A DNA stretch of 64,000 nucleotides, taken from NCBI RefSeq assembly GCF_024494685.1, contig NZ_JANHDM010000003.1, positions 186,001-250,000 on the forward strand, in the 5' to 3' direction. The stretch's first letter is position 1; the number at the start of each line of letters is the position of its first letter. Shown piece by piece: positions 1 through 64,000 of this stretch. The DNA comes from Halorubrum rubrum (GTDB lineage Archaea > Halobacteriota > Halobacteria > Halobacteriales > Haloferacaceae). Both the position numbers and the translations under genes were made by a program. The notes under the pieces are model-generated. The model did not search any database and was not told where the DNA came from. It saw only the letters and a program-made list of their open reading frames with translations.

Positions 1-1
1 C

Positions 2-1297
2 GTCCGCGTCGACCGCGGGGACGTTACGAACGAGGGCATCCTGTTGCCCTCGACGACGCGCGACCACCTCGTCGTCAAGCTCGACGGCGGGTACAACGTC
101 GGTATCGACCGCGAGGCGGCCGACGTGGAGGTGCTGGAGTCGGGCGCGCGCGACGTCGACGACGCCGGCGACGCCGCGGGCGAGGCGAGCGAGATCACCT
201 TCGACGACGACCTCCCGACGGTGGCGCTCATCTCCACCGGCGGAACCATCGCCTCGACCGTCGACTACCGCACGGGCGCGGTCACGGCCCGGTTCGACGC
301 CGAGGACGTGTTGCGGGCGGTCCCCGACCTGGCGGGCCGCGCGAACTATCGCGGCCGCGTCGTCGCCAACATCCTCTCGGAGAACATGGAGCCGCGGATC
401 TGGCGGGACCTCGCCGAGGCGGTCCGCGAGGAGGTCGAAGCCGGGGTCGACGGCGTCGTCGTGATGCACGGAACCGACACGATGCAGTACTCCGCCTCGG
501 CGCTCGCGTTCACGCTCGACGTCCCCGTCCCGGTCGTGTTCACGGGGAGCCAGCGCTCCGCGGACCGCCCCTCCTCGGACAACGTGATGAACGCCGTCTG
601 CGCCGTGGAGGCCGCGAAGGCGGACCACGCCGAGACGCTGGTGTGTATGCACGCGAGCCCCTCCGACGACGTCTGCGCGCTCCACCGCGGCACCCGCGTC
701 CGGAAGAACCACACCTCCCGGCGCGACGCCTTCGAGACGGTGGGCGCGGAGCCGCTCGGGCTCGTCGACTACGAGGCCGCCACCGAGGCGGGAGCCGACG
801 GCGACGTCGCCGAGGAGGCGATCGCCTGGAACCGCGACCCCGTCCCGCGGGGTGACGGGGAGGGTGAAGCGGACGAGAGGACGGGGGCAGACCCCGCCAT
901 CGCGGCCGACTTCGAGCCGGCCGTCGAGCTCGTCAAGTTCACGCCGGGGATGGACCCCGCGGCGTGGGACTACCTGGCGGGGAAAGCCGGCGTCGTGATC
1001 GAGGGGACCGGGCTCGGCCACGTCCACACCGACCTCATCCCGCGGGTCGAGTCGCTCGTCGCGGACGGGACGGTCGTCGTCATGACGAGCCAGTGTCTCG
1101 AGGGCCGGGTGTGCGACCGCGTCTACGACACCGGCCGGGACCTCCTCGACGCCGGCGTGATCGAGGCGGGCGACACCCTTCCCGGCACCGCGAAGGTGAA
1201 GCTCATGTGGGCGCTCGCGAACCTCGACGACCCCGCGGCGGCCATGCGCCGCGACCTCGCGGGCGAACTCACCGAGGAGTCGCGGCCCTGGCGGTGA
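2..1297 (+). CDS. gatD: Glu-tRNA(Gln) amidotransferase subunit D (5'-truncated)
   Basis: GatD is the asparaginase-like subunit of the archaeal GatDE complex. It releases ammonia from glutamine so that GatE can convert Glu-tRNA(Gln) to Gln-tRNA(Gln). The N-terminal region reads NEGILLPST then HLVVKL, typical of the GatD small beta-barrel domain. The asparaginase domain shows LISTGGTIAS and VVMHGTDTMQ, the two nucleophile/catalytic motifs, and a later KNHTSRRDAF block. The frame is open to the left edge, so the true start lies a few codons outside the window; the TTG at 44 falls inside the conserved barrel and is not a credible start. About 431 residues remain, close to full length. An acidic insert (around nt 780-900) is typical of halophiles. 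Confidence 0.95.
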   Translation, partial: VRVDRGDVTNEGILLPSTTRDHLVVKLDGGYNVGIDREAADVEVLESGARDVDDAGDAAGEASEITFDDDLPTVALISTGGTIASTVDYRTGAVTARFDAEDVLRAVPDLAGRANYRGRVVANILSENMEPRIWRDLAEAVREEVEAGVDGVVVMHGTDTMQYSASALAFTLDVPVPVVFTGSQRSADRPSSDNVMNAVCAVEAAKADHAETLVCMHASPSDDVCALHRGTRVRKNHTSRRDAFETVGAEPLGLVDYEAATEAGADGDVAEEAIAWNRDPVPRGDGEGEADERTGADPAIAADFEPAVELVKFTPGMDPAAWDYLAGKAGVVIEGTGLGHVHTDLIPRVESLVADGTVVVMTSQCLEGRVCDRVYDTGRDLLDAGVIEAGDTLPGTAKVKLMWALANLDDPAAAMRRDLAGELTEESRPWR

Positions 1298-1307
1298 GCG
1301 GCGAGCC

Positions 1308-2441
1308 ATGAATCGGGTCGCGGTGCGGGCGGCGCGCCCCGCCGACGTCGACGCGGTCGTCGCCTTCACCGGCGACACGTGGGGCGACCGCTCCGACGAC
1401 TACGTCCCGCGGGTGTTCGCCGACTGGGTCGCGGCCGACGACGACGCGCGGCGGACGCTCGTCGCGACGGTCGCCGCGGACGACCCGGCGCTGCCCGAGG
1501 ACGACGCCACGCTCGTGACCGGCGACGGGACCGGCACGGCGGCCCCCGGCGAACCCGAGGCGGTCGTCGGCTGTATCCAGGGCGTCCGCCTCTCCGAGTG
1601 GGAGGCGTGGGCCCAGGGGATCCGCGTCCACCCCGCCGCCCGCGGGCTCGGCGCGGGCAGCCGGCTCACCCGAGCCGTCCTCCGGTGGGCGCGCGACGCA
1701 GGCGCGACCGTCTGCCGCAACATGGTGTTCTCCTGGAACGTCGCCGGCCTCGGCCAGTCGCGGGCCGCGGGGTTCGAGCCGACGACGGCGTTCCGGTTCG
1801 CCCATCCGGAACCCGCGTCGGAGGCGGATCGCGACGCCCCCGCGATCGCGGCCGTCGACGACCCGGACCCCGACGCGGCGTGGGCGTTCTGGCGGGGCAG
1901 CGACGCCCGCGCCCACCTCGACGGGCTCGCGCTCGACCCGGCCGAGTCGTGGGCGTGTTCGGAGCTCACCAGGGAGCGGCTGGCCGCGGCGGCCGCGGAG
2001 GGACGCCTGATCGCGGTCGCCGACGGCGGGGTCGCGGGCGTCGCCGTCCACGCGCGGATCACGGCCGACGAGTCGATACGCGCCGGCGACGACGCCGGCG
2101 GAACCGGCCGCGACGACGGCGATGGGGCCGACGCCGGCGGAACCGGCGACGACGGCGATGGGCCCGACGCCGACGAGGCCGACGGCGACCGTGAGGCCGA
2201 CCGGACGGCGGTCTACGGCGTCGCGGCGTGGCGGGACGCGGCCGCCGCCGGCGAGCTGTTCGGGGCCATCGCCCGCGACGCGGCCGGGCGCGACGCCACG
2301 GCCACCCGCGTGCTCGTCCCCGAGACCGTCGAACACGTCAGCGACGCCGCCGTCAACCGCGTGCGCGTCGCGGCGGAGCCGGACTTCGTGACGACCGCGG
2401 ACCTCACGGACCCGGCCGTGAACGGCGACCGAGTCGCGTGA
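1308..2441 (+). CDS. GNAT-family N-acetyltransferase
   Basis: This 377-residue protein has a GNAT acetyl-CoA-binding core near residues 85-135, with the GIRVHPAARGLGAGSRL stretch matching the R/Q-x-x-G-x-G/A pyrophosphate loop. The C-terminal half is less conserved and could be a second degenerate GNAT-like fold. It carries a low-complexity D/G-rich insert produced by a tandem DNA repeat at about 2091-2165. The ATG lies 10 bp after the gatD stop, so the two genes are probably co-transcribed. The substrate cannot be told from sequence. Confidence 0.8.
   Translation: MNRVAVRAARPADVDAVVAFTGDTWGDRSDDYVPRVFADWVAADDDARRTLVATVAADDPALPEDDATLVTGDGTGTAAPGEPEAVVGCIQGVRLSEWEAWAQGIRVHPAARGLGAGSRLTRAVLRWARDAGATVCRNMVFSWNVAGLGQSRAAGFEPTTAFRFAHPEPASEADRDAPAIAAVDDPDPDAAWAFWRGSDARAHLDGLALDPAESWACSELTRERLAAAAAEGRLIAVADGGVAGVAVHARITADESIRAGDDAGGTGRDDGDGADAGGTGDDGDGPDADEADGDREADRTAVYGVAAWRDAAAAGELFGAIARDAAGRDATATRVLVPETVEHVSDAAVNRVRVAAEPDFVTTADLTDPAVNGDRVA
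2091..2165. repeat. Tandem repeat inside GNAT gene
   Basis: Two direct copies encode DAGGTGRDDGDGA and DAGGTGDDGDGP. The first unit is 39 bp (2091-2129) and the second is about 36 bp (from 2130), lacking one codon. The indel keeps frame, so this is an acidic linker expanding or contracting within the gene. Confidence 0.8.
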
Positions 2442-2524
2442 CCCCGGATCTGACGACTCGCCCGTTCGTTTCCCGTCGTTCTCGGGACCGCTAGGCTCTT
2501 TGTACTCGCACCCACATTCCGCGT

Positions 2525-2794
2525 ATGGACCCGGCTTCCCTCGCGTCCGGGACGACCCTCCAGCTCGCGACGCTTCGGTCGGTCCTCTACTACGGCGCGG
2601 TGTACGGGATCGTCCTCGCGGTCGCGGTCTGGATCTACCGGGACGCGAAGGCGCGCGGCAGCGACCGGGCGCTGGCGTGGTTCCTCGCGACGCTCGTGTT
2701 CACCATCCTCCCGGTGGTAGCGTACATGTACCTCCACCGCGACGCGGGGCCGGCGGGGACGGACGGGCCGAACGGGCCCGACGGGTCGGAGTGA
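2525..2794 (+). CDS. Small two-helix membrane protein
   Basis: This 89-residue protein has two hydrophobic segments (about residues 18-38 and 48-66) separated by a short charged loop (YRDAKARGSDRAL), then a hydrophilic G/D/P-rich tail. I recognise no enzyme motif. The helix-loop-helix with YRDAKARG and a proline near the second helix resembles small phospholipase-D-nuclease N-terminal-type (PLDc_N-like) membrane proteins, but this is only a resemblance. It stands alone between the acetyltransferase and the prepilin peptidase. Confidence 0.65.
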   Translation: MDPASLASGTTLQLATLRSVLYYGAVYGIVLAVAVWIYRDAKARGSDRALAWFLATLVFTILPVVAYMYLHRDAGPAGTDGPNGPDGSE

Positions 2795-2875
2795 CGCGAC
2801 CGGTCCCGCCCGTCGAGTATCACCGCCGATAGCCGAACCCGAACGCCTAATTCCCCCCGTCCCGGCCGTGTCGAC

Positions 2876-3913
2876 ATGTTCGCGACCCTGCCGGACGCGC
2901 TCCGACTGATCGTCGTCCCCGTCTTCTGTTGGGCGGCGGTCCGGGACGTCTGGACCCGGCGGCTCCCCAACCGGATCTGGCCGCCGCTGTACGCGTTCGG
3001 CGCGTTGCTGCTGCTCTGGGACGCCGCCCTGCTGTTTCGGTTCGCAGGCCTCGACGGGCGGCTGTTCCTCGTGCGGGCCGCCGTCAGCCTGCTGTTCGTC
3101 GCGCCGCTCGGCTACGCGTTCTGGTACCTCGGCGCGTTCGGCGGGGCCGACGCCAAGGCCCTCATCGCGCTCGCGATCGTCTTCCCGACGTTTCCAAGCT
3201 ACGAGGTCGCCGGCCTCTCGCTCCCGCTCGTCGAGACCGCACTCGGCGTCTTCTCGCTCACGATCCTCACGAACACGGTCCTCCTCGGGCTGGCGTACCC
3301 GGTCGGGCTGGCCGTCGTCAACCTCGCGAGCGGCCGCGTCTCGCCGACCATGTTCCTCGCCCGACCGGTGGCGACCGACTCGCTTCCCGACCGGCACGGC
3401 CGGCTGTTCGAGGACGCGGAGGGGACGACCCGGAACGGGCTCGACCTGGACGCCCTCCGGATGTACCTCCGGTGGCGGGGGACGACGCTCGCGGAGCTCC
3501 GAGACGACCCCGACCGCCTCCGTGACCCCGAGAGCGTCGGGGAGACGTTCGATCCGACCGACGGCGGAACCCACGTCGGCCCCGCGACCGACGGCGGCGA
3601 GGTGATCGGGAGCGACGGGGAGGCGGAAGGTGACGATGAGGAGGGAGGCGAGGACGGGGAGGAACGCGGCGGGGAGCGCGCCGACTTCGACGACCCGTGG
3701 GCCGCGACGCGGTTCCTCGCCGAGATCGACCACGGCGCGTACGGGACCGACGCCGAGACGCTCCGCGGGGGACTGGAGGTCGTCGTCGCCCGCGAGACGG
3801 TCCGCGTCTCGCCGGGGATGCCGTTCGTCGTGCCGATGGCGGCGGGGCTGGTCGTCTCCGTCGCCTACGGTGACGCGCTGTTCGCGCTGCTCGGCGCGGT
3901 CGGACTGGTGTGA
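2876..3913 (+). CDS. A24-family prepilin/preflagellin peptidase
   Basis: This is a polytopic aspartic peptidase of the A24 family, which cleaves class III signal peptides of archaeal pilins and archaellins at the membrane. The N-terminal helix is followed by AVRDVWTRRLPN, in which Asp24 fits the first catalytic aspartate. GGADAKAL supplies the second (Asp92) in place of the usual GxGD or GxHxD. At 345 residues it is longer than PibD/FlaK (about 230), with an acidic hydrophilic stretch (roughly 190-270) before the last hydrophobic segment. A TATA-like cctaatt (about 2846-2852) is centred near 27 bp before the ATG. No pilin genes are adjacent. Confidence 0.83.
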   Translation: MFATLPDALRLIVVPVFCWAAVRDVWTRRLPNRIWPPLYAFGALLLLWDAALLFRFAGLDGRLFLVRAAVSLLFVAPLGYAFWYLGAFGGADAKALIALAIVFPTFPSYEVAGLSLPLVETALGVFSLTILTNTVLLGLAYPVGLAVVNLASGRVSPTMFLARPVATDSLPDRHGRLFEDAEGTTRNGLDLDALRMYLRWRGTTLAELRDDPDRLRDPESVGETFDPTDGGTHVGPATDGGEVIGSDGEAEGDDEEGGEDGEERGGERADFDDPWAATRFLAEIDHGAYGTDAETLRGGLEVVVARETVRVSPGMPFVVPMAAGLVVSVAYGDALFALLGAVGLV

Positions 3914-3949
3914 GTCGAGAACGACGCATCGTCCGGACCGACGACCCGA

Positions 3950-5431
3950 TCAGGCCTCGATCGGCAGGTCGCCGACGGTCGAGACCCGCGTGCCGATCGG
4001 CCGTTTGACGAACTCGCCGAGTTCGACGCCGAACAGCCGGCTCACGCCGCGCTGGGCGGCGACGTCGAGCAGCCGCTGGTCGATCCGGCCGTCGAGCACG
4101 ACGGCGTGGGGGGGCTCGGACGCGCCCTCGACCGCGTCGAACGCGCCGTCGGCCTCGACCTCCTCGAGGATCCCGAGGTCGTCGTCGAGCAGCCTCGCGA
4201 GCCCGCTCTCGCGGTCGACGACCTCCTGGACGTGCTCCTCGAGCGACCGAGGCTCGTCGTCGACGAGCTTCGCGTTCTTCGGAGACGCCCCGTCGTCCGC
4301 ATCGTTCGGCGAGTCGACCGGATCGGCCGGGGCGGAGACGTCCGTGGACGCGGCGGCGGGGTCGTCGACGGTGGGGTCGTCGGACTCGCTGTCGCTCTCG
4401 GGGTCAGCGCCGGCGGTCGAAGCGTCGGCGTCGCTCGAAGCGTCGGCGTCGTCGGCGCGGTCCTCGTCGGCCCCCGCCTCGGTGGTGGTCCCCGACCCGT
4501 CGTCGGCGTCGGCGGTCGAGGGTTCGGGGTCCGCGTCGGGGTCGGTCTCCTCCGGCTCGATCGCCGCGTTCTCGTCGGTCGGATCGGCGGTCGGGGCGCT
4601 GCCGGCCGCCTCCCGGAGATTCGGCGCGTCGGCGAGCGTCTCGTAGGGGACCTTCCCGCGGAGCGCCTCGAAGACGGCCCCGCGGTCGAGGTCCTCGACG
4701 GACTCGCCGGGCGGTGCGAACGCGACGTAGTCGACCTCGCCGACCTGCGCGAGCTCGCGGAGGATGAGCTCGCCGCCGCGGTCGCCGTCGAGGAACGCGG
4801 TGACCGTCCGCGACCGGGTCAGCTCCACGACCGCCTCGGGGACGTTCGTCCCCTCGACGGCGACCGCGTTCTTGATCCCGCACTCGAGCAGCGTCGAGAC
4901 GTCCGCGCGACCCTCGACGACGATCACGGCGTCGGAGTCGCCGACGCGCGGCCCGGCGGGGAGCCCCTCGTAGTCGACGATCCCCTCGACGCGGGCGGCG
5001 TCGCGGACCTCCTCCAGCACGTCGTCGCTGGCGAGGCTCGTCTCCTCGAATCCGCTCGCGACGAGCTCCTTCGCCCGCTCGACGACCTCACGACGCTTGG
5101 CCGCGCGCACGTCCTCGATGCTCGTCACCTCGACGGCGGCCCCGCAGGGACCGATGCGGTCGATGGTCTCGAGCGAGGCCGCGAGGATCGCGGTCTCGAC
5201 CTTGTCGAGGCTCGAGGCGACGGTCACCTCGCCGAAGGACTGGCCGTTCTCCGACCGTATCTCCACGTCGATCCGGCCCACCTTCGAGGACTCCTGGAGG
5301 TCCCGTAAGTCGAGCTCGTCGCCGAGGAGCCCCTCGGTCTGCCCGAACACCGCGCCGACGACGTCGCTCCGCTCGACGACGCCGTCGGCCGCGATGGTGG
5401 CCCGGATCAGGTATTTGGCTGTGTCGTTCAT
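3950..5431 (-). CDS. dnaG: Archaeal DnaG-type primase-like protein
   Basis: This protein is homologous to bacterial DnaG in its TOPRIM domain. In archaea it associates with the exosome and has been reported to have primase activity. The N-terminal region (1-160) is the conserved archaeal DnaG domain. The TOPRIM domain follows, with VVEGRADV (Glu173) and the DGDRG metal-binding motif (Asp215, Asp217). Residues about 280-385 form a long, highly acidic D/E/S/T linker, then a C-terminal conserved domain ends with the stop. At 493 residues it is typical of haloarchaea. The ATG at 5431 is preceded by a GATG-rich leader, and a TATA-like tattttt on the minus strand lies near 5496-5505. Confidence 0.93.
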   Translation of the reverse strand: MNDTAKYLIRATIAADGVVERSDVVGAVFGQTEGLLGDELDLRDLQESSKVGRIDVEIRSENGQSFGEVTVASSLDKVETAILAASLETIDRIGPCGAAVEVTSIEDVRAAKRREVVERAKELVASGFEETSLASDDVLEEVRDAARVEGIVDYEGLPAGPRVGDSDAVIVVEGRADVSTLLECGIKNAVAVEGTNVPEAVVELTRSRTVTAFLDGDRGGELILRELAQVGEVDYVAFAPPGESVEDLDRGAVFEALRGKVPYETLADAPNLREAAGSAPTADPTDENAAIEPEETDPDADPEPSTADADDGSGTTTEAGADEDRADDADASSDADASTAGADPESDSESDDPTVDDPAAASTDVSAPADPVDSPNDADDGASPKNAKLVDDEPRSLEEHVQEVVDRESGLARLLDDDLGILEEVEADGAFDAVEGASEPPHAVVLDGRIDQRLLDVAAQRGVSRLFGVELGEFVKRPIGTRVSTVGDLPIEA

Positions 5432-5605
5432 GTGATGGGTGATGGTGATGTGAACGGACGGCGAGTCGCCGCCCCGTTTCGGGTAGGATCGGTCCGGAAA
5501 AATACCTGTCGGCCTACGGACCGTCGACGACGATGGTGAGACGAGTGGACGGATCGGCGCGAATCGTCGCGGCGGCTGGGGGAATTAACCGAATGGGTCT
5601 CCTAC

Positions 5606-5881
5606 GTGTCCTCACCGATGCGAGTTCGGAGAGACCTCGTCTGGATCCCGGTGTTCGCGGTGCTGGTCGCCTTTTCGGTCCCGTGGCCGCTGTGGGGCGT
5701 CGACCGCGTCGTCGCCGGGCTGCCGGCGTGGATCTGGTGGCACGTCGGCTGGCTCGGACTGTGTTCGATCGCGTTTCGGTCGTTCGTCCGGAGCGGCGCG
5801 TGGGAGCGAGGGATGGGGCTCGACGCCCCCGGAGGGACGGGCGGAACCGAGGCGTCGACCCGCGGGGGTGACCGCCGGTGA
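5606..5881 (+). CDS. DUF3311 small membrane protein
   Basis: This 91-residue protein has two membrane segments (about 11-32 and 38-58) with the LVWIPVFAVLVAFSVPWPLW opening seen in DUF3311 proteins. Members of this family are commonly encoded directly before sodium:solute symporters, as here, where its stop overlaps the symporter GTG (GTGA at 5878-5881). It is therefore probably a small accessory subunit of the transporter. Start is either GTG 5606 or ATG 5618; TATA-like attaac near 5583-5588 is compatible with either. Confidence 0.8.
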   Translation: MSSPMRVRRDLVWIPVFAVLVAFSVPWPLWGVDRVVAGLPAWIWWHVGWLGLCSIAFRSFVRSGAWERGMGLDAPGGTGGTEASTRGGDRR

Positions 5882-7374
5882 CCGTTTCGATCGGCCTCGG
5901 CGTCGTCGTCGGCTACCTGCTGGTCGCGCTGGCGGTCGGGCTCTTCGCCTACCGGCTCACTGAGACGACCGCGGAGGACTACTACCTCGCGAACCGGTCG
6001 ATCGGCACGGTCGTGCTGCTCTTTACCACGTTCGCCACGCTGCTTTCGGCGTTCACCTTCTTCGGCGGGCCGAACCTCGCGTACGCGGCCGGCCCGGAGT
6101 GGCTGATCGTGATGGGGACGCTCGACGGCGTGTTGTTCGCGGTGTTGTGGTACGTCATCGGCTACAAACAGTGGCTGATCGGCGACCGCCGCGGGTACGT
6201 CACGCTCGGGGAGATGCTCGGCGACCGCTTCGGTTCCCCGGCGCTCCGCGCGCTCGTCGCCGGGATCAGCCTCCTGTGGCTGTTCCCGTACGTCATGCTC
6301 CAACAGATGGGTGCCGGCGAGGCGCTCGTCGGGCTGACCGGCGGCGCGGTACCCTACTGGGGCGGCGCGGCGCTGATCACCGCGTTCATGATCGCGTACG
6401 TGACGCTCGCGGGGCTGCGGGGCGTGGCGTGGACCGACACGATCCAGGGCCTCTTCATGCTCTCCGTCGTCTGGGTCGCCGCCGTCTGGGTCGTCTCGGC
6501 GGTGGGCGGCGTCGGCGCGGCGACCGGGTCGATGGTCGCCGCGCGCCCCGAGTTCGGGAGCTTCGGCGGCGGGCTGTACACCCCTGGGTTCATCGTCTCC
6601 ACGGCGATCACCATCGCGTTCGGCGTGACGATGTTCCCGCAGATCAACCAGCGCTTCTTCGTCGCGGAGTCCGAAACGGTGCTCAAGCGGTCGTTCGCGC
6701 TGTGGCCCGTCCTCGTGTTGCTCCTCTTCGTTCCCGCGTTCCTGCTCGGCGCGTGGGCCGTCGGGATGCCGGTCGACGTACCCGAGGGCGCGAACGTGCT
6801 CCCGGTCGTGTTGAACGAGTACACGCCGACCTGGTTCGCCGCGCTCGTGATCGCGGGCGCGATGGCCGCGATGATGTCCTCCTCGGACTCGATGCTGCTC
6901 TCGGGGTCGTCGTACTTCACCCGCGACCTCTACCGGCCGTTCGTGGCCCCAGGCGCCTCCGCGCGCCGCGAGGCGTGGGTCGCCCGAGCCGGCGTCGTCG
7001 TCTTCGCCACGCTCGCGTTCCTCGCGAGCCTCCTCCGGCCCGGAACGCTGATCGAGGTCGGCGACACCGCCTTCTCCGGGTTCGCGCTGCTGTCGCTGCC
7101 CACCGTCTGTGCGCTCTACTGGGACCGCACCACCCGCGACGGGATGGTCGTCGGGATCGTCGTCCCGCAGGCTGCCTATCTGCTCGTGGTGTTGTCGTCG
7201 GTGCTCCCCGTCGTCCTGACGCTCCCGCGGACCGTCGCGCTCGCGGGCTCCGGGGGGTGGGACGTCGCGCTCGGACTGATGGTCCTCTCCGCGGTCCTCA
7301 CCGTCGGCGTCTCGCTTCTCACCGCGCCGACCGCCGAGAGCGACGCCTCCCGGTTCGCGGTCGCGGGCGACTGA
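5878..7374 (+). CDS. Sodium:solute symporter (SSS family)
   Basis: This 498-residue polytopic protein has the SSS fold with about 13 hydrophobic helices. Family features include EDYYLANRSIG after the first helix, the FFGGPNLAYA segment, and MSSSDSMLLSGSSYFTRDLY near residue 340-355, which matches the conserved Na+-site helix of PutP/PanF proteins. It would import an organic solute (proline, pantothenate, carboxylate or similar) using the sodium gradient. It starts with GTG overlapping the DUF3311 stop, a paired arrangement known for this subfamily. The substrate is not identifiable. Confidence 0.88.
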   Translation: MTVSIGLGVVVGYLLVALAVGLFAYRLTETTAEDYYLANRSIGTVVLLFTTFATLLSAFTFFGGPNLAYAAGPEWLIVMGTLDGVLFAVLWYVIGYKQWLIGDRRGYVTLGEMLGDRFGSPALRALVAGISLLWLFPYVMLQQMGAGEALVGLTGGAVPYWGGAALITAFMIAYVTLAGLRGVAWTDTIQGLFMLSVVWVAAVWVVSAVGGVGAATGSMVAARPEFGSFGGGLYTPGFIVSTAITIAFGVTMFPQINQRFFVAESETVLKRSFALWPVLVLLLFVPAFLLGAWAVGMPVDVPEGANVLPVVLNEYTPTWFAALVIAGAMAAMMSSSDSMLLSGSSYFTRDLYRPFVAPGASARREAWVARAGVVVFATLAFLASLLRPGTLIEVGDTAFSGFALLSLPTVCALYWDRTTRDGMVVGIVVPQAAYLLVVLSSVLPVVLTLPRTVALAGSGGWDVALGLMVLSAVLTVGVSLLTAPTAESDASRFAVAGD

Positions 7375-7480
7375 GGCACGCGCCGCCGACCGAGCCGAAC
7401 GGCTCCGCGACCGACGAGCGAGCCCTCAGGTTTCTCCGGAAGGCGTGCGCCTTTAGGCGTGCCCGGCGACCGGGAGCGCA

Positions 7481-8443
7481 ATGACACGACGGTGGAACGT
7501 GCTTCTGCCCCCGACCATCGACCCGGTCGGCCCGGAGTCGCTCGCCGACGTCGCCGACTGTACGAGCCGCGCCGACTACGCCGACGAGGAGGCGCTGTTG
7601 GCCGACGTCGACCGGTACGACGCGATCATCACGCGGACGCAGCCGGTCTCGGCGGAGCTGATCGGGGCCGCCGACCGACTGAAAGTGGTCGCCAAACACG
7701 GGGCCGGCGTCGACAACGTCGACGTCGAGGCCGCGACGGACCGCGGGATTCTCGTCGCGAACACGCCGGGCGAGAACGCGAACTCGGTGGCCGAACACGC
7801 CGTGACGCTGCTTCTGGCCGCGAAGCGGAACGTCGTCCGCGCGGACCGGGCGACCCGGAAGGGCGACTGGCGACGGGCGGACTTCCGCGGCCGCGACCTG
7901 TTCGGTCGGACGCTGGGGCTGTTCGGCGCGGGCAACGCGGGCCGGCGGGTGGCGACGCTGCTTTCGGGGTTCGGCGTCTCCTGTGTGGCGTACGACCCGT
8001 ACGTCGACCCCGCCGACCTCCCCGAGAACGTCTCGCTCGTCGACGAGCCGACGGATCTGTTCGAACGCGCCGACGACGTCAGCGTCCACGCGCCGCTCAC
8101 CGACGAGACGTACCACGCGGTCGGGGCCGCGGAGATCGGCGCGCTCCCCGCGGACGCCGTCCTCGTGAACACGGCCCGCGGCGGCGTCGTCGACGAGGAC
8201 GCGCTCGTCGCCGCCCTCCGGGAGGAGACGATCGCCGGCGCGGGCGTCGACGTGTACGAGACCGAGCCCCCGGAGCCCGACGACCCGCTTCTCGAGTGCG
8301 ACTCCGCCGTGTTCACCCAGCACAACGCGGGCGTCTCCGTCGACGCGCTCGAGAACATGAGCCGGGCGGCCGCCGGCGTCGTCCGGACCGTCCACGCGGG
8401 CGGCGTTCCGGAGACGACGCTGAACCCCGAGGCCGTCGAATAG
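7481..8443 (+). CDS. D-2-hydroxyacid dehydrogenase (phosphoglycerate dehydrogenase-like)
   Basis: This NAD-dependent oxidoreductase acts on D-2-hydroxy or 2-keto acids. The NAD-binding loop GLFGAGNAGR is at 146-155. The catalytic triad is Arg233 (NTARGGVVDED), Glu262 (DVYETEPP) and His281 (TQHNAGVS). At 320 residues it lacks the C-terminal ACT domain of biosynthetic SerA, so it may be a 3-phosphoglycerate dehydrogenase-like or glyoxylate/2-ketoacid reductase rather than the regulated serine enzyme. It stands alone, 106 bp after the symporter. Confidence 0.88.
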   Translation: MTRRWNVLLPPTIDPVGPESLADVADCTSRADYADEEALLADVDRYDAIITRTQPVSAELIGAADRLKVVAKHGAGVDNVDVEAATDRGILVANTPGENANSVAEHAVTLLLAAKRNVVRADRATRKGDWRRADFRGRDLFGRTLGLFGAGNAGRRVATLLSGFGVSCVAYDPYVDPADLPENVSLVDEPTDLFERADDVSVHAPLTDETYHAVGAAEIGALPADAVLVNTARGGVVDEDALVAALREETIAGAGVDVYETEPPEPDDPLLECDSAVFTQHNAGVSVDALENMSRAAAGVVRTVHAGGVPETTLNPEAVE

Positions 8444-8473
8444 ATTATATCCGAAGACGCACACAGCCGGACC

Positions 8474-9772
8474 GTGGTCGCCCTCCATCGGCCCTCGGGA
8501 ACGAACCGGTCCGAGGCGGTCGCCGTCGCGGTCGCGAACCTGCTGCCGCTCGTCGGCGTCGTCGCGCTCGGCTGGAACGCCGCGGCGCTCGTGACCCTCT
8601 ACTGGTTCGAACTCGGCATCGCCGCGCTCTTCGCCGTCGTCCGCGGGCTCTTCGCCGGTCGCCCGAGCGACCTCGACGCCGACGCGCTGGTGTTCGGGGC
8701 GCTGGCGTCGAAACCCCTCGCGCTGTCGGTCCCGCGGACCGACGTTCGGATCCATCTCTCCTCCGTCCTCTCGCTTCTCGTCGTCGCGCCGATCCTCGCG
8801 GCGACGTGGGTCGTCCTCGGCGGCGTCGTGTTGGGGTTCGTCGGGGCCGACTCGCTCTCGTCGGCCGCCCTCGAGACGGTCACGATCGCGGTGGGCGTCG
8901 TCCTCCTCTCGGAGGCCGGAACGACCGCCGTCGACTACTTCTACCGCGGCGGCTACCGCGAGGAGAGCGCGGGGACGGCCGTCTCGGGCGTCTTCTTCCG
9001 GCTCGCGACGGTGCTCGTCGGCGGGATCATGACGGTGACCGTCGTCGCGGAGGCCGTCGGCGTCGACGGCGACGCGACCGCGACGGAGGCGGCCGACCCG
9101 GTCGTGTTCGGCGTGCCGGTCCTCGTCGGCGCGGTGTGCGTCAAGTTCGCGTTCGACCTCGCGGGGCTGTACGGCGACCGGCTCGCCGCGATCGACGAGT
9201 CCGCGGACGGGATCCTCGGCTGGTCGCGCGACCCGCCCGCCCGCGACCCGATCGAGGACGACCTCGCGAACGCCGGCAGCCGGGTCCGACCCTCGCTCGG
9301 CGGACGGCTGTTCGGCGAGCCGGTCTCGCCCGTCGAGCACCCGGGCCCGTGGTACCTCTCGGTCCTCGCCCTCCTCGTCGCCCTCCTCTTCTCGCTCGGG
9401 CGTGCGTGGGGGATCGTCGCCGGGCTCGTCGTCCTCGCGGTCGCGATCCCCCCCGTCGCGACCGCGTGCGACTCGTTGATCCGGTACGGCCCCGTCGAGT
9501 ACCGCGTCGCCGGCGAAGGGGTCGCGGGCGGTCCCGCACTCGTGGGATACGACCGGGTCTGCGGGGCCGCGCTGTGGCGGATAGAGCCGTGGGACGAGGA
9601 GTCGCTGCGGATCGAACGCGATCCCCTCGACGAGCGGTTCGACACGTCGACGGTCGCGGTCGAACTGCGCGACCGCGATCTCCGGCTCCCCCGGCTCGGC
9701 GAGTCGGACGCCGACCGCGTCCTCGACGTCTTCGACCGCCGGCCCGAGCGCCCCGAGCGATCCGACGGGTGA
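8474..9772 (+). CDS. DUF6498 polytopic membrane protein
   Basis: This 432-residue protein starts at GTG 8474. An N-terminal hydrophobic region begins with VANLLPLVGVVALGWNAAAL then LYWFELGI, the pattern of DUF6498. It has about six to eight hydrophobic segments up to residue 330, then a soluble C-terminal segment of about 100 residues rich in R/D/E. A hydrophilic loop lies around 240-290. The function is unknown; there are no enzyme motifs. It sits 30 bp after the dehydrogenase but has no obvious functional link to it. Confidence 0.72.
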   Translation: MVALHRPSGTNRSEAVAVAVANLLPLVGVVALGWNAAALVTLYWFELGIAALFAVVRGLFAGRPSDLDADALVFGALASKPLALSVPRTDVRIHLSSVLSLLVVAPILAATWVVLGGVVLGFVGADSLSSAALETVTIAVGVVLLSEAGTTAVDYFYRGGYREESAGTAVSGVFFRLATVLVGGIMTVTVVAEAVGVDGDATATEAADPVVFGVPVLVGAVCVKFAFDLAGLYGDRLAAIDESADGILGWSRDPPARDPIEDDLANAGSRVRPSLGGRLFGEPVSPVEHPGPWYLSVLALLVALLFSLGRAWGIVAGLVVLAVAIPPVATACDSLIRYGPVEYRVAGEGVAGGPALVGYDRVCGAALWRIEPWDEESLRIERDPLDERFDTSTVAVELRDRDLRLPRLGESDADRVLDVFDRRPERPERSDG

Positions 9773-9847
9773 GCGCGCCGGTCCGAACCGAACGGTGATC
9801 TCGATATCGATTTTCGTGTACGGTGTTTCCCGTATTCGTGGATAACC

Positions 9848-9854
9848 TATATAA
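9848..9854 (+). promoter_or_regulatory. TATA box for class III aminotransferase
   Basis: TATATAA is centred 27 bp before ATG 9878. The distance fits archaeal TBP-directed initiation at or next to the ATG, so the mRNA should be leaderless. This decides the start over the GTG at 9866. Confidence 0.75.
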
Positions 9855-9877
9855 CGACCACAGCCGTGGGTGGACGT

Positions 9878-11308
9878 ATGACGGCAGGACCACCGATCGA
9901 GGAGATCCACTTCGATGACGCGCCGAACGTCGACGCGGTTCCCGGTCCGAAGGGTCGGGAGCTGCTCGAGAAACAGGAACGCATCGACAGCAGCGCGGTC
10001 AAGTATCCCGGCGACATTCCGATCGCGTTCGACTCGGGGAAGGGCGCGACGGTCCGCGACGTCGACGGCAACACCTACATCGACATGTTCGCCGGCATCG
10101 GCGTGTTGAACGTCGGCCACTCGAACCCGTACGTGCTGGAGGCGGTCAGAGAACAGACCGAGAAGCTCGTTCACACCGTCGACTTCCCGACCGAGGCGCG
10201 CCTCGACCTGATCGAGAAGCTCGACGAGATCGCCCCGGCCGGCCTCCGGGGCGAGAACCGGGTCGTCTTCGGCGGCCCGACCGGCAGCGACGCGGTCGAG
10301 GCCGCGATCAAGCTCGCGAAGTACAACACCGGCGGCGACGGCCTGATCGCGTTCCGGGGGAGCTACCACGGCGCGACCTCCGGCGCGATGGCGCTCACCG
10401 CGAACAAGGGGTTCAAGGACGACTATACCCCCCTGATCCCGGACGTGGTCCACGCGAAGTACCCGTCGCCGTTCATCGACCGCCACGAGTCGGGCGACGC
10501 CGCCGCGGTCTGTCCCGTCGCCGACGGCGAGTGCTGTGAGTCCGTCTCGTGTGCCCGCGCGCTGAAGGAGGTCCAGGAGATCATCGAGGACCCCTACGGC
10601 GGGCTCGCGAACCCCGCCGGCATCTTCGTCGAGCCGATCCAGGGCGAGGGCGGCGTCATCGTCCCGCCGGAGGGCTTCCTGAAGGGGCTCCGCGAGATCG
10701 CCACCGAGAACGACATCCCGCTGATGTTCGACGAGATCCAGAGCGGGCTCGGCCGCTCGGGGCAGTGGTGGGCGAGCGAGTGGCACGGCGTCACGCCCGA
10801 CATCATGACGACCGCGAAGGCCCTCGGCGGCGTCGGCTTCCCGCTGTCGGCGACGATCTACCACGAGGACCTCGACACGTGGGACGCCGGCGGCCACGCC
10901 GGCACCTACCGGGGGCACACCGTCGCGATGCGCGCCGGGACCCGCGCGATCGAGTACATCCAGGAGCACGACCTCCTGGCGCACGCCCGCGACCTCGGCG
11001 AACACGTCCGCGGCCGGCTCCGGACCGCGGGGGAGGGGAACGACCGCCTCGGCGAGGTCCGTGGCCGCGGCCTGTTCATCGGCGCGGAGTTCGTCGACGA
11101 GGACGGGAACCCCGACGGCGACGCGGTCGAGGCGATCCAGCAGTACTGCTTCGAACACGGCGTCCTGGTCTGGACGGCCGGCCGCCACGGCAACGTCCTC
11201 CGCCTGTTGCCGCCGCTCGTGTTGACCCGCGACCTGGCCGACACCGCGCTCGACGTGATCGTCGACGCGATCGACCACGTCACGGCCGAGACGGCCGCGT
11301 CGCGGTAA
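9878..11308 (+). CDS. Class III PLP-dependent aminotransferase
   Basis: This 476-residue fold-type I enzyme transfers amino groups from an omega-amine such as ornithine, GABA or diaminobutyrate to a 2-oxoacid. [15 protein letters not shown], the [20 protein letters not shown] phosphate loop, [16 protein letters not shown] (Asp285) and TTAKALGG (Lys314, the Schiff-base lysine) are all present. An unusual Cys-rich insert occurs at 210-226 (Cys212, 219, 220, 225). The downstream M20 amidohydrolase has its own promoter but could act in the same amino acid catabolic route. Family-level assignment is firm; the substrate is open. Confidence 0.9.
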
Positions 11309-11382
11309 CACGGCGCCCGGCACCGCGCCGGCCTCGAGACGGCCGGAGACGCCCCGGTCGCACGGCCTCTCGAGTAAACCAC

Positions 11383-11389
11383 TTATATT
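11383..11389 (+). promoter_or_regulatory. TATA box for M20 amidohydrolase
   Basis: TTATATT is centred 31 bp before ATG 11417, predicting a 5' leader of only a few bases. An earlier ATG at 11398 would lie inside or upstream of the initiation region and is disfavoured. Confidence 0.65.
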
Positions 11390-11416
11390 CTCTCGGGATG
11401 TACAACCGCAGAACCA

Positions 11417-12697
11417 ATGTCTCACGACGTGCGGAACCGACTCTCGTCCGTTCGGCGGGCGTTACACAGGCACCCGGAGCCCGGCTGGTGTGAGTTCCGC
11501 ACGACCGCCCGGATCGTCGAGGAGCTGCGCCGGATCGGCGTCGACGATCTGGCGATCGGGCGGGAGGCGCTTGCCTCGGACCATCGCATGGCGGTCCCGC
11601 CGGCCGAGACGCTCGCCGAGTGGCGCGAGCGAGCGGCCGAGGCGGGCGTCGACCCCGCGGTGCTCGAGTCGACCGCCGACGGCCACACCGGAGCCGTCGC
11701 GACCGTTCGGAGCGGCGAGGGGCCGACGGTCGGGCTGCGGGTCGACATGGACGGCGTCTCGATCCCCGAGTCGTCGTCGGCCGGCCACCGGCCCGCCGAC
11801 GAGGGGTTCCGATCGGAGACCGAGGGGTACATGCACGCCTGCGGCCACGACGCGCACGCCGCGATCGCGCTCGGCGTGCTCGAGGCGGTGAAGGCGAGCG
11901 ACTTCGAGGGAACGTTCCGGGTCTTCTTCCAGCCCGCCGAGGAGGTCGCCGGGGGCGGAAAGCCGCTGGCCGAGGGCGGATTGGTCGACGACGTCGACGA
12001 GCTGCTCGCGTTCCACCTCGGACTCGGGAGACCGACGGGCACGGTCGTCGCGAACGCGACCCGGCCGCTCGCGATGGCACACATCAACGCGACCTTCGAG
12101 GGGGCGAGCGCGCACGCCGGCAAGGAGCCGAGCGGCGGGACGAACGCGATGCAGGCGATGACGACGGCGGTCCAGAACGCCTACGGGATCGCCCGCCACG
12201 GCGACGGGCTCACCCGCGTGAACTTCGGGCGCGTCGAGGGCGGGAGCGCGAGCAACGTGATCGCTGAAGAGATCACCCTCGACGGCGAGGTCCGCGGCGA
12301 GACCACGGCGCTGATGGAGTACATGCGGACCGAGCTCGAGCGGATCCTGTACGCGGCCGCGGAGCTTCACGAGTGTGACGTGGTCATCCGCCGGATCAGC
12401 GAGTCGATCCGGGTCGACGGCGACCCGACGCTCGCGGACCTCGTCGCGGGCGTGGCCCGGACCGTCCCCTCGATCGACGAGGTGGTCCCCGAGGCCCCGC
12501 TGGAGGCGAGCGAGGACGTGACGTTCCTGATGGACCGCGTTCACCGAAACGGCGGGCGGTCGCTGTACCTGATCGTCGGCGCTGACCACCCGACCAGCCA
12601 CCACACGCCGACGTTCGACCTCGACGAGCGGGCGCTCGACGTCGGGGTCGAGCTCCTGACCGAGGTCGTCTCGGCGCTGGGTGCCGACCGGTCGTAG
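11417..12697 (+). CDS. M20-family amidohydrolase / aminoacylase
   Basis: This 426-residue zinc metallohydrolase resembles N-acyl-amino acid and aminobenzoyl-glutamate hydrolases (AbgB/HipO group). RVDMDGVSIPE and ACGHDAHAA (Cys142, His144) contain metal ligands. FQPAEEVAGG contributes Glu175 and Glu176, the general base region. AFHLGL and a late DHPTSHHTPTFD segment supply the last His ligands. A middle stretch around 185-300 is the dimerisation domain. It lies downstream of the aminotransferase on the same strand. Confidence 0.87.
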   Translation: MSHDVRNRLSSVRRALHRHPEPGWCEFRTTARIVEELRRIGVDDLAIGREALASDHRMAVPPAETLAEWRERAAEAGVDPAVLESTADGHTGAVATVRSGEGPTVGLRVDMDGVSIPESSSAGHRPADEGFRSETEGYMHACGHDAHAAIALGVLEAVKASDFEGTFRVFFQPAEEVAGGGKPLAEGGLVDDVDELLAFHLGLGRPTGTVVANATRPLAMAHINATFEGASAHAGKEPSGGTNAMQAMTTAVQNAYGIARHGDGLTRVNFGRVEGGSASNVIAEEITLDGEVRGETTALMEYMRTELERILYAAAELHECDVVIRRISESIRVDGDPTLADLVAGVARTVPSIDEVVPEAPLEASEDVTFLMDRVHRNGGRSLYLIVGADHPTSHHTPTFDLDERALDVGVELLTEVVSALGADRS

Positions 12698-12808
12698 CGG
12701 TCCGAACGCGGCGGTGAACGGCCTCGGGCGCGGCGGAACGCCGATCTCGGCGCGTCGAAGCACTTCACCGACCACAACCATTAATCCGCTGAGCCACCCG
12801 TTTCGGGT

Positions 12809-13468
12809 ATGTCCGAAGACGAGCTACCCCCGTCGCTCGAAACGGCGGCGGACGCCGACCGACCTCGCGGGATCTTGACTCCCTCGGACCGCGACTTCCT
12901 CCTCGGTCGCAAGACCGACTACACCGAGCACTCCAGGAAACAGAAGCGAAACCGGATCCGCCGACGGGTTCGCAACGCGGTCCTCGATTTCAGCATCCTC
13001 TACGAGTGTCTGGAGGACCGCGACCGGAAGACCGTCTTCGACCCCGACGACGAGGACCGCGAGGCGTACACGCGGGGAATAACCGACATGCTCGCGTTCC
13101 TCCATCTGGGGACGATGGGATACGTCACCCCGTTCAAGGACATGCTCTCGCAGGGTGTCGCGAAGTCCGAACAGCGGCTCGCGGGGTCGGACTACCGGAT
13201 GGTCACCGTCGAGTTCAACGTCGACCCCGTCGGCCAGATCGACGTCGACGAGGTGATAGCGAAGATCGAGGCCGACGAGTTCGAGCGGATAACCGACGAG
13301 GAGCTGCGCGCGTTCGTCCGCCTGCTGTCGATGTCCGAGGAGTTCACCCCCGACGACGTTCGCGACGGGCTCAAAGCGCGCGTCGACGAGTTCGTCGCGG
13401 AGATCCGCGAGAGCGAGGAGCGGCGAGACAGGGCCGTCGAGGAGCTGACGACGCGGGACGGGCGCTGA
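12809..13468 (+). CDS. Conserved haloarchaeal protein of unknown function
   Basis: This 219-residue soluble protein has a charged composition (many D, E, R). After a variable N-terminus there is a basic patch (HSRKQKRNRIRRRVRNAV, about 44-61), which could contact nucleic acid. A helical region follows (FSILYECLEDRDRK, TRGITDMLAFLHLG) and a C-terminal helical tail with E/R-rich coiled-coil character. I recognise no family function. The ATG is preceded by a TATA-like cattaatcc around 12779-12787, about 26 bp upstream. Confidence 0.75.
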   Translation: MSEDELPPSLETAADADRPRGILTPSDRDFLLGRKTDYTEHSRKQKRNRIRRRVRNAVLDFSILYECLEDRDRKTVFDPDDEDREAYTRGITDMLAFLHLGTMGYVTPFKDMLSQGVAKSEQRLAGSDYRMVTVEFNVDPVGQIDVDEVIAKIEADEFERITDEELRAFVRLLSMSEEFTPDDVRDGLKARVDEFVAEIRESEERRDRAVEELTTRDGR

Positions 13469-13533
13469 GCGTCGGTGTCGGTCGGATCGGTCTCGCGTCC
13501 GGGGGTCGGTCGCGTGACGGGGAGCCACCTGAA

Positions 13534-13541
13534 CTTTTATC
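13534..13541 (+). promoter_or_regulatory. TATA-like box for aldehyde ferredoxin oxidoreductase
   Basis: CTTTTATC is centred about 27 bp before ATG 13565. It rules out the upstream in-frame start at 13475, which would precede the promoter. Confidence 0.65.
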
Positions 13542-13564
13542 GCCCGGCCGTCGTAGGGATCGGT

Positions 13565-15283
13565 ATGAAACACGCACAGGGGCAACTCCTCTCGATCGAC
13601 CTGACGGACAGGACGGTCACGACGGAGCCGATCGACGACGTACTCTCGGAGTTCATCGGAGGACGCGGGCTCAACACCCGCCTCGCCTACGAGCGGATCC
13701 CGTTCGACGCCGACCCGCTCGGCCCGGAGAACCGGATCTACTTCTCGACGGGACCGATGCAGTACTCCACGACGTCGTACACCGGACGCATGGCGGCGAC
13801 GAGCGTCTCGCCGCTCACGAACGGGATGTTCTCCTCGAACGCGGGCGGGTTCCTCTCGCGGAACTTCACCGGGGCGGGCTACGCCGCGGTCGAACTCGTC
13901 GGCGCGAGCGACGACCTGCTCGCGCTCCACGTGCGCGAGGCCGACGAGGACGGCACGCCGACCGTCGAGTTCGAGGAGGTCCCGGAGCTCGAGCAGGCGG
14001 AGGTGCCGGCGGTGTCGGAACACTTCGAGGCGGAACGCGACCTGGAGCCGGAACATCTGGCGTGTATCGGGCCTGCCGGCGAGAACGCGGTCCGGTTCGC
14101 GTCGATCATGACCTCCGAGACGCGCGCGTTCGGGCGGGGCGGACTGGGTTCCGTCCTCGGCGCGAAGGGCGTGAAGGCGCTCACCTTCGACGGCGACGCC
14201 GACGCCGAGATCGAGCTCGACTGGCCCGCCGAGGCCGGTGAGATCCACCGGGAGGCGGCGACCTCCGACTCGATCATGAAACGACAGGGAACGACGAGCG
14301 TGACCGAGCTGTCGAACGCGATGGAGGCGCTCCCCACCTACTACTTCTCAGAGCAGTCCTTCGAGGGCGTCGAGGGCATCTCCGGTGACCGCGTCGAGGA
14401 GAAGAAGTACAAGAAGGGGACCTGCTCGAACTGCGCGTTCGCGTGTAAGCTGCCGACCCGCGACGAGGAGCGCGGCATCGAAACGGAGGGTCCCGAGTTC
14501 GAGACGGTGATGGCGTTCGGCAGCAACGCCGGCGTCGACGAGATGGTGGACGTGATGGCGGCGAACCAGCTGTGTGACGAGCTCGGCATGGACACCATCT
14601 CCTGTGGGAACGTGGTCTCGATGTTCCTCGAGAGCGAGGACGAGTTCGGCAACGCCGAGCTCGTCCGCTCCGTGGTCGAGCAGATCGCCTACCGCGAGGG
14701 CGTCGGCGACAAGCTCGCGGCGGGGATCCACCGGGCCCACGAGGAGTTCGGCGCGGAGGACTGGACGGTGAAGGGCATGACCTTCTCGGCGCACGACGGC
14801 CGGTCGCTCAACGGCCAGGGGCTCGCGTTCGCGACCGCGAACCGCGGGGCCGACCACATGTACGCCGAGTTCTACCCGTACGAGTACCCGCTCGTGAGCA
14901 AGGAGGAGGCCTTCGAACCGAGCGGGCTCGACGGGAAGCCGCCGAAGATCGTCGAGAAGGAGAACCGCAACGCGATCCTCGACTCCGCGGTCATCTGTAA
15001 GTTCTCGCGCGGGGTCGTCACCGACGACCGGCTCGCGACGCTTCTCGACGCCGACTACGAGGACCTCATCGCCACCGGGGGGCGGGTCGTCGAGATGGAG
15101 CGCGCGTTCAACAACGCCCGCGGCTTCGACCGCGGCGACGACACGCTCCCGTACGCCGACCAGATCGAGGGGTTCGAGGAGGGGCTCTCCGAGTACTACG
15201 CGGTCCGCGGCTGGAACGACGACGGAACCGTTCCGGAGTACGACGACGTGGTCGGTCCGGCCACCGGGACGGCTGACGACTGA
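13565..15283 (+). CDS. aor: Aldehyde ferredoxin oxidoreductase (tungsten/molybdopterin)
   Basis: This 572-residue enzyme oxidises aldehydes to carboxylates with ferredoxin, using a bis-pterin W (or Mo) cofactor and one [4Fe-4S] cluster. The pterin-binding N-terminal domain has IGGRGLNTRL and FSTGPM, with TGRMAATSVSP following. Cluster ligands are Cys287, Cys290 and Cys294 (TCSNCAFACK) with Cys478 (SAVICKF), the same CxxCxxxC plus distant Cys layout as Pyrococcus AOR. No electron-transfer partner or cofactor gene is adjacent. The family is certain; aldehyde specificity is not. Confidence 0.92.
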   Translation: MKHAQGQLLSIDLTDRTVTTEPIDDVLSEFIGGRGLNTRLAYERIPFDADPLGPENRIYFSTGPMQYSTTSYTGRMAATSVSPLTNGMFSSNAGGFLSRNFTGAGYAAVELVGASDDLLALHVREADEDGTPTVEFEEVPELEQAEVPAVSEHFEAERDLEPEHLACIGPAGENAVRFASIMTSETRAFGRGGLGSVLGAKGVKALTFDGDADAEIELDWPAEAGEIHREAATSDSIMKRQGTTSVTELSNAMEALPTYYFSEQSFEGVEGISGDRVEEKKYKKGTCSNCAFACKLPTRDEERGIETEGPEFETVMAFGSNAGVDEMVDVMAANQLCDELGMDTISCGNVVSMFLESEDEFGNAELVRSVVEQIAYREGVGDKLAAGIHRAHEEFGAEDWTVKGMTFSAHDGRSLNGQGLAFATANRGADHMYAEFYPYEYPLVSKEEAFEPSGLDGKPPKIVEKENRNAILDSAVICKFSRGVVTDDRLATLLDADYEDLIATGGRVVEMERAFNNARGFDRGDDTLPYADQIEGFEEGLSEYYAVRGWNDDGTVPEYDDVVGPATGTADD

Positions 15284-16852
15284 TCACTCCGCGCGTTCCG
15301 GGACGGCGGTCGCGGAGTCGACGTCGCGGAACTCGAAACGTGCGCCGCCCTCGTCGCCGTCGACGAGCGAGACGGACCACCCGTGTGCGTCGGCCACCTC
15401 CGAGACGATCTTCAGCCCGAACCCGGTGCCGTCGGGGTCGGTCGAGACGCCCGCGCAGAACGCGTCCTGGCGGAACTCCTCGGGAATTCCCGGTCCGTCG
15501 TCGACGAGGTAGAACCCCGGTTCGCCCTCGAGGGCACCGACCTCGATCGTGACCGCGTCGCCGCCGTGCGTGACGGCGTTGGCGATCAGGTTCTCGAGCG
15601 CCTGCCGCAGCCGGCTCCGGTCCGCCCGGAACCGGAGGTCATCGCCGACGACGAGCGAGGCGTCCGCGGTGTCGACGTTCGCCCAACACTCCTCGACGAG
15701 CGCCGAGAGCGTCACCGACTCCGTCTCGTCGATCGCCTCGCCCCGTCTGGCGAGCGCCAGCAGGTCCTCGACGAGCGCGTCCATCCGGTCGAGCGACCGG
15801 GCGACGGTGTCGATCTCCGGGAACTCCTCGCCCTCCTCTCCGATCCGGTCCCGGATCATGTCGAGGTTCCCGCGCGCGACGTTGAGCGGGTTCCGCAGGT
15901 CGTGTGAGACCACCCCGGCGAACTCCTCGAGCCGGTCGCGTTCCCGAGCGACCTCGTCCTCGCGCACCCGGAGCTGGCGTTCGCGTTCGATCCGGACGAA
16001 CACCATGGTCACGGTGGCCGCCCAGAGGCGCGCGACGGCCAGCTCCGACTCGTCGAAGGCGTCGCGCTCCGTGGAGCCGACGTCGATCACGCCGTATCGA
16101 CCGAGCGGCACCACGAGTTCGCTCCGGATCGGCGAGTCGGGATTGTACCGGTCCGGCTCCGCGTGCGTGTCGGCGACGTACTCCGGATCGCCGGACTCGA
16201 ACACCTCCCAGGAGATGCTCGGATCGTCCTCGGTGAACCGCGGGTGGTCGCCGACGAGTTCGTCGGCCGCGTCGGTCCACGCGGCCGGTTCGAGGGCGTT
16301 CGTCTCCTCGTCGTACAGCCAGATCGCCGCGATCGGGTGACCGAGAACGTCCTCGACGTACTCGACGGCCATCTCCGCCGCGACGACTCGGTCGGTCGTC
16401 TTCAGCAGGTCCTGTGTCGCCTCGTGGAGCGCCTCCAGCGTCCGCGTCCGCCGGTGGAGTTGGACCTGCTTCTCGTGGAGTTGGACCTGCTTCTCGCGCC
16501 GTTCCCGGACGTCGACCATCGTGACGACGAGGTACGTCTCGCCGTCCTGCTCGAAGGGTCCGAGGCTGATCATCAGCGGAACCTCGCTCCCGTCGGCGTG
16601 GCGAGCGACGAGCTCGAGGCCCGCCGCCATCGACCGCGGCTCGGGGTCGGTCACGTACCGCTCGAGGTCGTCACCGGGGCCGCCGCCGGACGGGTCGGAC
16701 AGGAGCGCCTCCACGTCGGATCCCTCCAGATCGGCGGGATCGTAGCCGAGAACGTCCTCGATTCGGGCGTTGCCGGCGCGGACGACGCCGTCGGTGTCGA
16801 CGACGATGACCGGGTTTGGAAGCCCGTCGAGCGCCTCGGGGAATCGATCCAT
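15284..16852 (-). CDS. PAS-GAF sensor histidine kinase
   Basis: This 522-residue soluble sensor kinase has no membrane segment. A PAS domain spans about 1-118, a short coiled coil with a duplicated heptad EKQVQLH spans 120-137, and a GAF domain spans about 150-290. HisKA has VSHDLRNPLN with phospho-acceptor His317. HATPase_c has an N-box NLIANAVTHG, G1 DDGPGIP and G2 GTGFGLKIV. The start at 16852 is 2 bp after the stop of the DUF5806 gene, so the two are likely co-transcribed. No response regulator is adjacent, typical of haloarchaeal orphan kinases. It converges with aor. Confidence 0.92.
   Translation of the reverse strand: MDRFPEALDGLPNPVIVVDTDGVVRAGNARIEDVLGYDPADLEGSDVEALLSDPSGGGPGDDLERYVTDPEPRSMAAGLELVARHADGSEVPLMISLGPFEQDGETYLVVTMVDVRERREKQVQLHEKQVQLHRRTRTLEALHEATQDLLKTTDRVVAAEMAVEYVEDVLGHPIAAIWLYDEETNALEPAAWTDAADELVGDHPRFTEDDPSISWEVFESGDPEYVADTHAEPDRYNPDSPIRSELVVPLGRYGVIDVGSTERDAFDESELAVARLWAATVTMVFVRIERERQLRVREDEVARERDRLEEFAGVVSHDLRNPLNVARGNLDMIRDRIGEEGEEFPEIDTVARSLDRMDALVEDLLALARRGEAIDETESVTLSALVEECWANVDTADASLVVGDDLRFRADRSRLRQALENLIANAVTHGGDAVTIEVGALEGEPGFYLVDDGPGIPEEFRQDAFCAGVSTDPDGTGFGLKIVSEVADAHGWSVSLVDGDEGGARFEFRDVDSATAVPERAE
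16454..16495. repeat. 21-bp perfect tandem duplication in kinase linker
   Basis: Two identical 21-bp units (16454-16474 and 16475-16495) encode the duplicated heptad EKQVQLH in the coiled-coil linker between PAS and GAF domains. Confidence 0.9.
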
Positions 16853-16854
16853 GG

Positions 16855-17616
16855 CTACTCCTCTGGCTCGTGAACGTGACCGCACTCCGGACAGCGGACC
16901 TCCTCGCCGCGGAGGTTCGCCGAGGAGGTTCGGACCTCGCGCATCACCTCGCCGATCCGGTCTTCGGCGTCCAGTTCGTCCGCGACCGCGAGGTCGACGC
17001 CCTCGACCTCCAGGAGGAACTTCGCGACCTCCGTCACCTCGTACATCATCTCGTCTAAGTCCTCCGCGGTGAAGAACCCGGACATCGCCCCGTAGAGGAA
17101 CGTCGCTCCCGCCTTCGTCACCTTCTCCTCGAAGGAGTAGCGCGCCTGGTTGACCGCCTGGGGAGTGTAGGTGTCGGTCATGAAGGGGACCAGTTCCGGG
17201 AGGTTCTCGCCGATCTTCGTCATCTCGACGCCCGTCTCGGTGCGGAAGTCGGCACAGAGCCGCGCGATGGCCCACTCGCGGGCCGTGACGTACGTCCGGT
17301 CGCGGAGGAACTCGTTGACGCGCTCGTATCGCGCGCCGTCCATCTTCTTGAATCGCTCGTACTTTCGCACGTCGCGGGGGACGTCCTCGGCGTCGTCGTG
17401 GGAGTCCGTGTCCGCCGCGTCGTCGGAGCCGGCGTCCGCGTCGTCGGAGCCGGCGTTCGCGTCGGCATCGTCGCCGTGAGCACCCGGATCGGCGGTAGCA
17501 TCGGTGTCGGATCCGGCGGTGACTCCGTTCCCGTCGCCGCGGCCGCCCGGATCGGCCGAGTCGGCCGCCCCGTCGTCGGTCTGGGCGTCGGCGGAGGAGC
17601 CGGAAGGATCGGTCAT
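16855..17616 (-). CDS. DUF5806 family protein
   Basis: The 253-residue product has a disordered acidic N-terminal third (D/G/A-rich, to about residue 80), then the conserved DUF5806 core beginning DVRKYERFKKMDGARYER and including TAREWAIARLCADFRT, and a C-terminal CPECGHVHEPEE half zinc knuckle. The core is strongly conserved among haloarchaea, but no function is known to me. The stop is 2 bp before the sensor kinase ATG, suggesting co-expression. The ATG at 17616 follows an upstream region shared with the divergent uspA gene. Confidence 0.8.
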   Translation of the reverse strand: MTDPSGSSADAQTDDGAADSADPGGRGDGNGVTAGSDTDATADPGAHGDDADANAGSDDADAGSDDAADTDSHDDAEDVPRDVRKYERFKKMDGARYERVNEFLRDRTYVTAREWAIARLCADFRTETGVEMTKIGENLPELVPFMTDTYTPQAVNQARYSFEEKVTKAGATFLYGAMSGFFTAEDLDEMMYEVTEVAKFLLEVEGVDLAVADELDAEDRIGEVMREVRTSSANLRGEEVRCPECGHVHEPEE

Positions 17617-17761
17617 GTTCGACCACACTCGACGGGCGGATGAAAGGGTTGTGGGTGGGCGTCGGGGCGGCGTCCCGGACGCGGGGTCGCGGGACCGGGT
17701 CGCGGACGCGTGTCGTCCCGCACGGCGAACGCTTTTGAAACCGGCGCGCGAGGTGAGGAGC

Positions 17762-18130
17762 ATGAAGGTGCTCTGTGGGATCGGCGGAAGCGACGACTCG
17801 CTTCGGGCGCTCGAACGGACGGTCGATCGGGCGGCGGTCGCCGGCGACGAACTCACGGTCGCAGTCGTGGAGAACCCGGACTCCGACGCCGCCGTCGAGG
17901 AGGTCACGAGACGAGCCGAGGAGGCGATACGCGACGCCGGGATCGACGCCGAGATCCGACGCGTCGAGGGCGATCCGGGGAGCCAACTCGTGGACATCGC
18001 CGAGCGGGAGGGGTTCGACGAGATCGTCCTCGGCGGGGGACAGACCAGCCCGATGGGGAAGATAACGATCGGCCCGATCGCCGAGTTCGTCCTGTTGAAC
18101 AGCATGACGTCGGTCACGCTGGTCAGATGA
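17762..18130 (+). CDS. UspA universal stress protein
   Basis: This 122-residue single-domain UspA protein starts MKVLCGIGGSDDS and ends with GGGQTSPMGKITIGPIAEFV, corresponding to the ATP-binding G-x2-G-x9-G(S/T) loop. It is slightly shorter than most members. The alternative upstream start at 17504 is rejected because it precedes a TATA-like cttttga near 17732-17738. Its stop overlaps the ATG of the acetyltransferase (ATGA at 18127-18130), indicating translational coupling. Confidence 0.85.
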   Translation: MKVLCGIGGSDDSLRALERTVDRAAVAGDELTVAVVENPDSDAAVEEVTRRAEEAIRDAGIDAEIRRVEGDPGSQLVDIAEREGFDEIVLGGGQTSPMGKITIGPIAEFVLLNSMTSVTLVR

Positions 18131-18675
18131 ACGACCGCCGATACCCGGAGGCGGCCGCCGACCGGTTCGAGCCGCCTCCGATCGCGTTCACCGACCGCGA
18201 GGGGCGCGAGGTCGAGATACGCGCCTACGACGGATCCGAGGGGACCGACGAGGCGCTGGTGTCGATGTACACCGCCTTCGACCCGTCGGACCGGGCACAG
18301 GGGATCCCGCCGGGCGGGGAAAAGCGGGTCCGCGAGTGGCTCGAGGCCATCCTCACCGACGACTGTCTCAACGTCGTCGCCTGGTGTGGCGACGAGGTGG
18401 CGGGCCACGCGACGCTCGTCCCCGACGGCGACGCCTACGAGCTCGCGATCTTCGTCCACCAGACGTACCAGGAGGCCGGGGTCGGGACGCGTCTCATCAG
18501 CGGCCTGCTCGGCCACGGACAGGCCGAGGGCGTGGAGAAGGTGTGGCTCACCGTCGAGCGGTGGAACCGCGCGGCGGTGTCGCTGTACGAGAAGATCGGC
18601 TTCGAGACCTCCAACGCCGAGAGCTTCGAGTTGGAGATGGCGCTCCGGTTGAACGAGTCGGAAGACGAGGAGTGA
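18127..18675 (+). CDS. GNAT-family N-acetyltransferase (uspA-coupled)
   Basis: This 182-residue acetyltransferase has IFVHQTYQEAGVGTRLISGL, the acetyl-CoA pyrophosphate-binding motif, then a C-terminal AVSLYEKIGFE. Several haloarchaeal and bacterial GNAT proteins of this type modify proteins or polyamines, but the substrate is unknown. The four-base overlap with uspA suggests a joint role in stress response. Confidence 0.85.
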   Translation: MNDRRYPEAAADRFEPPPIAFTDREGREVEIRAYDGSEGTDEALVSMYTAFDPSDRAQGIPPGGEKRVREWLEAILTDDCLNVVAWCGDEVAGHATLVPDGDAYELAIFVHQTYQEAGVGTRLISGLLGHGQAEGVEKVWLTVERWNRAAVSLYEKIGFETSNAESFELEMALRLNESEDEE

Positions 18676-18754
18676 CGCCGGGGCGGAGCGAGGGGAGATC
18701 GGTCTCGTCGGCTCGGGAAGCCATCCTTTTGGTTCGGGGCGCGGATCGGTTCGC

Positions 18755-19771
18755 ATGGACTACCGACGACTGGGGTCGACGGGAACGCGGGTCTCGGAGC
18801 TCTGTTTCGGCACGTGGCGGTTCGGGCGGAAGACCGGAGGCGTCCTCGAGACGGACGAGGAGCAGGCACACCGGCTCCTCGACGCGTTCGCCGACCGCGG
18901 CGGCAACTTCGTCGACACCGCGAACGTCTACGGCGACCCGAACGGGACGAGTGAGGAGTATATCGGAAACTGGCTCGCGGAGCGCGACCGCGAGAAGTAC
19001 GTGCTCGCCTCGAAGGTGTACTTCGGCTTCGACGACTCCCACCCGAACGGCTCCGGGCTCTCGCGGACCCACATCCGGAACCAGATCGAGGGGACGCTCG
19101 ACCGGCTCGGCACCGACTACCTCGATCTGTACTACATCCACCGGTGGGACGAGGGGACGCCGATCGAGGAGACGCTGTCGGCGCTGGACGGGCTCGTCGA
19201 GTCGGGGCGGGTGAACTACCTCGGCGCGTCGACGATGGCGGCCTGGCAGCTCACGAAGGCGCTCTGGGAGTCCGACGTGAACGACTACGAGCGCTTCGAG
19301 GTGACCCAGCCGCTGTTTCACGCCGGCTACTACGAGGACGTCGAGGAGTACCTCGCGGTCGCGGCCGACCAGGATCTGGCGGTGTGCCCGTACTCGCCGC
19401 TCGCCGGCGGCTTCCTCACGGGCAAGTACACCCGCGCGGACCCGGACGACCCGAAGTCGGTGCGGGCCCCCGACGGCTCCCGCGGGAGCTTCGACGAGCG
19501 GTTCGAGCGTTTCTACCTCTCCGAGCGCGGCTGGAAGGTGCTCGAGGAGGTCCGCGCGGTCGCCGACGAGGTCGACGCCACCCCCGCGCAGGTGGCGCTT
19601 CGCTGGCTCATGGACCAGGAGTCGTTCACCTGCGTCCCCATCGTCGGCGCGCGAACGGTCGACCAACTGGAGGAGAACCTCGGGGCCGCCGAGGTGTCGA
19701 TCACGGCGGACCGACACGACCGGATCACGGACGCCCGGTACGACGAGGACGGCCGGCGGTGGGGTCACTGA
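18755..19771 (+). CDS. Aldo/keto reductase
   Basis: This 338-residue NADPH-dependent oxidoreductase of the AKR superfamily (closest in look to the YghZ/Kvbeta-type group) carries the full tetrad: Asp54 and Tyr59 (FVDTANVYGD), Lys87 (LASKVYFGF) and His129 (DLYYIHRWD). The C-terminal cofactor region has VPIVGARTVDQLEENLGA. The ATG lies about 80 bp after the acetyltransferase with its own likely promoter (tccttttggttcg around 18723-18735). Confidence 0.92.
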   Translation: MDYRRLGSTGTRVSELCFGTWRFGRKTGGVLETDEEQAHRLLDAFADRGGNFVDTANVYGDPNGTSEEYIGNWLAERDREKYVLASKVYFGFDDSHPNGSGLSRTHIRNQIEGTLDRLGTDYLDLYYIHRWDEGTPIEETLSALDGLVESGRVNYLGASTMAAWQLTKALWESDVNDYERFEVTQPLFHAGYYEDVEEYLAVAADQDLAVCPYSPLAGGFLTGKYTRADPDDPKSVRAPDGSRGSFDERFERFYLSERGWKVLEEVRAVADEVDATPAQVALRWLMDQESFTCVPIVGARTVDQLEENLGAAEVSITADRHDRITDARYDEDGRRWGH

Positions 19772-19838
19772 TCGGCCGCGGACGTCGATCCGCTCGATCG
19801 GCGGGTCGTTTTTATACTGTTGCCGCGAATCCGAGTCC

Positions 19839-20111
19839 ATGAGCGAGGATGACACGGCGGGAGCGATGTCGGCCGAGGAGTTCCGTTCGCTGACCGACGG
19901 GCTGGTCCGGCAGAGCTCCGGCGGCGGCACGACGGTGTACAAGAACGCGGCCGGCGTCGGCTGTCCGAACCCGAAGTGTGACCTGGGCGTGTTCCAGACG
20001 CTGTTCGTCAGCGACCACGGCTGGCAGCGGATCGGCGCGACCAGGGACGGGATCGAACTCTGTATCTGTAACACCGAGGACCGGCGACTGGTGTTCATCC
20101 ACGACGAGTGA
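19839..20111 (+). CDS. Small zinc-ribbon-like haloarchaeal protein
   Basis: This 90-residue protein carries CPNPKC (about residues 47-52) and CIC (81-83), four cysteines that could bind one zinc ion in a ribbon. A hydrophilic N-terminus begins MSEDDTAGAMSAEEFRSL. No function is known to me. TATA-like tttttatact is at 19808-19817, about 27 bp before the ATG, supporting the start and a leaderless mRNA. Confidence 0.72.
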   Translation: MSEDDTAGAMSAEEFRSLTDGLVRQSSGGGTTVYKNAAGVGCPNPKCDLGVFQTLFVSDHGWQRIGATRDGIELCICNTEDRRLVFIHDE

Positions 20112-20130
20112 GCGTCCGGCGAGCGCCTCG

Positions 20131-20220
20131 GCGCGGATCGCCTCGCCACAGATCGCCCGTCGCGGATCGCTTCGCTGCGGACCGCCCCGTCGCGAAGCCC
20201 CCCGACGCGGACCGCCCCGA
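20131..20220. repeat. Degenerate 15-bp tandem repeat, six copies
   Basis: A GCGGATCGC/GCGGACCGC core recurs with spacings of 15, 14, 15, 15 and 15 bp between the last base of the preceding gene and cobO. Copies differ at several positions. No start codon sits in a convincing frame over it. Confidence 0.7.
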
Positions 20221-20249
20221 TTCAAGGGCGTCGACGCCGAGGGGTCGGT

Positions 20250-21002
20250 ATGACCGACGAGACGACCGAGCGGACGGCGGACGAGGAGGAGACGGATGGG
20301 CGGAGAACGGACGAGCCGACGACGGGCGACGGGGACGCGGTCCGGCGGAACACTCCCGGTCGCGGGATCGCGCCAGACGCGGACCCGATCGAGGCGAGCG
20401 CGCCCGAGGAGTTCGGGCTCGTCCAGGCCTGGTGGGGCGACGGGAAGGGGAAGACGACCGCCGCGTTCGGGATGGGCGCTCGCGCGGTCGGCCACGGCCA
20501 CCGCGTTCACATGCTCCAGTTCATGAAGGGCGGTGCGGACTCCGTGGAGGCCGTCCGCGGCGAGTACAACGCGATCCGGGCGCTGCCAGGCTTCTCCTTC
20601 GAGAACACCGGCCACTACGGCTGGCACGGGATGGCGGACGGCTCCGCGGACGACGACCACGAGCGGGACGCGCGGGCGGGGCTCGACCGCGCCCGCGGTC
20701 TCGTCGACGCCGCGGCCGACGCCGACCTCGACGCCCCGATCCCGCTCGACGCCGAGCCCGACGCCGGCGTCCACATGCTGATCCTCGACGAGGTCCTCTA
20801 CGCCGCCGACCGCGGTCTGATCGAACCCGAGGAGGTGCTCGACCTGATCGACCGGAAGCCCGACGGGCTCGAACTCGTGCTCACGGGGAGCCACGAGCGG
20901 CCGGCGTACCTCGAGGACGCCGCGGACCTGATCACCCATGTCGGCAAGGAGAAACACCCGATCGACGCGGGCCAGCGCGCCCGCAAGGGGACGGAGTACT
21001 GA
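20250..21002 (+). CDS. cobO: Cob(I)yrinic acid a,c-diamide adenosyltransferase
   Basis: CobO/CobA-type corrinoid adenosyltransferase transfers the 5'-deoxyadenosyl group from ATP to cob(I)yrinic acid diamide. After a variable hydrophilic N-terminus, WWGDGKGKTTAAFG gives the Walker A loop (63-70). MLQFMKGG and LILDEVLYA (Walker B type) follow, ending with HPIDAGQRARKGTEY, typical of the family. The stop overlaps the ATG of the next gene (TGATG at 21000-21004). It belongs to the cobamide cluster with cobQ. Confidence 0.93.
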   Translation: MTDETTERTADEEETDGRRTDEPTTGDGDAVRRNTPGRGIAPDADPIEASAPEEFGLVQAWWGDGKGKTTAAFGMGARAVGHGHRVHMLQFMKGGADSVEAVRGEYNAIRALPGFSFENTGHYGWHGMADGSADDDHERDARAGLDRARGLVDAAADADLDAPIPLDAEPDAGVHMLILDEVLYAADRGLIEPEEVLDLIDRKPDGLELVLTGSHERPAYLEDAADLITHVGKEKHPIDAGQRARKGTEY

Positions 21003-21376
21003 TGGTCGACGGATCGGACGGGAGCGGAGGCCGGGCCGGCGGTGACGGAGCCGACCCCGGCTCCGAGGACGCGGAAGCCGAGCCCGCGACGGCGCTTCAC
21101 GACCATCTCGTCGCAACCGAGACGCTTCCGGTCGAGCGGGAGGCCGGCTGGTATCTCGGGGAGGCACAGGCGCTCGCGGCCGAACTCACAGCCGGCGATC
21201 TCGAGGAGTCGATTGCCGTCGACCGCGCCGCCGAGATCCGGGAACTGCTCGCGGCGATCGACGGGACCGGCGACGACGAGGCGGACGATCACGTCGCGGC
21301 CGCCCGCGAACTCGCCGCGCGGATCGCGGAGCGGCCGGGATCCGACACGGGTCACGTCTCCGACGTCGGCGGGTGA
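21002..21376 (+). CDS. Conserved small protein between cobO and cobQ
   Basis: This 124-residue acidic protein has a disordered N-terminus (G/D-rich) and a helical core with [19 protein letters not shown] and [14 protein letters not shown] see no enzymatic motif. It is locked between cobO (start overlaps the cobO stop) and cobQ (its stop overlaps the cobQ region), so it is likely a cobamide-related helper or regulator. The function is unknown. Confidence 0.72.
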
Positions 21377-21384
21377 TTCGGGGA

Positions 21385-23121
21385 ATGACCGACGACCCCC
21401 ACGCCGCCGCCCGCACGCTCCTCGTCGCGGGCACCGCCTCACACGTCGGCAAGTCCACGGTCGCCGCCGGGCTCTGTCGCCACCTCGCGGACGCGGGCGT
21501 CGCCGTCGCGCCGTACAAGGCCCAGAACATGTCGAACAACGCGCGGGCCGTCCCCGTCTCGCCCGGCGCGGGCGTCGACGCGGCGTTCGGCGAGGTGGGG
21601 ATCTCCCAGTACGTCCAGGCGCGGGCCGCCCGCGTCGGCCCCGAGACGGACCACAACCCGGTCCTCCTCAAGCCCCGCGGCGAGGGCGAGAGCCAGCTGG
21701 TGGTGAACGGTCGGGCGGTCGCACACGCCTCGGCGGCGGACTACTACGGCGGCCGGTGGGCGGAGGCCCGCCAGGCCGCGGCGGCCGCCCACCGCCGGCT
21801 CGCCGCCGCTCACGACGTGATCGTCGCGGAGGGGGCGGGCTCGATCGCCGAGATCAACCTCCACGACCGCGACCTCGCGAACGTGGAGACGGCGCGGCTC
21901 TTCGAGGACCGAGATCCGTCGGAGGAGACGGAGCCGTCTGGAGGCGCGGAGATACTCCTCGTCGCCGACATCGAGCGCGGCGGCGTCTTCGCCGCGCTGG
22001 TCGGCACGCTCGAACTGCTTCCCGCGGACCTGCGCGACCGCGTCGTCGGCGCGGCCATCACCAAGTTCCGCGGCGATCGGAGCCTGCTCGATCCGGGCAT
22101 CGACGCCTTCGAGGAGCGGACCGGCGTCCCCGTCCTCGGCGTGATCCCCCACGACGACCCCGGACTCCCCGAGGAGGACAGCGTCGCGCTCCCCGATCCG
22201 GGCGAGCGGGCGATCCTCGGCGCGGACGACGGCGTCCCGCCGGCCGAGGCGGTCACCGTCGCCGTCCCCCGACTCCCGCGGATCTCGAACGCGACCGACG
22301 TGGAGCCGCTCGCGACCGAGCCGGGCGTCCGCGTCGCGTTCGTGCCGCTCGATTCCTCCCTCGCGGACGCCGACGCGGTCGTGATCCCCGGCACGAAGAA
22401 CACCGTCGACGACCTCCGCGCCTGTCGAGACGCGGGGTTCGACGACGCGCTCCGCGCGTTCGACGGGCCCGTCGTCGGGCTCTGTGGCGGCTACCAACTG
22501 CTCGGCGAGCGGATCACGAACGCGGCCGTCGAGAGCGCGGACCCGGACGCGCCCGACGTCGTGGAGGGATTCGGACTGCTCCCGGTCGAGACCGCCTTCT
22601 CCGCGGAAAAGCGGGTCGTCGCGGCCGATCTCCGACTGGATCCGAACGCGATCGACCTCGTGGATCCGGTCGGTGGAGCGAAAGCGGGCGGCGGAGCGAA
22701 AGCGAGCGGTGGGGGCGACCTCGACGTCGCCGGCTACGAGATCCACATGGGCGAGACGCGGCGGGTCGATCCGGTGGGGGAGGAGAGGGGGGAGAACGTC
22801 CCGGACGCCTCGTCGACGACGACCCTCGCCACGCCCTTCTCGGACCCCGACGGCGACCGGGCCGGCGTCGAGCTCGGCGCGGCCGCGGGCGACGTCCTCG
22901 GGACCTACCTCCACGGGCTCTTCGAGAACGAGGCCGTTCGGCGGAGCGTTCTCGCCCGCGTTCGCGAGAGCGCGGGTCTCGCGAACGGCGGCGCGGGAGC
23001 GACGGTCGCCGACGCCCCGGACGCGGATCCGCGTGCTCGCACTCCCGTCGACCGGGCGGCCGACCTGCTCCGCGAACACGTGGACCTCGCCGCGCTGGGG
23101 CTTCCGACGGACCGGCCGTGA
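21385..23121 (+). CDS. cobQ: Adenosylcobyric acid synthase (cobyric acid synthase)
   Basis: CobQ/CbiP amidates adenosylcobyrinic acid a,c-diamide at b, d, e and g side chains using glutamine. The N-terminal P-loop amidoligase domain has [10 protein letters not shown] (16-25) and [22 protein letters not shown] and ITKFRGD follow. The C-terminal triad-type glutamine amidotransferase domain carries the nucleophile Cys in [14 protein letters not shown] low-complexity insert ([15 protein letters not shown]) sits within the C-terminal half. ATG 21385 ([10 protein letters not shown]) is preferred; GTG 21373 overlapping the previous stop is the alternative. The protein is 578 residues. Confidence 0.92.
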
Positions 23122-23171
23122 CGCGGCGGGTCCCGGTAGGTATTTGGCCCGCCTCGCGCAAACTCGCGTGA

Positions 23172-23849
23172 ATGCTCAGCGACGTGATGGAGGACTACCT
23201 CAAGGCGATCTACGTCCTCCAGGCCGAAGAGGGCGCGCCCGTCTCGACGTCCGCCATCGCCGAGTACCTCGAGAAGACCCCGCCGACCGTGACCGACATG
23301 CTCGGCAAGCTGGCCGACCGCGGACTCGTCGACCGCGAGCCGTATCACGGGGTCGAACTCACCGCGGAGGGCGAGGCGGTCGCCCTCGAGATCGTCAGAC
23401 ACCACCGGCTCCTCGAGGCGTTCCTCGCCGACCAGTTGGACTACGACTGGAGCGACGTCCACGCGGAGGCGGACGCGTTAGAACACCACATCTCCGAGGA
23501 GTTCGAACGGCGCGTCTCCGCCACGCTCGGCGACCCCGACGTCGACCCCCACGGCGACCCGATCCCCGGTGCGGACCTCGAACCCATCGACGAGGGGACC
23601 GGCCCGCGGCTCTCCGATCACCCCGAGGGCGACCGCGTCGTCGTGACGCGGGTCTCCGACCGCGACGACGACGAGCTCGAGTACCTCGCCGACGCCGGGA
23701 TCACCCCCGGAACGACGGTCGAGATCGTCGACGTCGCGCCGTTCGGGATGGTGACCGTCCGGACGCCGGAGGGCGAACAGAGCCTCCCGGCGGAGGTCGC
23801 CCGCTCGATCCGCGTGGAGGAGGCCGCGGAACCCGCGGAGTCGTCGTAG
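23172..23849 (+). CDS. DtxR/MntR-family metal-dependent transcriptional regulator
   Basis: This 225-residue repressor has an N-terminal winged helix (VSTSAIAEYLEKTPPTVTDML), a dimerisation and metal-binding domain and a C-terminal FeoA/SH3-like domain (about 155-220). Metal-site residues fit MntR better than DtxR: Asp8 (MEDYL) in place of the DtxR Met10, and Asp101 with Glu104/His105 (AEADALEHH) in place of Cys102. It stands alone about 50 bp after cobQ. TATA-like gtatttgg is near 23138-23145. Target genes are not in the window. Confidence 0.9.
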   Translation: MLSDVMEDYLKAIYVLQAEEGAPVSTSAIAEYLEKTPPTVTDMLGKLADRGLVDREPYHGVELTAEGEAVALEIVRHHRLLEAFLADQLDYDWSDVHAEADALEHHISEEFERRVSATLGDPDVDPHGDPIPGADLEPIDEGTGPRLSDHPEGDRVVVTRVSDRDDDELEYLADAGITPGTTVEIVDVAPFGMVTVRTPEGEQSLPAEVARSIRVEEAAEPAESS

Positions 23850-23936
23850 CGGCGGTCCCGTCGCGGATCCGGACGTCGTCGGCGAAGGGCGTCCTCGGCC
23901 GCGAGGTTTTTCACGCGAACCGTCCTCTACGCTGAC

Positions 23937-24629
23937 GTGAACACGGTCGCAACGCTCCTCGTCGGCGTGGTCTTCGGGCTCGCGCTCGCGGCCCCGCCGG
24001 GCCCGATGAACGCGGTCATCGCCGAGGAGGCGGTCCTCCGCGGGTGGTCGGCCGGCACCCGCGCGGGCCTCGGCGCGGCGACCGCCGACTTCCTGTTTTT
24101 CGTCCTCGCGTACCTCGGCGTCGTCTCGTTCGTCCAGTCCGTTCCGCGGCTCCAGACCGCCATGATCGGCGTCGGCGGCTGTCTGATGTGCTACTTCGCG
24201 GTCGGAACGGCCCGCGACGCGCGCGCCTCCTTCCGGCCCACCGCGGGCGCGGACCCCATGGTCGAGGACGGGAAGGGGTTCCAAAAGGCGCTGGCGCTGG
24301 CGCTGACGAACCCGTTCCAGGTGCTGTTCTGGCTCACGGTCGGCGTCGGGATGTTGCGCCCCGGCGAGCTCGACGTCCTCGCCCCGCTGCCGGTCGTCGG
24401 CGGCGAGATCGCGGGCGTGCTCGTCGTTTCGACCGGGTCGCCGGCGCTCCTCGGCGGGTTCTTCCTCGGCGTGTTGAGCTGGGTGACGCTGTTTCCCGTG
24501 AGCCTCGCCGCGGCCGAGAAGCGCATTCAGGCGATCGGTCCGGTCGTCGCCGTCGGCTCGGCGCTCGTGCTCGGCGGGTTCGGCGTCTACTTCCTGTACG
24601 ACGCCGCGACGACGGTCCTCACCTGGTGA
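23937..24629 (+). CDS. LysE-family amino acid exporter
   Basis: This 230-residue integral membrane protein has about six helices. LALAAPPGPMNAVIAEEAVLRGW near the N-terminus is the LysE/RhtB signature, followed by FFVLAYLGVVSF. A second conserved segment, KALALALTNPFQVLFWL, contains the family Asn-Pro. The predicted start is GTG 23937, with a TATA-like gtttttc near 23908-23914. It likely exports a small amino acid or related metabolite; the substrate is unknown. Confidence 0.83.
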   Translation: MNTVATLLVGVVFGLALAAPPGPMNAVIAEEAVLRGWSAGTRAGLGAATADFLFFVLAYLGVVSFVQSVPRLQTAMIGVGGCLMCYFAVGTARDARASFRPTAGADPMVEDGKGFQKALALALTNPFQVLFWLTVGVGMLRPGELDVLAPLPVVGGEIAGVLVVSTGSPALLGGFFLGVLSWVTLFPVSLAAAEKRIQAIGPVVAVGSALVLGGFGVYFLYDAATTVLTW

Positions 24630-24703
24630 CGGGTGACGTCGCTCTCGTGGCCGTACTCGTCGGCATGGACAACGGCTTTCACCCGCCGGCGTGAGCGACT
24701 CGT

Positions 24704-25750
24704 ATGTTCGAGAAGTCCACGTGGATCAAGCTCCCGCGGAACGTGCTCGTGGGCCACGGCGTCGTCGACGACCTCGGGACGGCGGTCGGCGAGTTATACC
24801 TCACCGGACGGCCGCTGATCGTCACCAGTCCGACGCCGAACGAGATCGCCGGCGACCGGGTGCGCGCGCAGTTCGGAGACCCCGCGACCGCCGTCGTCGA
24901 CGAGGCCTCCTTCGACGCGGTCGAGGAGCTGAAAGCGACCGCGGAGGCGGTGGATCCGGGCTACCTGATCGCCTTAGGCGGCGGCAAGCCGATCGACACC
25001 GCGAAGATGGCGGCCGACCACCTCGACGTGGGCTTCGTCTCCGTGCCCACCGTCGCCTCTCACGACGGCATCGTCTCCGGTCGCTCATCGATCCCCGAGG
25101 GCGACACGCGCCACTCGGTGGCCGCCGACCCGCCGCTCGCGGTCGTCGCCGACACCGAACTGCTCGCGGAGGCCCCGTGGCGGCTCACCACCGCGGGCTG
25201 TGCGGACATCATCTCGAACTACACCGCCGTGAAGGACTGGCGACTCGCCAGACGCCTGCGGAACGTCGAGTACAGCGAGTACGCGGGCGCGCTCTCGGAG
25301 ATGACCGCAGAGCTGCTCGTCGAGAACGCCGACATGATCCGGCCGGGGTTAGAGGAGTCGTCGTGGGTGGTCGTGAAGGCGCTCGTCTCCTCCGGCGTCG
25401 CGATGTCGATCGCGGGCTCCTCGCGGCCCGCCTCCGGCGCGGAACACCTCATCTCCCACCAGCTCGACCGGATCGCGCCCGGCAAGGCGCTCCACGGCCA
25501 CCAGGTCGGCGTCGCCTCGATCCTGACCGAGTACCTCCACAGCGGCGAGAACGGCGAGTGGGCCGCGATCCGCGACGCGCTCGCCGAACTCGACGCGCCG
25601 ACCACCGCCGCGGAGCTCGGGATCGACGACGAGGAACTGATCGCCGCACTCACGAGCGCCCACGAGATCCGCGACCGCTACACGATCCTCCAGGGCGGGA
25701 TCAACGAGGAGGCCGCGATCGAGGTCGCGACCGCGACCGGCGTGATCTGA
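24704..25750 (+). CDS. egsA: sn-Glycerol-1-phosphate dehydrogenase
   Basis: This 348-residue NAD(P)-dependent enzyme converts DHAP to sn-glycerol 1-phosphate, the first step specific to archaeal lipids. Its motifs include LIALGGGKPIDTAKMAA, VPTVASHDGI, and ISNYTAVKDWRLA followed by SGAEHLISHQLD with His-containing zinc ligands. The start at MFEKSTWIKLPRN matches archaeal EgsA proteins. It is transcribed alone. Confidence 0.95.
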   Translation: MFEKSTWIKLPRNVLVGHGVVDDLGTAVGELYLTGRPLIVTSPTPNEIAGDRVRAQFGDPATAVVDEASFDAVEELKATAEAVDPGYLIALGGGKPIDTAKMAADHLDVGFVSVPTVASHDGIVSGRSSIPEGDTRHSVAADPPLAVVADTELLAEAPWRLTTAGCADIISNYTAVKDWRLARRLRNVEYSEYAGALSEMTAELLVENADMIRPGLEESSWVVVKALVSSGVAMSIAGSSRPASGAEHLISHQLDRIAPGKALHGHQVGVASILTEYLHSGENGEWAAIRDALAELDAPTTAAELGIDDEELIAALTSAHEIRDRYTILQGGINEEAAIEVATATGVI

Positions 25751-25795
25751 GTCGGAACCCGAAGACGGATTAGCGTCCCGGCCCGATACGATCGC

Positions 25796-26419
25796 ATGTC
25801 AGCCGCCAGCGTGCGCGCCCGCCTCGCGGAGCCGGCCGGCGCGCTCACCGTCCTCCTCACGGTCGTCGGGTACGCCGCCGTCGGCGGCGTCTTCCTCGTT
25901 CCGGGGTTCCAGGCGCTGTTTCCGGACCTGACCCGCGGGACGGTCGACCTACTCGCCCACGCGATCGCCGCCGTCAACACCGTGACGATCACCACCCTCT
26001 CGCTCGGGTGGTACTGGATCCGCAACGACGAGGTGAAAAAGCACGCCGCCGCGATGACGACCTCCTTCGTGCTCATTCTCGTCTTCCTCGGGATGTACCT
26101 CCCGAAGGTCGCTGGCGGCGGCACGAAGTACTTCGTCGGTCCCGACCCGGCCTACTACGCGTACCTGATCATGCTCGCGGTCCACATCGTGCTCTCCGTG
26201 GTCTCCGTGCCGGTCGTCCTCTACGCGCTGCTGCTCGGGCTCACCCACACCGAACGCGAACTCAGGAACGAGGTTCCGCACGCGCGGGTCGGCCGGATCG
26301 CCGCGAGCGCGTGGCTCCTCTCGCTGGTCCTCGGCGTCGTCACGTACCTCCTCTTGAACCACGTCTACGACTCGACGTTCGAGGCGGCCGTCCTCCTCCC
26401 GCTCGTCCCGGTCGTCTAA
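25796..26419 (+). CDS. DUF420 membrane protein
   Basis: This 207-residue protein has five to six predicted membrane helices and the DUF420 pattern, including WYWIRNDEVKKHAAAM and DPAYYAYLIMLAVHIVLSV. DUF420 proteins are often associated with haem-copper oxidase assembly or YozB-like proteins, but the role is unproven. His residues in helices 3-4 (KKHAA, LAVHIVL) could bind haem or copper. It lies convergent with the M28 peptidase. Confidence 0.82.
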   Translation: MSAASVRARLAEPAGALTVLLTVVGYAAVGGVFLVPGFQALFPDLTRGTVDLLAHAIAAVNTVTITTLSLGWYWIRNDEVKKHAAAMTTSFVLILVFLGMYLPKVAGGGTKYFVGPDPAYYAYLIMLAVHIVLSVVSVPVVLYALLLGLTHTERELRNEVPHARVGRIAASAWLLSLVLGVVTYLLLNHVYDSTFEAAVLLPLVPVV

Positions 26420-26451
26420 CCGGCTCGGACTGCCCGACGCGGCCGCCCCCG

Positions 26452-27756
26452 TCAGTACGGCCAGTCGCCGATGATCTTCATGCCCTCGGCGAGGTCCTCC
26501 TCCTCCAGTTGGGCGGCGATCGCTTCGGGCTCGCGCCGGTCGATCTCGGTGTCGTCGTCGGCCAGGTCGACGACGAGCTCCGTCAGCAGGATCGCCTGCT
26601 CGCGCAGGTTCCGGACCTCCAGCTTGTCGAGCGTGTCGGCGAATGTGTGACCCCAGCCGCGGCCCTCGTCGCCGGTCTCGCTCATCACGTGGTAGCCGGG
26701 AACGCCCCACTGGACGTACGGCCAGTGATCGCTGTGTGGGCCCAACCGCGGGACGGTGCCCGCGGGGTGGTCGAAGCGGTCGGCGACGGCCTCCGCGGCG
26801 TCGTCGAGGTCGTCGAAGCCGTGCGTGTAGAACTTCAGCGTCCGGCCGCGACCCACGCCGTCGTTGTTCACGATCGCCTTGACCGCGTCGTGGTCGCGCT
26901 CGGCCGCGTCGTGGCTCGATCCCACCAGCCCGACCTCCTCCGCGCCGTACACGAGACAGTGGACCCGCGTGTCGAGCTCCGCCTCGCGCGCGGCGAGCGC
27001 CTTCGCGACCTCGAGAACGATCGCCGTCCCCGCGCCGTTGTCGCCCGCGCCCTCGGCGATGTCGTGGGCGTCGACGTGGCTCGTCAGAAGGACGGCCTCC
27101 TCGGTGTCGGGACCGAGGTCGGCGTGGACGTTGTGGCTGGTCGCGTCGCCGGCGTCCGCGTCGACCTCGACGGTCACCTCCGCTCCCTCGAATCGTCGGG
27201 AAAGCCGGGAGCCGACCTCCTTGGAGACGCCCACGGCGGGGACGTCGCCGATCGGAGCCTCCGCGGTCCCGACGCTTCCGGTGGGTGGGAGACACCCCTC
27301 GACGTGGTTCCGGAAGACGAACGCAGCCGCGCCCCCCTCGACGGCGTAGTAGTACTTCTCCCGCCGGTGGATGAACCGGTCGTAGTAGTCGGGGACGTTC
27401 GAGGCGGCCATCACGACCTTCCCCTCGATCGCCTCGCGCTCGAAGTCCTCCGGGAGGCCGTAGCCCAGGTCGACCAGTTCGCCCGTGACTTCTCCGGACG
27501 GACTTCGCGGCAGCGCGATGCTGTCCTGTGTCGTGTCGCCGGCGTGAACCGCCGACGATCCGCGCGTCCACCCTTGGATGTCGAACGACTCCAGTCGTGC
27601 GTCCCGCGCGCCCACCGACTCGAGCGCGTCGCGCGTGCGCTCCGCGGCGCGGCGTTCGCCGTCGCTGCCGGCCATCCGGTTTCCGATGTCGACGAGCGTC
27701 TCGAGGTGATCCCATCCCGCGTCGCTTGCGAACGTCTCGCCGATCCACGTTGTCAT
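26452..27756 (-). CDS. M28-family zinc metallopeptidase
   Basis: This 434-residue aminopeptidase/carboxypeptidase-like protein has a PA-type domain inserted between about 75 and 185, then the M28 core. Predicted zinc ligands are in TSHVDAHD (His227, Asp229) and EGAGDNGAG (Asp239). YGAEEVGLVGS carries Glu273/Glu274, general base and ligand. A distal GPHSDHWPYVQWG supplies the last His. No signal peptide is visible, so it appears cytoplasmic. It is divergent from the NAD-kinase-like gene. Confidence 0.9.
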   Translation of the reverse strand: MTTWIGETFASDAGWDHLETLVDIGNRMAGSDGERRAAERTRDALESVGARDARLESFDIQGWTRGSSAVHAGDTTQDSIALPRSPSGEVTGELVDLGYGLPEDFEREAIEGKVVMAASNVPDYYDRFIHRREKYYYAVEGGAAAFVFRNHVEGCLPPTGSVGTAEAPIGDVPAVGVSKEVGSRLSRRFEGAEVTVEVDADAGDATSHNVHADLGPDTEEAVLLTSHVDAHDIAEGAGDNGAGTAIVLEVAKALAAREAELDTRVHCLVYGAEEVGLVGSSHDAAERDHDAVKAIVNNDGVGRGRTLKFYTHGFDDLDDAAEAVADRFDHPAGTVPRLGPHSDHWPYVQWGVPGYHVMSETGDEGRGWGHTFADTLDKLEVRNLREQAILLTELVVDLADDDTEIDRREPEAIAAQLEEEDLAEGMKIIGDWPY

Positions 27757-27892
27757 GGCTCACCGATGTGAGCGCCGCCGCTTGAGGGTTCGGGAAGCGG
27801 AGAACCCGCTCGATACGCCGACGTCCGACGGCGGTCCGGCGGCGCCGATCGGAACCGGGGGTTTTTCTATCGTGCCGGCGGACCCCTCGCGT

Positions 27893-28705
27893 ATGGGAGA
27901 TCCGGTGTCCCGCGTCGCCGTCGTCGGCGTGGACGAGTCCGTCGCCGACCGCGTGGAGCGTGCCGTCCGCGCGGCCGGCGGCCGGACCGTCGAGCCCGCC
28001 GCCGCCGACGCGGTCGTCGCCGTGGGCGACGAGGCGATCCGGGACGCCCTCCTCGCTTCCGCGCCGCCGGACCGCCGCGTCCTCTCGCCCTCGTCCCGCG
28101 TCGACTCCCCGCCGCAGGACCGCGTCGACGCGCCCGTCCTCCCCGTCCTCGAGGGACGGCACGGGGTCGATCCGTCGGCCATCCGAGACGCGGTCCGCGA
28201 GCTCCTCGACGGGGACGCCCGACGCGTCGAACAGCCCGTCCTCGCCGTCGAGATCGATGGGGAGACGGTTCACCGGTCCGCCTTCGACGTCGGGTTCGTC
28301 ACCGACGAGCCGGCGCGTATCTCGGAGTACGCGGTCGACCTCGCGGACGACCGCGAAGTGGCGTTCCGCGCCGACGGTGTCGTCGTCGCGACGCCGCTCG
28401 GGAGTGACGGTTACGCCAACGCCGCCGGCGGGCCGTTGCTCGAATCCGGGGGCGGGATCGCGGTCGTCCCGATCGCGCCGTTCACGACCCGGAGCGACAC
28501 GTGGGTCGTTCGAGAGGGCGTGACGGTCTCCATCCGCCGCGACGCCGAGACGGTCTCGATCGTCGTCGACGGCGAGCGCCGGGGGGTCGTGACGCCCGGA
28601 CGGCCGGTTCGAATCGAGGTCGTCGACCGGGTCGAGACGCTGCAGCTTCCCCGTCGATCCCGGTCGAAACCGAGCGCTGATCGGAAAGGTTCTAATAACT
28701 CGTGA
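27893..28705 (+). CDS. NAD kinase-like protein with altered catalytic motifs
   Basis: The 270-residue protein has the ATP-NAD kinase fold signature in VVVATPLGSDGYANAAGGPL, equivalent to TPTGSTAYslSaGGP. The GGDGT motif is degenerate (AVGDEAI, Asp46 retained), and the conserved Asn-Glu/Asp of the NAD site is replaced in SAFDVGFVTDEP. This suggests a paralog with changed activity rather than a plain NADK. ATG 27893 is 27 bp after a TATA-like tttttctat (27862-27870), so the upstream in-frame start at 27755 is rejected. Confidence 0.75.
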   Translation: MGDPVSRVAVVGVDESVADRVERAVRAAGGRTVEPAAADAVVAVGDEAIRDALLASAPPDRRVLSPSSRVDSPPQDRVDAPVLPVLEGRHGVDPSAIRDAVRELLDGDARRVEQPVLAVEIDGETVHRSAFDVGFVTDEPARISEYAVDLADDREVAFRADGVVVATPLGSDGYANAAGGPLLESGGGIAVVPIAPFTTRSDTWVVREGVTVSIRRDAETVSIVVDGERRGVVTPGRPVRIEVVDRVETLQLPRRSRSKPSADRKGSNNS

Positions 28706-28719
28706 ACGGAGGGATCGGT

Positions 28720-29163
28720 ATGGATCCACTGCAGTTCCTCGTTCCGTTCGGCTGGCTGTCGGCCGTCGGTCCGGCGTTGCCGTACGCGATCCTCGTGATG
28801 GCGCTCGCGAACATGGCGACTCGGCACCTCGCACACGGACGGCACGTGGAGCAGGCGGAGGAGGGAGACGCGGTCGAACAGTACGGCCCGCACGTGTTCA
28901 CGAACTTCGGACTCGCCCTGTTGAGCTTCCTGTTCGCGGTCCACGCGCCGACAAGCGGGACCATCCTCACGTTCCTGGTCGTGACGATGATCATCGCGGA
29001 CCTCTTCGAGTTCGAGGCCCGCAACGTCGAGGCCCGCAACGACATGACCGTCGAAGCCCCGAAAAGCGCCATCGTCACGTCGGGGCTCGTCCTGTTGTAC
29101 GCGTCGTACTACTCGCTGTTCTTCCTCGTCGAGGGGTTCTGGAACCAGGCGATCGTCGCCTGA
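28720..29163 (+). CDS. Haloarchaeal membrane protein (DUF7313-like)
   Basis: This 147-residue integral membrane protein has about four helices. It begins MDPLQFLVPFGWLSAVGPAL and has a hydrophilic loop GRHVEQAEEGDAVEQYG between helices 1 and 2. There is no known function. A TATA-like ctaataa (28692-28698) lies within the end of the kinase-like gene, centred 25 bp before the ATG, which supports this start. In haloarchaea such a protein is often found near the cytochrome bc-type cluster; here the cluster starts 585 bp away on the opposite strand. Confidence 0.72.
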   Translation: MDPLQFLVPFGWLSAVGPALPYAILVMALANMATRHLAHGRHVEQAEEGDAVEQYGPHVFTNFGLALLSFLFAVHAPTSGTILTFLVVTMIIADLFEFEARNVEARNDMTVEAPKSAIVTSGLVLLYASYYSLFFLVEGFWNQAIVA

Positions 29164-29747
29164 GCGAGCGGCCCCTTTTCACCGCCGTCGTCCTCGAAGC
29201 GGTTTATCGCGCAGCGTCGAACCGACGGCCATACGACGCCGAGTCGGAACGAGTCTGTACGCCGGACTCCGCTTCCTCGTTCTCGAACGACGCCGCTCGC
29301 GGACGCTCTCTACAGGTGACGTGACGAGCGATCGCTTGGACGGTGGCGCGCCGGTGACGAGGGTGAGGGGTGGGGCGCGGAGCGGTCGCGGTCGGATGAG
29401 ACTCAACGGGGCAGTCATCGGCGGCGTTGCCGCCGGCTGCCAGAGGCGCAGGAGTCGTCACGGCTGGGCCTTTGGCGGTAGTCACCGCGCTGGCAACTGC
29501 GTACAGCCGAGCGGCTGGGGCTTTGGACGTGTTTTCCCCGGCAAGAACCACTCCTCGGTCACACCGATCGCCGTCGAAACGACCGTGCCACTTGTCCTCA
29601 AAACGTAACGGCCGTTTCGGACGAGAACAGCCTCAAAGGGACGCCTTCGACGGAGCCGTCGTCGTCCGATCCGCGAATCACACCGACCGGCGTTCACGCG
29701 GGGGGTCGTCGGGACGACGGTTCATTCGCTCGGTTCGCTCGACCCGC
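29164..29747. other. 584-bp convergent intergenic region with repeat-element remnants
   Basis: This stretch lies between converging genes and has no convincing gene. Codon use and frames are poor. Within it, 29321-29530 shows modules shared with the 47.6-48.0 kb element, including GGCTGGGGCTTTGG and gtcaccgcgc. The rest (29164-29320 and 29531-29747) shows nothing I can name. Confidence 0.6.
29321..29530. repeat. Degenerate copy of a non-coding repeat family
   Basis: Two tandem versions of the motif GGCTGGGGCTTTGG occur, 29462-29475 (one mismatch) and 29513-29526, 51 bp apart. The first is followed by gtcaccgcgctggcaac as in the 47.9 kb copy (gtcaccgcgccagcaac). Upstream modules agcgatcgc, ggtggcgcgcc and actcaa-ggggcag occur in the same order in both places. 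Confidence 0.65.
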
Positions 29748-30020
29748 TCAGTTCGCGGCGTCGTCGCCGATGCTGCCCCGAAGCTCCCGGCTGATCGGGA
29801 TGAGTATCCAGAAGGTGATCGGGCCGAGGATCATCAACCAGTAGAGCACGTCGCCGACGAGTACCGCGGTCTCGCCGTACACCGTGCTGACGCCCTCCGG
29901 CGCGTTCACCAGCTGAACGACCTCGTAGTACGAGGGGGTCCGGTACCACGCGCCGAAGGTGATCCAGCCGAGACCCCCGACGGCGAACAGGACCAGCCCT
30001 TTCATGAACTCGTCTGCCAT
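29748..30020 (-). CDS. Small membrane protein of cytochrome bc-type cluster
   Basis: This 90-residue protein has two hydrophobic helices (about 8-24 and 54-74) and a short hydrophilic loop. It matches the small DUF7314-like proteins that accompany haloarchaeal cytochrome b genes, but has no identified cofactor ligand. It is the last gene of the same-strand run: cytochrome b proteins and halocyanin upstream. It probably encodes an accessory subunit. Confidence 0.7.
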   Translation of the reverse strand: MADEFMKGLVLFAVGGLGWITFGAWYRTPSYYEVVQLVNAPEGVSTVYGETAVLVGDVLYWLMILGPITFWILIPISRELRGSIGDDAAN

Positions 30021-30024
30021 TGTA

Positions 30025-30483
30025 TCACCCTTCGTTGGAGTCCTCTTGAGGCTTTCCCATTCCCTGAGCGCGGAACCGCGTCCCGAGGACGTACACCGCC
30101 GTTCCGAGCAGTATGGAGCCGACGCCGGCGATGGCGAGAAGCGCCGTCAGCGTGTCGGCCGCGAGCCCGATCCCGACGCTATCGAGCGCGAAGACGATGA
30201 GTCGGCGCACGACGCTCACCTGAAGCGTCGCGGCGTCGACGAGGACGAACCCAACGAGATACGTCACCACGGCCGCCAGCGTCGAGAGCGCGGTGACGGT
30301 CTTGTACAGTCGGAGCGGGACGACCACCTCGCGACCGTTCGGCCCGATCCGCGGCCCGACCGGCTCGTTTCGCGGGTCCGCCTCGTCGTCGACGGCGATC
30401 GGATCGCCGGTGTCGTCGACCGCCTGGTACTCCTCGTGATCGTTCGGGTCGTCACGGTCGACGGTATCGTCGGTGTCGGGCAT
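30025..30483 (-). CDS. Membrane protein of cytochrome bc-type cluster
   Basis: This 152-residue protein has an acidic N-terminal tail (1-50) and three probable membrane helices (about 62-82, 92-112, 114-133). It resembles the DUF7315-like proteins found with haloarchaeal cytochrome b. No cofactor ligand is seen. It lies 4 bp before the following gene and 36 bp after the cytochrome b C-terminal subunit gene. Confidence 0.7.
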   Translation of the reverse strand: MPDTDDTVDRDDPNDHEEYQAVDDTGDPIAVDDEADPRNEPVGPRIGPNGREVVVPLRLYKTVTALSTLAAVVTYLVGFVLVDAATLQVSVVRRLIVFALDSVGIGLAADTLTALLAIAGVGSILLGTAVYVLGTRFRAQGMGKPQEDSNEG

Positions 30484-30519
30484 GGAAACGAAAACGGGAA
30501 CGATGGGGGTCTTCGACCG

Positions 30520-31308
30520 TTACTTCGGCGGGCGGAGCATGTAGTACCGACGGTTGAGGTCGTACATGTACCCCTCCCGCATCGTCTTCAGGACGGCGTA
30601 GGTGATGATCCCGCAGAGCACCGGCAGCAGGAACGTCAGCGTGATGAGCAGGTCGAGCCCGAACGGGAAGAAGTTCTGGATGGCGAGCGCGGCGAGCGTA
30701 AGCGACAGCACGACGCCGGTCATGCCGACGGCCGCCCAGAACGGCTCCTCGACCGGCCGCCGGGCGCTTCCCTTGTTGAGGAACGGCACGAGCGCGATGG
30801 CCCCGAAGACGATGCCGTGCGCGATGATCCCGAGGAACTCGTTGCCGAGCAGGATCTTCCCGTCGAGCACCGCGAGCTCGGGGTTGAGCGGGTTGAGCTT
30901 CAACAGCCCGAACGACCAGTAGAGGTACCAGTCCGGGAGGATGATCGCCGGCGTCGAACCGGGGTTGGCCGGGTGACCGAAGTGCGGCGGCATCAGCGCC
31001 GCGATGAAGATCAACATCCCGACGAAGAAGCTCGTGATCGCGAGGTTACGGATCGTCTCGTGAGGCCACGCAGGGAAGCCGAGCACGTCGCGTTCGACGT
31101 ACGTCGACTCCGCGCGCAGGTCCTCGTCCTCGCGACGCGAGCGTTCGAAGTACTGATAAGTGAGCTGGGCGAGCCCCTGGGAGTGCTCCTTGCGCTCGCT
31201 CCACGTCGGGGTCTCGTCGTCCGGCGGCACCGTCGCCGGCGGGCCGCCGTCGGCGCGCGCTTCCTCGTCGGTTCCGCCGTCCGTCATGGGTTCGTTGTCG
31301 TCGGTCAT
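30520..31308 (-). CDS. petD: Cytochrome b C-terminal subunit (subunit IV-like)
   Basis: This 262-residue membrane protein matches the C-terminal domain of cytochrome b (PetD/subunit IV). The conserved WPHETIRNLAI precedes the first helix. The quinol-oxidation motif PDWY is at 125-128, the PDWY variant of the mitochondrial PEWY, as in Gram-positive and haloarchaeal complexes. An acidic cytoplasmic N-terminal extension of about 70 residues is halophile-like. The start is 4 bp after the cytochrome b N-terminal gene, so the two are co-translated parts of one split cytochrome b. Confidence 0.9.
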   Translation of the reverse strand: MTDDNEPMTDGGTDEEARADGGPPATVPPDDETPTWSERKEHSQGLAQLTYQYFERSRREDEDLRAESTYVERDVLGFPAWPHETIRNLAITSFFVGMLIFIAALMPPHFGHPANPGSTPAIILPDWYLYWSFGLLKLNPLNPELAVLDGKILLGNEFLGIIAHGIVFGAIALVPFLNKGSARRPVEEPFWAAVGMTGVVLSLTLAALAIQNFFPFGLDLLITLTFLLPVLCGIITYAVLKTMREGYMYDLNRRYYMLRPPK

Positions 31309-31312
31309 TGGC

Positions 31313-32122
31313 TTAGTGCGGCTCCGCGATCCCCTGCACCCAGACGATGCCGACGTGGAGCGCGATGAGCGACGTCACCACGAACGGCAACACGAAGACG
31401 TGCAGGATGTACATTCTCACGAGCGTCGCCTGTCCGAGCGTGAACCCGCCGAACAGGAGCTGTGCCGCCCACTCCCCGACGATGGGGGTCGCGAGCGCCA
31501 TCTCGACGCCGATCTGTGCCGCCCAGAAGGACAGCTGCTTCCACGGGAGGACGTACCCGGAGAACCCGAAAAAGAGGGTCAATCCGATCAGGACGACCCC
31601 GAGGATCCAGTTGACCTCGCGAGGCTCCTTGTACGCGCCGGTGAAGTAGACGCGCAGCATGTGGAGGAACACCGCCGCGACCATGAACTGGGCCGCCCAG
31701 CTGTGGATCGACCGAAGCATGAACCCGAACTGGACGTCCTTGAGGATCAGGACGACCGAGTCGTACGCCGCCGTCGGGTCGCCCTGCGCGGCCGCTCCCG
31801 CCGTCGACGGGGAGTAGTAGAAGCCCAACATCGCGCCCGAGACCGCCGCGACGAGGTAGGCGATGATGGAGAGGGACCCGAGCGAGTACAGCGGGTACCA
31901 GTACCAGAACTTGTTGTCGAGGTCGTACTGTTCGGTGTGACTCTTGGGCATCTGGAGGTTCGCGCGGTAGTACATCGTCTCCAACAGCTCGAGGTAGTCG
32001 ACGATGCGAAGCCGCTTGTCGACCCAGATGAGCGTGGTGAGGAACGCGGTCTCGATGGCCGTCAGATCCTGTTTCTTGAGCCACGCGTTGTGGTCCATCT
32101 CGTCGGTCTTTTTGAGGCTCAT
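31313..32122 (-). CDS. petB: Cytochrome b N-terminal subunit (cytochrome b6-like)
   Basis: This 269-residue protein holds the two haem b groups of the bc-type quinol oxidase. Ligand pairs are His140/His154 (RSIHSWAA...FLHMLR) and His241/His256 (ILHVF...ALHVG), with spacings of 14 and 15 as in cytochrome b6. GAYKEPREVNWILG and GYVLPWKQ are family-typical. It forms a split cytochrome b with the downstream gene. A helix-rich N-terminus of about 70 residues precedes the first transmembrane helix. Confidence 0.93.
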   Translation of the reverse strand: MSLKKTDEMDHNAWLKKQDLTAIETAFLTTLIWVDKRLRIVDYLELLETMYYRANLQMPKSHTEQYDLDNKFWYWYPLYSLGSLSIIAYLVAAVSGAMLGFYYSPSTAGAAAQGDPTAAYDSVVLILKDVQFGFMLRSIHSWAAQFMVAAVFLHMLRVYFTGAYKEPREVNWILGVVLIGLTLFFGFSGYVLPWKQLSFWAAQIGVEMALATPIVGEWAAQLLFGGFTLGQATLVRMYILHVFVLPFVVTSLIALHVGIVWVQGIAEPH

Positions 32123-32129
32123 TGGTTGA

Positions 32130-32519
32130 TCACTTCTTGTAGTACGGGTACACCGCCCGCTTGACGGTCTCCCAGGCGTCGCCGGTTTCCAGCTCCACGC
32201 CGTCCTTCTCCTCTTCGCGAACGTAGAGGTCCTCCCACTTCCGACGGCGTTTCTTGACGATCATCACGTCGGGGAGGAACTCCTTCCGGTACAACAGTAG
32301 AATGAACGCGAGATCCAAAAAGATCAGGGCCAACAGCGCGCCCATGAACATGTTTCCGGCCTCCGTCGACGCCCACGTGAACATGAGCCCGTAGACGAAG
32401 AGGAAGACGAACACGACCTCGATCACCGTGAGAAGAACGATGGCGATGGCGGCGGCGGTACTCTCTCTGGCGGGCTCGTACCGGTGGATGTCGCCGTACG
32501 AGGAGCCGCTCGAACTCAT
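32130..32519 (-). CDS. Membrane protein between halocyanin and cytochrome b
   Basis: The 129-residue product has two membrane helices (about 21-48 and 55-74), then a soluble C-terminal tail (KKRRRKWEDLYVREEEKDG). It is a DUF7318-like haloarchaeal protein with no cofactor motif. ATG 32519 overlaps the halocyanin stop (ATGA, 32516-32519), so it is translationally coupled. It is a candidate accessory subunit of the complex. Confidence 0.72.
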   Translation of the reverse strand: MSSSGSSYGDIHRYEPARESTAAAIAIVLLTVIEVVFVFLFVYGLMFTWASTEAGNMFMGALLALIFLDLAFILLLYRKEFLPDVMIVKKRRRKWEDLYVREEEKDGVELETGDAWETVKRAVYPYYKK

Positions 32520-33157
32520 CGGCTCCCCCCGTGCCCGGTGTGTGCGGACTCGCCGTACTTCAGCATGTAGAAGGTGAACACCATGGTAAGCACGATCCCG
32601 AGGCCCGCGGAGACGCCGACCCAGTGGGCGTGGATCGGCATGCCGACGTCGGCGATGTCCTCGGGCCAGCCGGTGTTCGCCCCGCCGGTCTCGACGGTTT
32701 CGACGTCCTCGCCGACGGCGATCCCGGCGTGCATGCCGACGGCGTCGTGAGGGACGCAGTGGTAGTGGGTGATGCCGGCGTCCTCCTCGGTGGTCTCGTA
32801 CTCGTAGGTCTCTCCCTCCTCGTCGACGGGATCCCCGCTGTCGAGGGAGGCCGGTCCGTCGACGGTGACGACGTTGTGAGCCCCACCGCTGCCGGACCAC
32901 TCCCAGGTGATCGTCGTTCCCGTGTCGACCCACGCGAGAGTGGGATCGAACGCCAGCCCGTCGCTACCGGCGCCGACCGTGATGGTCACCTCGCTTTCAC
33001 CCCGGAGGTCCTCGTAATTCCCCCCGTTTCCGTCGGCCGCGCCGCTCGGCCAGTCCGGTTGTACCTCCTGTGCGGCGGCCGTTCCGGTCACACCGGCCGA
33101 GGCCGCGGCCGCGGCGGTCGTGCCGCCGGCCGTTCGCACGAATTCCCGCCTTTTCAT
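32516..33157 (-). CDS. Membrane-anchored halocyanin (blue copper protein)
   Basis: This 213-residue protein begins with a Tat-type signal (MKRREFVRTAGG, twin Arg) and continues with a plastocyanin-like domain. Copper ligands are His94 (GGAHNVVT), Cys134, His137 and Met142 (HYHCVPHDAVGMH). A C-terminal transmembrane helix (about 180-199) anchors it to the membrane. It heads the cytochrome b cluster and would be the membrane electron acceptor or carrier next to the quinol-oxidising site. No Rieske centre (CxH/CxxH) is encoded nearby. Confidence 0.92.
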   Translation of the reverse strand: MKRREFVRTAGGTTAAAAASAGVTGTAAAQEVQPDWPSGAADGNGGNYEDLRGESEVTITVGAGSDGLAFDPTLAWVDTGTTITWEWSGSGGAHNVVTVDGPASLDSGDPVDEEGETYEYETTEEDAGITHYHCVPHDAVGMHAGIAVGEDVETVETGGANTGWPEDIADVGMPIHAHWVGVSAGLGIVLTMVFTFYMLKYGESAHTGHGGSR

Positions 33158-33254
33158 ACAGGTTCACTCAGGACGGGGTGCGCTTAAACCCACCGACTAT
33201 CGTCGATCGGTGGGCGGATAGTAAGAGGGGTTGAGACCCCCGAATTCGACCGTT

Positions 33255-34163
33255 TCACCGATCGTCGCTCTCCTCGTTTAGAGCCTCTCCCTCGACCGGG
33301 ACGAACTCCGGTCGCTCCTCGGCCTCCCGGAGCGCGCGCAGCCGGTCGCGGTACTCCTCCGAGCGGAACCGATCGGAGAGTCTCGCGTTGGCGACCATCG
33401 CGAACAGGAAGAGTCCCACGAGCAGGAACACGATCCCCATCGCGGGACCGACGATGCTCCCGAGGTCCATCACGAGCGACGCGACGAGGAGGGCGACGCC
33501 CGCGATCACCTGAACCGCCGCGACGATCTGGATGATCAGATTGCCGAACTCGCCGGAGCCCTCGGGAACCGTCTCGGGGTGCGGAAGCGACCAGTCCTCG
33601 GGCGGGTCGGCCACGTCGTACTCCTCCATCGCCGCGAGCGCGACGAGCGGCTCCACGTCCCGGAGCACCGTCCCCCGGCCGCTCACCTCTCCGCTCGGAC
33701 GGACGATCGCGTATCCCTCGTCGGAGTAGACGAGCACGCGCTCCTCGCCGTCCTCGCGGACGCGCTCTAAGAGCCCGAACACCTCTCGGCGGGCGATCCG
33801 TGACTTGAGTTCGTCCTCGACGCGATCGAGCAGACGCGGGCCGGTGATCCACGTGTCGGGATCGAAGGCGGCGTTCCACTCCTCGGCGCTCATCCGAGCC
33901 ATGTCCGCGGGCCCGAAGTCGTCGAAGTCGTACTCGGCGTCGACCCGCTCGCGGAGCTCGGCGAGGTCGCCGTCCGAATCGGACTCGCCGGCGGTGGGAG
34001 CGCCGGGGGCACCATCGCGACCGGACCCGCCATCGGCCCGATCCGCGGAGCCGTCGACGGCCGGATCGTCGACGCCCTCGCGCTCGTCCTCCCGGTCCGA
34101 CCCGCCCTCGACGGCCTCCCCGTCGGGACCGTCCGGCTCCGACTGCGTCGAGGTGTCCTCCAT
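33255..34163 (-). CDS. Acidic membrane protein upstream of halocyanin cluster
   Basis: This 302-residue protein has a long acidic disordered N-terminus (to about 75), a soluble conserved middle (DPDTWITGPRLLDRVEDELK and VYSDEGYAIVRPSGEVSGRG), and two adjacent C-terminal membrane helices (about 208-255). It is a DUF7319-like protein with no known function. It lies 97 bp upstream of the halocyanin gene on the same strand, with its own likely promoter. Confidence 0.72.
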   Translation of the reverse strand: MEDTSTQSEPDGPDGEAVEGGSDREDEREGVDDPAVDGSADRADGGSGRDGAPGAPTAGESDSDGDLAELRERVDAEYDFDDFGPADMARMSAEEWNAAFDPDTWITGPRLLDRVEDELKSRIARREVFGLLERVREDGEERVLVYSDEGYAIVRPSGEVSGRGTVLRDVEPLVALAAMEEYDVADPPEDWSLPHPETVPEGSGEFGNLIIQIVAAVQVIAGVALLVASLVMDLGSIVGPAMGIVFLLVGLFLFAMVANARLSDRFRSEEYRDRLRALREAEERPEFVPVEGEALNEESDDR

Positions 34164-34336
34164 CGCCCGGACGTACGCGCTCGGGAGGGTAACTCTTTTT
34201 CGTCCGATGGCGCTCCCCGAGAACGGTTCGTCGGGACTCGACGGCTCGATCGTGAACCGACGCGTGCCCGTGGATCGAACCGACGGTGCGTCCGCGGATC
34301 GGGGAGTTTTACGCGCCCGAGACCGAAGTCGGAGTC

Positions 34337-34819
34337 ATGGTCGACGAGTCGGTGATCGCGGCGGTGGCGGGGCTGTCCGTGACGGCGAGTCTCCCGTTCC
34401 TCCTGTACGGCGCGTGGATCATGATCGACACCGAAGTGGTGACGTGGAACGTGTTGACGCGCCACTTGCGATACATCCTCGTCGGCCTCCTGTTGACGAC
34501 CGTACCCGTCGTGACCTGGATGCTCCCGCGGATCCTCGGACAGCTGTCGGGCGGGGCGGTGGTCCACGCCTTCTTCGGGCTTCAGGCGTACGCGTTGTTG
34601 ACGTTCGCGCTCACCGGGATCGTCCGGATCTTCCAGGCCAAGCGGGACGCCGACGCCTACGAGGACCCCGACGTCGACATCGACGAGATCCACGAGGACA
34701 TGGGTCACTGGCGGAGCCGGCTCCGTGTCGGCGTCGCCGGGTTCATGATCCTCTGGCTCTGCGCGTGGCTCTCCGGGCTCTATCGGTTCTACAACCTCCA
34801 CCTCGCGCAGTTCCTGTAG
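34337..34819 (+). CDS. Membrane protein divergent from the bc-type cluster
   Basis: This 160-residue polytopic protein (about four helices) starts MVDESVIAAVAGLSVTASLP and contains a hydrophilic loop FQAKRDADAYEDPDVDIDEI. It is a DUF7321-like haloarchaeal protein. ATG 34337 is 27 bp after a TATA-like gttttac (34306-34312), so the earlier in-frame start at 34286 is disfavoured. It is divergent from the DUF7319-like gene, so it may share regulation with the bc-type cluster. Confidence 0.72.
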   Translation: MVDESVIAAVAGLSVTASLPFLLYGAWIMIDTEVVTWNVLTRHLRYILVGLLLTTVPVVTWMLPRILGQLSGGAVVHAFFGLQAYALLTFALTGIVRIFQAKRDADAYEDPDVDIDEIHEDMGHWRSRLRVGVAGFMILWLCAWLSGLYRFYNLHLAQFL

Positions 34820-34959
34820 TCGCTCGGGGCCGGTGCCGCGGGGCCGACCCCGAAGCGTCGGGCGAGCCGACGGACCGCGACCGACGGGACCGCCGAGGCT
34901 CCCGCGAACCGTGACCCGACCGACAGGTTCAATCCCGGTTTGTCCCTACAAGGGGTATC

Positions 34960-35580
34960 GTGGCAGTTACCTTCGATCTCTTCGGCACGCTCGTCGACGT
35001 CGAGTATCCGACGGACCCGGCCGAGGTCGTCGCGCGCGAACTCGAGTCGCGGGACGTCGCCGTCCCGGACGACTGGCACGTCGCGTACGGCGAGCGACAC
35101 GCCGACGCCCCGGAGGGCGCGGAGGTCCCCCTCCCGGCGCACGTGGCCGCGGCCCTCGACTCCCGTGGCGTCGCCGCGCCCGACAACGTCGTCCGGCACG
35201 CCGTCGTCGCCGCCTTCGACCCCGACGTCACGCGTCGTGAGGACGCGCTGGAGGCGGTTCGGGCGGCCGCCGAGGGCGGCCCGGTCGGGATCTGTTCGAA
35301 CTGTGCGGTCCCGGAGCTCGTCCCCCGGACGCTGATACGCGCGGGACTCCGCGGCGAGTTCGACGCGGTGACGACCAGCGTCGGCTGCGGCTGGCGGAAG
35401 CCGCACCCGAAGGCGTTCGAGGCCGCGGCCGAGGCCCTCGGCGTCGTGCCGTCCGCGCTGGTCCACGTCGGGGACGACCCGGCGACCGACGGCGGGATCG
35501 TCGACGTGGGCGGGCGCTTCCTGGACGTGACGGAGATCCCTCTCGACGCGATCGGCGGCGAACTGGAGGCCGAGCCGTGA
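34960..35580 (+). CDS. HAD-family phosphatase in cobamide cluster
   Basis: This 206-residue HAD hydrolase has the nucleophile motif FDLFGTLVD (DxxGT-type, first Asp), the conserved Lys in GWRKPHPKAF and the acidic motif GDDPATDGG. The start is GTG 34960. Its stop overlaps the cbiB GTG (GTGA at 35577-35580), tying it to the cobamide salvage operon. It is a strong candidate for an alpha-ribazole 5'-phosphate phosphatase or for another phosphate-removing step; substrate unknown. Confidence 0.83.
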   Translation: MAVTFDLFGTLVDVEYPTDPAEVVARELESRDVAVPDDWHVAYGERHADAPEGAEVPLPAHVAAALDSRGVAAPDNVVRHAVVAAFDPDVTRREDALEAVRAAAEGGPVGICSNCAVPELVPRTLIRAGLRGEFDAVTTSVGCGWRKPHPKAFEAAAEALGVVPSALVHVGDDPATDGGIVDVGGRFLDVTEIPLDAIGGELEAEP

Positions 35581-36554
35581 CGCTCGCGGCGGCCGGCGCG
35601 CTCGCGCTCGCCGCCGCCCTCGACCGAACCCTCTCGGAGCCGCCCGCCCCCCTCCACCCCGTCGCGTGGCTCGGCCGCGGCGTCGCCGCGCTCGACGACC
35701 GCCTTCCCGACTCCCGCGCCGTCGGCGTCGCCCTCGCGGCCGTCGCTCCCGTCGCGTTCGCCGTCCTCCTCGCCGCTCCCGTGTTCGTCGCCGGCGCGCT
35801 CCGTTCCACCGCCGCCGTTCCGGCCGCCGCCGTCCCGATCGCAGCCGCGGCCGCGGGTCTCGTCCTCTTCGCGTGCTCGAGCCACCGGATGCTCCTCTCG
35901 GTCGCCCGCGACGTGATCGACCTCGCCGACCGCGACCTCGAGGCGGCGCGCCGCGAGTTGCGCGCGCTCGCGGGTCGGGACGCCGCGAGCCTGTCGGCCG
36001 AACACGTCCGGTCGGCGGTCGTCGAGAGCGCGGCAGAGAACCTCGCGGACGGCCTGATCGCGCCGCTTCTCGGCTTCGTCGGCGGAGCCGCGCTCGCCGG
36101 GGTCGTCGGGCTCTCGCCGGCCGACGGACTCGCCGTCGCCGCCGGCGCGGCCGCCTGGATCAAGGGCGTCAACACGCTGGACTCGATGCTCGGGTACCGC
36201 GACCGGCGGGCCGGCCGGGCTCCCGCGCGGCTCGACGACGCCGTCATGTGGCTCCCGGCGCGGGCGACCGCGCTCCTGATACTCGCCGCGGGCGGAGGGC
36301 GAACCGCCGGCGCCCCCGTCGCGAGCCTCGGTCGCGTTCGATCGGCGGCTCGCGTCCCCGACTCGCCGAACTCGGGCTGGCCGATGGGATCGCTCGCGGC
36401 GGTTCTCGGCGTGCGACTGACGAAACCGGAGACGTACACGCTCTTTTCCGAGGCGCCGCTCCCGACGGCGGCGGAGGCGAGGGCCGGCGTGCGGGTCGTC
36501 TCGCGGGCCGGCTGGCTCGGGATCGGCGTCGCGGGGGTGTCGCTGGCGCTGTGA
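35577..36554 (+). CDS. cbiB: Adenosylcobinamide-phosphate synthase
   Basis: CbiB/CobD condenses adenosylcobyric acid with aminopropanol (phosphate) to make adenosylcobinamide (phosphate). The 325-residue integral membrane protein has an N-terminal segment with PPAPLHPVAWLGRG. ESAAENLADGLIAPLL, AAAWIKGVNTLDSMLGYR and the C-terminal NSGWPMGSLAAVLGV are all strongly conserved in the family. GTG start overlaps the HAD stop, and its own stop overlaps the cobS GTG. Confidence 0.93.
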   Translation: MTLAAAGALALAAALDRTLSEPPAPLHPVAWLGRGVAALDDRLPDSRAVGVALAAVAPVAFAVLLAAPVFVAGALRSTAAVPAAAVPIAAAAAGLVLFACSSHRMLLSVARDVIDLADRDLEAARRELRALAGRDAASLSAEHVRSAVVESAAENLADGLIAPLLGFVGGAALAGVVGLSPADGLAVAAGAAAWIKGVNTLDSMLGYRDRRAGRAPARLDDAVMWLPARATALLILAAGGGRTAGAPVASLGRVRSAARVPDSPNSGWPMGSLAAVLGVRLTKPETYTLFSEAPLPTAAEARAGVRVVSRAGWLGIGVAGVSLAL

Positions 36555-37405
36555 CGGGGAGCGAGGCCGGCGTCGACGACGGCGGTGGGGACGGAGCCGA
36601 CGACCCCGCCGCCGGTGCCGCCGCGCAGCCGACGCGTCCGATCCCCGCACTGCGGGGTGCGTTCACGTTCCTGACGCGGGTCCCGGTTCCGGGAGCCGAC
36701 CCCGCGGACTGGCACGCGTTCCGGCGGTCGCCCTGGACGTTCCCGGCGGTCGGGGCGGTCGTCGGCGCGGTCGCGGGGCTCGCCTTCCTCGCGCCGTCGC
36801 CGTGGACCGCCGCGGCCGCCTACCTCCTCGCGCTCTACCTCCTCACCGGCGTCACCCACGCCGACGGGCTCGCCGACCTCGGCGACGCGATCGCCGCACA
36901 CGACCCGGACCGCCGGCTCGCGGTCCTGAAGGACGCCGACCTCGGCGTGGGCGGCGCGCTCGCGCTCGCCGTCACGCTGCTCGCGACGACCCTCGGCGCG
37001 CTCGCGCTCGCGACGGGCCTCGCGGGCGGCGGCACGCGCGACTGGACGGCGGCGTTCCGGATAGCCCTCGCGGCCGAGGTCGGCGCGAAGGCGGGGATGG
37101 CGGTCCTCGCCTGCCTCGCGACGCCCGCCCACGAGGGGTTGGGTTCGGCGGTCGTCGGCGGGGTCGGTCCGCGGTCGCTCCTCCCCGTCGCGCTCGTCTC
37201 GGTCCCCGTCCTGCTCGCGGCTCCGCCCGGCGCGCTCCCGGCGCTCGCGGCTGCGCTGCTCGCGGCCCCGGTCGTCGCGGTCCTCCTCCTCGTCCGCGTC
37301 CGTCCCTGGCTCGGCGGGGCGAGCGGCGACGTGCTCGGCGCGGCGAACGAACTCGGGCGCGCGGTCGCGCTCCACGCGGGGGTGGTGGCGTGGACGATCA
37401 CGTGA
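36551..37405 (+). CDS. cobS: Adenosylcobinamide-GDP ribazoletransferase (cobalamin synthase)
   Basis: CobS joins adenosylcobinamide-GDP with alpha-ribazole (phosphate) to give adenosylcobalamin. The 284-residue polytopic protein contains AFTFLTRVPVPG near the N-terminus and the acidic motif HADGLADLGDAIAAH, which binds metal and is diagnostic of CobS. About six hydrophobic helices follow. The GTG start overlaps the cbiB stop (GTGA); the stop overlaps the probable cobY GTG. Confidence 0.92.
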   Translation: MTGSEAGVDDGGGDGADDPAAGAAAQPTRPIPALRGAFTFLTRVPVPGADPADWHAFRRSPWTFPAVGAVVGAVAGLAFLAPSPWTAAAAYLLALYLLTGVTHADGLADLGDAIAAHDPDRRLAVLKDADLGVGGALALAVTLLATTLGALALATGLAGGGTRDWTAAFRIALAAEVGAKAGMAVLACLATPAHEGLGSAVVGGVGPRSLLPVALVSVPVLLAAPPGALPALAAALLAAPVVAVLLLVRVRPWLGGASGDVLGAANELGRAVALHAGVVAWTIT

Positions 37406-38067
37406 CGGGCGGCGGCGGTCACGGAACGAGCACGGACGACCGCGGAACCGACGCGCCAGCCGATCTCCCGGCTATTCTCCTCTGTGGGGGGCGCGGAACG
37501 CGTCTCGGCGGCGACGCGGAGAAGCCGCTGGTTACGGTCGGCGGGCGTCCCATGGTCGCGCGCGTCCTCGACGCGCTGGCGAACGCGCGCGTCACTCGCG
37601 CCGTCGCCGTCGCGTCGCCGCACGCGCCCGAAACCCGTCGCGCGCTCCGGGACGAACTCGCCGGGGAGGCGGCGGTGCCGTGTACCGTCCTCGACGGGGG
37701 CGGAGAGGGGTACGTCGCCGACCTCGAGGTCGGCCTCTCGGCGGTCGACGGGCCGGCCATCACCGTCGCGGCCGACCTCCCGCTGCTCCGCGGGCGCGAC
37801 GTCGACGACGCGATCGACGCGGCGGTCTCCGCCTCGGACGGCGCCGTCCGGTCGGTGACGGTCTGCGTGCCGGTCGCGTACGAGCGCGACCTCGGCGCGA
37901 GCGTCGACGCGTCGTTCGAGCACGCCGGAGCGCCCGTCGAGCCGACCGGACTGAACGTCGTGGGCGACGGCCCGGACCGGGTCGTCGTCCGCGAGCGGGA
38001 CTCGCTCGCGGTCAACGTCAATCGGCCGGGGGATCTCGACCTCGCGCGCCGGCTGGTAACCCCGTGA
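37402..38067 (+). CDS. cobY: Adenosylcobinamide-phosphate guanylyltransferase
   Basis: CobY is the archaeal replacement for CobU and activates adenosylcobinamide phosphate with GTP. The N-terminal nucleotidyltransferase motif ILLCGGRGTRLGG and EKPLVTVGGRPM are typical. A later AADLPLLRGRD is the metal-binding acidic motif. The protein has 221 residues if GTG 37402 is used (it overlaps the cobS stop, GTGA), or four more from GTG 37390. The first about 20 residues are low-complexity. Confidence 0.87.
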   Translation: MTGGGGHGTSTDDRGTDAPADLPAILLCGGRGTRLGGDAEKPLVTVGGRPMVARVLDALANARVTRAVAVASPHAPETRRALRDELAGEAAVPCTVLDGGGEGYVADLEVGLSAVDGPAITVAADLPLLRGRDVDDAIDAAVSASDGAVRSVTVCVPVAYERDLGASVDASFEHAGAPVEPTGLNVVGDGPDRVVVRERDSLAVNVNRPGDLDLARRLVTP

Positions 38068-38113
38068 CCGATCGTAGAGGGGGTTTTTTGGAGTTCGCGT
38101 CGGGATCGATGAC

Positions 38114-39121
38114 ATGGACGCAGAGGCGCTGGACGACATCGATCGGGTGCCCCACGGCGGCGCCACGGACCCCGGCGTGGTCGACTTCAGCGCGAACACG
38201 AACCCGGAGAGCCCCTCGGGCGTGACGGCCGTGTACGACTCGGCGCTCTCGGCGTCGAGGAGGTACCCCGCCGACGACTACGTGGCCTTCCGCGCCGCCG
38301 CCGCCGACTACGTCGACTGCGCCCCCGCCGAGGTGATCCCGACCGCGGGCGCGATGGCCGGGATGCGGCTGCTGTTCGCGCTCGCCCTCGGCGACGGCGA
38401 TTCCGCGATCGTCCCCGAGCCGTCCTTCGGGGAGTACGCCCGCGAGATCAGTCTCCAGGGCGGCCGCCCGGTGTCGGTCGCTCACGACGCGATCCTCGAC
38501 GTCGACCCGGCCGACCACGCGCTCGTCGTCGTCTGTACGCCGAACAACCCGACTGGAGAGCTCGTCGACCGCGACGACCTCCTCCGGCTCGCCGCGCGCT
38601 GTCGGAAGGTCGGGACGACGCTGTTCGTCGACGAGGCGTTCCTCGATTTCACCCCACAGCGGTCGCTCGCGGGCGAGCCCGGCGTCGTCGTCGCGCGCTC
38701 GCTCACGAAGGTGTTCGGGCTGCCTGGACTGCGCGCGGGCTTCCTCGTCGCGACGGGGACGCTCCGCGACCGGCTCGACCGCGGGCGACTCCCCTGGGGG
38801 CTGTCGACGCCGGCGGCCGCGGTCGGCACCCACTGCCTCCGGCGGACGGAGTTCGTCGAGCGAACCCGCGAGCGCGTCGCCGCCGAGCGCGAACGCGTCC
38901 GCGAGCGTCTGGCGGCCGAGTGGGAGGTGTACCCCTCCGACGCGCCGTTCCTCCTCTTCGACACCGGGGCGGACGACCCCGACGCCGTGCTCGCGGCCGC
39001 CAGGGAGCGGGGAGTCGTGCTCCGGGACGCGCGATCGTTCCCGCGACTCGACGGTCACCTGCGGACCGCGATCCGCCGACCGCGGGAGAACGACCGGCTC
39101 CTCGACGCGCTCGGCGTATGA
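38114..39121 (+). CDS. cobD: L-threonine-O-3-phosphate decarboxylase-like aminotransferase fold enzyme
   Basis: CobD (PLP fold type I, class I/II) makes (R)-1-amino-2-propanol O-2-phosphate for cobamide assembly. This 335-residue protein opens HGGATDPGVVDFSANTNPE and contains TPNNPTGELVD and ARSLTKVFGLPGLRAGF with the Schiff-base Lys. It belongs to the HisC-like family; its position in the cobamide cluster makes CobD the best call. A run of T residues about 38081-38090 is a likely promoter feature. Its stop overlaps the cbiZ ATG. Confidence 0.87.
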   Translation: MDAEALDDIDRVPHGGATDPGVVDFSANTNPESPSGVTAVYDSALSASRRYPADDYVAFRAAAADYVDCAPAEVIPTAGAMAGMRLLFALALGDGDSAIVPEPSFGEYAREISLQGGRPVSVAHDAILDVDPADHALVVVCTPNNPTGELVDRDDLLRLAARCRKVGTTLFVDEAFLDFTPQRSLAGEPGVVVARSLTKVFGLPGLRAGFLVATGTLRDRLDRGRLPWGLSTPAAAVGTHCLRRTEFVERTRERVAAERERVRERLAAEWEVYPSDAPFLLFDTGADDPDAVLAAARERGVVLRDARSFPRLDGHLRTAIRRPRENDRLLDALGV

Positions 39122-40035
39122 GTTCCCGCTCGCCCGCGTTCCGCGCCGAGGTCGCCGGCGGCGTCTGTCGGTTCCGACGGGCCGACGGGGCGACACGGTT
39201 CCTCTCGACCGGGTTCGACGGCGGCGTGCGGGTCGCCGACGCCGCCTACAACGTGACGGTTCCCGAGGGCTGGGGCGACGCGGGACGCCGGGACCTCCGC
39301 GGGTACGTCGACGGCCGGATCCGGGACGCCGGGTTCCGGGTCGGGGGCGGGACCGCGAGCGACGACCGCACCGCACCACCCGCGCTTCTGACCGGCGTCG
39401 ATCAGCGGCACGCTCGGATCGCGCGACTCGACGGGGCGACCGCGGTGGCCACCGCGGGCGTCTCGAACCCGGCCGCGTTGCCGATCCCGGACGGGGACGC
39501 CGAGGCCGTCGGCGAGGGCGACTCCGCCCGCGTCGGCACCGGCATCGTCGGAGACGACGCCGACGCTCCCGAGGACGACGCCGATACCCCCGGAGACGAC
39601 GCCGCTCCGCACGCCGGCACCGTCAACCTCCTCGTCGGAGCGGATCGGGCGCTCGCGCCGGGCGCGCTCGCGAACCTCGTCGCGGTCGTCGCCGAGGCGA
39701 AGGCGGCGACGCTGCTCGCGACGGTCGGGTTCCCCGGCACGACGAGCGACGCGGTCGTCGTCGGCTGTCCGGCGGAGCACACCGATGCGACCGGGTCGGA
39801 TCCGACGGAAGGGGACGCGGCCGCGACCGAACGGGAGCCTGCCGCGTTCTCCGGTGCCGCCACTCCGGTCGGGTCGGCGGTCAGAGCGTGCGTCCGCGAC
39901 GCGGTCCGCGCCTCGCTCGTCTCGCGGTACGGGCCGGCGCTCGAGGCGGCTCCGGCGTCGGTCGCGAACGCGGAACACGGCGTCGTGACCGACCGCCGAT
40001 CGACGGTCGAGCGGGCGGGCGGCGGCTCGCGATAG
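39118..40035 (+). CDS. cbiZ: Adenosylcobinamide amidohydrolase
   Basis: CbiZ cleaves the aminopropanol tail from adenosylcobinamide to regenerate adenosylcobyric acid, allowing salvage of exogenous corrinoids. The 305-residue protein shows FLSTGFDGGVR, AATAG-like ATAGVSNPA and GTVNLLVGAD, all characteristic of CbiZ. A low-complexity acidic insert (DDADAPEDDADTPGDD) interrupts the middle. ATG overlaps the cobD stop (ATGA, 39118-39121). The last gene of the operon. Confidence 0.87.
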   Translation: MSSRSPAFRAEVAGGVCRFRRADGATRFLSTGFDGGVRVADAAYNVTVPEGWGDAGRRDLRGYVDGRIRDAGFRVGGGTASDDRTAPPALLTGVDQRHARIARLDGATAVATAGVSNPAALPIPDGDAEAVGEGDSARVGTGIVGDDADAPEDDADTPGDDAAPHAGTVNLLVGADRALAPGALANLVAVVAEAKAATLLATVGFPGTTSDAVVVGCPAEHTDATGSDPTEGDAAATEREPAAFSGAATPVGSAVRACVRDAVRASLVSRYGPALEAAPASVANAEHGVVTDRRSTVERAGGGSR

Positions 40036-40105
40036 CCGCCGGGGCGCGGACGATCGCTCTCAGTCCGCTACCCGCGTCCCGTCCGCCATCCGAAACGCTC
40101 GCCGG

Positions 40106-41029
40106 CTACCCACGCGTCCACGACGCGTCGATCCGTCCCTCGGCGGTGAGCTTCTCGAGGTGGGCGCGGACCGTCGCCCGCGCGAGGTCCTCGACGCCCG
40201 TCACGTCCCTGTCGTAGGCCGCCTCGAGGACCGCGTCGACGTCGTTCGAACCGGCCTCGACCGCAGCGAGCACCCGCCTTTCGCGTTCGAGCCGGTGGTC
40301 GATCAGCCGGTCGCAGGTCGCGGACGGGTCGTCGATCGGGGGCCCGTGACCGGGGTGGAGCCGGACGAACCCGCCGTCTCGGACCCGCTCGAGGCTCGCG
40401 AGGTACTCGCGGAGGTCGCCCTCGGGCGCGCCCACGACGACGCTTCCCTCCGCGACCGCGAGGTCGCCGACGAGCGCCTCGGCCGGTCGTTCGGTCTCGT
40501 CGCCGCCACTCTCGCCGCCGCCGTTCCCGTCGCCTCCGTCCCCACCCCCGACCGCGAACGCGACGTGGTCGGGCGCGTGCCCCGGCGTGTCGAGCGCGCG
40601 GACGCCGGTGGTCCCGATCGCGTCGCCGTCGCGGAACGTCGCGTCCGGGTCGATCCCGGTCGCCTCGCGGAACCGTTCGACGTGGTCCGCGTGCGCGTGG
40701 ACGGTCGCGCCCGTCCGAGCCGCGTAGTCGGCGACCGCGCCGACGTGGTCCGGGTGCGTGTGGGTGACGGCGATCGCCTCGATCCGGGACTCCTCGCGCG
40801 CCGACCCGTGCGTCGGCGGGTCGTCCGCGGCCGATCCGTGCGCCGCCGCTGCCGACCCGCGTTCCGCCACGGCCGCGTCGAGCGCGTCCGTCCGGGCCGC
40901 GGGATCGACGAGGAGTCCGCCCGCGAGGTACGCGTTCGTCGTTCCCGTCGCGGCGCGGGTGTCGACCGGAACCTCGACGCGGGTGACCGCCGGGGGCGAG
41001 GGGTCGCTCCCGTCCGCGCCCGCCGACAT
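40106..41029 (-). CDS. MBL-fold metallohydrolase with C-terminal winged-helix-like tail
   Basis: This 307-residue protein has the metallo-beta-lactamase motif THTHPDHVGAV (HxHxDH) at about 130-138, then PGHAPDH and LHPGHGPP for the remaining metal ligands. The C-terminal third (RLIDHRLERERRV...VRAHLEKL) looks like a MBL-associated winged helix (LACTB2/MBL_C-type). Low-complexity inserts occur near 105-125 and 215-225. Its ATG overlaps the radical SAM stop (ATGA, 41026-41029...), so it is co-translated with it. Substrate unknown. Confidence 0.86.
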   Translation of the reverse strand: MSAGADGSDPSPPAVTRVEVPVDTRAATGTTNAYLAGGLLVDPAARTDALDAAVAERGSAAAAHGSAADDPPTHGSAREESRIEAIAVTHTHPDHVGAVADYAARTGATVHAHADHVERFREATGIDPDATFRDGDAIGTTGVRALDTPGHAPDHVAFAVGGGDGGDGNGGGESGGDETERPAEALVGDLAVAEGSVVVGAPEGDLREYLASLERVRDGGFVRLHPGHGPPIDDPSATCDRLIDHRLERERRVLAAVEAGSNDVDAVLEAAYDRDVTGVEDLARATVRAHLEKLTAEGRIDASWTRG

Positions 41030-42861
41030 CAGTCTCCCCGGCCGAGCGTCGACCGGGCGTCGGGACCGGGACCGGAGCCGGCGCGCTCGCGGCCGGGGAT
41101 CGGGACCGTCGCGTCGCCGGCGACCGCGAACCGCGAGAGGTCGGCGACGCCGGCGTCGACCGCGTCGACGGTCTCGTAGGGGCGGCCGACGACGACGTCG
41201 CCCGCTTTGTTTCGGTTGATCCCGGGGATCGCGGTCAGCTCGTCCATGGAGGCCGCGTTGACGTCGAGGGGATAGGGGACGCCCGTCGCGGAGCGGTAGC
41301 CGTGGTCGGTGATCGCCACGTCGATGGCGGTCCCCAGCTCGCGCTCGCCGGGGACGGCGACGAGCAGCGCGTAGGTGCCGAGCTGGCGGCCGAACGTCTT
41401 CCCGTCCTGGTGGTACTCCAGGTGGACGTCCGGAAGGACGGTTCCGGGCGGGACCACCCGGTCGAGCATCGGGTTGTCGATCGTCTCGCGCACGTCGCGT
41501 TTGTACGCCTGGAACCGGTCTCTGTGTTCTTGAGCGATCTCCGCGCCGGTCTCGGCCATCTCCGTGCCCGCGAACGCCATCACCTGCCGGACGTTGATCC
41601 GCCGGAGCATGAGCCCCTCGTCGTAGACGCGCTGGAGGAACCGTTTGTTGTGCTCGTACGTCTCCGGGCGCTCGCCCTTCAGCCCGTGGACGAGGTTGAT
41701 CCCAGGGAGGAGCTTCGGGAGCCGCGGCGAGGCGTCGGGGCCGGTTGAGGGGCCGTAGCGGCGGTCGGGGTCCGGGCCCTCGACGCCTCCGGGCTCGCCG
41801 GCCGGGGGATCGCCCGGCCGCCAGCCGCCCTCCTCGTTGACGACGCGGACCGCCTCCAGACACTCCTCGGCGGTGACGAGCAGGTCGTTCTCCTCCTGGA
41901 CGACGGGGTCCGCGGACTCGAGCCCGAACGCCGCCGTGTCGCCGGGCGTGTTGTGCTCGGCGATGACCCGGATCGCCTCGCGGGAGGCCTCGGGGTAGTC
42001 GGTGATCGTCACCGGGTTCATGTTGTCGAGGTGGAGCGTCTCGAGGTCGGGCGCGACCTCGCGGATCCCGCCGTACAGCTCCCGCAGCGCGTCGGGGTTC
42101 GGGGCCTCGCCGTCGCCGCCGAACGCGAGGATGTCGGCCTGCCGTCCCAGCCGGAAGTGTTTGACCCCCCGATCCGAGAGCGCGTCGACCTCCTCGACGA
42201 CGGAGCGCGCCTCGCGGAACGCCGGGTTGCCGTAGAGCGGCTCCGTACAGAACGAACAGCGGTACGCGCAGCCGCGGGAGGTCTCCATCTCGCAGATGAG
42301 GTAGTCGGGGTGGTTGGGGTGGTGTTCGACGACGAACGCCCCCTTCTCGGCCCACCGGTCGACCTCGTCGTTGTCGCGCATCCGGTTTCCGAACCCCTCG
42401 AGCCCGTTCGCGACGAGGTCGTGGGCGGCGGCCTCCACGTCGCCCTTCGCGACGAAGTCGTAGTCGAGGTCGTCGCGCTCCATGTCCTGTGCGCCCGCGT
42501 TCTCCTCGCCGACGCCGAAGCGGACCGGGCCGCCGAGCAGCGTGAGGCCGTCGGCGGTCCACCCCAGCTCGCGCACCTCGTCCGGCTCGGCGGGCGTGCC
42601 GCCGACGTAGCTGCCGGGGACCGTCATCCCGCCGACGTAGACGAAGAGATCCGCGTCGGCGACCTCCGCACGTTTGTTCCGGTCCTCGCGCAGTTCGTCG
42701 ATCGTGTGGTAGGTGATCTGTCCCTCGGGAACGCCCGCGTCGACGAGCGCGCCGGCCGTGTACCGCGGGTACGTCGAGACGTACGGCGGCACCCCGAAGT
42801 GCGCCGGCTCGTCGACGTAGCCGTCGACGATGGTGACGGAGAGGTCGGCCGGGTCGGTCAT
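41029..42861 (-). CDS. COG1031 radical SAM protein with C-terminal helix-hairpin-helix
   Basis: This 610-residue protein has an N-terminal Rossmann-like region (1-185), then the radical SAM cluster motif GCAYRCSFC (Cys198, Cys202, Cys205). A HhH domain near 540-560 (MDELTAIPGINRNKAGDVV) suggests nucleic acid binding. This layout is COG1031, an archaeal radical SAM family without an established reaction. A variable low-complexity insert occurs near 350-375. It is the upstream gene of an operon with the MBL hydrolase. The start is ATG 42861. Confidence 0.87.
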   Translation of the reverse strand: MTDPADLSVTIVDGYVDEPAHFGVPPYVSTYPRYTAGALVDAGVPEGQITYHTIDELREDRNKRAEVADADLFVYVGGMTVPGSYVGGTPAEPDEVRELGWTADGLTLLGGPVRFGVGEENAGAQDMERDDLDYDFVAKGDVEAAAHDLVANGLEGFGNRMRDNDEVDRWAEKGAFVVEHHPNHPDYLICEMETSRGCAYRCSFCTEPLYGNPAFREARSVVEEVDALSDRGVKHFRLGRQADILAFGGDGEAPNPDALRELYGGIREVAPDLETLHLDNMNPVTITDYPEASREAIRVIAEHNTPGDTAAFGLESADPVVQEENDLLVTAEECLEAVRVVNEEGGWRPGDPPAGEPGGVEGPDPDRRYGPSTGPDASPRLPKLLPGINLVHGLKGERPETYEHNKRFLQRVYDEGLMLRRINVRQVMAFAGTEMAETGAEIAQEHRDRFQAYKRDVRETIDNPMLDRVVPPGTVLPDVHLEYHQDGKTFGRQLGTYALLVAVPGERELGTAIDVAITDHGYRSATGVPYPLDVNAASMDELTAIPGINRNKAGDVVVGRPYETVDAVDAGVADLSRFAVAGDATVPIPGRERAGSGPGPDARSTLGRGD

Positions 42862-43078
42862 GTTGGAGCCCCGTACTCGGCCGAGAGGGAAAACGCGTGC
42901 GGAACGGCGGGGGAACAGGACGTGTACGCTCGTGTGTCCCGGCTACGGAAACGTCGAACGCATATCGACCGCTCGATCGAGCGGTTCGTCTCCGATCCGA
43001 CGGACGGAGGACGCCAGCAGTTTCGGGCCGATCGACGCCACCGGGTGGGGAACTACATTCACGATCCGCTCCCGACCG

Positions 43079-43084
43079 TTTATA
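43079..43084 (+). promoter_or_regulatory. TATA box for small membrane protein gene
   Basis: TTTATA is centred 28 bp before GTG 43110, predicting a leaderless mRNA. This decides the GTG start over any upstream in-frame codon. Confidence 0.7.
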
Positions 43085-43109
43085 CCAGATCGAGGGCAAA
43101 CGGGCCTAC

Positions 43110-43493
43110 GTGTCCCCTCGCCGCGCGACCCTCCTCACGTACGGATCCGTCGGGCTCCTGGCCGCCCTGAGCGCCGCTCGGCTCCTCGAGTCCGGCAGCG
43201 TTCCGTGGGCGATCCTCGCCGGCGTCGCGGTCGCGACCGCGGTCGTCCTCGGCCCGGTCGCGTGGCTCGCCCGCGACCGACTCCCCGAGGACCGCCGGGA
43301 GACGCTCTGGATCGTCGGGATCGCCCTCGCGCTGCTCGCGTTCCCGGTGTGGCTCGGGGGCTCGATCGCGTTCGGGCTCCCGCTGCTCCGGTGGCTCGAC
43401 GCCCTCCTCGTCGGCGTCGCGGTCGGGACGAGCCTCGTCGTCCTCGCCGAGTACACGGTCGTCCCCGAGCGACTGCGCGGGTTCGGCGTCTGA
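43110..43493 (+). CDS. Small polytopic membrane protein
   Basis: The 127-residue product starts with GTG and carries four probable helices (about 7-25, 31-50, 65-83 and 85-113), with a short charged loop ARDRLPEDRRETL. I recognise no family. The upstream 248 bp contain its TATA box and the divergent radical SAM promoter. Confidence 0.65.
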   Translation: MSPRRATLLTYGSVGLLAALSAARLLESGSVPWAILAGVAVATAVVLGPVAWLARDRLPEDRRETLWIVGIALALLAFPVWLGGSIAFGLPLLRWLDALLVGVAVGTSLVVLAEYTVVPERLRGFGV

Positions 43494-43576
43494 GTCGGCG
43501 CGTCCGAACGCGATCCGCCGCGACGGGACCGCCGCCGCCACGTCGTTTAAGCCGTCGCCGGTCCAACGATCGGGTA

Positions 43577-43732
43577 ATGCCATCGACGATGGAGGTCAAA
43601 TGCGAGAGCGACGACTGCGAGCTCGACATGTTCGAGAACCACTACACCTACGACGTCCCCGACGACCACGCCGTCACCGACCTGACGTGTCCGTACTGCG
43701 GCGGGGACGACCTCTCCGAGATCGAGGTGTAA
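43577..43732 (+). CDS. Small zinc-binding protein (DUF7559-like)
   Basis: This 51-residue protein has VKCESDDCELDMF and TCPYCGGDD, giving two cysteine pairs for one zinc site. ATG 43577 gives MPSTMEVKCE; the alternative ATG 43589 gives MEVKCE. Haloarchaeal small zinc-finger proteins of this type are numerous and mostly unstudied. It ends 4 bp before the Hsp20 GTG start. Confidence 0.75.
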   Translation: MPSTMEVKCESDDCELDMFENHYTYDVPDDHAVTDLTCPYCGGDDLSEIEV

Positions 43733-43736
43733 CCCC

Positions 43737-44195
43737 GTGACCCGCATCGTCGACACCGGCCGGTCGGTCCTCCGGCAGGCGCTGGAGCGCGTCGGCCGCG
43801 GCTGGAGCCGGATGCAGGAGCGCCGACCGCTCTCCTCGGACCTCCTCGAGAGCGAGGACGCCTACCTCGTCGTCTTCGACGCGCCCGGCGTGAGCGGCGA
43901 GGACGTGGACGTCACGTTCCTTGACCGGACGGTCGAGGTCCGGCTCGACCGCTTCCGTGACTTCTACGACGGGTTCGACGTGGTGTTCCCCGGCCGCGGG
44001 CTCACCCTCTCCGGCAGCGCGGAGCTCCCCGCCGACGCCGACGTGACGCCCCACGGCGCGAACGCGACGCTCACCCGCAACGGCACGCTACAGGTCGAGA
44101 TCCCGAAGGACGGCGCGGCCGAGGCGGTCGCCGTCGTCGAGGAGGGGGAAGGCGAGGACGTCGACCCGGACGGCGCGGCCGACGGCGGCTCGTAA
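43737..44195 (+). CDS. Hsp20/alpha-crystallin-like protein
   Basis: This 152-residue small heat-shock protein has an alpha-crystallin domain (about 45-130) with DAPGVSGEDVDVTFLDRTVEV. The usual C-terminal I-x-I/V tail is not obvious, and the sequence ends in an acidic stretch (EEGEGEDVDPDGAADGGS). GTG start, 4 bp after the zinc protein stop, so these two genes form an operon. Chaperone role is inferred from family only. Confidence 0.8.
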   Translation: MTRIVDTGRSVLRQALERVGRGWSRMQERRPLSSDLLESEDAYLVVFDAPGVSGEDVDVTFLDRTVEVRLDRFRDFYDGFDVVFPGRGLTLSGSAELPADADVTPHGANATLTRNGTLQVEIPKDGAAEAVAVVEEGEGEDVDPDGAADGGS

Positions 44196-44196
44196 C

Positions 44197-45399
44197 CTAT
44201 CGGTTGCTCACCGACATCCCCTCCTCGATCTCGAACGTCTCGTCGCCCTCGAACCGGTTCGGATCGAACGCCTCGACCCACGGCGAGTCGGGGTCGTCGA
44301 CCGTCGCACCGGACAGCGACGCGAGCACGCCCTCCGCGAGGAGCTCGCCCGTCGCCGGCGCGCGCATGAATCCGTGGCCCTGCCAGCCGGCGGCGACGAA
44401 GACGCCCTCGCCCACCGGACCCAAGAGCGGGTCGCCGTCGGGCGTCGCCGTACACAGCCCGGCCCACGCGCGCGCCACCTCGGGGTCGTGATCGGCGCGC
44501 TCACGGAGCGCCGTCGAGACGTTCTCGACGAACCAGTCGTCGCCCTCGCGGTCGTACGCGTCGGGGTCGGCCTCGAACGGCTCGGTGCCGTCCCCCGCCA
44601 ACAGCCCCGTGGGGTGCGGGCGGAAGTAGACGCCGGCGGTGGCGTCGTACGTCATCGGCCCGCCGTAAGCGACCCGGCTCGTCAGCGCCTGGACGCGGTA
44701 CGGCTTCACCGGCACCGCTATCTCGCCGGCTTCGAGGAACCGCTCGGTGTGCGCGCCGACCGCGACGACGACCGCGTCGTACGCCCGCTCCTCCCCGTCG
44801 ACGCGGATCGTCGCGCCCGCGTCCGCGACGAGTTCGACCGCGGCGTCGGTCTCGACGGTCACGCCCTCCCGCTCCGCGCGCTCGCCGAGCGCGACCACGT
44901 AACTCTCCGGATCGGCCCAGCCCGCCCCCTCGCCGACGGCCGCGACCGCGAGGTCGTCGGTCGAGAGCGGGAACCGCTCGCCGAGTTCGTCGGGGTCGAC
45001 GACGGACACCTCCAGGCCGTGCTCGCGCATGCGGTCGACCATCTCCGGCACCGCCTCGGCGTCCTCGTCGCCCTCGCGGACGGCGATGACGTACGGACAG
45101 GGCGAGAAGTCGAAGCCGGGAAGCGCCCGGTCGAACGCGCGGAACCGCTCCATCGCGCGGGCACCGATCGCGGCGTCGACGTCCTCGGCGTAGGCGTCGT
45201 AGAGCACGCCGGCCGCCCGACCGGACGCGCCGCTCGCGAGCTCGTCGCGCTCGAAGAGGGTCACCGTCGCGCCGCGCGCGGCGAGATCGTGGGCGGCGGT
45301 GACGCCGACCGCGCCGCCGCCGACGACCGCCACGGACGGGTCCGCGGTCCCGGCGGCGTTCGAGGGCTCCACAGCGTCCGAGGGGTTCGAGTCCGTCAT
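44197..45399 (-). CDS. FAD-dependent oxidoreductase (DAO/glycine oxidase family)
   Basis: The 400-residue protein begins with a Rossmann FAD loop, VAVVGGGAVGVTAAHDLAARG, and has the DAO fold throughout. GLCTATPDGDPLLGPVGEGVFVAAGWQGHGF near the C-terminus matches the FAD-binding tail of DadA/glycine-oxidase proteins. It oxidises an amine or amino acid or a related compound. A minus-strand TATA-like gttttTATT (45422-45429) is about 26 bp before ATG 45399 and rules out the earlier in-frame start at 45423. Confidence 0.87.
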   Translation of the reverse strand: MTDSNPSDAVEPSNAAGTADPSVAVVGGGAVGVTAAHDLAARGATVTLFERDELASGASGRAAGVLYDAYAEDVDAAIGARAMERFRAFDRALPGFDFSPCPYVIAVREGDEDAEAVPEMVDRMREHGLEVSVVDPDELGERFPLSTDDLAVAAVGEGAGWADPESYVVALGERAEREGVTVETDAAVELVADAGATIRVDGEERAYDAVVVAVGAHTERFLEAGEIAVPVKPYRVQALTSRVAYGGPMTYDATAGVYFRPHPTGLLAGDGTEPFEADPDAYDREGDDWFVENVSTALRERADHDPEVARAWAGLCTATPDGDPLLGPVGEGVFVAAGWQGHGFMRAPATGELLAEGVLASLSGATVDDPDSPWVEAFDPNRFEGDETFEIEEGMSVSNR

Positions 45400-45421
45400 C
45401 GACGGCCCTTCTCGAAGCGGC

Positions 45422-45429
45422 AATAAAAA
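45422..45429 (-). promoter_or_regulatory. TATA-like box for FAD oxidoreductase
   Basis: On the minus strand, TTTTTATT is centred about 26 bp upstream of ATG 45399. A leaderless mRNA starting at the ATG is predicted. Confidence 0.65.
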
Positions 45430-45458
45430 CGGTCCGGCGGTCGCCGGCGGGACCTGCG

Positions 45459-46307
45459 CTACCGGACGAACTCGTCGATCCCGCGGGCGGGGTAGCCGAC
45501 GACGCGGTCGACGCCGGCCTCCCGAAGGGCCTCGACGCGCTCACGGACCGTCTCCGGCGACCCGACGAGCGCGAAGTCGCGCGCGGCCGCCGAGAGCACC
45601 TCGCGGGTCCGCCCCGTGGCGGTCCCGTCCGTCGGCGGGTCCTCGCCGTCGGGGTCGTCCCCGCCGGGGAGCGCGCGGGCGACCGGCCGCCGCCGGGAGA
45701 CGTACGCGCCGACCGCCTCGAGGACCGCGTCCTCGTCGTCGGTCAGCACGGTCGGGGCGTAGACGGCGATCTCGCCGTCGAATCCGGCGGCGCGGAGCGC
45801 CCTGGCGTCCCGCTCCGTCGACCGGGAGAGCAGCTCGTACTGCGTCCCGCCGGCCGCGAGCGCGAGCCGCTCGACGCCCTCGGTCCCGATCCAGGCGTCC
45901 GGGGCGGCCTTCCGGGCGGCCCCGAACCGCGGAGCGATCGCCCGCGACGCCTCCGACTCGTCGAGGTACGCGCCGTGACCGGCGACGAGCAGCCGGCGCG
46001 CCCGGTCCGGGATCCGGTCGAGCAGCGAGTCGTCGCCGAGCGGGTCGAACCCGTCGGCGCGGACGGGCGTGGTTACGTACAGCGACTTCGCCTCGGCGAT
46101 CGCCTCGAGCGTCGCGGCGTCCGGGAAGTGCTCGCGACCCTCGTAGTCGATCGCCACGCGGTCGACCGGGAGATCGACCGCTCGAGAGACGTCGCACTCG
46201 GCCGGCTTCAACGCCGCCGCGTCGATCCCGGCGCGAACCATCGGGTTCGCGTCCCCCGGAACCTCGCGGTCCTCCTCGGTCGCTTCGCCGTCGCTACCGG
46301 TCAACAT
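45459..46307 (-). CDS. Luciferase-like haloarchaeal protein
   Basis: This roughly 282-residue protein ends with FALVGSPETVRERVEALREAGVDRVVGYPA, the pattern of luciferase-like monooxygenase C-termini (TIM-barrel F420/FMN proteins). The N-terminal part (PVDRVAIDYEGREHFPD and YVTTPVRADGFDPLGD) is less recognisable. Whether it binds F420 or FMN is unknown. The start is uncertain: ATG 46307 is preferred; GTG 46322 or the later ATG at MVRAGID are possible. It lies 59 bp upstream of the oxidoreductase gene on the same strand. Confidence 0.68.
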   Translation of the reverse strand: MLTGSDGEATEEDREVPGDANPMVRAGIDAAALKPAECDVSRAVDLPVDRVAIDYEGREHFPDAATLEAIAEAKSLYVTTPVRADGFDPLGDDSLLDRIPDRARRLLVAGHGAYLDESEASRAIAPRFGAARKAAPDAWIGTEGVERLALAAGGTQYELLSRSTERDARALRAAGFDGEIAVYAPTVLTDDEDAVLEAVGAYVSRRRPVARALPGGDDPDGEDPPTDGTATGRTREVLSAAARDFALVGSPETVRERVEALREAGVDRVVGYPARGIDEFVR

Positions 46308-46600
46308 CCCGTTACACCCCACGTCGATCGGCGGGCGGCCGTCGCCCGCGCTGAACTGTCCGTGCTCACGTAGAACTCCTCGTTACGATCGCGGAACGCG
46401 ATCCATCGCCTGTGCGGCCATGACGGAGGTGTGTACCGCGCCGGGCGGGTTAAACCCGTCGGCACGCGGCGGCGATCGCGGTCGAGCGCGTCCGCCGGAC
46501 GATCGCGAGCGTTCCCCGAGACGCTCGGGGGACTCGGGGTCGCGCCGGGTGACGCGCACGTCCCCGCCCTCGTTATGGGCCTCGAGCCCGTCGTACGGCT

Positions 46601-47626
46601 ATGAACCAGCTCGTCGACGGCGAGTGGCGAACCGGCGCGTACGAATCGACCGACGAGGAGGGGGCCTTCCAGCGCGGCGAGACCACCTTCCGGAGCTGGA
46701 TCGCCGGCAGCGACGTGCCCGAGCACGTCGACGCCGAGCCCGAGGAGCGCTTCCAGCCGGAGGCGGGACGGTACCACCTGTACGTCTCGTACGCCTGTCC
46801 GTGGGCCCACCGCACGCTGCTGGCGCGGTCGCTGCTCGGCTTGGAGGACGCGATCGGCGTCAGCGTCGTCGACCCGTGGCGCGGCGCGGACGGCTGGCAG
46901 TTCTCCCCGGAGAAGGCGGGGTGTACGCCCGACCGCCTCCACGGCAGCGACTACCTCCGCGAGCTGTACGTCGCGGCCGACCCCGACGCGACCTGCCGGG
47001 TGACCGTGCCCGTCCTCTGGGACACGGTCGAGGAGACGATCGTCAACAACGAGTCCCGCGAGGTCCTCCGCATGCTGACGACCGCCTTCGACGACCTCGG
47101 TAACGGCGTCTCGCTTCTCCCCGACGACCCCGCGGCACGCGACCGAGTGGACGAGACCATTACCGAGATCTACGAGCCCGTCAACAACGGCGTCTACCGC
47201 GCCGGCTTCGCCACCTCCCAGGCGGCGTACGACGACGCGATCGACGACCTCTTCGGCGCGCTCGACCGCTGGGACGAACACCTCGCGGACCGGCGGTACC
47301 TCGTCGGCGACTCGCTCACCGAGGCCGACATCTGTCTGTTCACGACGCTGGTCCGGTTCGACCAGGTGTATCACACCCACTTCATGTGCGACCGGCAGTA
47401 CGTCCACCAGTACGAGCACCTCTGGCCGTACCTGCGCGACCTCTACCAGACGCCGGGCGTCGCCGACACGGTGAACATGGCCCACATCGAGGAGCACTAC
47501 TACACGACCCACCCGGACGTGACCCCCTCGGGGATCATCGCGCGCGGCCCCGACCTCGACTTCGAGGCCCCCCACGACCGCGACCGACTCTCCGGATCGC
47601 CGCCGACGCCCCGCGCCGACGACTGA
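46601..47626 (+). CDS. Glutathionyl-hydroquinone reductase-like GST
   Basis: The 341-residue product matches the GS-hydroquinone reductase (YqjG/ECM4) subfamily of the glutathione S-transferase superfamily. The catalytic Cys is in SYACPWAHRTLL (Cys66). Further conserved parts are VVDPWRGADGWQF, PVLWDTVEETIVNNESREVLRM and GDSLTEADICLFTTLVRFD. Haloarchaea make gamma-glutamylcysteine rather than glutathione, so the thiol partner may differ. ATG 46601 follows a TATA-like gttatgg (46570-46576), about 28 bp upstream. Confidence 0.9.
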   Translation: MNQLVDGEWRTGAYESTDEEGAFQRGETTFRSWIAGSDVPEHVDAEPEERFQPEAGRYHLYVSYACPWAHRTLLARSLLGLEDAIGVSVVDPWRGADGWQFSPEKAGCTPDRLHGSDYLRELYVAADPDATCRVTVPVLWDTVEETIVNNESREVLRMLTTAFDDLGNGVSLLPDDPAARDRVDETITEIYEPVNNGVYRAGFATSQAAYDDAIDDLFGALDRWDEHLADRRYLVGDSLTEADICLFTTLVRFDQVYHTHFMCDRQYVHQYEHLWPYLRDLYQTPGVADTVNMAHIEEHYYTTHPDVTPSGIIARGPDLDFEAPHDRDRLSGSPPTPRADD

Positions 47627-48129
47627 GCGAGGACCGTATCGGCTCCGTCGTTGAGACGTGTCGTTCCGGTCGCGGTCAGTGTAGACGAAGGAGCGAGCGA
47701 TCGCCGGAGCGGTGGCGCGCCTCCGAGCGAGCCATCGGCTCGCGAGGAGCCCGCGAGGGACGCCGCGAACGGTGCGAGGTGCGAACGAAGTGAGCACCTC
47801 GGTAGCGAGCGGTGAAACCGCGAGCAGTGAGCGACGAGGCTGGGGAGGTGTGAGGTGCGGTTGCGGGCGGGGGGGACTCAAAGGGGCAGCCACGAGGACG
47901 AAGTACGGCGCAGCAAGGACCGCAGGAGCGAACGAAGTGAGCGACGAGGACCGAAGCAAGCCGCGCGAGTCCTCGTGGCTGGGGCTTTGGCGACGGTCAC
48001 CGCGCCAGCAACGATCCTCTTCTATTCATCCCATTTCCCACCGAAACACCCATCCAATACGCACTCGAACCGTATCGGGCGTTTCACGACGTCAGTGTCC
48101 GAAAACAGGACGTCGACGGATCCTCTATC
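47627..48129. other. 503-bp convergent intergenic region with repeat element
   Basis: This lies between converging GST and RND genes. It contains a structured, apparently non-coding element (about 47687-48014) with inverted repeats and repeated 15-mers. The last about 110 bp before the RND stop are AT-richer, with no identifiable gene. Frames that cross the element are Arg/Ser-rich and run into the RND 3' end, so I do not call them genes. Confidence 0.65.
47687..48014. repeat. Non-coding repeat element with inverted repeats
   Basis: A 13-bp perfect inverted repeat (cagccacgaggac at 47887-47899 and its complement at 47969-47981) encloses 69 bp. A smaller stem cgaggtgc/gcacctcg (47775-47782 and 47794-47801) has an 11-nt loop gaacgaagtga. 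The 15-mer gcgaacgaagtgagc occurs twice (47781-47795 and 47928-47942). GGCTGGGGCTTTGG (47977-47990) is shared with the 29.4-29.5 kb copy. Confidence 0.75.
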
Positions 48130-50634
48130 CTACCGTCCGCCGCGCTCCGCCTCGCCCTCCTCCCGAAGCGTCGCCTCCAGCCCGAGGCCGACGCGGGAGC
48201 CGTAGCGGTCCCAGACGACCACCAGGGAGGGAACCAACACGATCGAACAGAGGTACGCGTAGAACACGCCGAGCGCGAGGAGCGCGCCGAACTCCTGGAT
48301 CAGCGGGATCACGGCGAGCCAGAGCACGCCGAGGCCGGTGACGGTCGTGAGCATGCTCCCGGTGAGCGCGCCGCCGGTGCCGCCGATGGTGACGTCGAGC
48401 GCCTCCTGAAGCGGCGCGCCGCCCGTGTACTCGTCGACGAACCGGTGGACGAAGTGGACGGTGTAATCCACCCCGAGCCCGATGGACACGGAGAGGATCG
48501 GCGCGTTGATCGGGGTCAGCGGAATGTCGAGGAGCCACATCGACCCGGCCAGGAGCCCGACCGTCGCGAGCACGGGGACGAGGTTCAACACGCCGTACAC
48601 CGCCTTCCCCTCCAGATATCGGTAGGATAACATGAGGAACGCCGCGGTGAAGACGAACGCCGCGATCAGGCTCCGGATCGCCGACTCGAGGAGCAGGTCG
48701 ATCACGGCCTCGTTGACGACGAGCTGGCCGGTCGCGACCGCGTTCAGGGGGGTCCGGTCGGCGAGCTCCCGGACGTCCGCGACGGCCTGCGCGCTCTCGA
48801 CGCCGGGCCGGATGGTGTAGTCGATGCGGGCGCTCCCGCGGTCGGCCGCGATGTACCCGCGCGCCCGCTCCTCGTCCGAGGAGTCGAGCAGCGCGTCGTA
48901 CACCTCGTCGACGTTCCGGTCGGGGACGCCCGTGCCGAGCCGGTCGTTCCGCTCGACGAGCCGACGGAACTCGGGGTCGGTCTCGGCGCGCTCCTCGATC
49001 ACGGTGACGACGCTCGTGCTCTGCGCGCGGCGCTCGTCGGTCGTCGCGAACGTGTCCGGCGGGTTCCGCGTGGTCCGGTCGATGAGCTCGAGCGAGTCGT
49101 CGTCGCGGACCGACTGGTCGACGTACAGCGTCACCGACCCAACGAAGTCCTGGTCGAACTCCTCCTCGAAGAGGGTGAGCACGTCGAGGAACGTGTACTC
49201 CGTCGGCGCGAGCGGCTCCGGAAGCTGGCTGTACGTCTCCAACCGGTCCTCGTCCGGGAAGAACGCCTCCTCGGAGAATTCGGTGTCGACGCCGGTGCCG
49301 TACGCGCCGCCGAGCGCCCCGCCGAGGAGCACGACGACCACGACGAGGACCGGCGCGACCCGCGAGAGGTCGACGCCCACGTGCAGGACGCGGGAGAGCC
49401 GCGACCCGCCCGTCCCGAGCGGCGTCGAGCCGAACTCGGGGATCGGCAGCCGCTCGCGCCACCGGTCGACGAGCACCTTCGCGGCCGGGAGGTAGACGCC
49501 GAAGACCACCAGGGTGAACACCATCCCCACGGCGGCGACGATCCCGAAGTCGCGGTTCGGGTCGAACGGGCTCACGACGTTGGCGATCAGGCTGACGACG
49601 GTCGTGATCGTCACGAGCAGGAACGCGATGAACAGCTGGTCGGTCGTCGTCCGCATCGAGTCGCCGATCCCGCCCCCGTCCATCCGCTCCTCGCGGTACC
49701 GGTTGATGATGTGGATGCCGAAGTCGATCCCGACGGCGACGAGGAGCGGGAAGACGGTGACGAGCGAGTCCGAGAAGGGAATGCCGGCGTACCCCATGAA
49801 CCCGAACGTCCAGAGGACGGACACTCCGAGCGCGGAGAGCCCGAGCGCCATGTCGATCGGGTCGCGGTAGGCCAGAAGGAGGAACAGCAGGATGAACAGG
49901 ATCGCCGCGGGAAAGACGATGACCGCGGTGTCGGTGAGCAGCGCGTTGATCTCGCTTTGAAGGATCCCGTCGCCGAAGAGGATCGCGTTCTCGCCGGCCT
50001 CCATTCCCGGCACGGAGTCGACGACCGCGACGCTCCGGACCTGAAGCGTCTCGACGCGCGCGGTCGTCGCCGCCTCGGGCACGTCGTAGGTGACGCCGAC
50101 GATCGCGCTGTCGGCCTGCTGGGCGGTCGGATTGTAGTCCGTCGACACCTGCGCGGCCACCGAGCCGGACTCGTCGGCGGCCTCGATCGCCGCGGCGAGC
50201 TCGGTCGGCGTCGCCGCCGCGACCGCGTCGCGCTGTTCGCCGGGCGTCTCCGCCGACGGGTCGAGCTGGCGGGCGACCGCGTTCGCGTGGCTCGACGTCG
50301 ACCCGACGCGGAGCGTCGAGCGCGACTCCAGTCTGTCCTGCGTCTCGAGGATCCGGATCAGCGCGTCCCGCGAGAGGACGTTCCCCTCGGTGACGATCAC
50401 CTGCGCGGAGGTGGCCGAGCCGCCGATCGAGGACTCGAACTCCTCGTCGATCTCGTCGAGCGCCTGCTGGGCCGGGATGTCCTGGGTGAACTGGTCGGCT
50501 CCCGCGGACGTCGATATCGCCGTGACGCCGCCGAGCGCGACGACGCTCACGAGGAGGAACGCGACGACCACGGCGACCGGCCGACCGGTGGCGAGCTCGT
50601 TGACGCGCTCGACGACCCGGTCGGCGGCGGTCAC
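48130..50634 (-). CDS. RND/MMPL-superfamily exporter
   Basis: This 834-residue protein has the duplicated RND topology: a first helix then a large extracytoplasmic loop (about 45-230), five helices, and the same again in the second half. Conserved helix-4-like segments are VGIDFGIHIINRYREER (about 316) and GLGVDYTVHFVHRFVDEY (about 745). It probably exports a hydrophobic compound or lipid using an ion gradient. It uses a GTG start whose upstream region contains two direct-repeat pairs. It follows the COG1361 surface protein gene, with which it forms a haloarchaeal pair. Confidence 0.9.
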   Translation of the reverse strand: MTAADRVVERVNELATGRPVAVVVAFLLVSVVALGGVTAISTSAGADQFTQDIPAQQALDEIDEEFESSIGGSATSAQVIVTEGNVLSRDALIRILETQDRLESRSTLRVGSTSSHANAVARQLDPSAETPGEQRDAVAAATPTELAAAIEAADESGSVAAQVSTDYNPTAQQADSAIVGVTYDVPEAATTARVETLQVRSVAVVDSVPGMEAGENAILFGDGILQSEINALLTDTAVIVFPAAILFILLFLLLAYRDPIDMALGLSALGVSVLWTFGFMGYAGIPFSDSLVTVFPLLVAVGIDFGIHIINRYREERMDGGGIGDSMRTTTDQLFIAFLLVTITTVVSLIANVVSPFDPNRDFGIVAAVGMVFTLVVFGVYLPAAKVLVDRWRERLPIPEFGSTPLGTGGSRLSRVLHVGVDLSRVAPVLVVVVVLLGGALGGAYGTGVDTEFSEEAFFPDEDRLETYSQLPEPLAPTEYTFLDVLTLFEEEFDQDFVGSVTLYVDQSVRDDDSLELIDRTTRNPPDTFATTDERRAQSTSVVTVIEERAETDPEFRRLVERNDRLGTGVPDRNVDEVYDALLDSSDEERARGYIAADRGSARIDYTIRPGVESAQAVADVRELADRTPLNAVATGQLVVNEAVIDLLLESAIRSLIAAFVFTAAFLMLSYRYLEGKAVYGVLNLVPVLATVGLLAGSMWLLDIPLTPINAPILSVSIGLGVDYTVHFVHRFVDEYTGGAPLQEALDVTIGGTGGALTGSMLTTVTGLGVLWLAVIPLIQEFGALLALGVFYAYLCSIVLVPSLVVVWDRYGSRVGLGLEATLREEGEAERGGR

Positions 50635-50643
50635 CGTCGCCTC

Positions 50644-50700
50644 CGCGGTCGCGACCGTCGTCCGGTCCCCACTCGCGGTCGCGACCGTCGTCCGGTCCCC
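50644..50700. repeat. 27-bp direct repeat (30-bp period) at RND 5' end
   Basis: Two identical 27-bp copies (50644-50670 and 50674-50700) lie just upstream of the RND GTG. The period is a multiple of three, as if the tract was once coding; in the RND frame it would read GDRTTVATA twice. Confidence 0.85.
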
Positions 50701-50734
50701 TCCCGCGAGACCGAAGGGAGCGTCGACGGGGAAC

Positions 50735-50782
50735 GGCGCGGGTCGAGTTCGGTCATCGAGTGCGCGTCGAGTCCCGTCATCG
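50735..50782. repeat. 24-bp imperfect direct repeat before RND gene
   Basis: Two adjacent 24-bp units (50759-50782 and 50735-50758) match at 19 of 24 positions. They start right beside the stop of the COG1361 protein gene (50785). Both contain CGATGAC and ACTCGAC. Confidence 0.75.
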
Positions 50783-50784
50783 GG

Positions 50785-52833
50785 TCATGTTCGCCCGCGG
50801 TACCAGACCGCCGCGCCGACGAGCCCGGCGAGGACCAGGAGGCCGAGAACGATCGTGCCGATCGAGGGCCCGCCGCCGTCGTCGACCGGTTCAGACACGT
50901 CGATCGGGTACTGGGTCACGTCGGAGATCCGGTCGTTCCCGCGCTCGTCGTCGTACCGGAAGTCCAGCTCGACCGGGTACGTCCTGACGCCCGCGCTCCC
51001 GGCGGCGGACACCTCGAACCAGATCTCGGTCGACTCGCCGGGCTCGAGCTCGTCGACGAACGCCTCGTCGGTCACGGGCGAGATCGGGTCGTCGGCGTAC
51101 AGCCCGGCGTTGATCGACGAGAGCGTCTCGGGGCGCTGATTAGTGATCTCGAAGGTGATCCGCCGAGTCTCGCCGGCCGGCACGACCGGGTCGTCGGCCT
51201 CGACCGTGAACTCCGGCTCCCGCGGGGCGACCTCGATCCGGGCGGTCGACTCGTCCGTCAGCGTCGCGTCATCGCCCGCGTACTCCACGGTGAATCTAAC
51301 CTGTCGGGGGCCCGGATCGGCCTGGCCGCTCACGTCGGCGTCGAACGAGAAGTCGGTCGAGTCGCCGGGCTCGAGGTCTGGAAGCGCGTACCGGCTCTCG
51401 CCGAGCGTCACGCGCGTGCTCCGCGGTTCGGCCACCAGCACCGCCTCGTCGACGGCCCGCGGCCCGTCGTTCGTGAGCGTCCCGTCTATCGCCCCCGAGT
51501 AGCCGACCTCCAGGGTCGAGTCGACGCCGTCGAGCGCGAACGACTGTCCGGGACCCACCTCGATCCGGGCGGTCGACTCGTCGGTCGCGACGCGGTCACC
51601 GCTCCCGTGTTCGACGGTGAACCGGACCTGCCGCGGGCCGGCGTCGGCCTCCGGGGTCACGTCGGCGTCGAGCGAGAACGCCGACGACTCACCCGGCTCG
51701 AGGTCGGGGAGCGCGTATCGGCTCTCGGAGAACGTCAGGCCGGGGCTCGTCGACTCGGCGACGAGGACGGCGTCGTCGACCGCCAGCGGGCCGTCGTTCT
51801 CGACCGTCCCGGTGACGTCGCCCGAGTGGCCCACGTCCAGGCTGCCGTCGACCCCGTCGACGGCGAACCGCTGTTCGGGCGTCGGCGTCACTCCGACGCG
51901 CGAGGACGGCGAGGTGGTCTCGGCCCCGTCGCCGTCGCGGTACTCGACGTTCGAGCGCAGCACGTAGGTCTCGCCGGCGAAGTCGGGCGCGACGGACGAG
52001 TCGAACGCCACGGTGCGGTTCTCGCCGGGCTCCCAGTCGCCGACGAACACGTCGGGCGGACCGTTCGCGCCCACCGTGACGCCGCTGCCCGAGGCGCTCC
52101 CCGTGACGACCGCGTCGCGGGCGGTCTCGTCGCCGACGTTCCGCAGCGTCGCGTTCACCTCGCCGGTCCCGCCGACCTGCGCGTCCGTGTCGGCGTCGAC
52201 GATCGCGAACCGCGCCCCGTCGTCGACCACGACGGTGACGTCGAGCTCCTCGCTCCGGGAGGAGTCGTAGTTGGTGCTCTGATTCGGAACGATCGTCCGG
52301 GTGTAGTGGTAGTCGACCGTCACGTCGAGTTCGTACTCGCCGTCCGCCGCGTCGTCGGGGACGGCGATCTCGATCGGGACCGAGGTCGGCGTGCCGGTCG
52401 GCACGTCGCCGACGGCGACATCCTCGCTCGTCACCTCGATCGGGTCGTCCTCGTCCTCGGCCTCCGCTTCGAGCGTGAGACTCCGCGCGGTCGTCACGCG
52501 CGGGTCGAGGTCGCTTCCGATGTCCATCTCGCCGGTGTTGAGGAGGTCGACGCTGATCGTCGACTCGCCGCCGGTCGGGACCGTCGGCTGTGGAAGGTAC
52601 GCCTCGAGGTCCGGCTCGCCGCGGACCTGTCCGGCCTGATCGACCGCGTCGTCGCCGGCGGGCTCGACCGCGAGCGCGCTCGCCGTGCTCGACGCGTCCG
52701 ACCCGCCGGAGACCGCCGAGGGCGAGGTCGACGTCGGCTGCGCGGCGACGCCGGCGAAACTCCCGATCGCGGCGACGACGAGCGCGCCCGCGACGACGAC
52801 GGCGACCGCCGTGCGTCCGCTCGGCGGCGTCAC
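50785..52833 (-). CDS. COG1361-type surface protein with tandem Ig-like repeats
   Basis: This 682-residue protein starts with a hydrophobic signal-like segment (about 9-31) and ends in a transmembrane helix (about 655-677) followed by WYRGRT, so most of it is outside the membrane. The body has several Ig/CARDB-like beta domains. Two of them form a near-identical tandem duplication with a 109-residue period (roughly nt 51220-51870). Such proteins are encoded next to MMPL exporters in haloarchaea and may be their periplasmic-side partner. GTG start at 52833 overlaps the stop of a possible small ORF. Confidence 0.85.
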   Translation of the reverse strand: MTPPSGRTAVAVVVAGALVVAAIGSFAGVAAQPTSTSPSAVSGGSDASSTASALAVEPAGDDAVDQAGQVRGEPDLEAYLPQPTVPTGGESTISVDLLNTGEMDIGSDLDPRVTTARSLTLEAEAEDEDDPIEVTSEDVAVGDVPTGTPTSVPIEIAVPDDAADGEYELDVTVDYHYTRTIVPNQSTNYDSSRSEELDVTVVVDDGARFAIVDADTDAQVGGTGEVNATLRNVGDETARDAVVTGSASGSGVTVGANGPPDVFVGDWEPGENRTVAFDSSVAPDFAGETYVLRSNVEYRDGDGAETTSPSSRVGVTPTPEQRFAVDGVDGSLDVGHSGDVTGTVENDGPLAVDDAVLVAESTSPGLTFSESRYALPDLEPGESSAFSLDADVTPEADAGPRQVRFTVEHGSGDRVATDESTARIEVGPGQSFALDGVDSTLEVGYSGAIDGTLTNDGPRAVDEAVLVAEPRSTRVTLGESRYALPDLEPGDSTDFSFDADVSGQADPGPRQVRFTVEYAGDDATLTDESTARIEVAPREPEFTVEADDPVVPAGETRRITFEITNQRPETLSSINAGLYADDPISPVTDEAFVDELEPGESTEIWFEVSAAGSAGVRTYPVELDFRYDDERGNDRISDVTQYPIDVSEPVDDGGGPSIGTIVLGLLVLAGLVGAAVWYRGRT

Positions 52834-53003
52834 CGCTCACCTCCGGCGTCGGAACGCCGGGAAGCGGGTGTTCGGAGGGCAGAGATCGGAACATCGGACG
52901 GGACGCGGGGACGGGACGTGAGAAGGGCGGCGGAGGCGGGAGCCGCGAGCGTGACGTCGCGACTTCGGAGGGACGACCCTCCGAGCGCCGGTGGTCGAGT
53001 CAT
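52830..53003 (-). CDS. Possible leaderless small ORF heading the RND operon
   Basis: ATG 53003 lies 27 bp downstream of a minus-strand TATA-like cttatgt (53027-53033), the usual leaderless spacing. The 57-codon frame ends with TGA overlapping the GTG of the COG1361 gene (GTGA). However, its third codon positions are less GC-rich than in neighbouring genes, and the product (MTRPPALGGSSLR and Ser/Pro/Arg-rich) has no recognisable motif. It could be a real leader peptide or an accident. Confidence 0.35.
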   Translation of the reverse strand: MTRPPALGGSSLRSRDVTLAAPASAALLTSRPRVPSDVPISALRTPASRRSDAGGER

Positions 53004-53026
53004 GGGTTCGCCTCTCACGCCCGCGA

Positions 53027-53033
53027 CATAAGC
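53027..53033 (-). promoter_or_regulatory. TATA-like box for RND operon
   Basis: On the minus strand CTTATGT is 27 bp before ATG 53003 and adjacent to the palindromic operator, consistent with control of the exporter operon by TetR. Confidence 0.6.
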
Positions 53034-53037
53034 GTGT

Positions 53038-53055
53038 TGAATGAACGTTCAATCA
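53038..53055. promoter_or_regulatory. TetR-type palindromic operator
   Basis: An 18-bp imperfect palindrome (16 of 18 positions symmetric) with perfect core TGAACGTTCA (53042-53051). It lies between the two divergent TATA boxes and close to both upstream BRE regions. The sequence resembles TetR-family operators that share the TGAAnnnnTTCA pattern. Confidence 0.75.
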
Positions 53056-53062
53056 GGACCGA

Positions 53063-53068
53063 TATATA
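53063..53068 (+). promoter_or_regulatory. TATA box for tetR
   Basis: TATATA is centred about 25 bp before ATG 53090, which fits a leaderless tetR mRNA. Confidence 0.7.
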
Positions 53069-53089
53069 CCCGTGCCGGGTACACCGCGC

Positions 53090-53755
53090 ATGGACGACCC
53101 GTTCGCGGAGCCGACGGACACCCGAGAGGCCATCCTCGGCGCGGCCTTCCACGCGCTCTGTGAGCACGGGTACGCGGACCTCACGATAAAACGGATCGGC
53201 GAGGCGTTCGAGAAGAGCCCCTCGCTCGTGTACCACCACTACGACGGGAAGGACGAGCTGTTGGTCGACCTCCTCGAGTTCCTGCTCGAGGGGTTCGAGA
53301 CGACCGTCGCGGGCGACGCCTTCGACCTCCCGCCGCGGGCGCGTCTCGACGCGTACGTGGCCGCGATGACCGACCCGAACGGTGTCGACGACGAGCGCGC
53401 CCCCGACGGGCGCTTCCTCGCCGCGATGGTCGAACTCCGCGCGCAGGCGGCGACCGACGAGGCGTACCGCGAACACTTCGACCGGAGCGACCGCGTGTTC
53501 CGGCGGTTCCTCGAGCGGTCGATCCGGGAGGCGGCCGCGGAGGGACGCCCGGACGGCCGAGGGATCGAGGAGGGCACCGCTCCGGGGGGAGCCGACGTCG
53601 ATCCGGCGGCCGTCGCGGAGACGCTCCAGACGCTCTCGATCGGCGCGATGGTGCGGCGGTCGACGACGACCGATCGCGAGTGGACCGGGGCGGTCCGCGA
53701 GGAGGCGAGCCGGTACCTCTCGCGGACGCTCCCCGCGGTGGACCCGGACGCCTAG
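53090..53755 (+). CDS. TetR-family transcriptional regulator
   Basis: The 221-residue repressor has an N-terminal HTH (AILGAAFHALCEHGYADLTIKRIGE, then FEKSPSLVYHHYDGKDEL), classic for TetR. The ligand-binding domain spans about 75-215. It is divergent from the exporter operon and the palindromic operator lies between them, so it probably represses both itself and the exporter until a substrate binds. The TATA distance supports ATG 53090 rather than the in-frame codon at 53072. Confidence 0.9.
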   Translation: MDDPFAEPTDTREAILGAAFHALCEHGYADLTIKRIGEAFEKSPSLVYHHYDGKDELLVDLLEFLLEGFETTVAGDAFDLPPRARLDAYVAAMTDPNGVDDERAPDGRFLAAMVELRAQAATDEAYREHFDRSDRVFRRFLERSIREAAAEGRPDGRGIEEGTAPGGADVDPAAVAETLQTLSIGAMVRRSTTTDREWTGAVREEASRYLSRTLPAVDPDA

Positions 53756-53762
53756 CGGTGGC

Positions 53763-54464
53763 TCACCGTTCGGTGACGCCGTCGGCGTCCATCCGGCTGA
53801 CCTCCTCCTCGAGCCACTCGCGGATCCACTGGACGCGTTTGATCCGCTGGTGGGCGATGCTCTCCGCGGTGTCGGAGACGACGCGGTCGGTGTGGTCGCG
53901 GCCGCGCTCGAGGACCCGGTCGACCATCTTCGCGGCGTCCATGTGAGTGCGAGACTCGTAGCCCATCCGCAACAACATGAGGACGGCCCCGTTCGCGCCG
54001 ACCTTGTCGAGCACGTCGGCCTCGATCAGACATCGGCTCTCCAGGGGAACGTCCGCCAGGTCGCCGGTGTAGGAGTGGTCGACGATCGCCCCGCACACCT
54101 CCTCGATGAAGGACTCGGGATAGTTGCCGCGGCTCTGGAGGTACTCGCGGGCGACGCGCGCGCCGGCCTCGGCGTGGACGTCCTGGTCGACCTCGAGTTT
54201 GGCCACGTCGTGGAACGCCGCCGCCACGCGAACCACGTCGACGTCCGCGCCCTCGGCCTCGGCGATCTCCTCGGCGAGGTCGATCACGTTGAGGACGTGA
54301 TTGAAGCGGTACTCCGCCGAGTGCCAGGGATACCACCGCATCCGGCCGCCGTCCTCCTCGCTCTCGACGCTGGCCGCGAGGTAGTCCCGGACGAACCGTT
54401 TCATCTCCTCGAAGTCCTCGTCGTCCACCTCCGTTTCCTTAATCTCGACGCCCACGGAGACCAC
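53763..54464 (-). CDS. HD-domain phosphohydrolase
   Basis: This 233-residue protein carries a predicted HD metal site: His56 (YRFNHVLNV), His85/Asp86 (AAAFHDVAKL) and a later Asp (EADVLDKVGANG). An ordered series of helices follows. HD-domain proteins of this size in haloarchaea may be nucleotidases or dNTPases. GTG 54464 or GTG 54455 could be the start. It sits between tetR and TFS as a convergent gene. Confidence 0.83.
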   Translation of the reverse strand: MVSVGVEIKETEVDDEDFEEMKRFVRDYLAASVESEEDGGRMRWYPWHSAEYRFNHVLNVIDLAEEIAEAEGADVDVVRVAAAFHDVAKLEVDQDVHAEAGARVAREYLQSRGNYPESFIEEVCGAIVDHSYTGDLADVPLESRCLIEADVLDKVGANGAVLMLLRMGYESRTHMDAAKMVDRVLERGRDHTDRVVSDTAESIAHQRIKRVQWIREWLEEEVSRMDADGVTER

Positions 54465-54536
54465 CCCAGGCGAAAAACTCGTGATTCATTAGCCTAACGG
54501 AGGGGCGTTCCGTTCTTAGTCGTTACGACGAGGGAC

Positions 54537-54866
54537 TCAGTGGTCGTCCTCTCGCCACTTGTGTTCGCACTCGGTACAGACGAAGAATCGTGTCTCGGAC
54601 TCGTCCGCCGACCGGATCTGTTGCATGTACCAGTACGCGCGGTCGTTGCCGCACTCCGGGCAGTGGGCGGTCGTCTCCGGGAGTCCCTTGTCCTCGGCGT
54701 CGCTGACGTCGACGATCTCCGACTCCTCCTGTGACTGCGTCGTCCAGGCGTCCTCCTCGTCCCCGTCCTCGTCGCGGTCGGTCTCGTATCCGCAGGCGTC
54801 ACAGACCCAGTGGTCCTCCCCCTCGCCCGACTTCATCATCGAGCCGCACTCGTCGCAGAACTTCAT
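54537..54866 (-). CDS. tfs: Transcription factor S (TFIIS/RPB9-like)
   Basis: TFS stimulates transcript cleavage by backtracked archaeal RNA polymerase. The 109-residue protein has an N-terminal zinc ribbon (CDECG near 4-8, CDACG near 22-26), an acidic linker, and a C-terminal ribbon (CPECG near 69-73, CTEC near 97-100). The catalytic Asp-Glu acidic pair is Asp88/Glu89 in RSADESET. The ATG 54866 is preferred over an upstream in-frame start at 54890. Confidence 0.92.
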   Translation of the reverse strand: MKFCDECGSMMKSGEGEDHWVCDACGYETDRDEDGDEEDAWTTQSQEESEIVDVSDAEDKGLPETTAHCPECGNDRAYWYMQQIRSADESETRFFVCTECEHKWREDDH

Positions 54867-54959
54867 GCCCGAACCAACGAGGGGCGACACATAAGCGGCG
54901 GGATTCCGCCCGCGGGGTCGGCGGCGGTCGCCCGCTTCCGCGGTCGACGCCGTCGGACC

Positions 54960-55790
54960 TCACGCGACGTGGTCGCCGAGGGCGAACCGGATCCGCTCCT
55001 CCTCGATCCCTTTCGTCTCGCGGCCGGTGACGACGATCTCGCCGATCTCGCCGGTGGAGCCGACGTGCGTCCCCGCGCAAGCCGTCCGATCGTAGGGGCC
55101 GTCGGGATCGTCGGGACCACCGCCGATCTCGACGATCCGCAACTCGGCGATCGAGTCGGGAAGCAGGTCGATCCGCGTCCGGTCCGTGTCGAGGGTCGCC
55201 TCCGCGTCGGCGCGGTCCATGGTGTCGCTGGTGACCGGCCGGTCGTCGTCGACGAGTTCGTTGAGCCGCGCCTCGATCCGGTCGAGGTCGTCGGTCTCGA
55301 ACCGGCCGTACGCCGCGTCGAGGTGGGCGCGGTCGGCGTACAGCCGGTTCCCGGTCGTCCGCGCGTCGAACTCCTCGAGGAGGAGCGCCGAGAGCAGGTG
55401 CTGTGCGGTGTGGTACCGCGCGTGCGCCCGGCGGCGGTCCCAGTCGATCTCGCCGATCACGGCGGTTCCGGGCTCGGGGAGGTCGATCGCCGTCGGGGGA
55501 TCGTCGCCGTCGGCGTCGGCGTCGGCGTTCCCGGCGACGGGTTCGAGCGTGTGGTAGATCGCGTCCGACTTCTCGACGTCGACGACCCGGAAGCGGCGGT
55601 CGGGACCGTCGGCGACGCGGAGGGTCCCGGTGTCGTGCGGCTGGCCGCCGCCGGTCGGGTAGAAGTGGGTTCCGTCGAGGACGACCCGGTCCTCGAGGGT
55701 TCGTTCGACGATCGCCTCGAACCGCCGGACCGTGTCGTCGGCGAGGTAGCGTTGCTCGGTCACGGGATCCGTGAACGGTCGCGTGAACAT
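54960..55790 (-). CDS. alaX: Alanyl-tRNA editing protein AlaX
   Basis: AlaX hydrolyses mischarged Ser- or Gly-tRNA(Ala) in trans. The 276-residue protein has an N-terminal glycine-rich motif FYPTGGGQPHDTG and the editing zinc site His127/His131 (YHTAQH) with Cys238/His242 (CAGTHVG). Its length and N-terminal domain fit AlaX-M type. A low-complexity D-rich stretch lies at 88-98. Confidence 0.92.
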   Translation of the reverse strand: MFTRPFTDPVTEQRYLADDTVRRFEAIVERTLEDRVVLDGTHFYPTGGGQPHDTGTLRVADGPDRRFRVVDVEKSDAIYHTLEPVAGNADADADGDDPPTAIDLPEPGTAVIGEIDWDRRRAHARYHTAQHLLSALLLEEFDARTTGNRLYADRAHLDAAYGRFETDDLDRIEARLNELVDDDRPVTSDTMDRADAEATLDTDRTRIDLLPDSIAELRIVEIGGGPDDPDGPYDRTACAGTHVGSTGEIGEIVVTGRETKGIEEERIRFALGDHVA

Positions 55791-55928
55791 AAACCGATCC
55801 CCCGGTCGCTCGGCTCACGGCCGTATCGCCGTCGGCGTCACGGCGGATCGGTCGCCGCCTCCCGGACCAGGTTTCCGCCGGGGAACGGCCCCGTTCGTTT
55901 ACGTGCGTTCCGGTCGAATGGGGGCGAT

Positions 55929-56441
55929 ATGGACCCGCCGGTCGTCCCCGCCGACCGCCTCGACGGCTGGCGGCGCGTCGACGAGACGACCGACCGCCCG
56001 TTCGCCGCCGGGCCCGTCTCGGTGACCGCGAGCACGGTCCGGTACGAGCGCGCGAACCGCCCGGAGCCGCGTCCCTTCTTCTTCGCGAGCCGCCTCCGGA
56101 TCCGCCCCGAGACGCCGCCGAACGCGGCGCTCACCCGACTCGTCGAGAACCGGGCGAAGGTGGGGTTCCGGGACCGGCTCGCGGAGCGCGACATCGAGGC
56201 GGTCGAGCCCCGCGGCGAGCGGACGCTGGCGGTCGACGACCCCGACGCCACCGAGGCGACGCTCGTCACCTTCCGCGGCCGCTGCGCGCTCGACGGGGAG
56301 ACGGTCTCAGTCGAGGCGCTGCTCGCGGCGTGGGAGGCCGGACCGTACCTGCTCGCGGGCGGAGCGTACCCGCTCGACGCGGACGCGAACGACGCGCGGC
56401 GGGAGCTCCTCGGGCTGGTTCGTGCGGTCCGTCCGGACTGA
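55929..56441 (+). CDS. Haloarchaeal protein of unknown function
   Basis: This 170-residue soluble alpha/beta protein begins MDPPVVPADRLDGWRRVDETTDRPF. A middle segment FFFASRLRIRPETPPNAAL and late EALLAAWEAGPYLLAGGAYPL occur in other haloarchaeal proteins, but I know no function. It contains no signal peptide or membrane segment. It converges with the small DUF4242 gene. Confidence 0.65.
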   Translation: MDPPVVPADRLDGWRRVDETTDRPFAAGPVSVTASTVRYERANRPEPRPFFFASRLRIRPETPPNAALTRLVENRAKVGFRDRLAERDIEAVEPRGERTLAVDDPDATEATLVTFRGRCALDGETVSVEALLAAWEAGPYLLAGGAYPLDADANDARRELLGLVRAVRPD

Positions 56442-56449
56442 CGGCTTTC

Positions 56450-56749
56450 TCACTCGCCGTCGAGAGGGGCACCCCGCCGGTCGATTCGCGTCGCCGGCAG
56501 TCCGGCCCGCTCGGCGTGTTCGCGGACCGCCGCCTCGTCCTCGGCGCGGTAGTGACAGAACGTCCCGGTCACCTCGCCGTCCTCGTCGGTCATGACTTCC
56601 GAGTCGACCCACTCGATGCCGACGCCCTCCTCCCGGAGCTGCTCGAGGGCGTCGCCCGACTCGTCGCCGGCGGCGGCCAGCTCGTCCTCGGTGATCGGCT
56701 CTCCCAGTTCGCGCAGGATCAGGAAGTCCTCCAACGGCTCGTCGGACAT
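56450..56749 (-). CDS. DUF4242 small protein
   Basis: The 99-residue protein matches the DUF4242 fold, a ferredoxin-like family that includes nickel-binding SCO4226. It contains GIEWVDSEVMTDEDGEVTGTFCHYRAEDEAAVREHAERAGLP (only key residues noted: E/H/C in the strand, His near 66). Its start ATG 56749 gives MSDEPLEDFL. The metal-binding state and role are unknown. Confidence 0.75.
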   Translation of the reverse strand: MSDEPLEDFLILRELGEPITEDELAAAGDESGDALEQLREEGVGIEWVDSEVMTDEDGEVTGTFCHYRAEDEAAVREHAERAGLPATRIDRRGAPLDGE

Positions 56750-56895
56750 GATGCGTCGGGACGTTCCCGAAGCGACGAAAATAAACCCACCGGCGGGTCG
56801 GGTGCGGCCGGCGGACCGGGGACGCCGCGGGCCGAGGACGGGCGACGCCGACGGCGAGTCGAGGACCGGCACGGTCGGATCGGCGACGACCGGAC

Positions 56896-57465
56896 TCAAC
56901 ACGGAACCGCGCCGGCGGCCGAGCCGACCGGAGGGCGGTCCTCGCCGTAGGTCGTCTCGTCGATCCCGCCGTCGAACATCGGCAGTCGGAGTTCGTAGGT
57001 GTACAGCAGATCGAACGCCGCGAACGGGTCGATCCCGGTGGCGATCAGTCCGGGGGCGTCCAGCCGGACGCCCGCCGCGAGCGTCACGACCGGGTCGCCC
57101 TCGAGCGTCCCGGCGAGTTCGACGCCGAACTCGTCGCCCGCTCGGGGGTCGGTGAGCACGGAGACGTGAACCAGCGCGTCGATCGTCGCCGGCGGATCGC
57201 CGATCGCCAGCGGGTACCCCTCGCCGGCGAAACACTCGGTCAGCGGCCCGACCTCGCGCTCGGCGGCCCCTTCGGACGAATTCGCGCCCTCTCCCGCGAC
57301 CGGTCCATCGGCCGTGCCGACGGCTCCGACGACCCCGCCGGGGACGACCGCGACCGCGACGAGGCACGCGAGGAGGACGGCCAGGGACGCCCGCGTCGCG
57401 GGAGGGTCCGCCGGTCCCGCGGCGGCGGGTCCGTTCGTGGTCGCTCGGTCGGGATCGGTCCCCAT
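56896..57465 (-). CDS. Predicted secreted haloarchaeal protein
   Basis: This 189-residue protein has a long N-terminal region (1-25), then a hydrophobic signal-like segment (about 26-49), then a D/G/V-rich mature part that may form beta-strands (DALVHVSVLTDPRAGDEFGVEL and VTLAAGVRLDAPGLIAT). No lipobox is seen. Its function is unknown. Upstream is a 146-bp stretch with nothing I can name. Confidence 0.65.
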   Translation of the reverse strand: MGTDPDRATTNGPAAAGPADPPATRASLAVLLACLVAVAVVPGGVVGAVGTADGPVAGEGANSSEGAAEREVGPLTECFAGEGYPLAIGDPPATIDALVHVSVLTDPRAGDEFGVELAGTLEGDPVVTLAAGVRLDAPGLIATGIDPFAAFDLLYTYELRLPMFDGGIDETTYGEDRPPVGSAAGAVPC

Positions 57466-57512
57466 CGACCGCGACTACGACGCCCCGGACATAAACCTCG
57501 CCCGCCCGGTTA

Positions 57513-57947
57513 TCACTCCCGAGATCCGTCGTCCCGAAGCGGCGACTCCTCGTCGAGGAGTTCCTCGGCGATCGGGCGTTCCCCGAGGAGGAGCCCCCGA
57601 ACGAGCAGTTCCGCCGACGCGAGGTTCGTCGCCACCGGCACGTCCTTCACGTCACAGACGCGTAACAGCGCGGAGATGTCCGGCTCGTGCGGCTGCGCGG
57701 TGAGCGGGTCCCGCAGGAAGACCAGCCCGTCTATCGCGCCGTTCGCCACCATCGCCCCGATCTGGAGGTCGCCGCCGAGCGGCCCGGAGGCCTGCCGATT
57801 CACCGGCAGTCCGGTCTCCTCGGCGATCCGCTTCCCGGTGGTGCCCGTCGTGACCAGTTCGTGTTCGCCCAGCACGTCCGCGTGGGTCTCCACGAACGCG
57901 ACCATCTCGTCTTTGAGTTCGTCGTGAGCGATGAGCGCGATGCGCAT
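57513..57947 (-). CDS. mgsA: Methylglyoxal synthase
   Basis: MgsA converts dihydroxyacetone phosphate to methylglyoxal and phosphate. The 144-residue enzyme contains [10 protein letters not shown] at the start, [30 protein letters not shown] with the catalytic Asp, and [14 protein letters not shown] with the catalytic Asp/His. [17 protein letters not shown] is also conserved. This is in line with reports of a methylglyoxal pathway in haloarchaea. It is transcribed alone. Confidence 0.92.
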
Positions 57948-58023
57948 GGATCGGCATCGCCGCGGCGGGTCTTAAAAGGTCAGCCGCGGCGACGGGAACC
58001 GAGAGCCGATATCGCCCGTCCGC

Positions 58024-59949
58024 TCACTTGAACCGGAACGTCTCCAGGTTCTTCGGCGCGAACGTCCGCATGTTGTAGTCGTGATACAGCGCCGAGGAGA
58101 GGTCCTGGACGGACTGCTCGTCGCCGTGGACGCACAGCACCTTCTCCGGGCGGGGATTCATCGTCTTCACGAAGTTCTCCAGCCCCTGCCGGTCGGCGTG
58201 ACCGGAGAAGCCGTCGACGGTCTCGACGCCCATCTCCAGCGAGAGGGTGTCGCCGCGGCCGCCGTTGCCCCAGTCGGAGACGGGGATCTCGTCCCAGCCG
58301 TTCTGGATCCGGCGGCCGAGCGTCCCCTGCGCCTGATAGCCGACGAACATGAGCCTCGAGTCCGGGTCCGGGCCGATGTGGCGGAGCCACGACATTATCG
58401 GCCCGCCCTCGATCATCCCCGACGTCGAGAGGATGATACACTCCTCGCCGTCGGCGACGTCCTGTCGCTCGTCCTCGCCGCCGTCGATATGGTTGAACTC
58501 CTCGGCGAGGAAGGGGTTCTCGTCCTCGTGGAAGATGCGGTTTCGCAGGTCGTCGCGGAGGTACTCGGGGTAGGTCGTGTGGATGGCGGTCGCCTCCCAG
58601 ATCATCCCGTCGAGGTGGACGGGCATCTCCGGGATCTCGCCCTCGCGCATCGCCTCCTCCAACACGAGCATGATCTCCTGTGACCGGCCGACCGCGAACG
58701 CCGGGATGACGACCTTTCCCCCCTGCTCGTACGTCTCGTTGATGACGCGTTTGAGCGCCTTCTCGGAGTCCTCCTGGTCGGTCTGGTAGTCGTTGCGCCC
58801 GCCGTAGGTGGACTCCAACACCAGCGTCTCGACGCGAGGGAAGTCGTTGACCGCGCCGTTGAACAGCCGGGTGTCCTCGTAGTGGATGTCCCCGGAGAAG
58901 GCGACGTTGTAGAGGCCGTCGCCGATGTGGAAGTGCGTCACCGCGCTGCCGAGGATGTGCCCCGCGTTGTGGAAGGTGAGCTTGACGTCGGGCGCGATGT
59001 CCGTCACGTCACCGAACTCCAGCGGGATCGTGTGTTTGATCGTCTCGCGGACCTGCGCGGACTCGTACGGCGGCGTGCGTCCCTCCTTGGCCGCCACGTC
59101 GAGGTAGTCGAGCTGGAGCAGGCCCATCAGGTCGCGCGTCGGCTCGGTGGTGTACACCGGTCCGTCGTAGCCGTACTTGAAGAGGAGGGGCAACAGCGCG
59201 GAGTGGTCGAGGTGAGCGTGGGTCAACACCACCGCGTCGAGCGTGTGTGCGCCCGCACCGAGCGCCTCCGGCACCTGGAGGTACGGTACCTCGCCCTCCG
59301 CGCCGGGTTTGTCCCCGCAGTCGATCAGGATACGCGTCTCGGGCGTCGAGAGGATGAATGCGGCGCGGCCGACCTCGCGACAGCAGCCGAGCGTCGTGAT
59401 CCGCACCCACTCGTCGTCGGACATCTCCTCGCGGTGGATCTGCCTGCCGACGCGCTCTAAGATGTCGCGGCGCTCCTCGCGCTCGTTCTTCAGGAAGTTG
59501 CGGACGTTCGAGACGGTCGAGGACTCGATCGGCGGCGTCCGCACGACCTCCGGGGTCCAGCCGATCTCCTGGGTGATCTCCCGCAGCGTGGAGCCGCGTC
59601 GGCCGATCACCATGCCGGGCTTTTCGGCCTCGATCACCACCTCGCCGGTGTCCTCGTGGAAGTCGAGGTCGGTCACGCCCGCGTCCTCGGGGATGACGTC
59701 TCTGACCTCCCCTTCCGCCTGCTTCGGCGGAGAGAGCACCGACGGGTCCGGACGGACCGTGATCCGCTTGCGGAGCTTCGAGGCGAGTCGCCGGATCAGG
59801 TCGCCGTCGCCCGCGAACCGCTTGGGGTCGCGGGTGTACACGACCAGTTCCGGCCCCTCGTATTTGACGTCCGTGACGCTCACGTCGTTCGGGACCTCCT
59901 GTTCTATCGTCGACTTCAGGTTCTCGAGTTGCTTATCGACTTGGCTCAT
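58024..59949 (-). CDS. aCPSF1: aCPSF1 beta-CASP ribonuclease (transcription termination factor)
   Basis: This 641-residue archaeal CPSF73 homologue cleaves RNA and mediates transcription termination. KH-type RNA-binding domains occupy about 1-155 (GMVIGRRGSTLREITQEIGW). The MBL motif is THAHLDHSA (His244, His246, Asp248, His249), followed by GDIHYEDTRLF and FAVGRSQEIM and further beta-CASP His/Asp residues. It would act with the RNA polymerase at U-rich sites. It is divergent from the next gene. Confidence 0.95.
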   Translation of the reverse strand: MSQVDKQLENLKSTIEQEVPNDVSVTDVKYEGPELVVYTRDPKRFAGDGDLIRRLASKLRKRITVRPDPSVLSPPKQAEGEVRDVIPEDAGVTDLDFHEDTGEVVIEAEKPGMVIGRRGSTLREITQEIGWTPEVVRTPPIESSTVSNVRNFLKNEREERRDILERVGRQIHREEMSDDEWVRITTLGCCREVGRAAFILSTPETRILIDCGDKPGAEGEVPYLQVPEALGAGAHTLDAVVLTHAHLDHSALLPLLFKYGYDGPVYTTEPTRDLMGLLQLDYLDVAAKEGRTPPYESAQVRETIKHTIPLEFGDVTDIAPDVKLTFHNAGHILGSAVTHFHIGDGLYNVAFSGDIHYEDTRLFNGAVNDFPRVETLVLESTYGGRNDYQTDQEDSEKALKRVINETYEQGGKVVIPAFAVGRSQEIMLVLEEAMREGEIPEMPVHLDGMIWEATAIHTTYPEYLRDDLRNRIFHEDENPFLAEEFNHIDGGEDERQDVADGEECIILSTSGMIEGGPIMSWLRHIGPDPDSRLMFVGYQAQGTLGRRIQNGWDEIPVSDWGNGGRGDTLSLEMGVETVDGFSGHADRQGLENFVKTMNPRPEKVLCVHGDEQSVQDLSSALYHDYNMRTFAPKNLETFRFK

Positions 59950-60123
59950 AGCTCACCGCGGGCCGTAGATCGCCGCCGCCGTCGGGTCGGACCGGTACCG
60001 ATACGCGGCACGTCGCCTTCGCGCTCGACCGTGACGGGGTAGGCATAGTGGAAGTACTGTCCGTATGTACCGTTGCGGGAACAGCCAGCGAAAACCCGCT
60101 TGCCTCGGAGTAGACTCCCTTCG

Positions 60124-60131
60124 TTATAAAA
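60124..60131 (+). promoter_or_regulatory. TATA box for 60173 gene
   Basis: TTATAAAA is centred about 45 bp before ATG 60173, predicting a leader of roughly 20 bases. It is one of the clearest TATA boxes of the window. Confidence 0.7.
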
Positions 60132-60172
60132 GACTTCGCAAAACGGATACCGCTCGCCGGCGTGGTCCGCCC

Positions 60173-60688
60173 ATGCGCGTCACCCCCGAGACCGTTCGCG
60201 AGGAACACGCCCGCGTCCGCGACCGCGCCCCCGTCGTCGTCCCGATCCTCAACGACACCCGCGACCGGCTCGGGACGCTGTTCGGAACCGAGGTCGACCG
60301 CGTCGACGAGGAGACCTACCGGCGCGAGGTCGACGCGGTCTTCGCGGACGGCGAGGTCGGGGTCAACGTCGCGGGGTACGCGGCGCTCCTCCGCGGCCTC
60401 GACGTCGCCGGCGACTACCCCGGATTCGTCGTCGACGAGGTTCTCGGCCGGGAGCTGGCGGCGACGATCGCCGGCGGACAGCCGCTCTCGCTCCTCGCGC
60501 AGGCGACGTTCCACTTCGCGGACGTCCACGTCGACCGGGACGCCACGGCCGAGGGGGACGCGGCCGGCGCGGGCACCGCGGGCGCGGACGACCTCGACGC
60601 CGCGCTCGCCGCGGGCTTTCAGACGCGGCTCCCCGGCTGGGCGTGGCGCGAGGGGGAGAGCCCGTTCGCGATCGACGCCGGCGACTGA
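60173..60688 (+). CDS. Haloarchaeal protein of unknown function
   Basis: This 171-residue soluble protein starts MRVTPETVREEHARVRDRAP. It has a conserved-looking VPILNDTRDRLGTLFG, a middle part with DVAGDYPGFVVDEVLG, and a C-terminal tail ending WREGESPFAIDAGD. A short acidic insert is at 128-145. I do not recognise a family. It is divergent from the aCPSF1 gene. Confidence 0.65.
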   Translation: MRVTPETVREEHARVRDRAPVVVPILNDTRDRLGTLFGTEVDRVDEETYRREVDAVFADGEVGVNVAGYAALLRGLDVAGDYPGFVVDEVLGRELAATIAGGQPLSLLAQATFHFADVHVDRDATAEGDAAGAGTAGADDLDAALAAGFQTRLPGWAWREGESPFAIDAGD

Positions 60689-60728
60689 CGGGGCGGGAGC
60701 GTCGCCCCCGGCGACCGGACGGCTCCGG

Positions 60729-61559
60729 CTACGACGTGAACTTCCGGATCAGATCGAACGCCCCGTCGCGCAGCGCGTCGGGGAGGAGTCGGGCGAGCAC
60801 CCCGAGGCGGCCGGCCGTCCCCGGCTGGACGCGGGCAGGCGGCTTCGTCGCGCTCGCCGCGTTGAGGACCTCCGCGGCGACGACCGACGGCTCGACCGCG
60901 CCCGGCCCGTCACCGCCGACCAGTCTCAGGTCCTCGAAGAGCGCGTAGACGTCCTCGTAGGCCCCTGACCGCTCGACGCCCTCGAGTTCGACCTCCCGCG
61001 ACGCCCGGTCCCAGAACGCCGTCCGGACCGATCCGGGCTCGACGACGACGACGTCGACGCCGAACTCGCGGACCTCGTTGCGCAGCGCGTCCGACATCGC
61101 CTCGAGCGCGAACTTCGATCCGGCGTAAACGCCCCCACCGGGGAACGACACCCGCCCCGCCACGGAGGAGACGTTCACGATCGTCCCGTCTCGCTCGCGG
61201 CGCATCGCCGGCAGCACGGCCCGAGTCAGGCGGTGGGGGCCGTACACGTTGACGTCGAACTGCTCGTGGACCTTCTCGGCCGGGACGTCCTCGATCGGCC
61301 CGTACTGTCCGTAGCCGGCGTTGTTGACGAGCGCGTCGATCGCCCCCTCCTCGTCCAAGATTCGGTCGACGACGCGGTCGACGTCCTCCTGGTCGGTGAC
61401 GTCGAGCGTCGCCAGCGTACAGCCCGCCTCGCCGAGCGTCTCGATGTCGGCGGGGTTCCGCGCGGTGGCGTACACCGTCCACCCCTCGTCGTTGAAGGCG
61501 TGCGCGGTCGCGCGGCCGATGCCCGAGGAACACCCGGTGATGAGTACCGTCTTCTGCAC
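60729..61559 (-). CDS. SDR-family oxidoreductase
   Basis: This 276-residue NAD(P)-dependent short-chain dehydrogenase starts VQKTVLITGCSSGIGRAT (TGxxxGIG cofactor loop). LVNNAGYGQYG follows, then NVSSVAGRVSFPGGGVYAGSKFALE, which holds the catalytic Ser-Tyr-Lys. A TATA-like agttat on the minus strand (61584-61589) is about 26 bp before GTG 61559, so a leaderless GTG start is preferred over ATG 61586. Substrate unknown. Confidence 0.88.
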   Translation of the reverse strand: MQKTVLITGCSSGIGRATAHAFNDEGWTVYATARNPADIETLGEAGCTLATLDVTDQEDVDRVVDRILDEEGAIDALVNNAGYGQYGPIEDVPAEKVHEQFDVNVYGPHRLTRAVLPAMRRERDGTIVNVSSVAGRVSFPGGGVYAGSKFALEAMSDALRNEVREFGVDVVVVEPGSVRTAFWDRASREVELEGVERSGAYEDVYALFEDLRLVGGDGPGAVEPSVVAAEVLNAASATKPPARVQPGTAGRLGVLARLLPDALRDGAFDLIRKFTS

Positions 61560-61662
61560 GCGTCGTCGGTCGGCCCCCGCCGGCATAACTCTCCCGACCC
61601 GGATCGGAAGCGATCCGAACCGAAGGCGACCCGGACCGAGCACGCTCCGCACCGAAGGCGGC

Positions 61663-62157
61663 CTACAGCTCCTCGGTGCGGATCCCCATCGCCCTCGAGG
61701 AGGGCGCGGTGCGCTCGAACCCCCACCGCTCGTAGAAGCCGTCGACGTCGGCGAGGAGGTCGACGTACGCCCCGTCGGGCGCGTTCTCGCGGAGCCACGC
61801 GACGAGCGCGTCCATCATCGCCGTTCCGATCCCCCGACCCTGGTGGGGCTCCGCGACGGCCATATCGGAGAGGTGGAATATCGACCCGCCGTCGCCGACG
61901 ATCCGCGCCATTCCGACCGTCGTTTCCGCTCCCGATCGAGTCCCGCTCCGGACCACGTGAACGCCGTACGTCGTGTTCGGAAGCCCTCGCTCGACCGCCT
62001 CGCGCGACCGGTCGCTCATGCCGGCCTCCCGGCGGAGCCGGACGAACGCGTCGACCGAGGGCGTCGTCGCCCGTAGTTCGTAGCCGGCCGGGAGCGTCGG
62101 TTCCGTCCACTGCTGCCGATCCGGGAGCCCGGCCCCGCCGGCGTCGCCATCGCTCAT
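61663..62157 (-). CDS. GNAT-family N-acetyltransferase
   Basis: The 164-residue protein has MAVAEPHQGRGIGTAMMDALVAWL, the Q/R-x-x-G-x-G/A motif of acetyl-CoA binding, and FYERWGFERTAPSSRAM at the C-terminus. It resembles small haloarchaeal acetyltransferases. Substrate unknown. It starts at ATG 62157 and is transcribed on the same strand as psmA. Confidence 0.87.
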   Translation of the reverse strand: MSDGDAGGAGLPDRQQWTEPTLPAGYELRATTPSVDAFVRLRREAGMSDRSREAVERGLPNTTYGVHVVRSGTRSGAETTVGMARIVGDGGSIFHLSDMAVAEPHQGRGIGTAMMDALVAWLRENAPDGAYVDLLADVDGFYERWGFERTAPSSRAMGIRTEEL

Positions 62158-62214
62158 GGTGATCGGTTCGCGTTCCGGTAGAAATCGGTTTCGGGGTGGG
62201 GCGGAGAGAGCGCG

Positions 62215-63003
62215 TTACTCCTCGTCCGCGCCCGCCGACTCGTCGTTCTCGTCAGCGTCCTCCTCGTCGTCGGTCGCGAGCAGGCCGCGTTCGGCGAGGA
62301 CCGCCTCGAGATCGTCGGCGGGGACCTCGGCGTACTGCGCGTCGTCGACGGTGATCGTCGCGACGCCGACGCCCTCGGGGGTGAGTCCCTCGTCGTTGGT
62401 CTGCGCGAGGGTGTCGAGCGCGAGCCCGACCGCCTCGTCCGTGGAGATTCCCTCCTCGTACTCCGACTCGAGGTAGTCCCGGAGGTCGCTTCGGTCGGAG
62501 CCGATGGAGAGCGCCTGCCACTCGTAGGGCGTCCCGGAGGGGTCGGTCTCGAAGAGGCGGGGCTCGCCGTTCTCGATCCCGCCGACGATGAGCGCGACGC
62601 CGAAGGGGCGCGCGCCGCCGATCTGGGTGTACTGCTGGATGTGGTCCGTGATCGTCTTCGTCAGCGTCTCGATCCCCATCGCCTCGCCGTAGCGCAGGCG
62701 GTTCACCTGCGCCTGCCGGCGCGCGAAGTCGATGAGCTGGCGGGCGTCCGCGACGTGGCCCGCGCTGGCGACGCCCACGTGGTCGTCGGCCTTGTGGAGC
62801 TTCTCGATGCTCGCGGGCTCCATGAGCGGGGAGCGGGCGCGCTTGTCGGCCGCGAGGACGACGCCGTCCTCGGCGCGGATGCCGACGCTCGCCGTCCCGC
62901 GTTTGACCGCCTCCCGTGCGTACTCGACCTGATAGAGCCTGCCGTCGGGAGAGAAGATGGTGATTCCTCGGTCGTACGCCTGTTGTTGGGATTGGCCCTG
63001 CAT
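62215..63003 (-). CDS. psmA: Proteasome alpha subunit
   Basis: The 262-residue alpha subunit of the 20S proteasome begins MQGQSQQQAYDRGITIFSPDGRLYQVEYA, with the N-terminal YDRG gate-helix region, and has the conserved ARQLIDFARRQAQVNR and GARPFGVALIVGG blocks. The C-terminus is a halophilic acidic tail (DDEEDADENDESAGADEE). ATG 63003 is 4 bp after the stop of the RNase P gene. This neighbourhood (RNase P components, psmA) is a conserved archaeal gene order. Confidence 0.96.
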   Translation of the reverse strand: MQGQSQQQAYDRGITIFSPDGRLYQVEYAREAVKRGTASVGIRAEDGVVLAADKRARSPLMEPASIEKLHKADDHVGVASAGHVADARQLIDFARRQAQVNRLRYGEAMGIETLTKTITDHIQQYTQIGGARPFGVALIVGGIENGEPRLFETDPSGTPYEWQALSIGSDRSDLRDYLESEYEEGISTDEAVGLALDTLAQTNDEGLTPEGVGVATITVDDAQYAEVPADDLEAVLAERGLLATDDEEDADENDESAGADEE

Positions 63004-63007
63004 GATA

Positions 63008-63487
63008 TCACTCGATGTCGAACGCCGCCGCGCCGACGTACCCCGACTCGGTCCGCACGTCGCGCGCGTCACCACGCACGACCGCGGACCGCTCGGCATC
63101 CTCGAACGCGACGTCTCGCTGTGTCGAACTGGCGGCCGCGCGACCCATATATCTTTCTTCACAGGCACGGACCGTCCCGGAGACCCCTCGAACGCGGATC
63201 CCCACGGGATCGCCGTCGACCTCGCTCACGCAGCCGATCGCGGCCCGCGCCTCCGGGACGTGGCCGCGACGGACCCGGACGACCGCCTCGCCCGCGCCGC
63301 TCGAGAACGAGAAGGAGAGCAGCTTCAGGCCGGCGTCGGCGCTGCCCGCGTCGCCGAGCAGGTTGCCGGCGCTATACCAGAGGGCACGCTGGAACGCGCG
63401 GCGGCCGATCGCCGCGTCCGGCCACGCCTCGATCCCGACGGCGAGGTACCGCCAGCGCGGGCGGAGGTGTTTCGGGAGGTGTTTCAT
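63008..63487 (-). CDS. rnp2: Ribonuclease P protein component 2 (Pop5/Rpp14)
   Basis: The 159-residue archaeal RNase P subunit opens MKHLPKHLRPRWRYLAVGIEAW and contains LLGDAGSADAGLKLLSF and VRRGHVPEARAAIGCV, the Pop5 core. With Rpp30 it helps the RNA to mature tRNA 5' ends. The C-terminal part after 130 is acidic and specific. The ATG is at 63487. It lies upstream of psmA and downstream of a methyltransferase gene. Confidence 0.92.
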   Translation of the reverse strand: MKHLPKHLRPRWRYLAVGIEAWPDAAIGRRAFQRALWYSAGNLLGDAGSADAGLKLLSFSFSSGAGEAVVRVRRGHVPEARAAIGCVSEVDGDPVGIRVRGVSGTVRACEERYMGRAAASSTQRDVAFEDAERSAVVRGDARDVRTESGYVGAAAFDIE

Positions 63488-63502
63488 GGTGGGAGCCGAC
63501 GC

Positions 63503-64000
63503 TCACTCCGCACCGGGCACCTCGTCGCCCGAACCGATGCGCTCGGCGACGATCACGCCGACCTGGTCGTGGACGCGCTCGACCGCGACGACCGCGAAGC
63601 CGACCGACGTGAACGCCTCGACGAGCGTCCCGACGGTCGCGGGGTCGTCGACCTCGGGGCTGTAGTACGGCTCGTCGGGGTCCGGCTCCTCGAAGAACAT
63701 CACGTCGCCGAGAACGATCCGGCGCGCGCCCGTCTCGGCCATGACCCGGATCGCCTCGCGCTTCTCGTCGTCCGCGAGGTGGTGGAGCGCGAAGTTCGAG
63801 GTGACGATATCCACCGACCGGCCGTCCGGCCCGTCGAGGTTCGGCTCCCGGAACTCGCCGTAGGCGAACTCGACGTTCGTGATCCGCGCCTCCGAGGCCT
63901 TCCGGCGGCCCTCCTCCATCATCCCTTCGCTGACGTCCCGGGCGAGGACGACCTTCGCGTCGGGCGCGAGCGCGAGCGAGATCGCGCCGGTTCCCGCGCC
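63503..64000 (-). CDS. Class I SAM-dependent methyltransferase (5'-truncated)
   Basis: The gene reads in from the right edge. The glycine-rich SAM loop GAGTGAISLALAPDA is at the edge (near nt 63960-64000), followed by ARDVSEGMMEEGR. FREPNLDGPDGRSVDIVTSNFALHHLAD is a motif II/post-II region and RIVLGDVMFFEEPDPDEPYYSPE follows. The first residues are missing. A methyltransferase in this location, between RNase P Rpp30 and Pop5 genes, is common in haloarchaea. Its substrate is unknown. Confidence 0.85.
   Translation of the reverse strand, partial: GAGTGAISLALAPDAKVVLARDVSEGMMEEGRRKASEARITNVEFAYGEFREPNLDGPDGRSVDIVTSNFALHHLADDEKREAIRVMAETGARRIVLGDVMFFEEPDPDEPYYSPEVDDPATVGTLVEAFTSVGFAVVAVERVHDQVGVIVAERIGSGDEVPGAE

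Follow-up and report, generated by a model that had tools for sequence, protein, structure and literature searches.

Which kind of element occupies the non-coding DNA between two convergent genes of Halorubrum rubrum, and to what extent it is a structured sequence, a mobile one or both, is the question raised by the locus examined here, which belongs to a stretch of 64,000 nucleotides (contig NZ_JANHDM010000003.1, positions 186,001 to 250,000) hereafter called the window. The original prediction for 47687-48014 was that of a structured haloarchaeal element, either mobile or present in many copies. The repeats on which it was founded are all present: the 13-bp perfect inverted repeat CAGCCACGAGGAC / GTCCTCGTGGCTG (47887-47899 and 47969-47981, enclosing 69 nt) is nested in a pair of 21-nt arms (47879-47899 and 47969-47989) with 86% complementarity, the 8-bp stem CGAGGTGC / GCACCTCG (47775-47782 and 47794-47801) closes the 11-nt loop GAACGAAGTGA, and the 15-mer GCGAACGAAGTGAGC occurs both at 47781-47795 and at 47928-47942. 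The module said to recur at 29.46-29.53 kb is equally real, as an exact GGCTGGGGCTTTGG at 29513 and, with one difference, as GGCTGGGCCTTTGG at 29462. The neighbouring genes are convergent, as announced, and the element exists, but its proposed extent was too short, the whole unit covering about 47641-48123. A protein-coding gene was rejected, in keeping with the non-coding assignment: the copies differ by length-variable or entire hairpins, by indels and by compensatory changes, and share no conserved open reading frame.

According to the aligned copies, each copy is built from two modules, R2 and R1 (Table 1). R2, of about 100-150 nt and often located upstream of R1, carries the conserved block GAGGCTGGGGAGGCGTGAGGTGCGG besides a closing helix and two hairpins. 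R1, of about 120 nt, is edged in its family form by YTSAAAGGGGC and GGGGCTTTS on either side of a long stem, and proceeds from CTCAAAG through GGG, the 13-bp stem and a series of short GA-separated helices up to a triloop, to come back via GGG to CTTTG. The duplicated 15-mer corresponds to the tip of this chain of helices, GC-GA-AC(GAA)GT-GA-GC, in which tandem GA/GA internal loops lie between the short helices.

Table 1. Features of the element, its neighbours and a second copy, in window coordinates.
Feature	Position	Strand	Remarks
Glutathione S-transferase-like gene	46601-47626	+	
Whole long-form unit (predicted borders)	47641..48123	+	5' tail + R2 + R1 + 3' tail
Left terminal inverted repeat (putative), degenerate	47641..47658	+	GGCTCCGTCGTTGAGACG; consensus GGCTCYGTYGARRTCCTC
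5' tail	47675..47704	+	GTCAGTGTAGACGAAGGAGCGAGCGATCGC; long-form copies only
R2 module	47711..47863	+	closing helix CGCGCC/GGTGTG, two hairpins, conserved GAGGCTGGGGAGGYGTGAGGTGCGG; model match 88.7 bits
R2 hairpin 1	47721..47749	+	outer 3-bp helix, tandem GA/GA, inner helix
Hairpin of the original prediction	47775..47801	+	CGAGGTGC (GAACGAAGTGA) GCACCTCG; tip GC-GA-AC-gaa-GT-GA-GC
Conserved single-strand block	47836..47860	+	GAGGCTGGGGAGGTGTGAGGTGCGG; nearly invariant in two alignments of copies
R1 module	47871..47990	+	covariance model R1 match 125.6 bits, E 4.5e-21
GGG/GGG internal loop, conserved	5' side 47884..47886, 3' side 47982-47984	+	28/29 own-genome copies
R1 tip mini-hairpin	47928..47942	+	GC-GA-AC(GAA)GT-GA-GC
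3' tail	47991..48105	+	in long-form copies
Right terminal inverted repeat (putative), degenerate	48106..48123	-	reverse complement GGATCCGTCGACGTCCTG
MMPL-family transporter gene	48130-50634	-	
Second, degenerate copy	29396..29526	+	weak R1 29396-29475 + tandem GGCTGGGSCTTTGG unit (29462, 29513)

The outcome that would have spoken against the original prediction, a single-copy sequence free of covariation, is not what was found. The genome of H. rubrum itself holds roughly 60 to 90 copies, retrieved by BLASTN as 62 pieces and by the covariance model as 92 matches; the 15-mer GCGAACGAAGTGAGC is encountered 33 times and GGCTGGGNCTTTGG 34 times, counts that exceed chance because each pattern read backwards is encountered 0 times. 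Genome-wide statistics rest on model matches and individually retrieved stretches. At a larger scale, R1 is distributed in 218 of 292 Halobacteria genomes, including all 35 of the same genus, and reaches full counts of 4 to 127 in selected genomes outside the genus. In a phylum-wide sample it was detected in 30 of 247 genomes, every one belonging to the order Halobacteriales, and the other classes of this sample gave no match. Among the matches listed for a scan of the whole collection are Halorubrum, Haloarcula, Haladaptatus, Natrinema, Haloparvum and other Halobacteria; the single match to a member of the Bacteroidales, with 16 bits, was dismissed as chance. Within the genus, R2 amounts to 92, 120 and 144 copies; outside it, R2 is scored weakly by the model, although inspection by eye reveals R2-R1 composites in other families. 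A viral or plasmid origin was rejected, R1 finding 0 matches in the viral contigs and phages searched and 2 weak ones in the plasmids searched. A literature search for these repeat sequences yielded no paper describing them. Within the sources searched, the family is undescribed and consists of class-wide, structured, interspersed repeats, which in the richest genomes fill tens of kilobases of intergenic DNA.

With respect to structure, the stems covary strongly and the non-canonical GA/GA loops are nearly fixed. In 28 distinct copies of R1 from the own genome, 98.0% of the cells are paired and double-change cells number 125, against 36 in shuffles which leave the relatedness of the sequences in place; sliding the partner by 1-3 columns lowers pairing to 28-43%. 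The corresponding values for R2 are 93.6% and 93 against 28. In R1 sequences of other genera and families (69 distinct ones), 97.3% of the cells are paired, 29 of the 35 pairs are doubly changed and double-change cells reach 537 against 148 in shuffles, although this alignment was fitted to the model and its absolute values lean towards structure. Part of the double-change signal could also reflect a small repertoire of old hairpins that have been shuffled, instead of independent substitutions. At the four R1 sites concerned, GA/GA occurs in 20, 24, 29 and 28 of 29 own-genome copies; the opposite strand would read TC/TC there, so that the conserved fold is that of the sense strand. The covariation and the nearly fixed mismatches show that the fold of one strand is kept by selection while its helices change sequence. 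The family possesses the covarying, conserved secondary structure by which structured RNA families are recognized; the covariation provides a defined fold and a model usable for annotating haloarchaeal genomes, and the near fixation of the GA/GA and GGG/GGG loops leads one to expect a binding partner.

It is improbable that the repeats are neutral palindromes, the arms of which would be kept complementary by template switching with no selection on the fold. Double changes lacking G-U intermediates and hairpin-wide replacements are what such a process would produce, but template-switch repair would erase the GA/GA and GGG/GGG loops, which are nearly invariant, and the unpaired blocks have been conserved from one family of the class to another.

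The explanation which we consider probable is that of a class-wide haloarchaeal family of non-coding repeats endowed with a selected, strand-specific fold, spreading non-autonomously and packaged, for a Halorubrum subset, between terminal inverted repeats. In the R1 and R2 units, one strand would fold into a series of short helices with tandem G.A pairs between them, and the copies would disperse through intergenic chromosomal DNA by means of functions supplied from elsewhere. The subset of Halorubrum, enclosed by 18-bp terminal inverted repeats, may be moved by a transposase acting in trans, and the folded single strand, either RNA or single-stranded DNA (ssDNA), is most likely recognized by a protein of the host or of the element.

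Depending on the evidence considered, this strand resembles RNA or ssDNA. A functional non-coding RNA, in which the copies are transcribed, the R1/R2 fold serves to bind a protein or to stabilize or process transcripts, and multiplication is secondary, is a tenable reading of somewhat less than even likelihood. The RNA nearest-neighbour model returns the covariation structure of R1 exactly, both as minimum-energy and as centroid fold, the sense-strand fold beats 200 of 200 shuffles (z = -4.4) and its energy is -55.2 vs -47 kcal/mol for the other strand; moreover, conserved unpaired blocks combined with variable stems are typical of structured RNAs. Such an RNA acting within mRNAs should nevertheless show a biased orientation relative to the flanking genes, and none was seen: a simple, rough codon-position gene finder, on which the intergenic calls also rest, placed the copies between convergent (16), divergent (9) and co-directional genes (++ 9, -- 13). 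The share of G-U pairs among paired cells is 2.8%, compared with 9.1% in the predicted tRNAs of another species (G009), a set which includes doubtful predictions and molecules that carry functional G-U pairs; in R2 alone the share is 6.4%, mostly due to one invariant position. The Rfam covariance models, searched with 47200-48400, gave no match at E <= 1, which likewise speaks against this reading. The HEARO/omega RNAs of IscB and TnpB elements are also multi-copy, structured and tied to mobile DNA, but the R1/R2 copies examined differ from them in having no associated gene.

The scarcity of G-U pairs would rather suit a folded ssDNA, the hairpins forming on the sense strand when it is exposed during replication, repair or uptake, and being copied, exchanged or inverted by a structure-specific nuclease or recombinase; this reading, too, is held tentatively, as a serious candidate short of an even chance. 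GNA triloops and GNYA and GNAB tetraloops are specially stable in DNA. GNA triloops cap R1 in most sequences (46 of 69 class-wide) and GNYA and GNAB tetraloops occur elsewhere; these loops, the en bloc replacement of hairpins at orthologous sites, the inversion of a stem segment at one locus (L056) and the extra double hairpins nested in the arms are in line with it. Conversely, the Vienna DNA parameters miss the inner fold, element-rich genomes lack the Y1/HUH transposase family and no replication-strand bias is apparent. On the chromosome of G009, the 101 R2 matches used lie 57 on the plus and 44 on the minus strand, in 58 runs for 50.7 expected and with random gaps, so that a replication-linked orientation or a regular spacing was rejected for this genome. 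As to RNA or ssDNA, the fold, the G-U share and the loops point in different directions. Rather unlikely, in its full form, is the proposal that the functional state of R1 is a folded ssDNA with helices stacked through tandem sheared G.A pairs, capped by GNA loops and swapped by an enzyme between dispersed sites; if true, a structure-specific enzyme copies and swaps hairpins across such sites.

Turning to mobility, about 40% of the own-genome copies, the window copy included, carry tails that terminate in GGCTCYGTYGARRTCCTC and end with 18-bp terminal inverted repeats. In a regular-expression count of 49 own-genome copies, both tails were found in 11 and neither in 30, and the 8 discordant copies possess both on reading; a hand-made consensus of the 3' tail gives 40 own-genome matches. 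The clearest case is a homologous copy, C18:236683-237287, bounded at both ends by 18-bp repeats with <=3 mismatches to GGCTCTGTTGAAATCCTC and flanked on both sides by an exact 8-bp target duplication, CAATTTGT, which demonstrates that this copy has moved. The same repeats enclose C5:101189-102143, with the 8-bp duplication TACAACTA on each side and, as cargo, a gene for an LTD-like lipoprotein scoring below Pfam's cut-off. We take these repeats and the 8-bp duplication to resemble those of IS6-family elements. Between the pairs of repeats at C5, C3, C7, C11, C19 and C24, other sequence is enclosed and no recognized transposase was found, and mobilization of the carrier would presumably occur in trans. 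The long form, as represented by the C18 unit, shows the terminal inverted repeats and target-site duplication of a MITE, and the core-only copies, to which the 30 copies devoid of tails belong, do not. About 60% of the own-genome copies, as well as those viewed in other genera, have no such carrier, which counts against the probable explanation given above.

The window copy is a decayed long form. Its ends consist of degenerate terminal inverted repeats with the arms GGCTCCGTCG / CGACGGATCC: on the right, 15 of 18 positions fit at a constant offset of about 135 nt, and on the left 11 of 18 fit the consensus. Because this left score is near background, the left border is placed by homology with C18:236683-237287 and by alignment to the G009 orthologue, and should be regarded as probable; no target duplication is visible at this copy. 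Both halves of the original prediction prove partly right: its multi-copy, structured element agrees with the copy number, the range in the sampled genomes, the intergenic sites and the covariation, and its mobility holds directly for the C18 carrier, that of the other copies being deduced from their distribution.

Units bounded by GGCTCTGTTGAAATCCTC that contain unrelated genes occur at C5:101189-102143, C3:124778-126612 and C7:57148-59421, where the cargo consists of the LTD-like lipoprotein, a PBP-like protein and probable membrane proteins.

Among known systems, the ERIC/IRU, RU and REP/BIME/REPIN repeats of bacteria are intergenic imperfect palindromes of about 40-130 bp, present in many copies, with paired inverted arrangements, nested insertions and turnover between species, all of them traits common to the haloarchaeal family. 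The latter is unrelated in sequence to ERIC/REP-type repeats, and differs by its strand-specific fold, its tandem GA pairs and its GGG/GGG loop. Mobilization of REPIN/BIME-like repeats by a RAYT-type (Y1) transposase is very improbable and was rejected as largely refuted. The copies are intergenic, short and palindromic and have a conserved foot of the GTGG type, and R1 outside Halorubrum is often arranged as two inverted hairpins with a short spacer (14 head-to-head pairs vs 1 tail-to-tail at the loci examined, spacers mostly of 19-31 nt), but PF01797 is absent from the element-rich genomes G009, G258 and G136 (59-120 copies) and abundant in the element-free G014. Unlike REP/REPIN, the family is restricted to the Halobacteria among the genomes sampled and has no link to RAYT.

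MITEs of haloarchaea have been described for Haloquadratum (PMC3119063). The Halorubrum long form is like them in its terminal inverted repeats, the 8-bp target duplication of one copy and the lack of a transposase, and unlike them in its interior, an R2+R1 core which elsewhere, other genera included, is mostly devoid of such repeats. The SMR and PATE repeats of Haloquadratum walsbyi are short and transposase-free, some nested in each other, PATEs deriving from IS605-type ends and SMRs being defined by their own ITRs, according to the consulted sections of the same source (PMC3119063). R1 and R2 differ from them, as they are described there, by a covarying fold, a distinction between descriptions and not between sequences.

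The comparison of the own genome with G009, the flanks of which are about 90% identical, indicates how the copies are renewed. Of the testable copies, 5 of 6 in the own genome and 5 of 9 in G009 are shared. With about half or more of the copies in common at orthologous sites, turnover is slower than expected of an active transposon. No copy occupies the G009 site syntenic to 29396..29526. In shared copies, flanks and conserved blocks align but entire hairpins have often been substituted, which points to an exchange of whole hairpins between copies, probably by gene conversion; this swapping would lend itself, as a natural system, to the study of gene conversion or of the processing of ssDNA in polyploid archaea. 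Clean empty sites were not found for core-only copies, absent sites holding other, replaced sequence, and the dispersal of the copies devoid of a carrier is suggested by copy number and by presence/absence differences between species.

Some variants of R1 were also encountered. Its 5' foot GTGGGAYTGAA, found class-wide, is presumably similar to the 3' terminus of the CRISPR repeats of haloarchaeal type I-B systems, possibly by coincidence. The 3'-most part, GGCTGGGGCTTTGG with the tail, forms a tandem unit of 51-54 bp at G000:C11:140266, 140320 and 140374, as at 29462 and 29513 of the window. At L056 (G000:C18, near 5212), the sequence enclosed by the stem arms of R1 has an inverted orientation, which places its GA/GA loops on the other strand. 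A double-hairpin cassette of about 62 bp, CGTGGTT-hairpin-TCATCA-hairpin-AACGAC, with variable and perfectly paired stems, is nested in R1 arms in several genera (L023, L214, L375, L398, L419, L473). A second one, GCCGGCGGC..GCCGCCGGC TGCCA GAGGCGC..GCGCCTC GCTGC, lies within R1 or R2 at L007, L019, L293, L335, L351, L355, L389 and L422, and at about 29420-29450 of the window.
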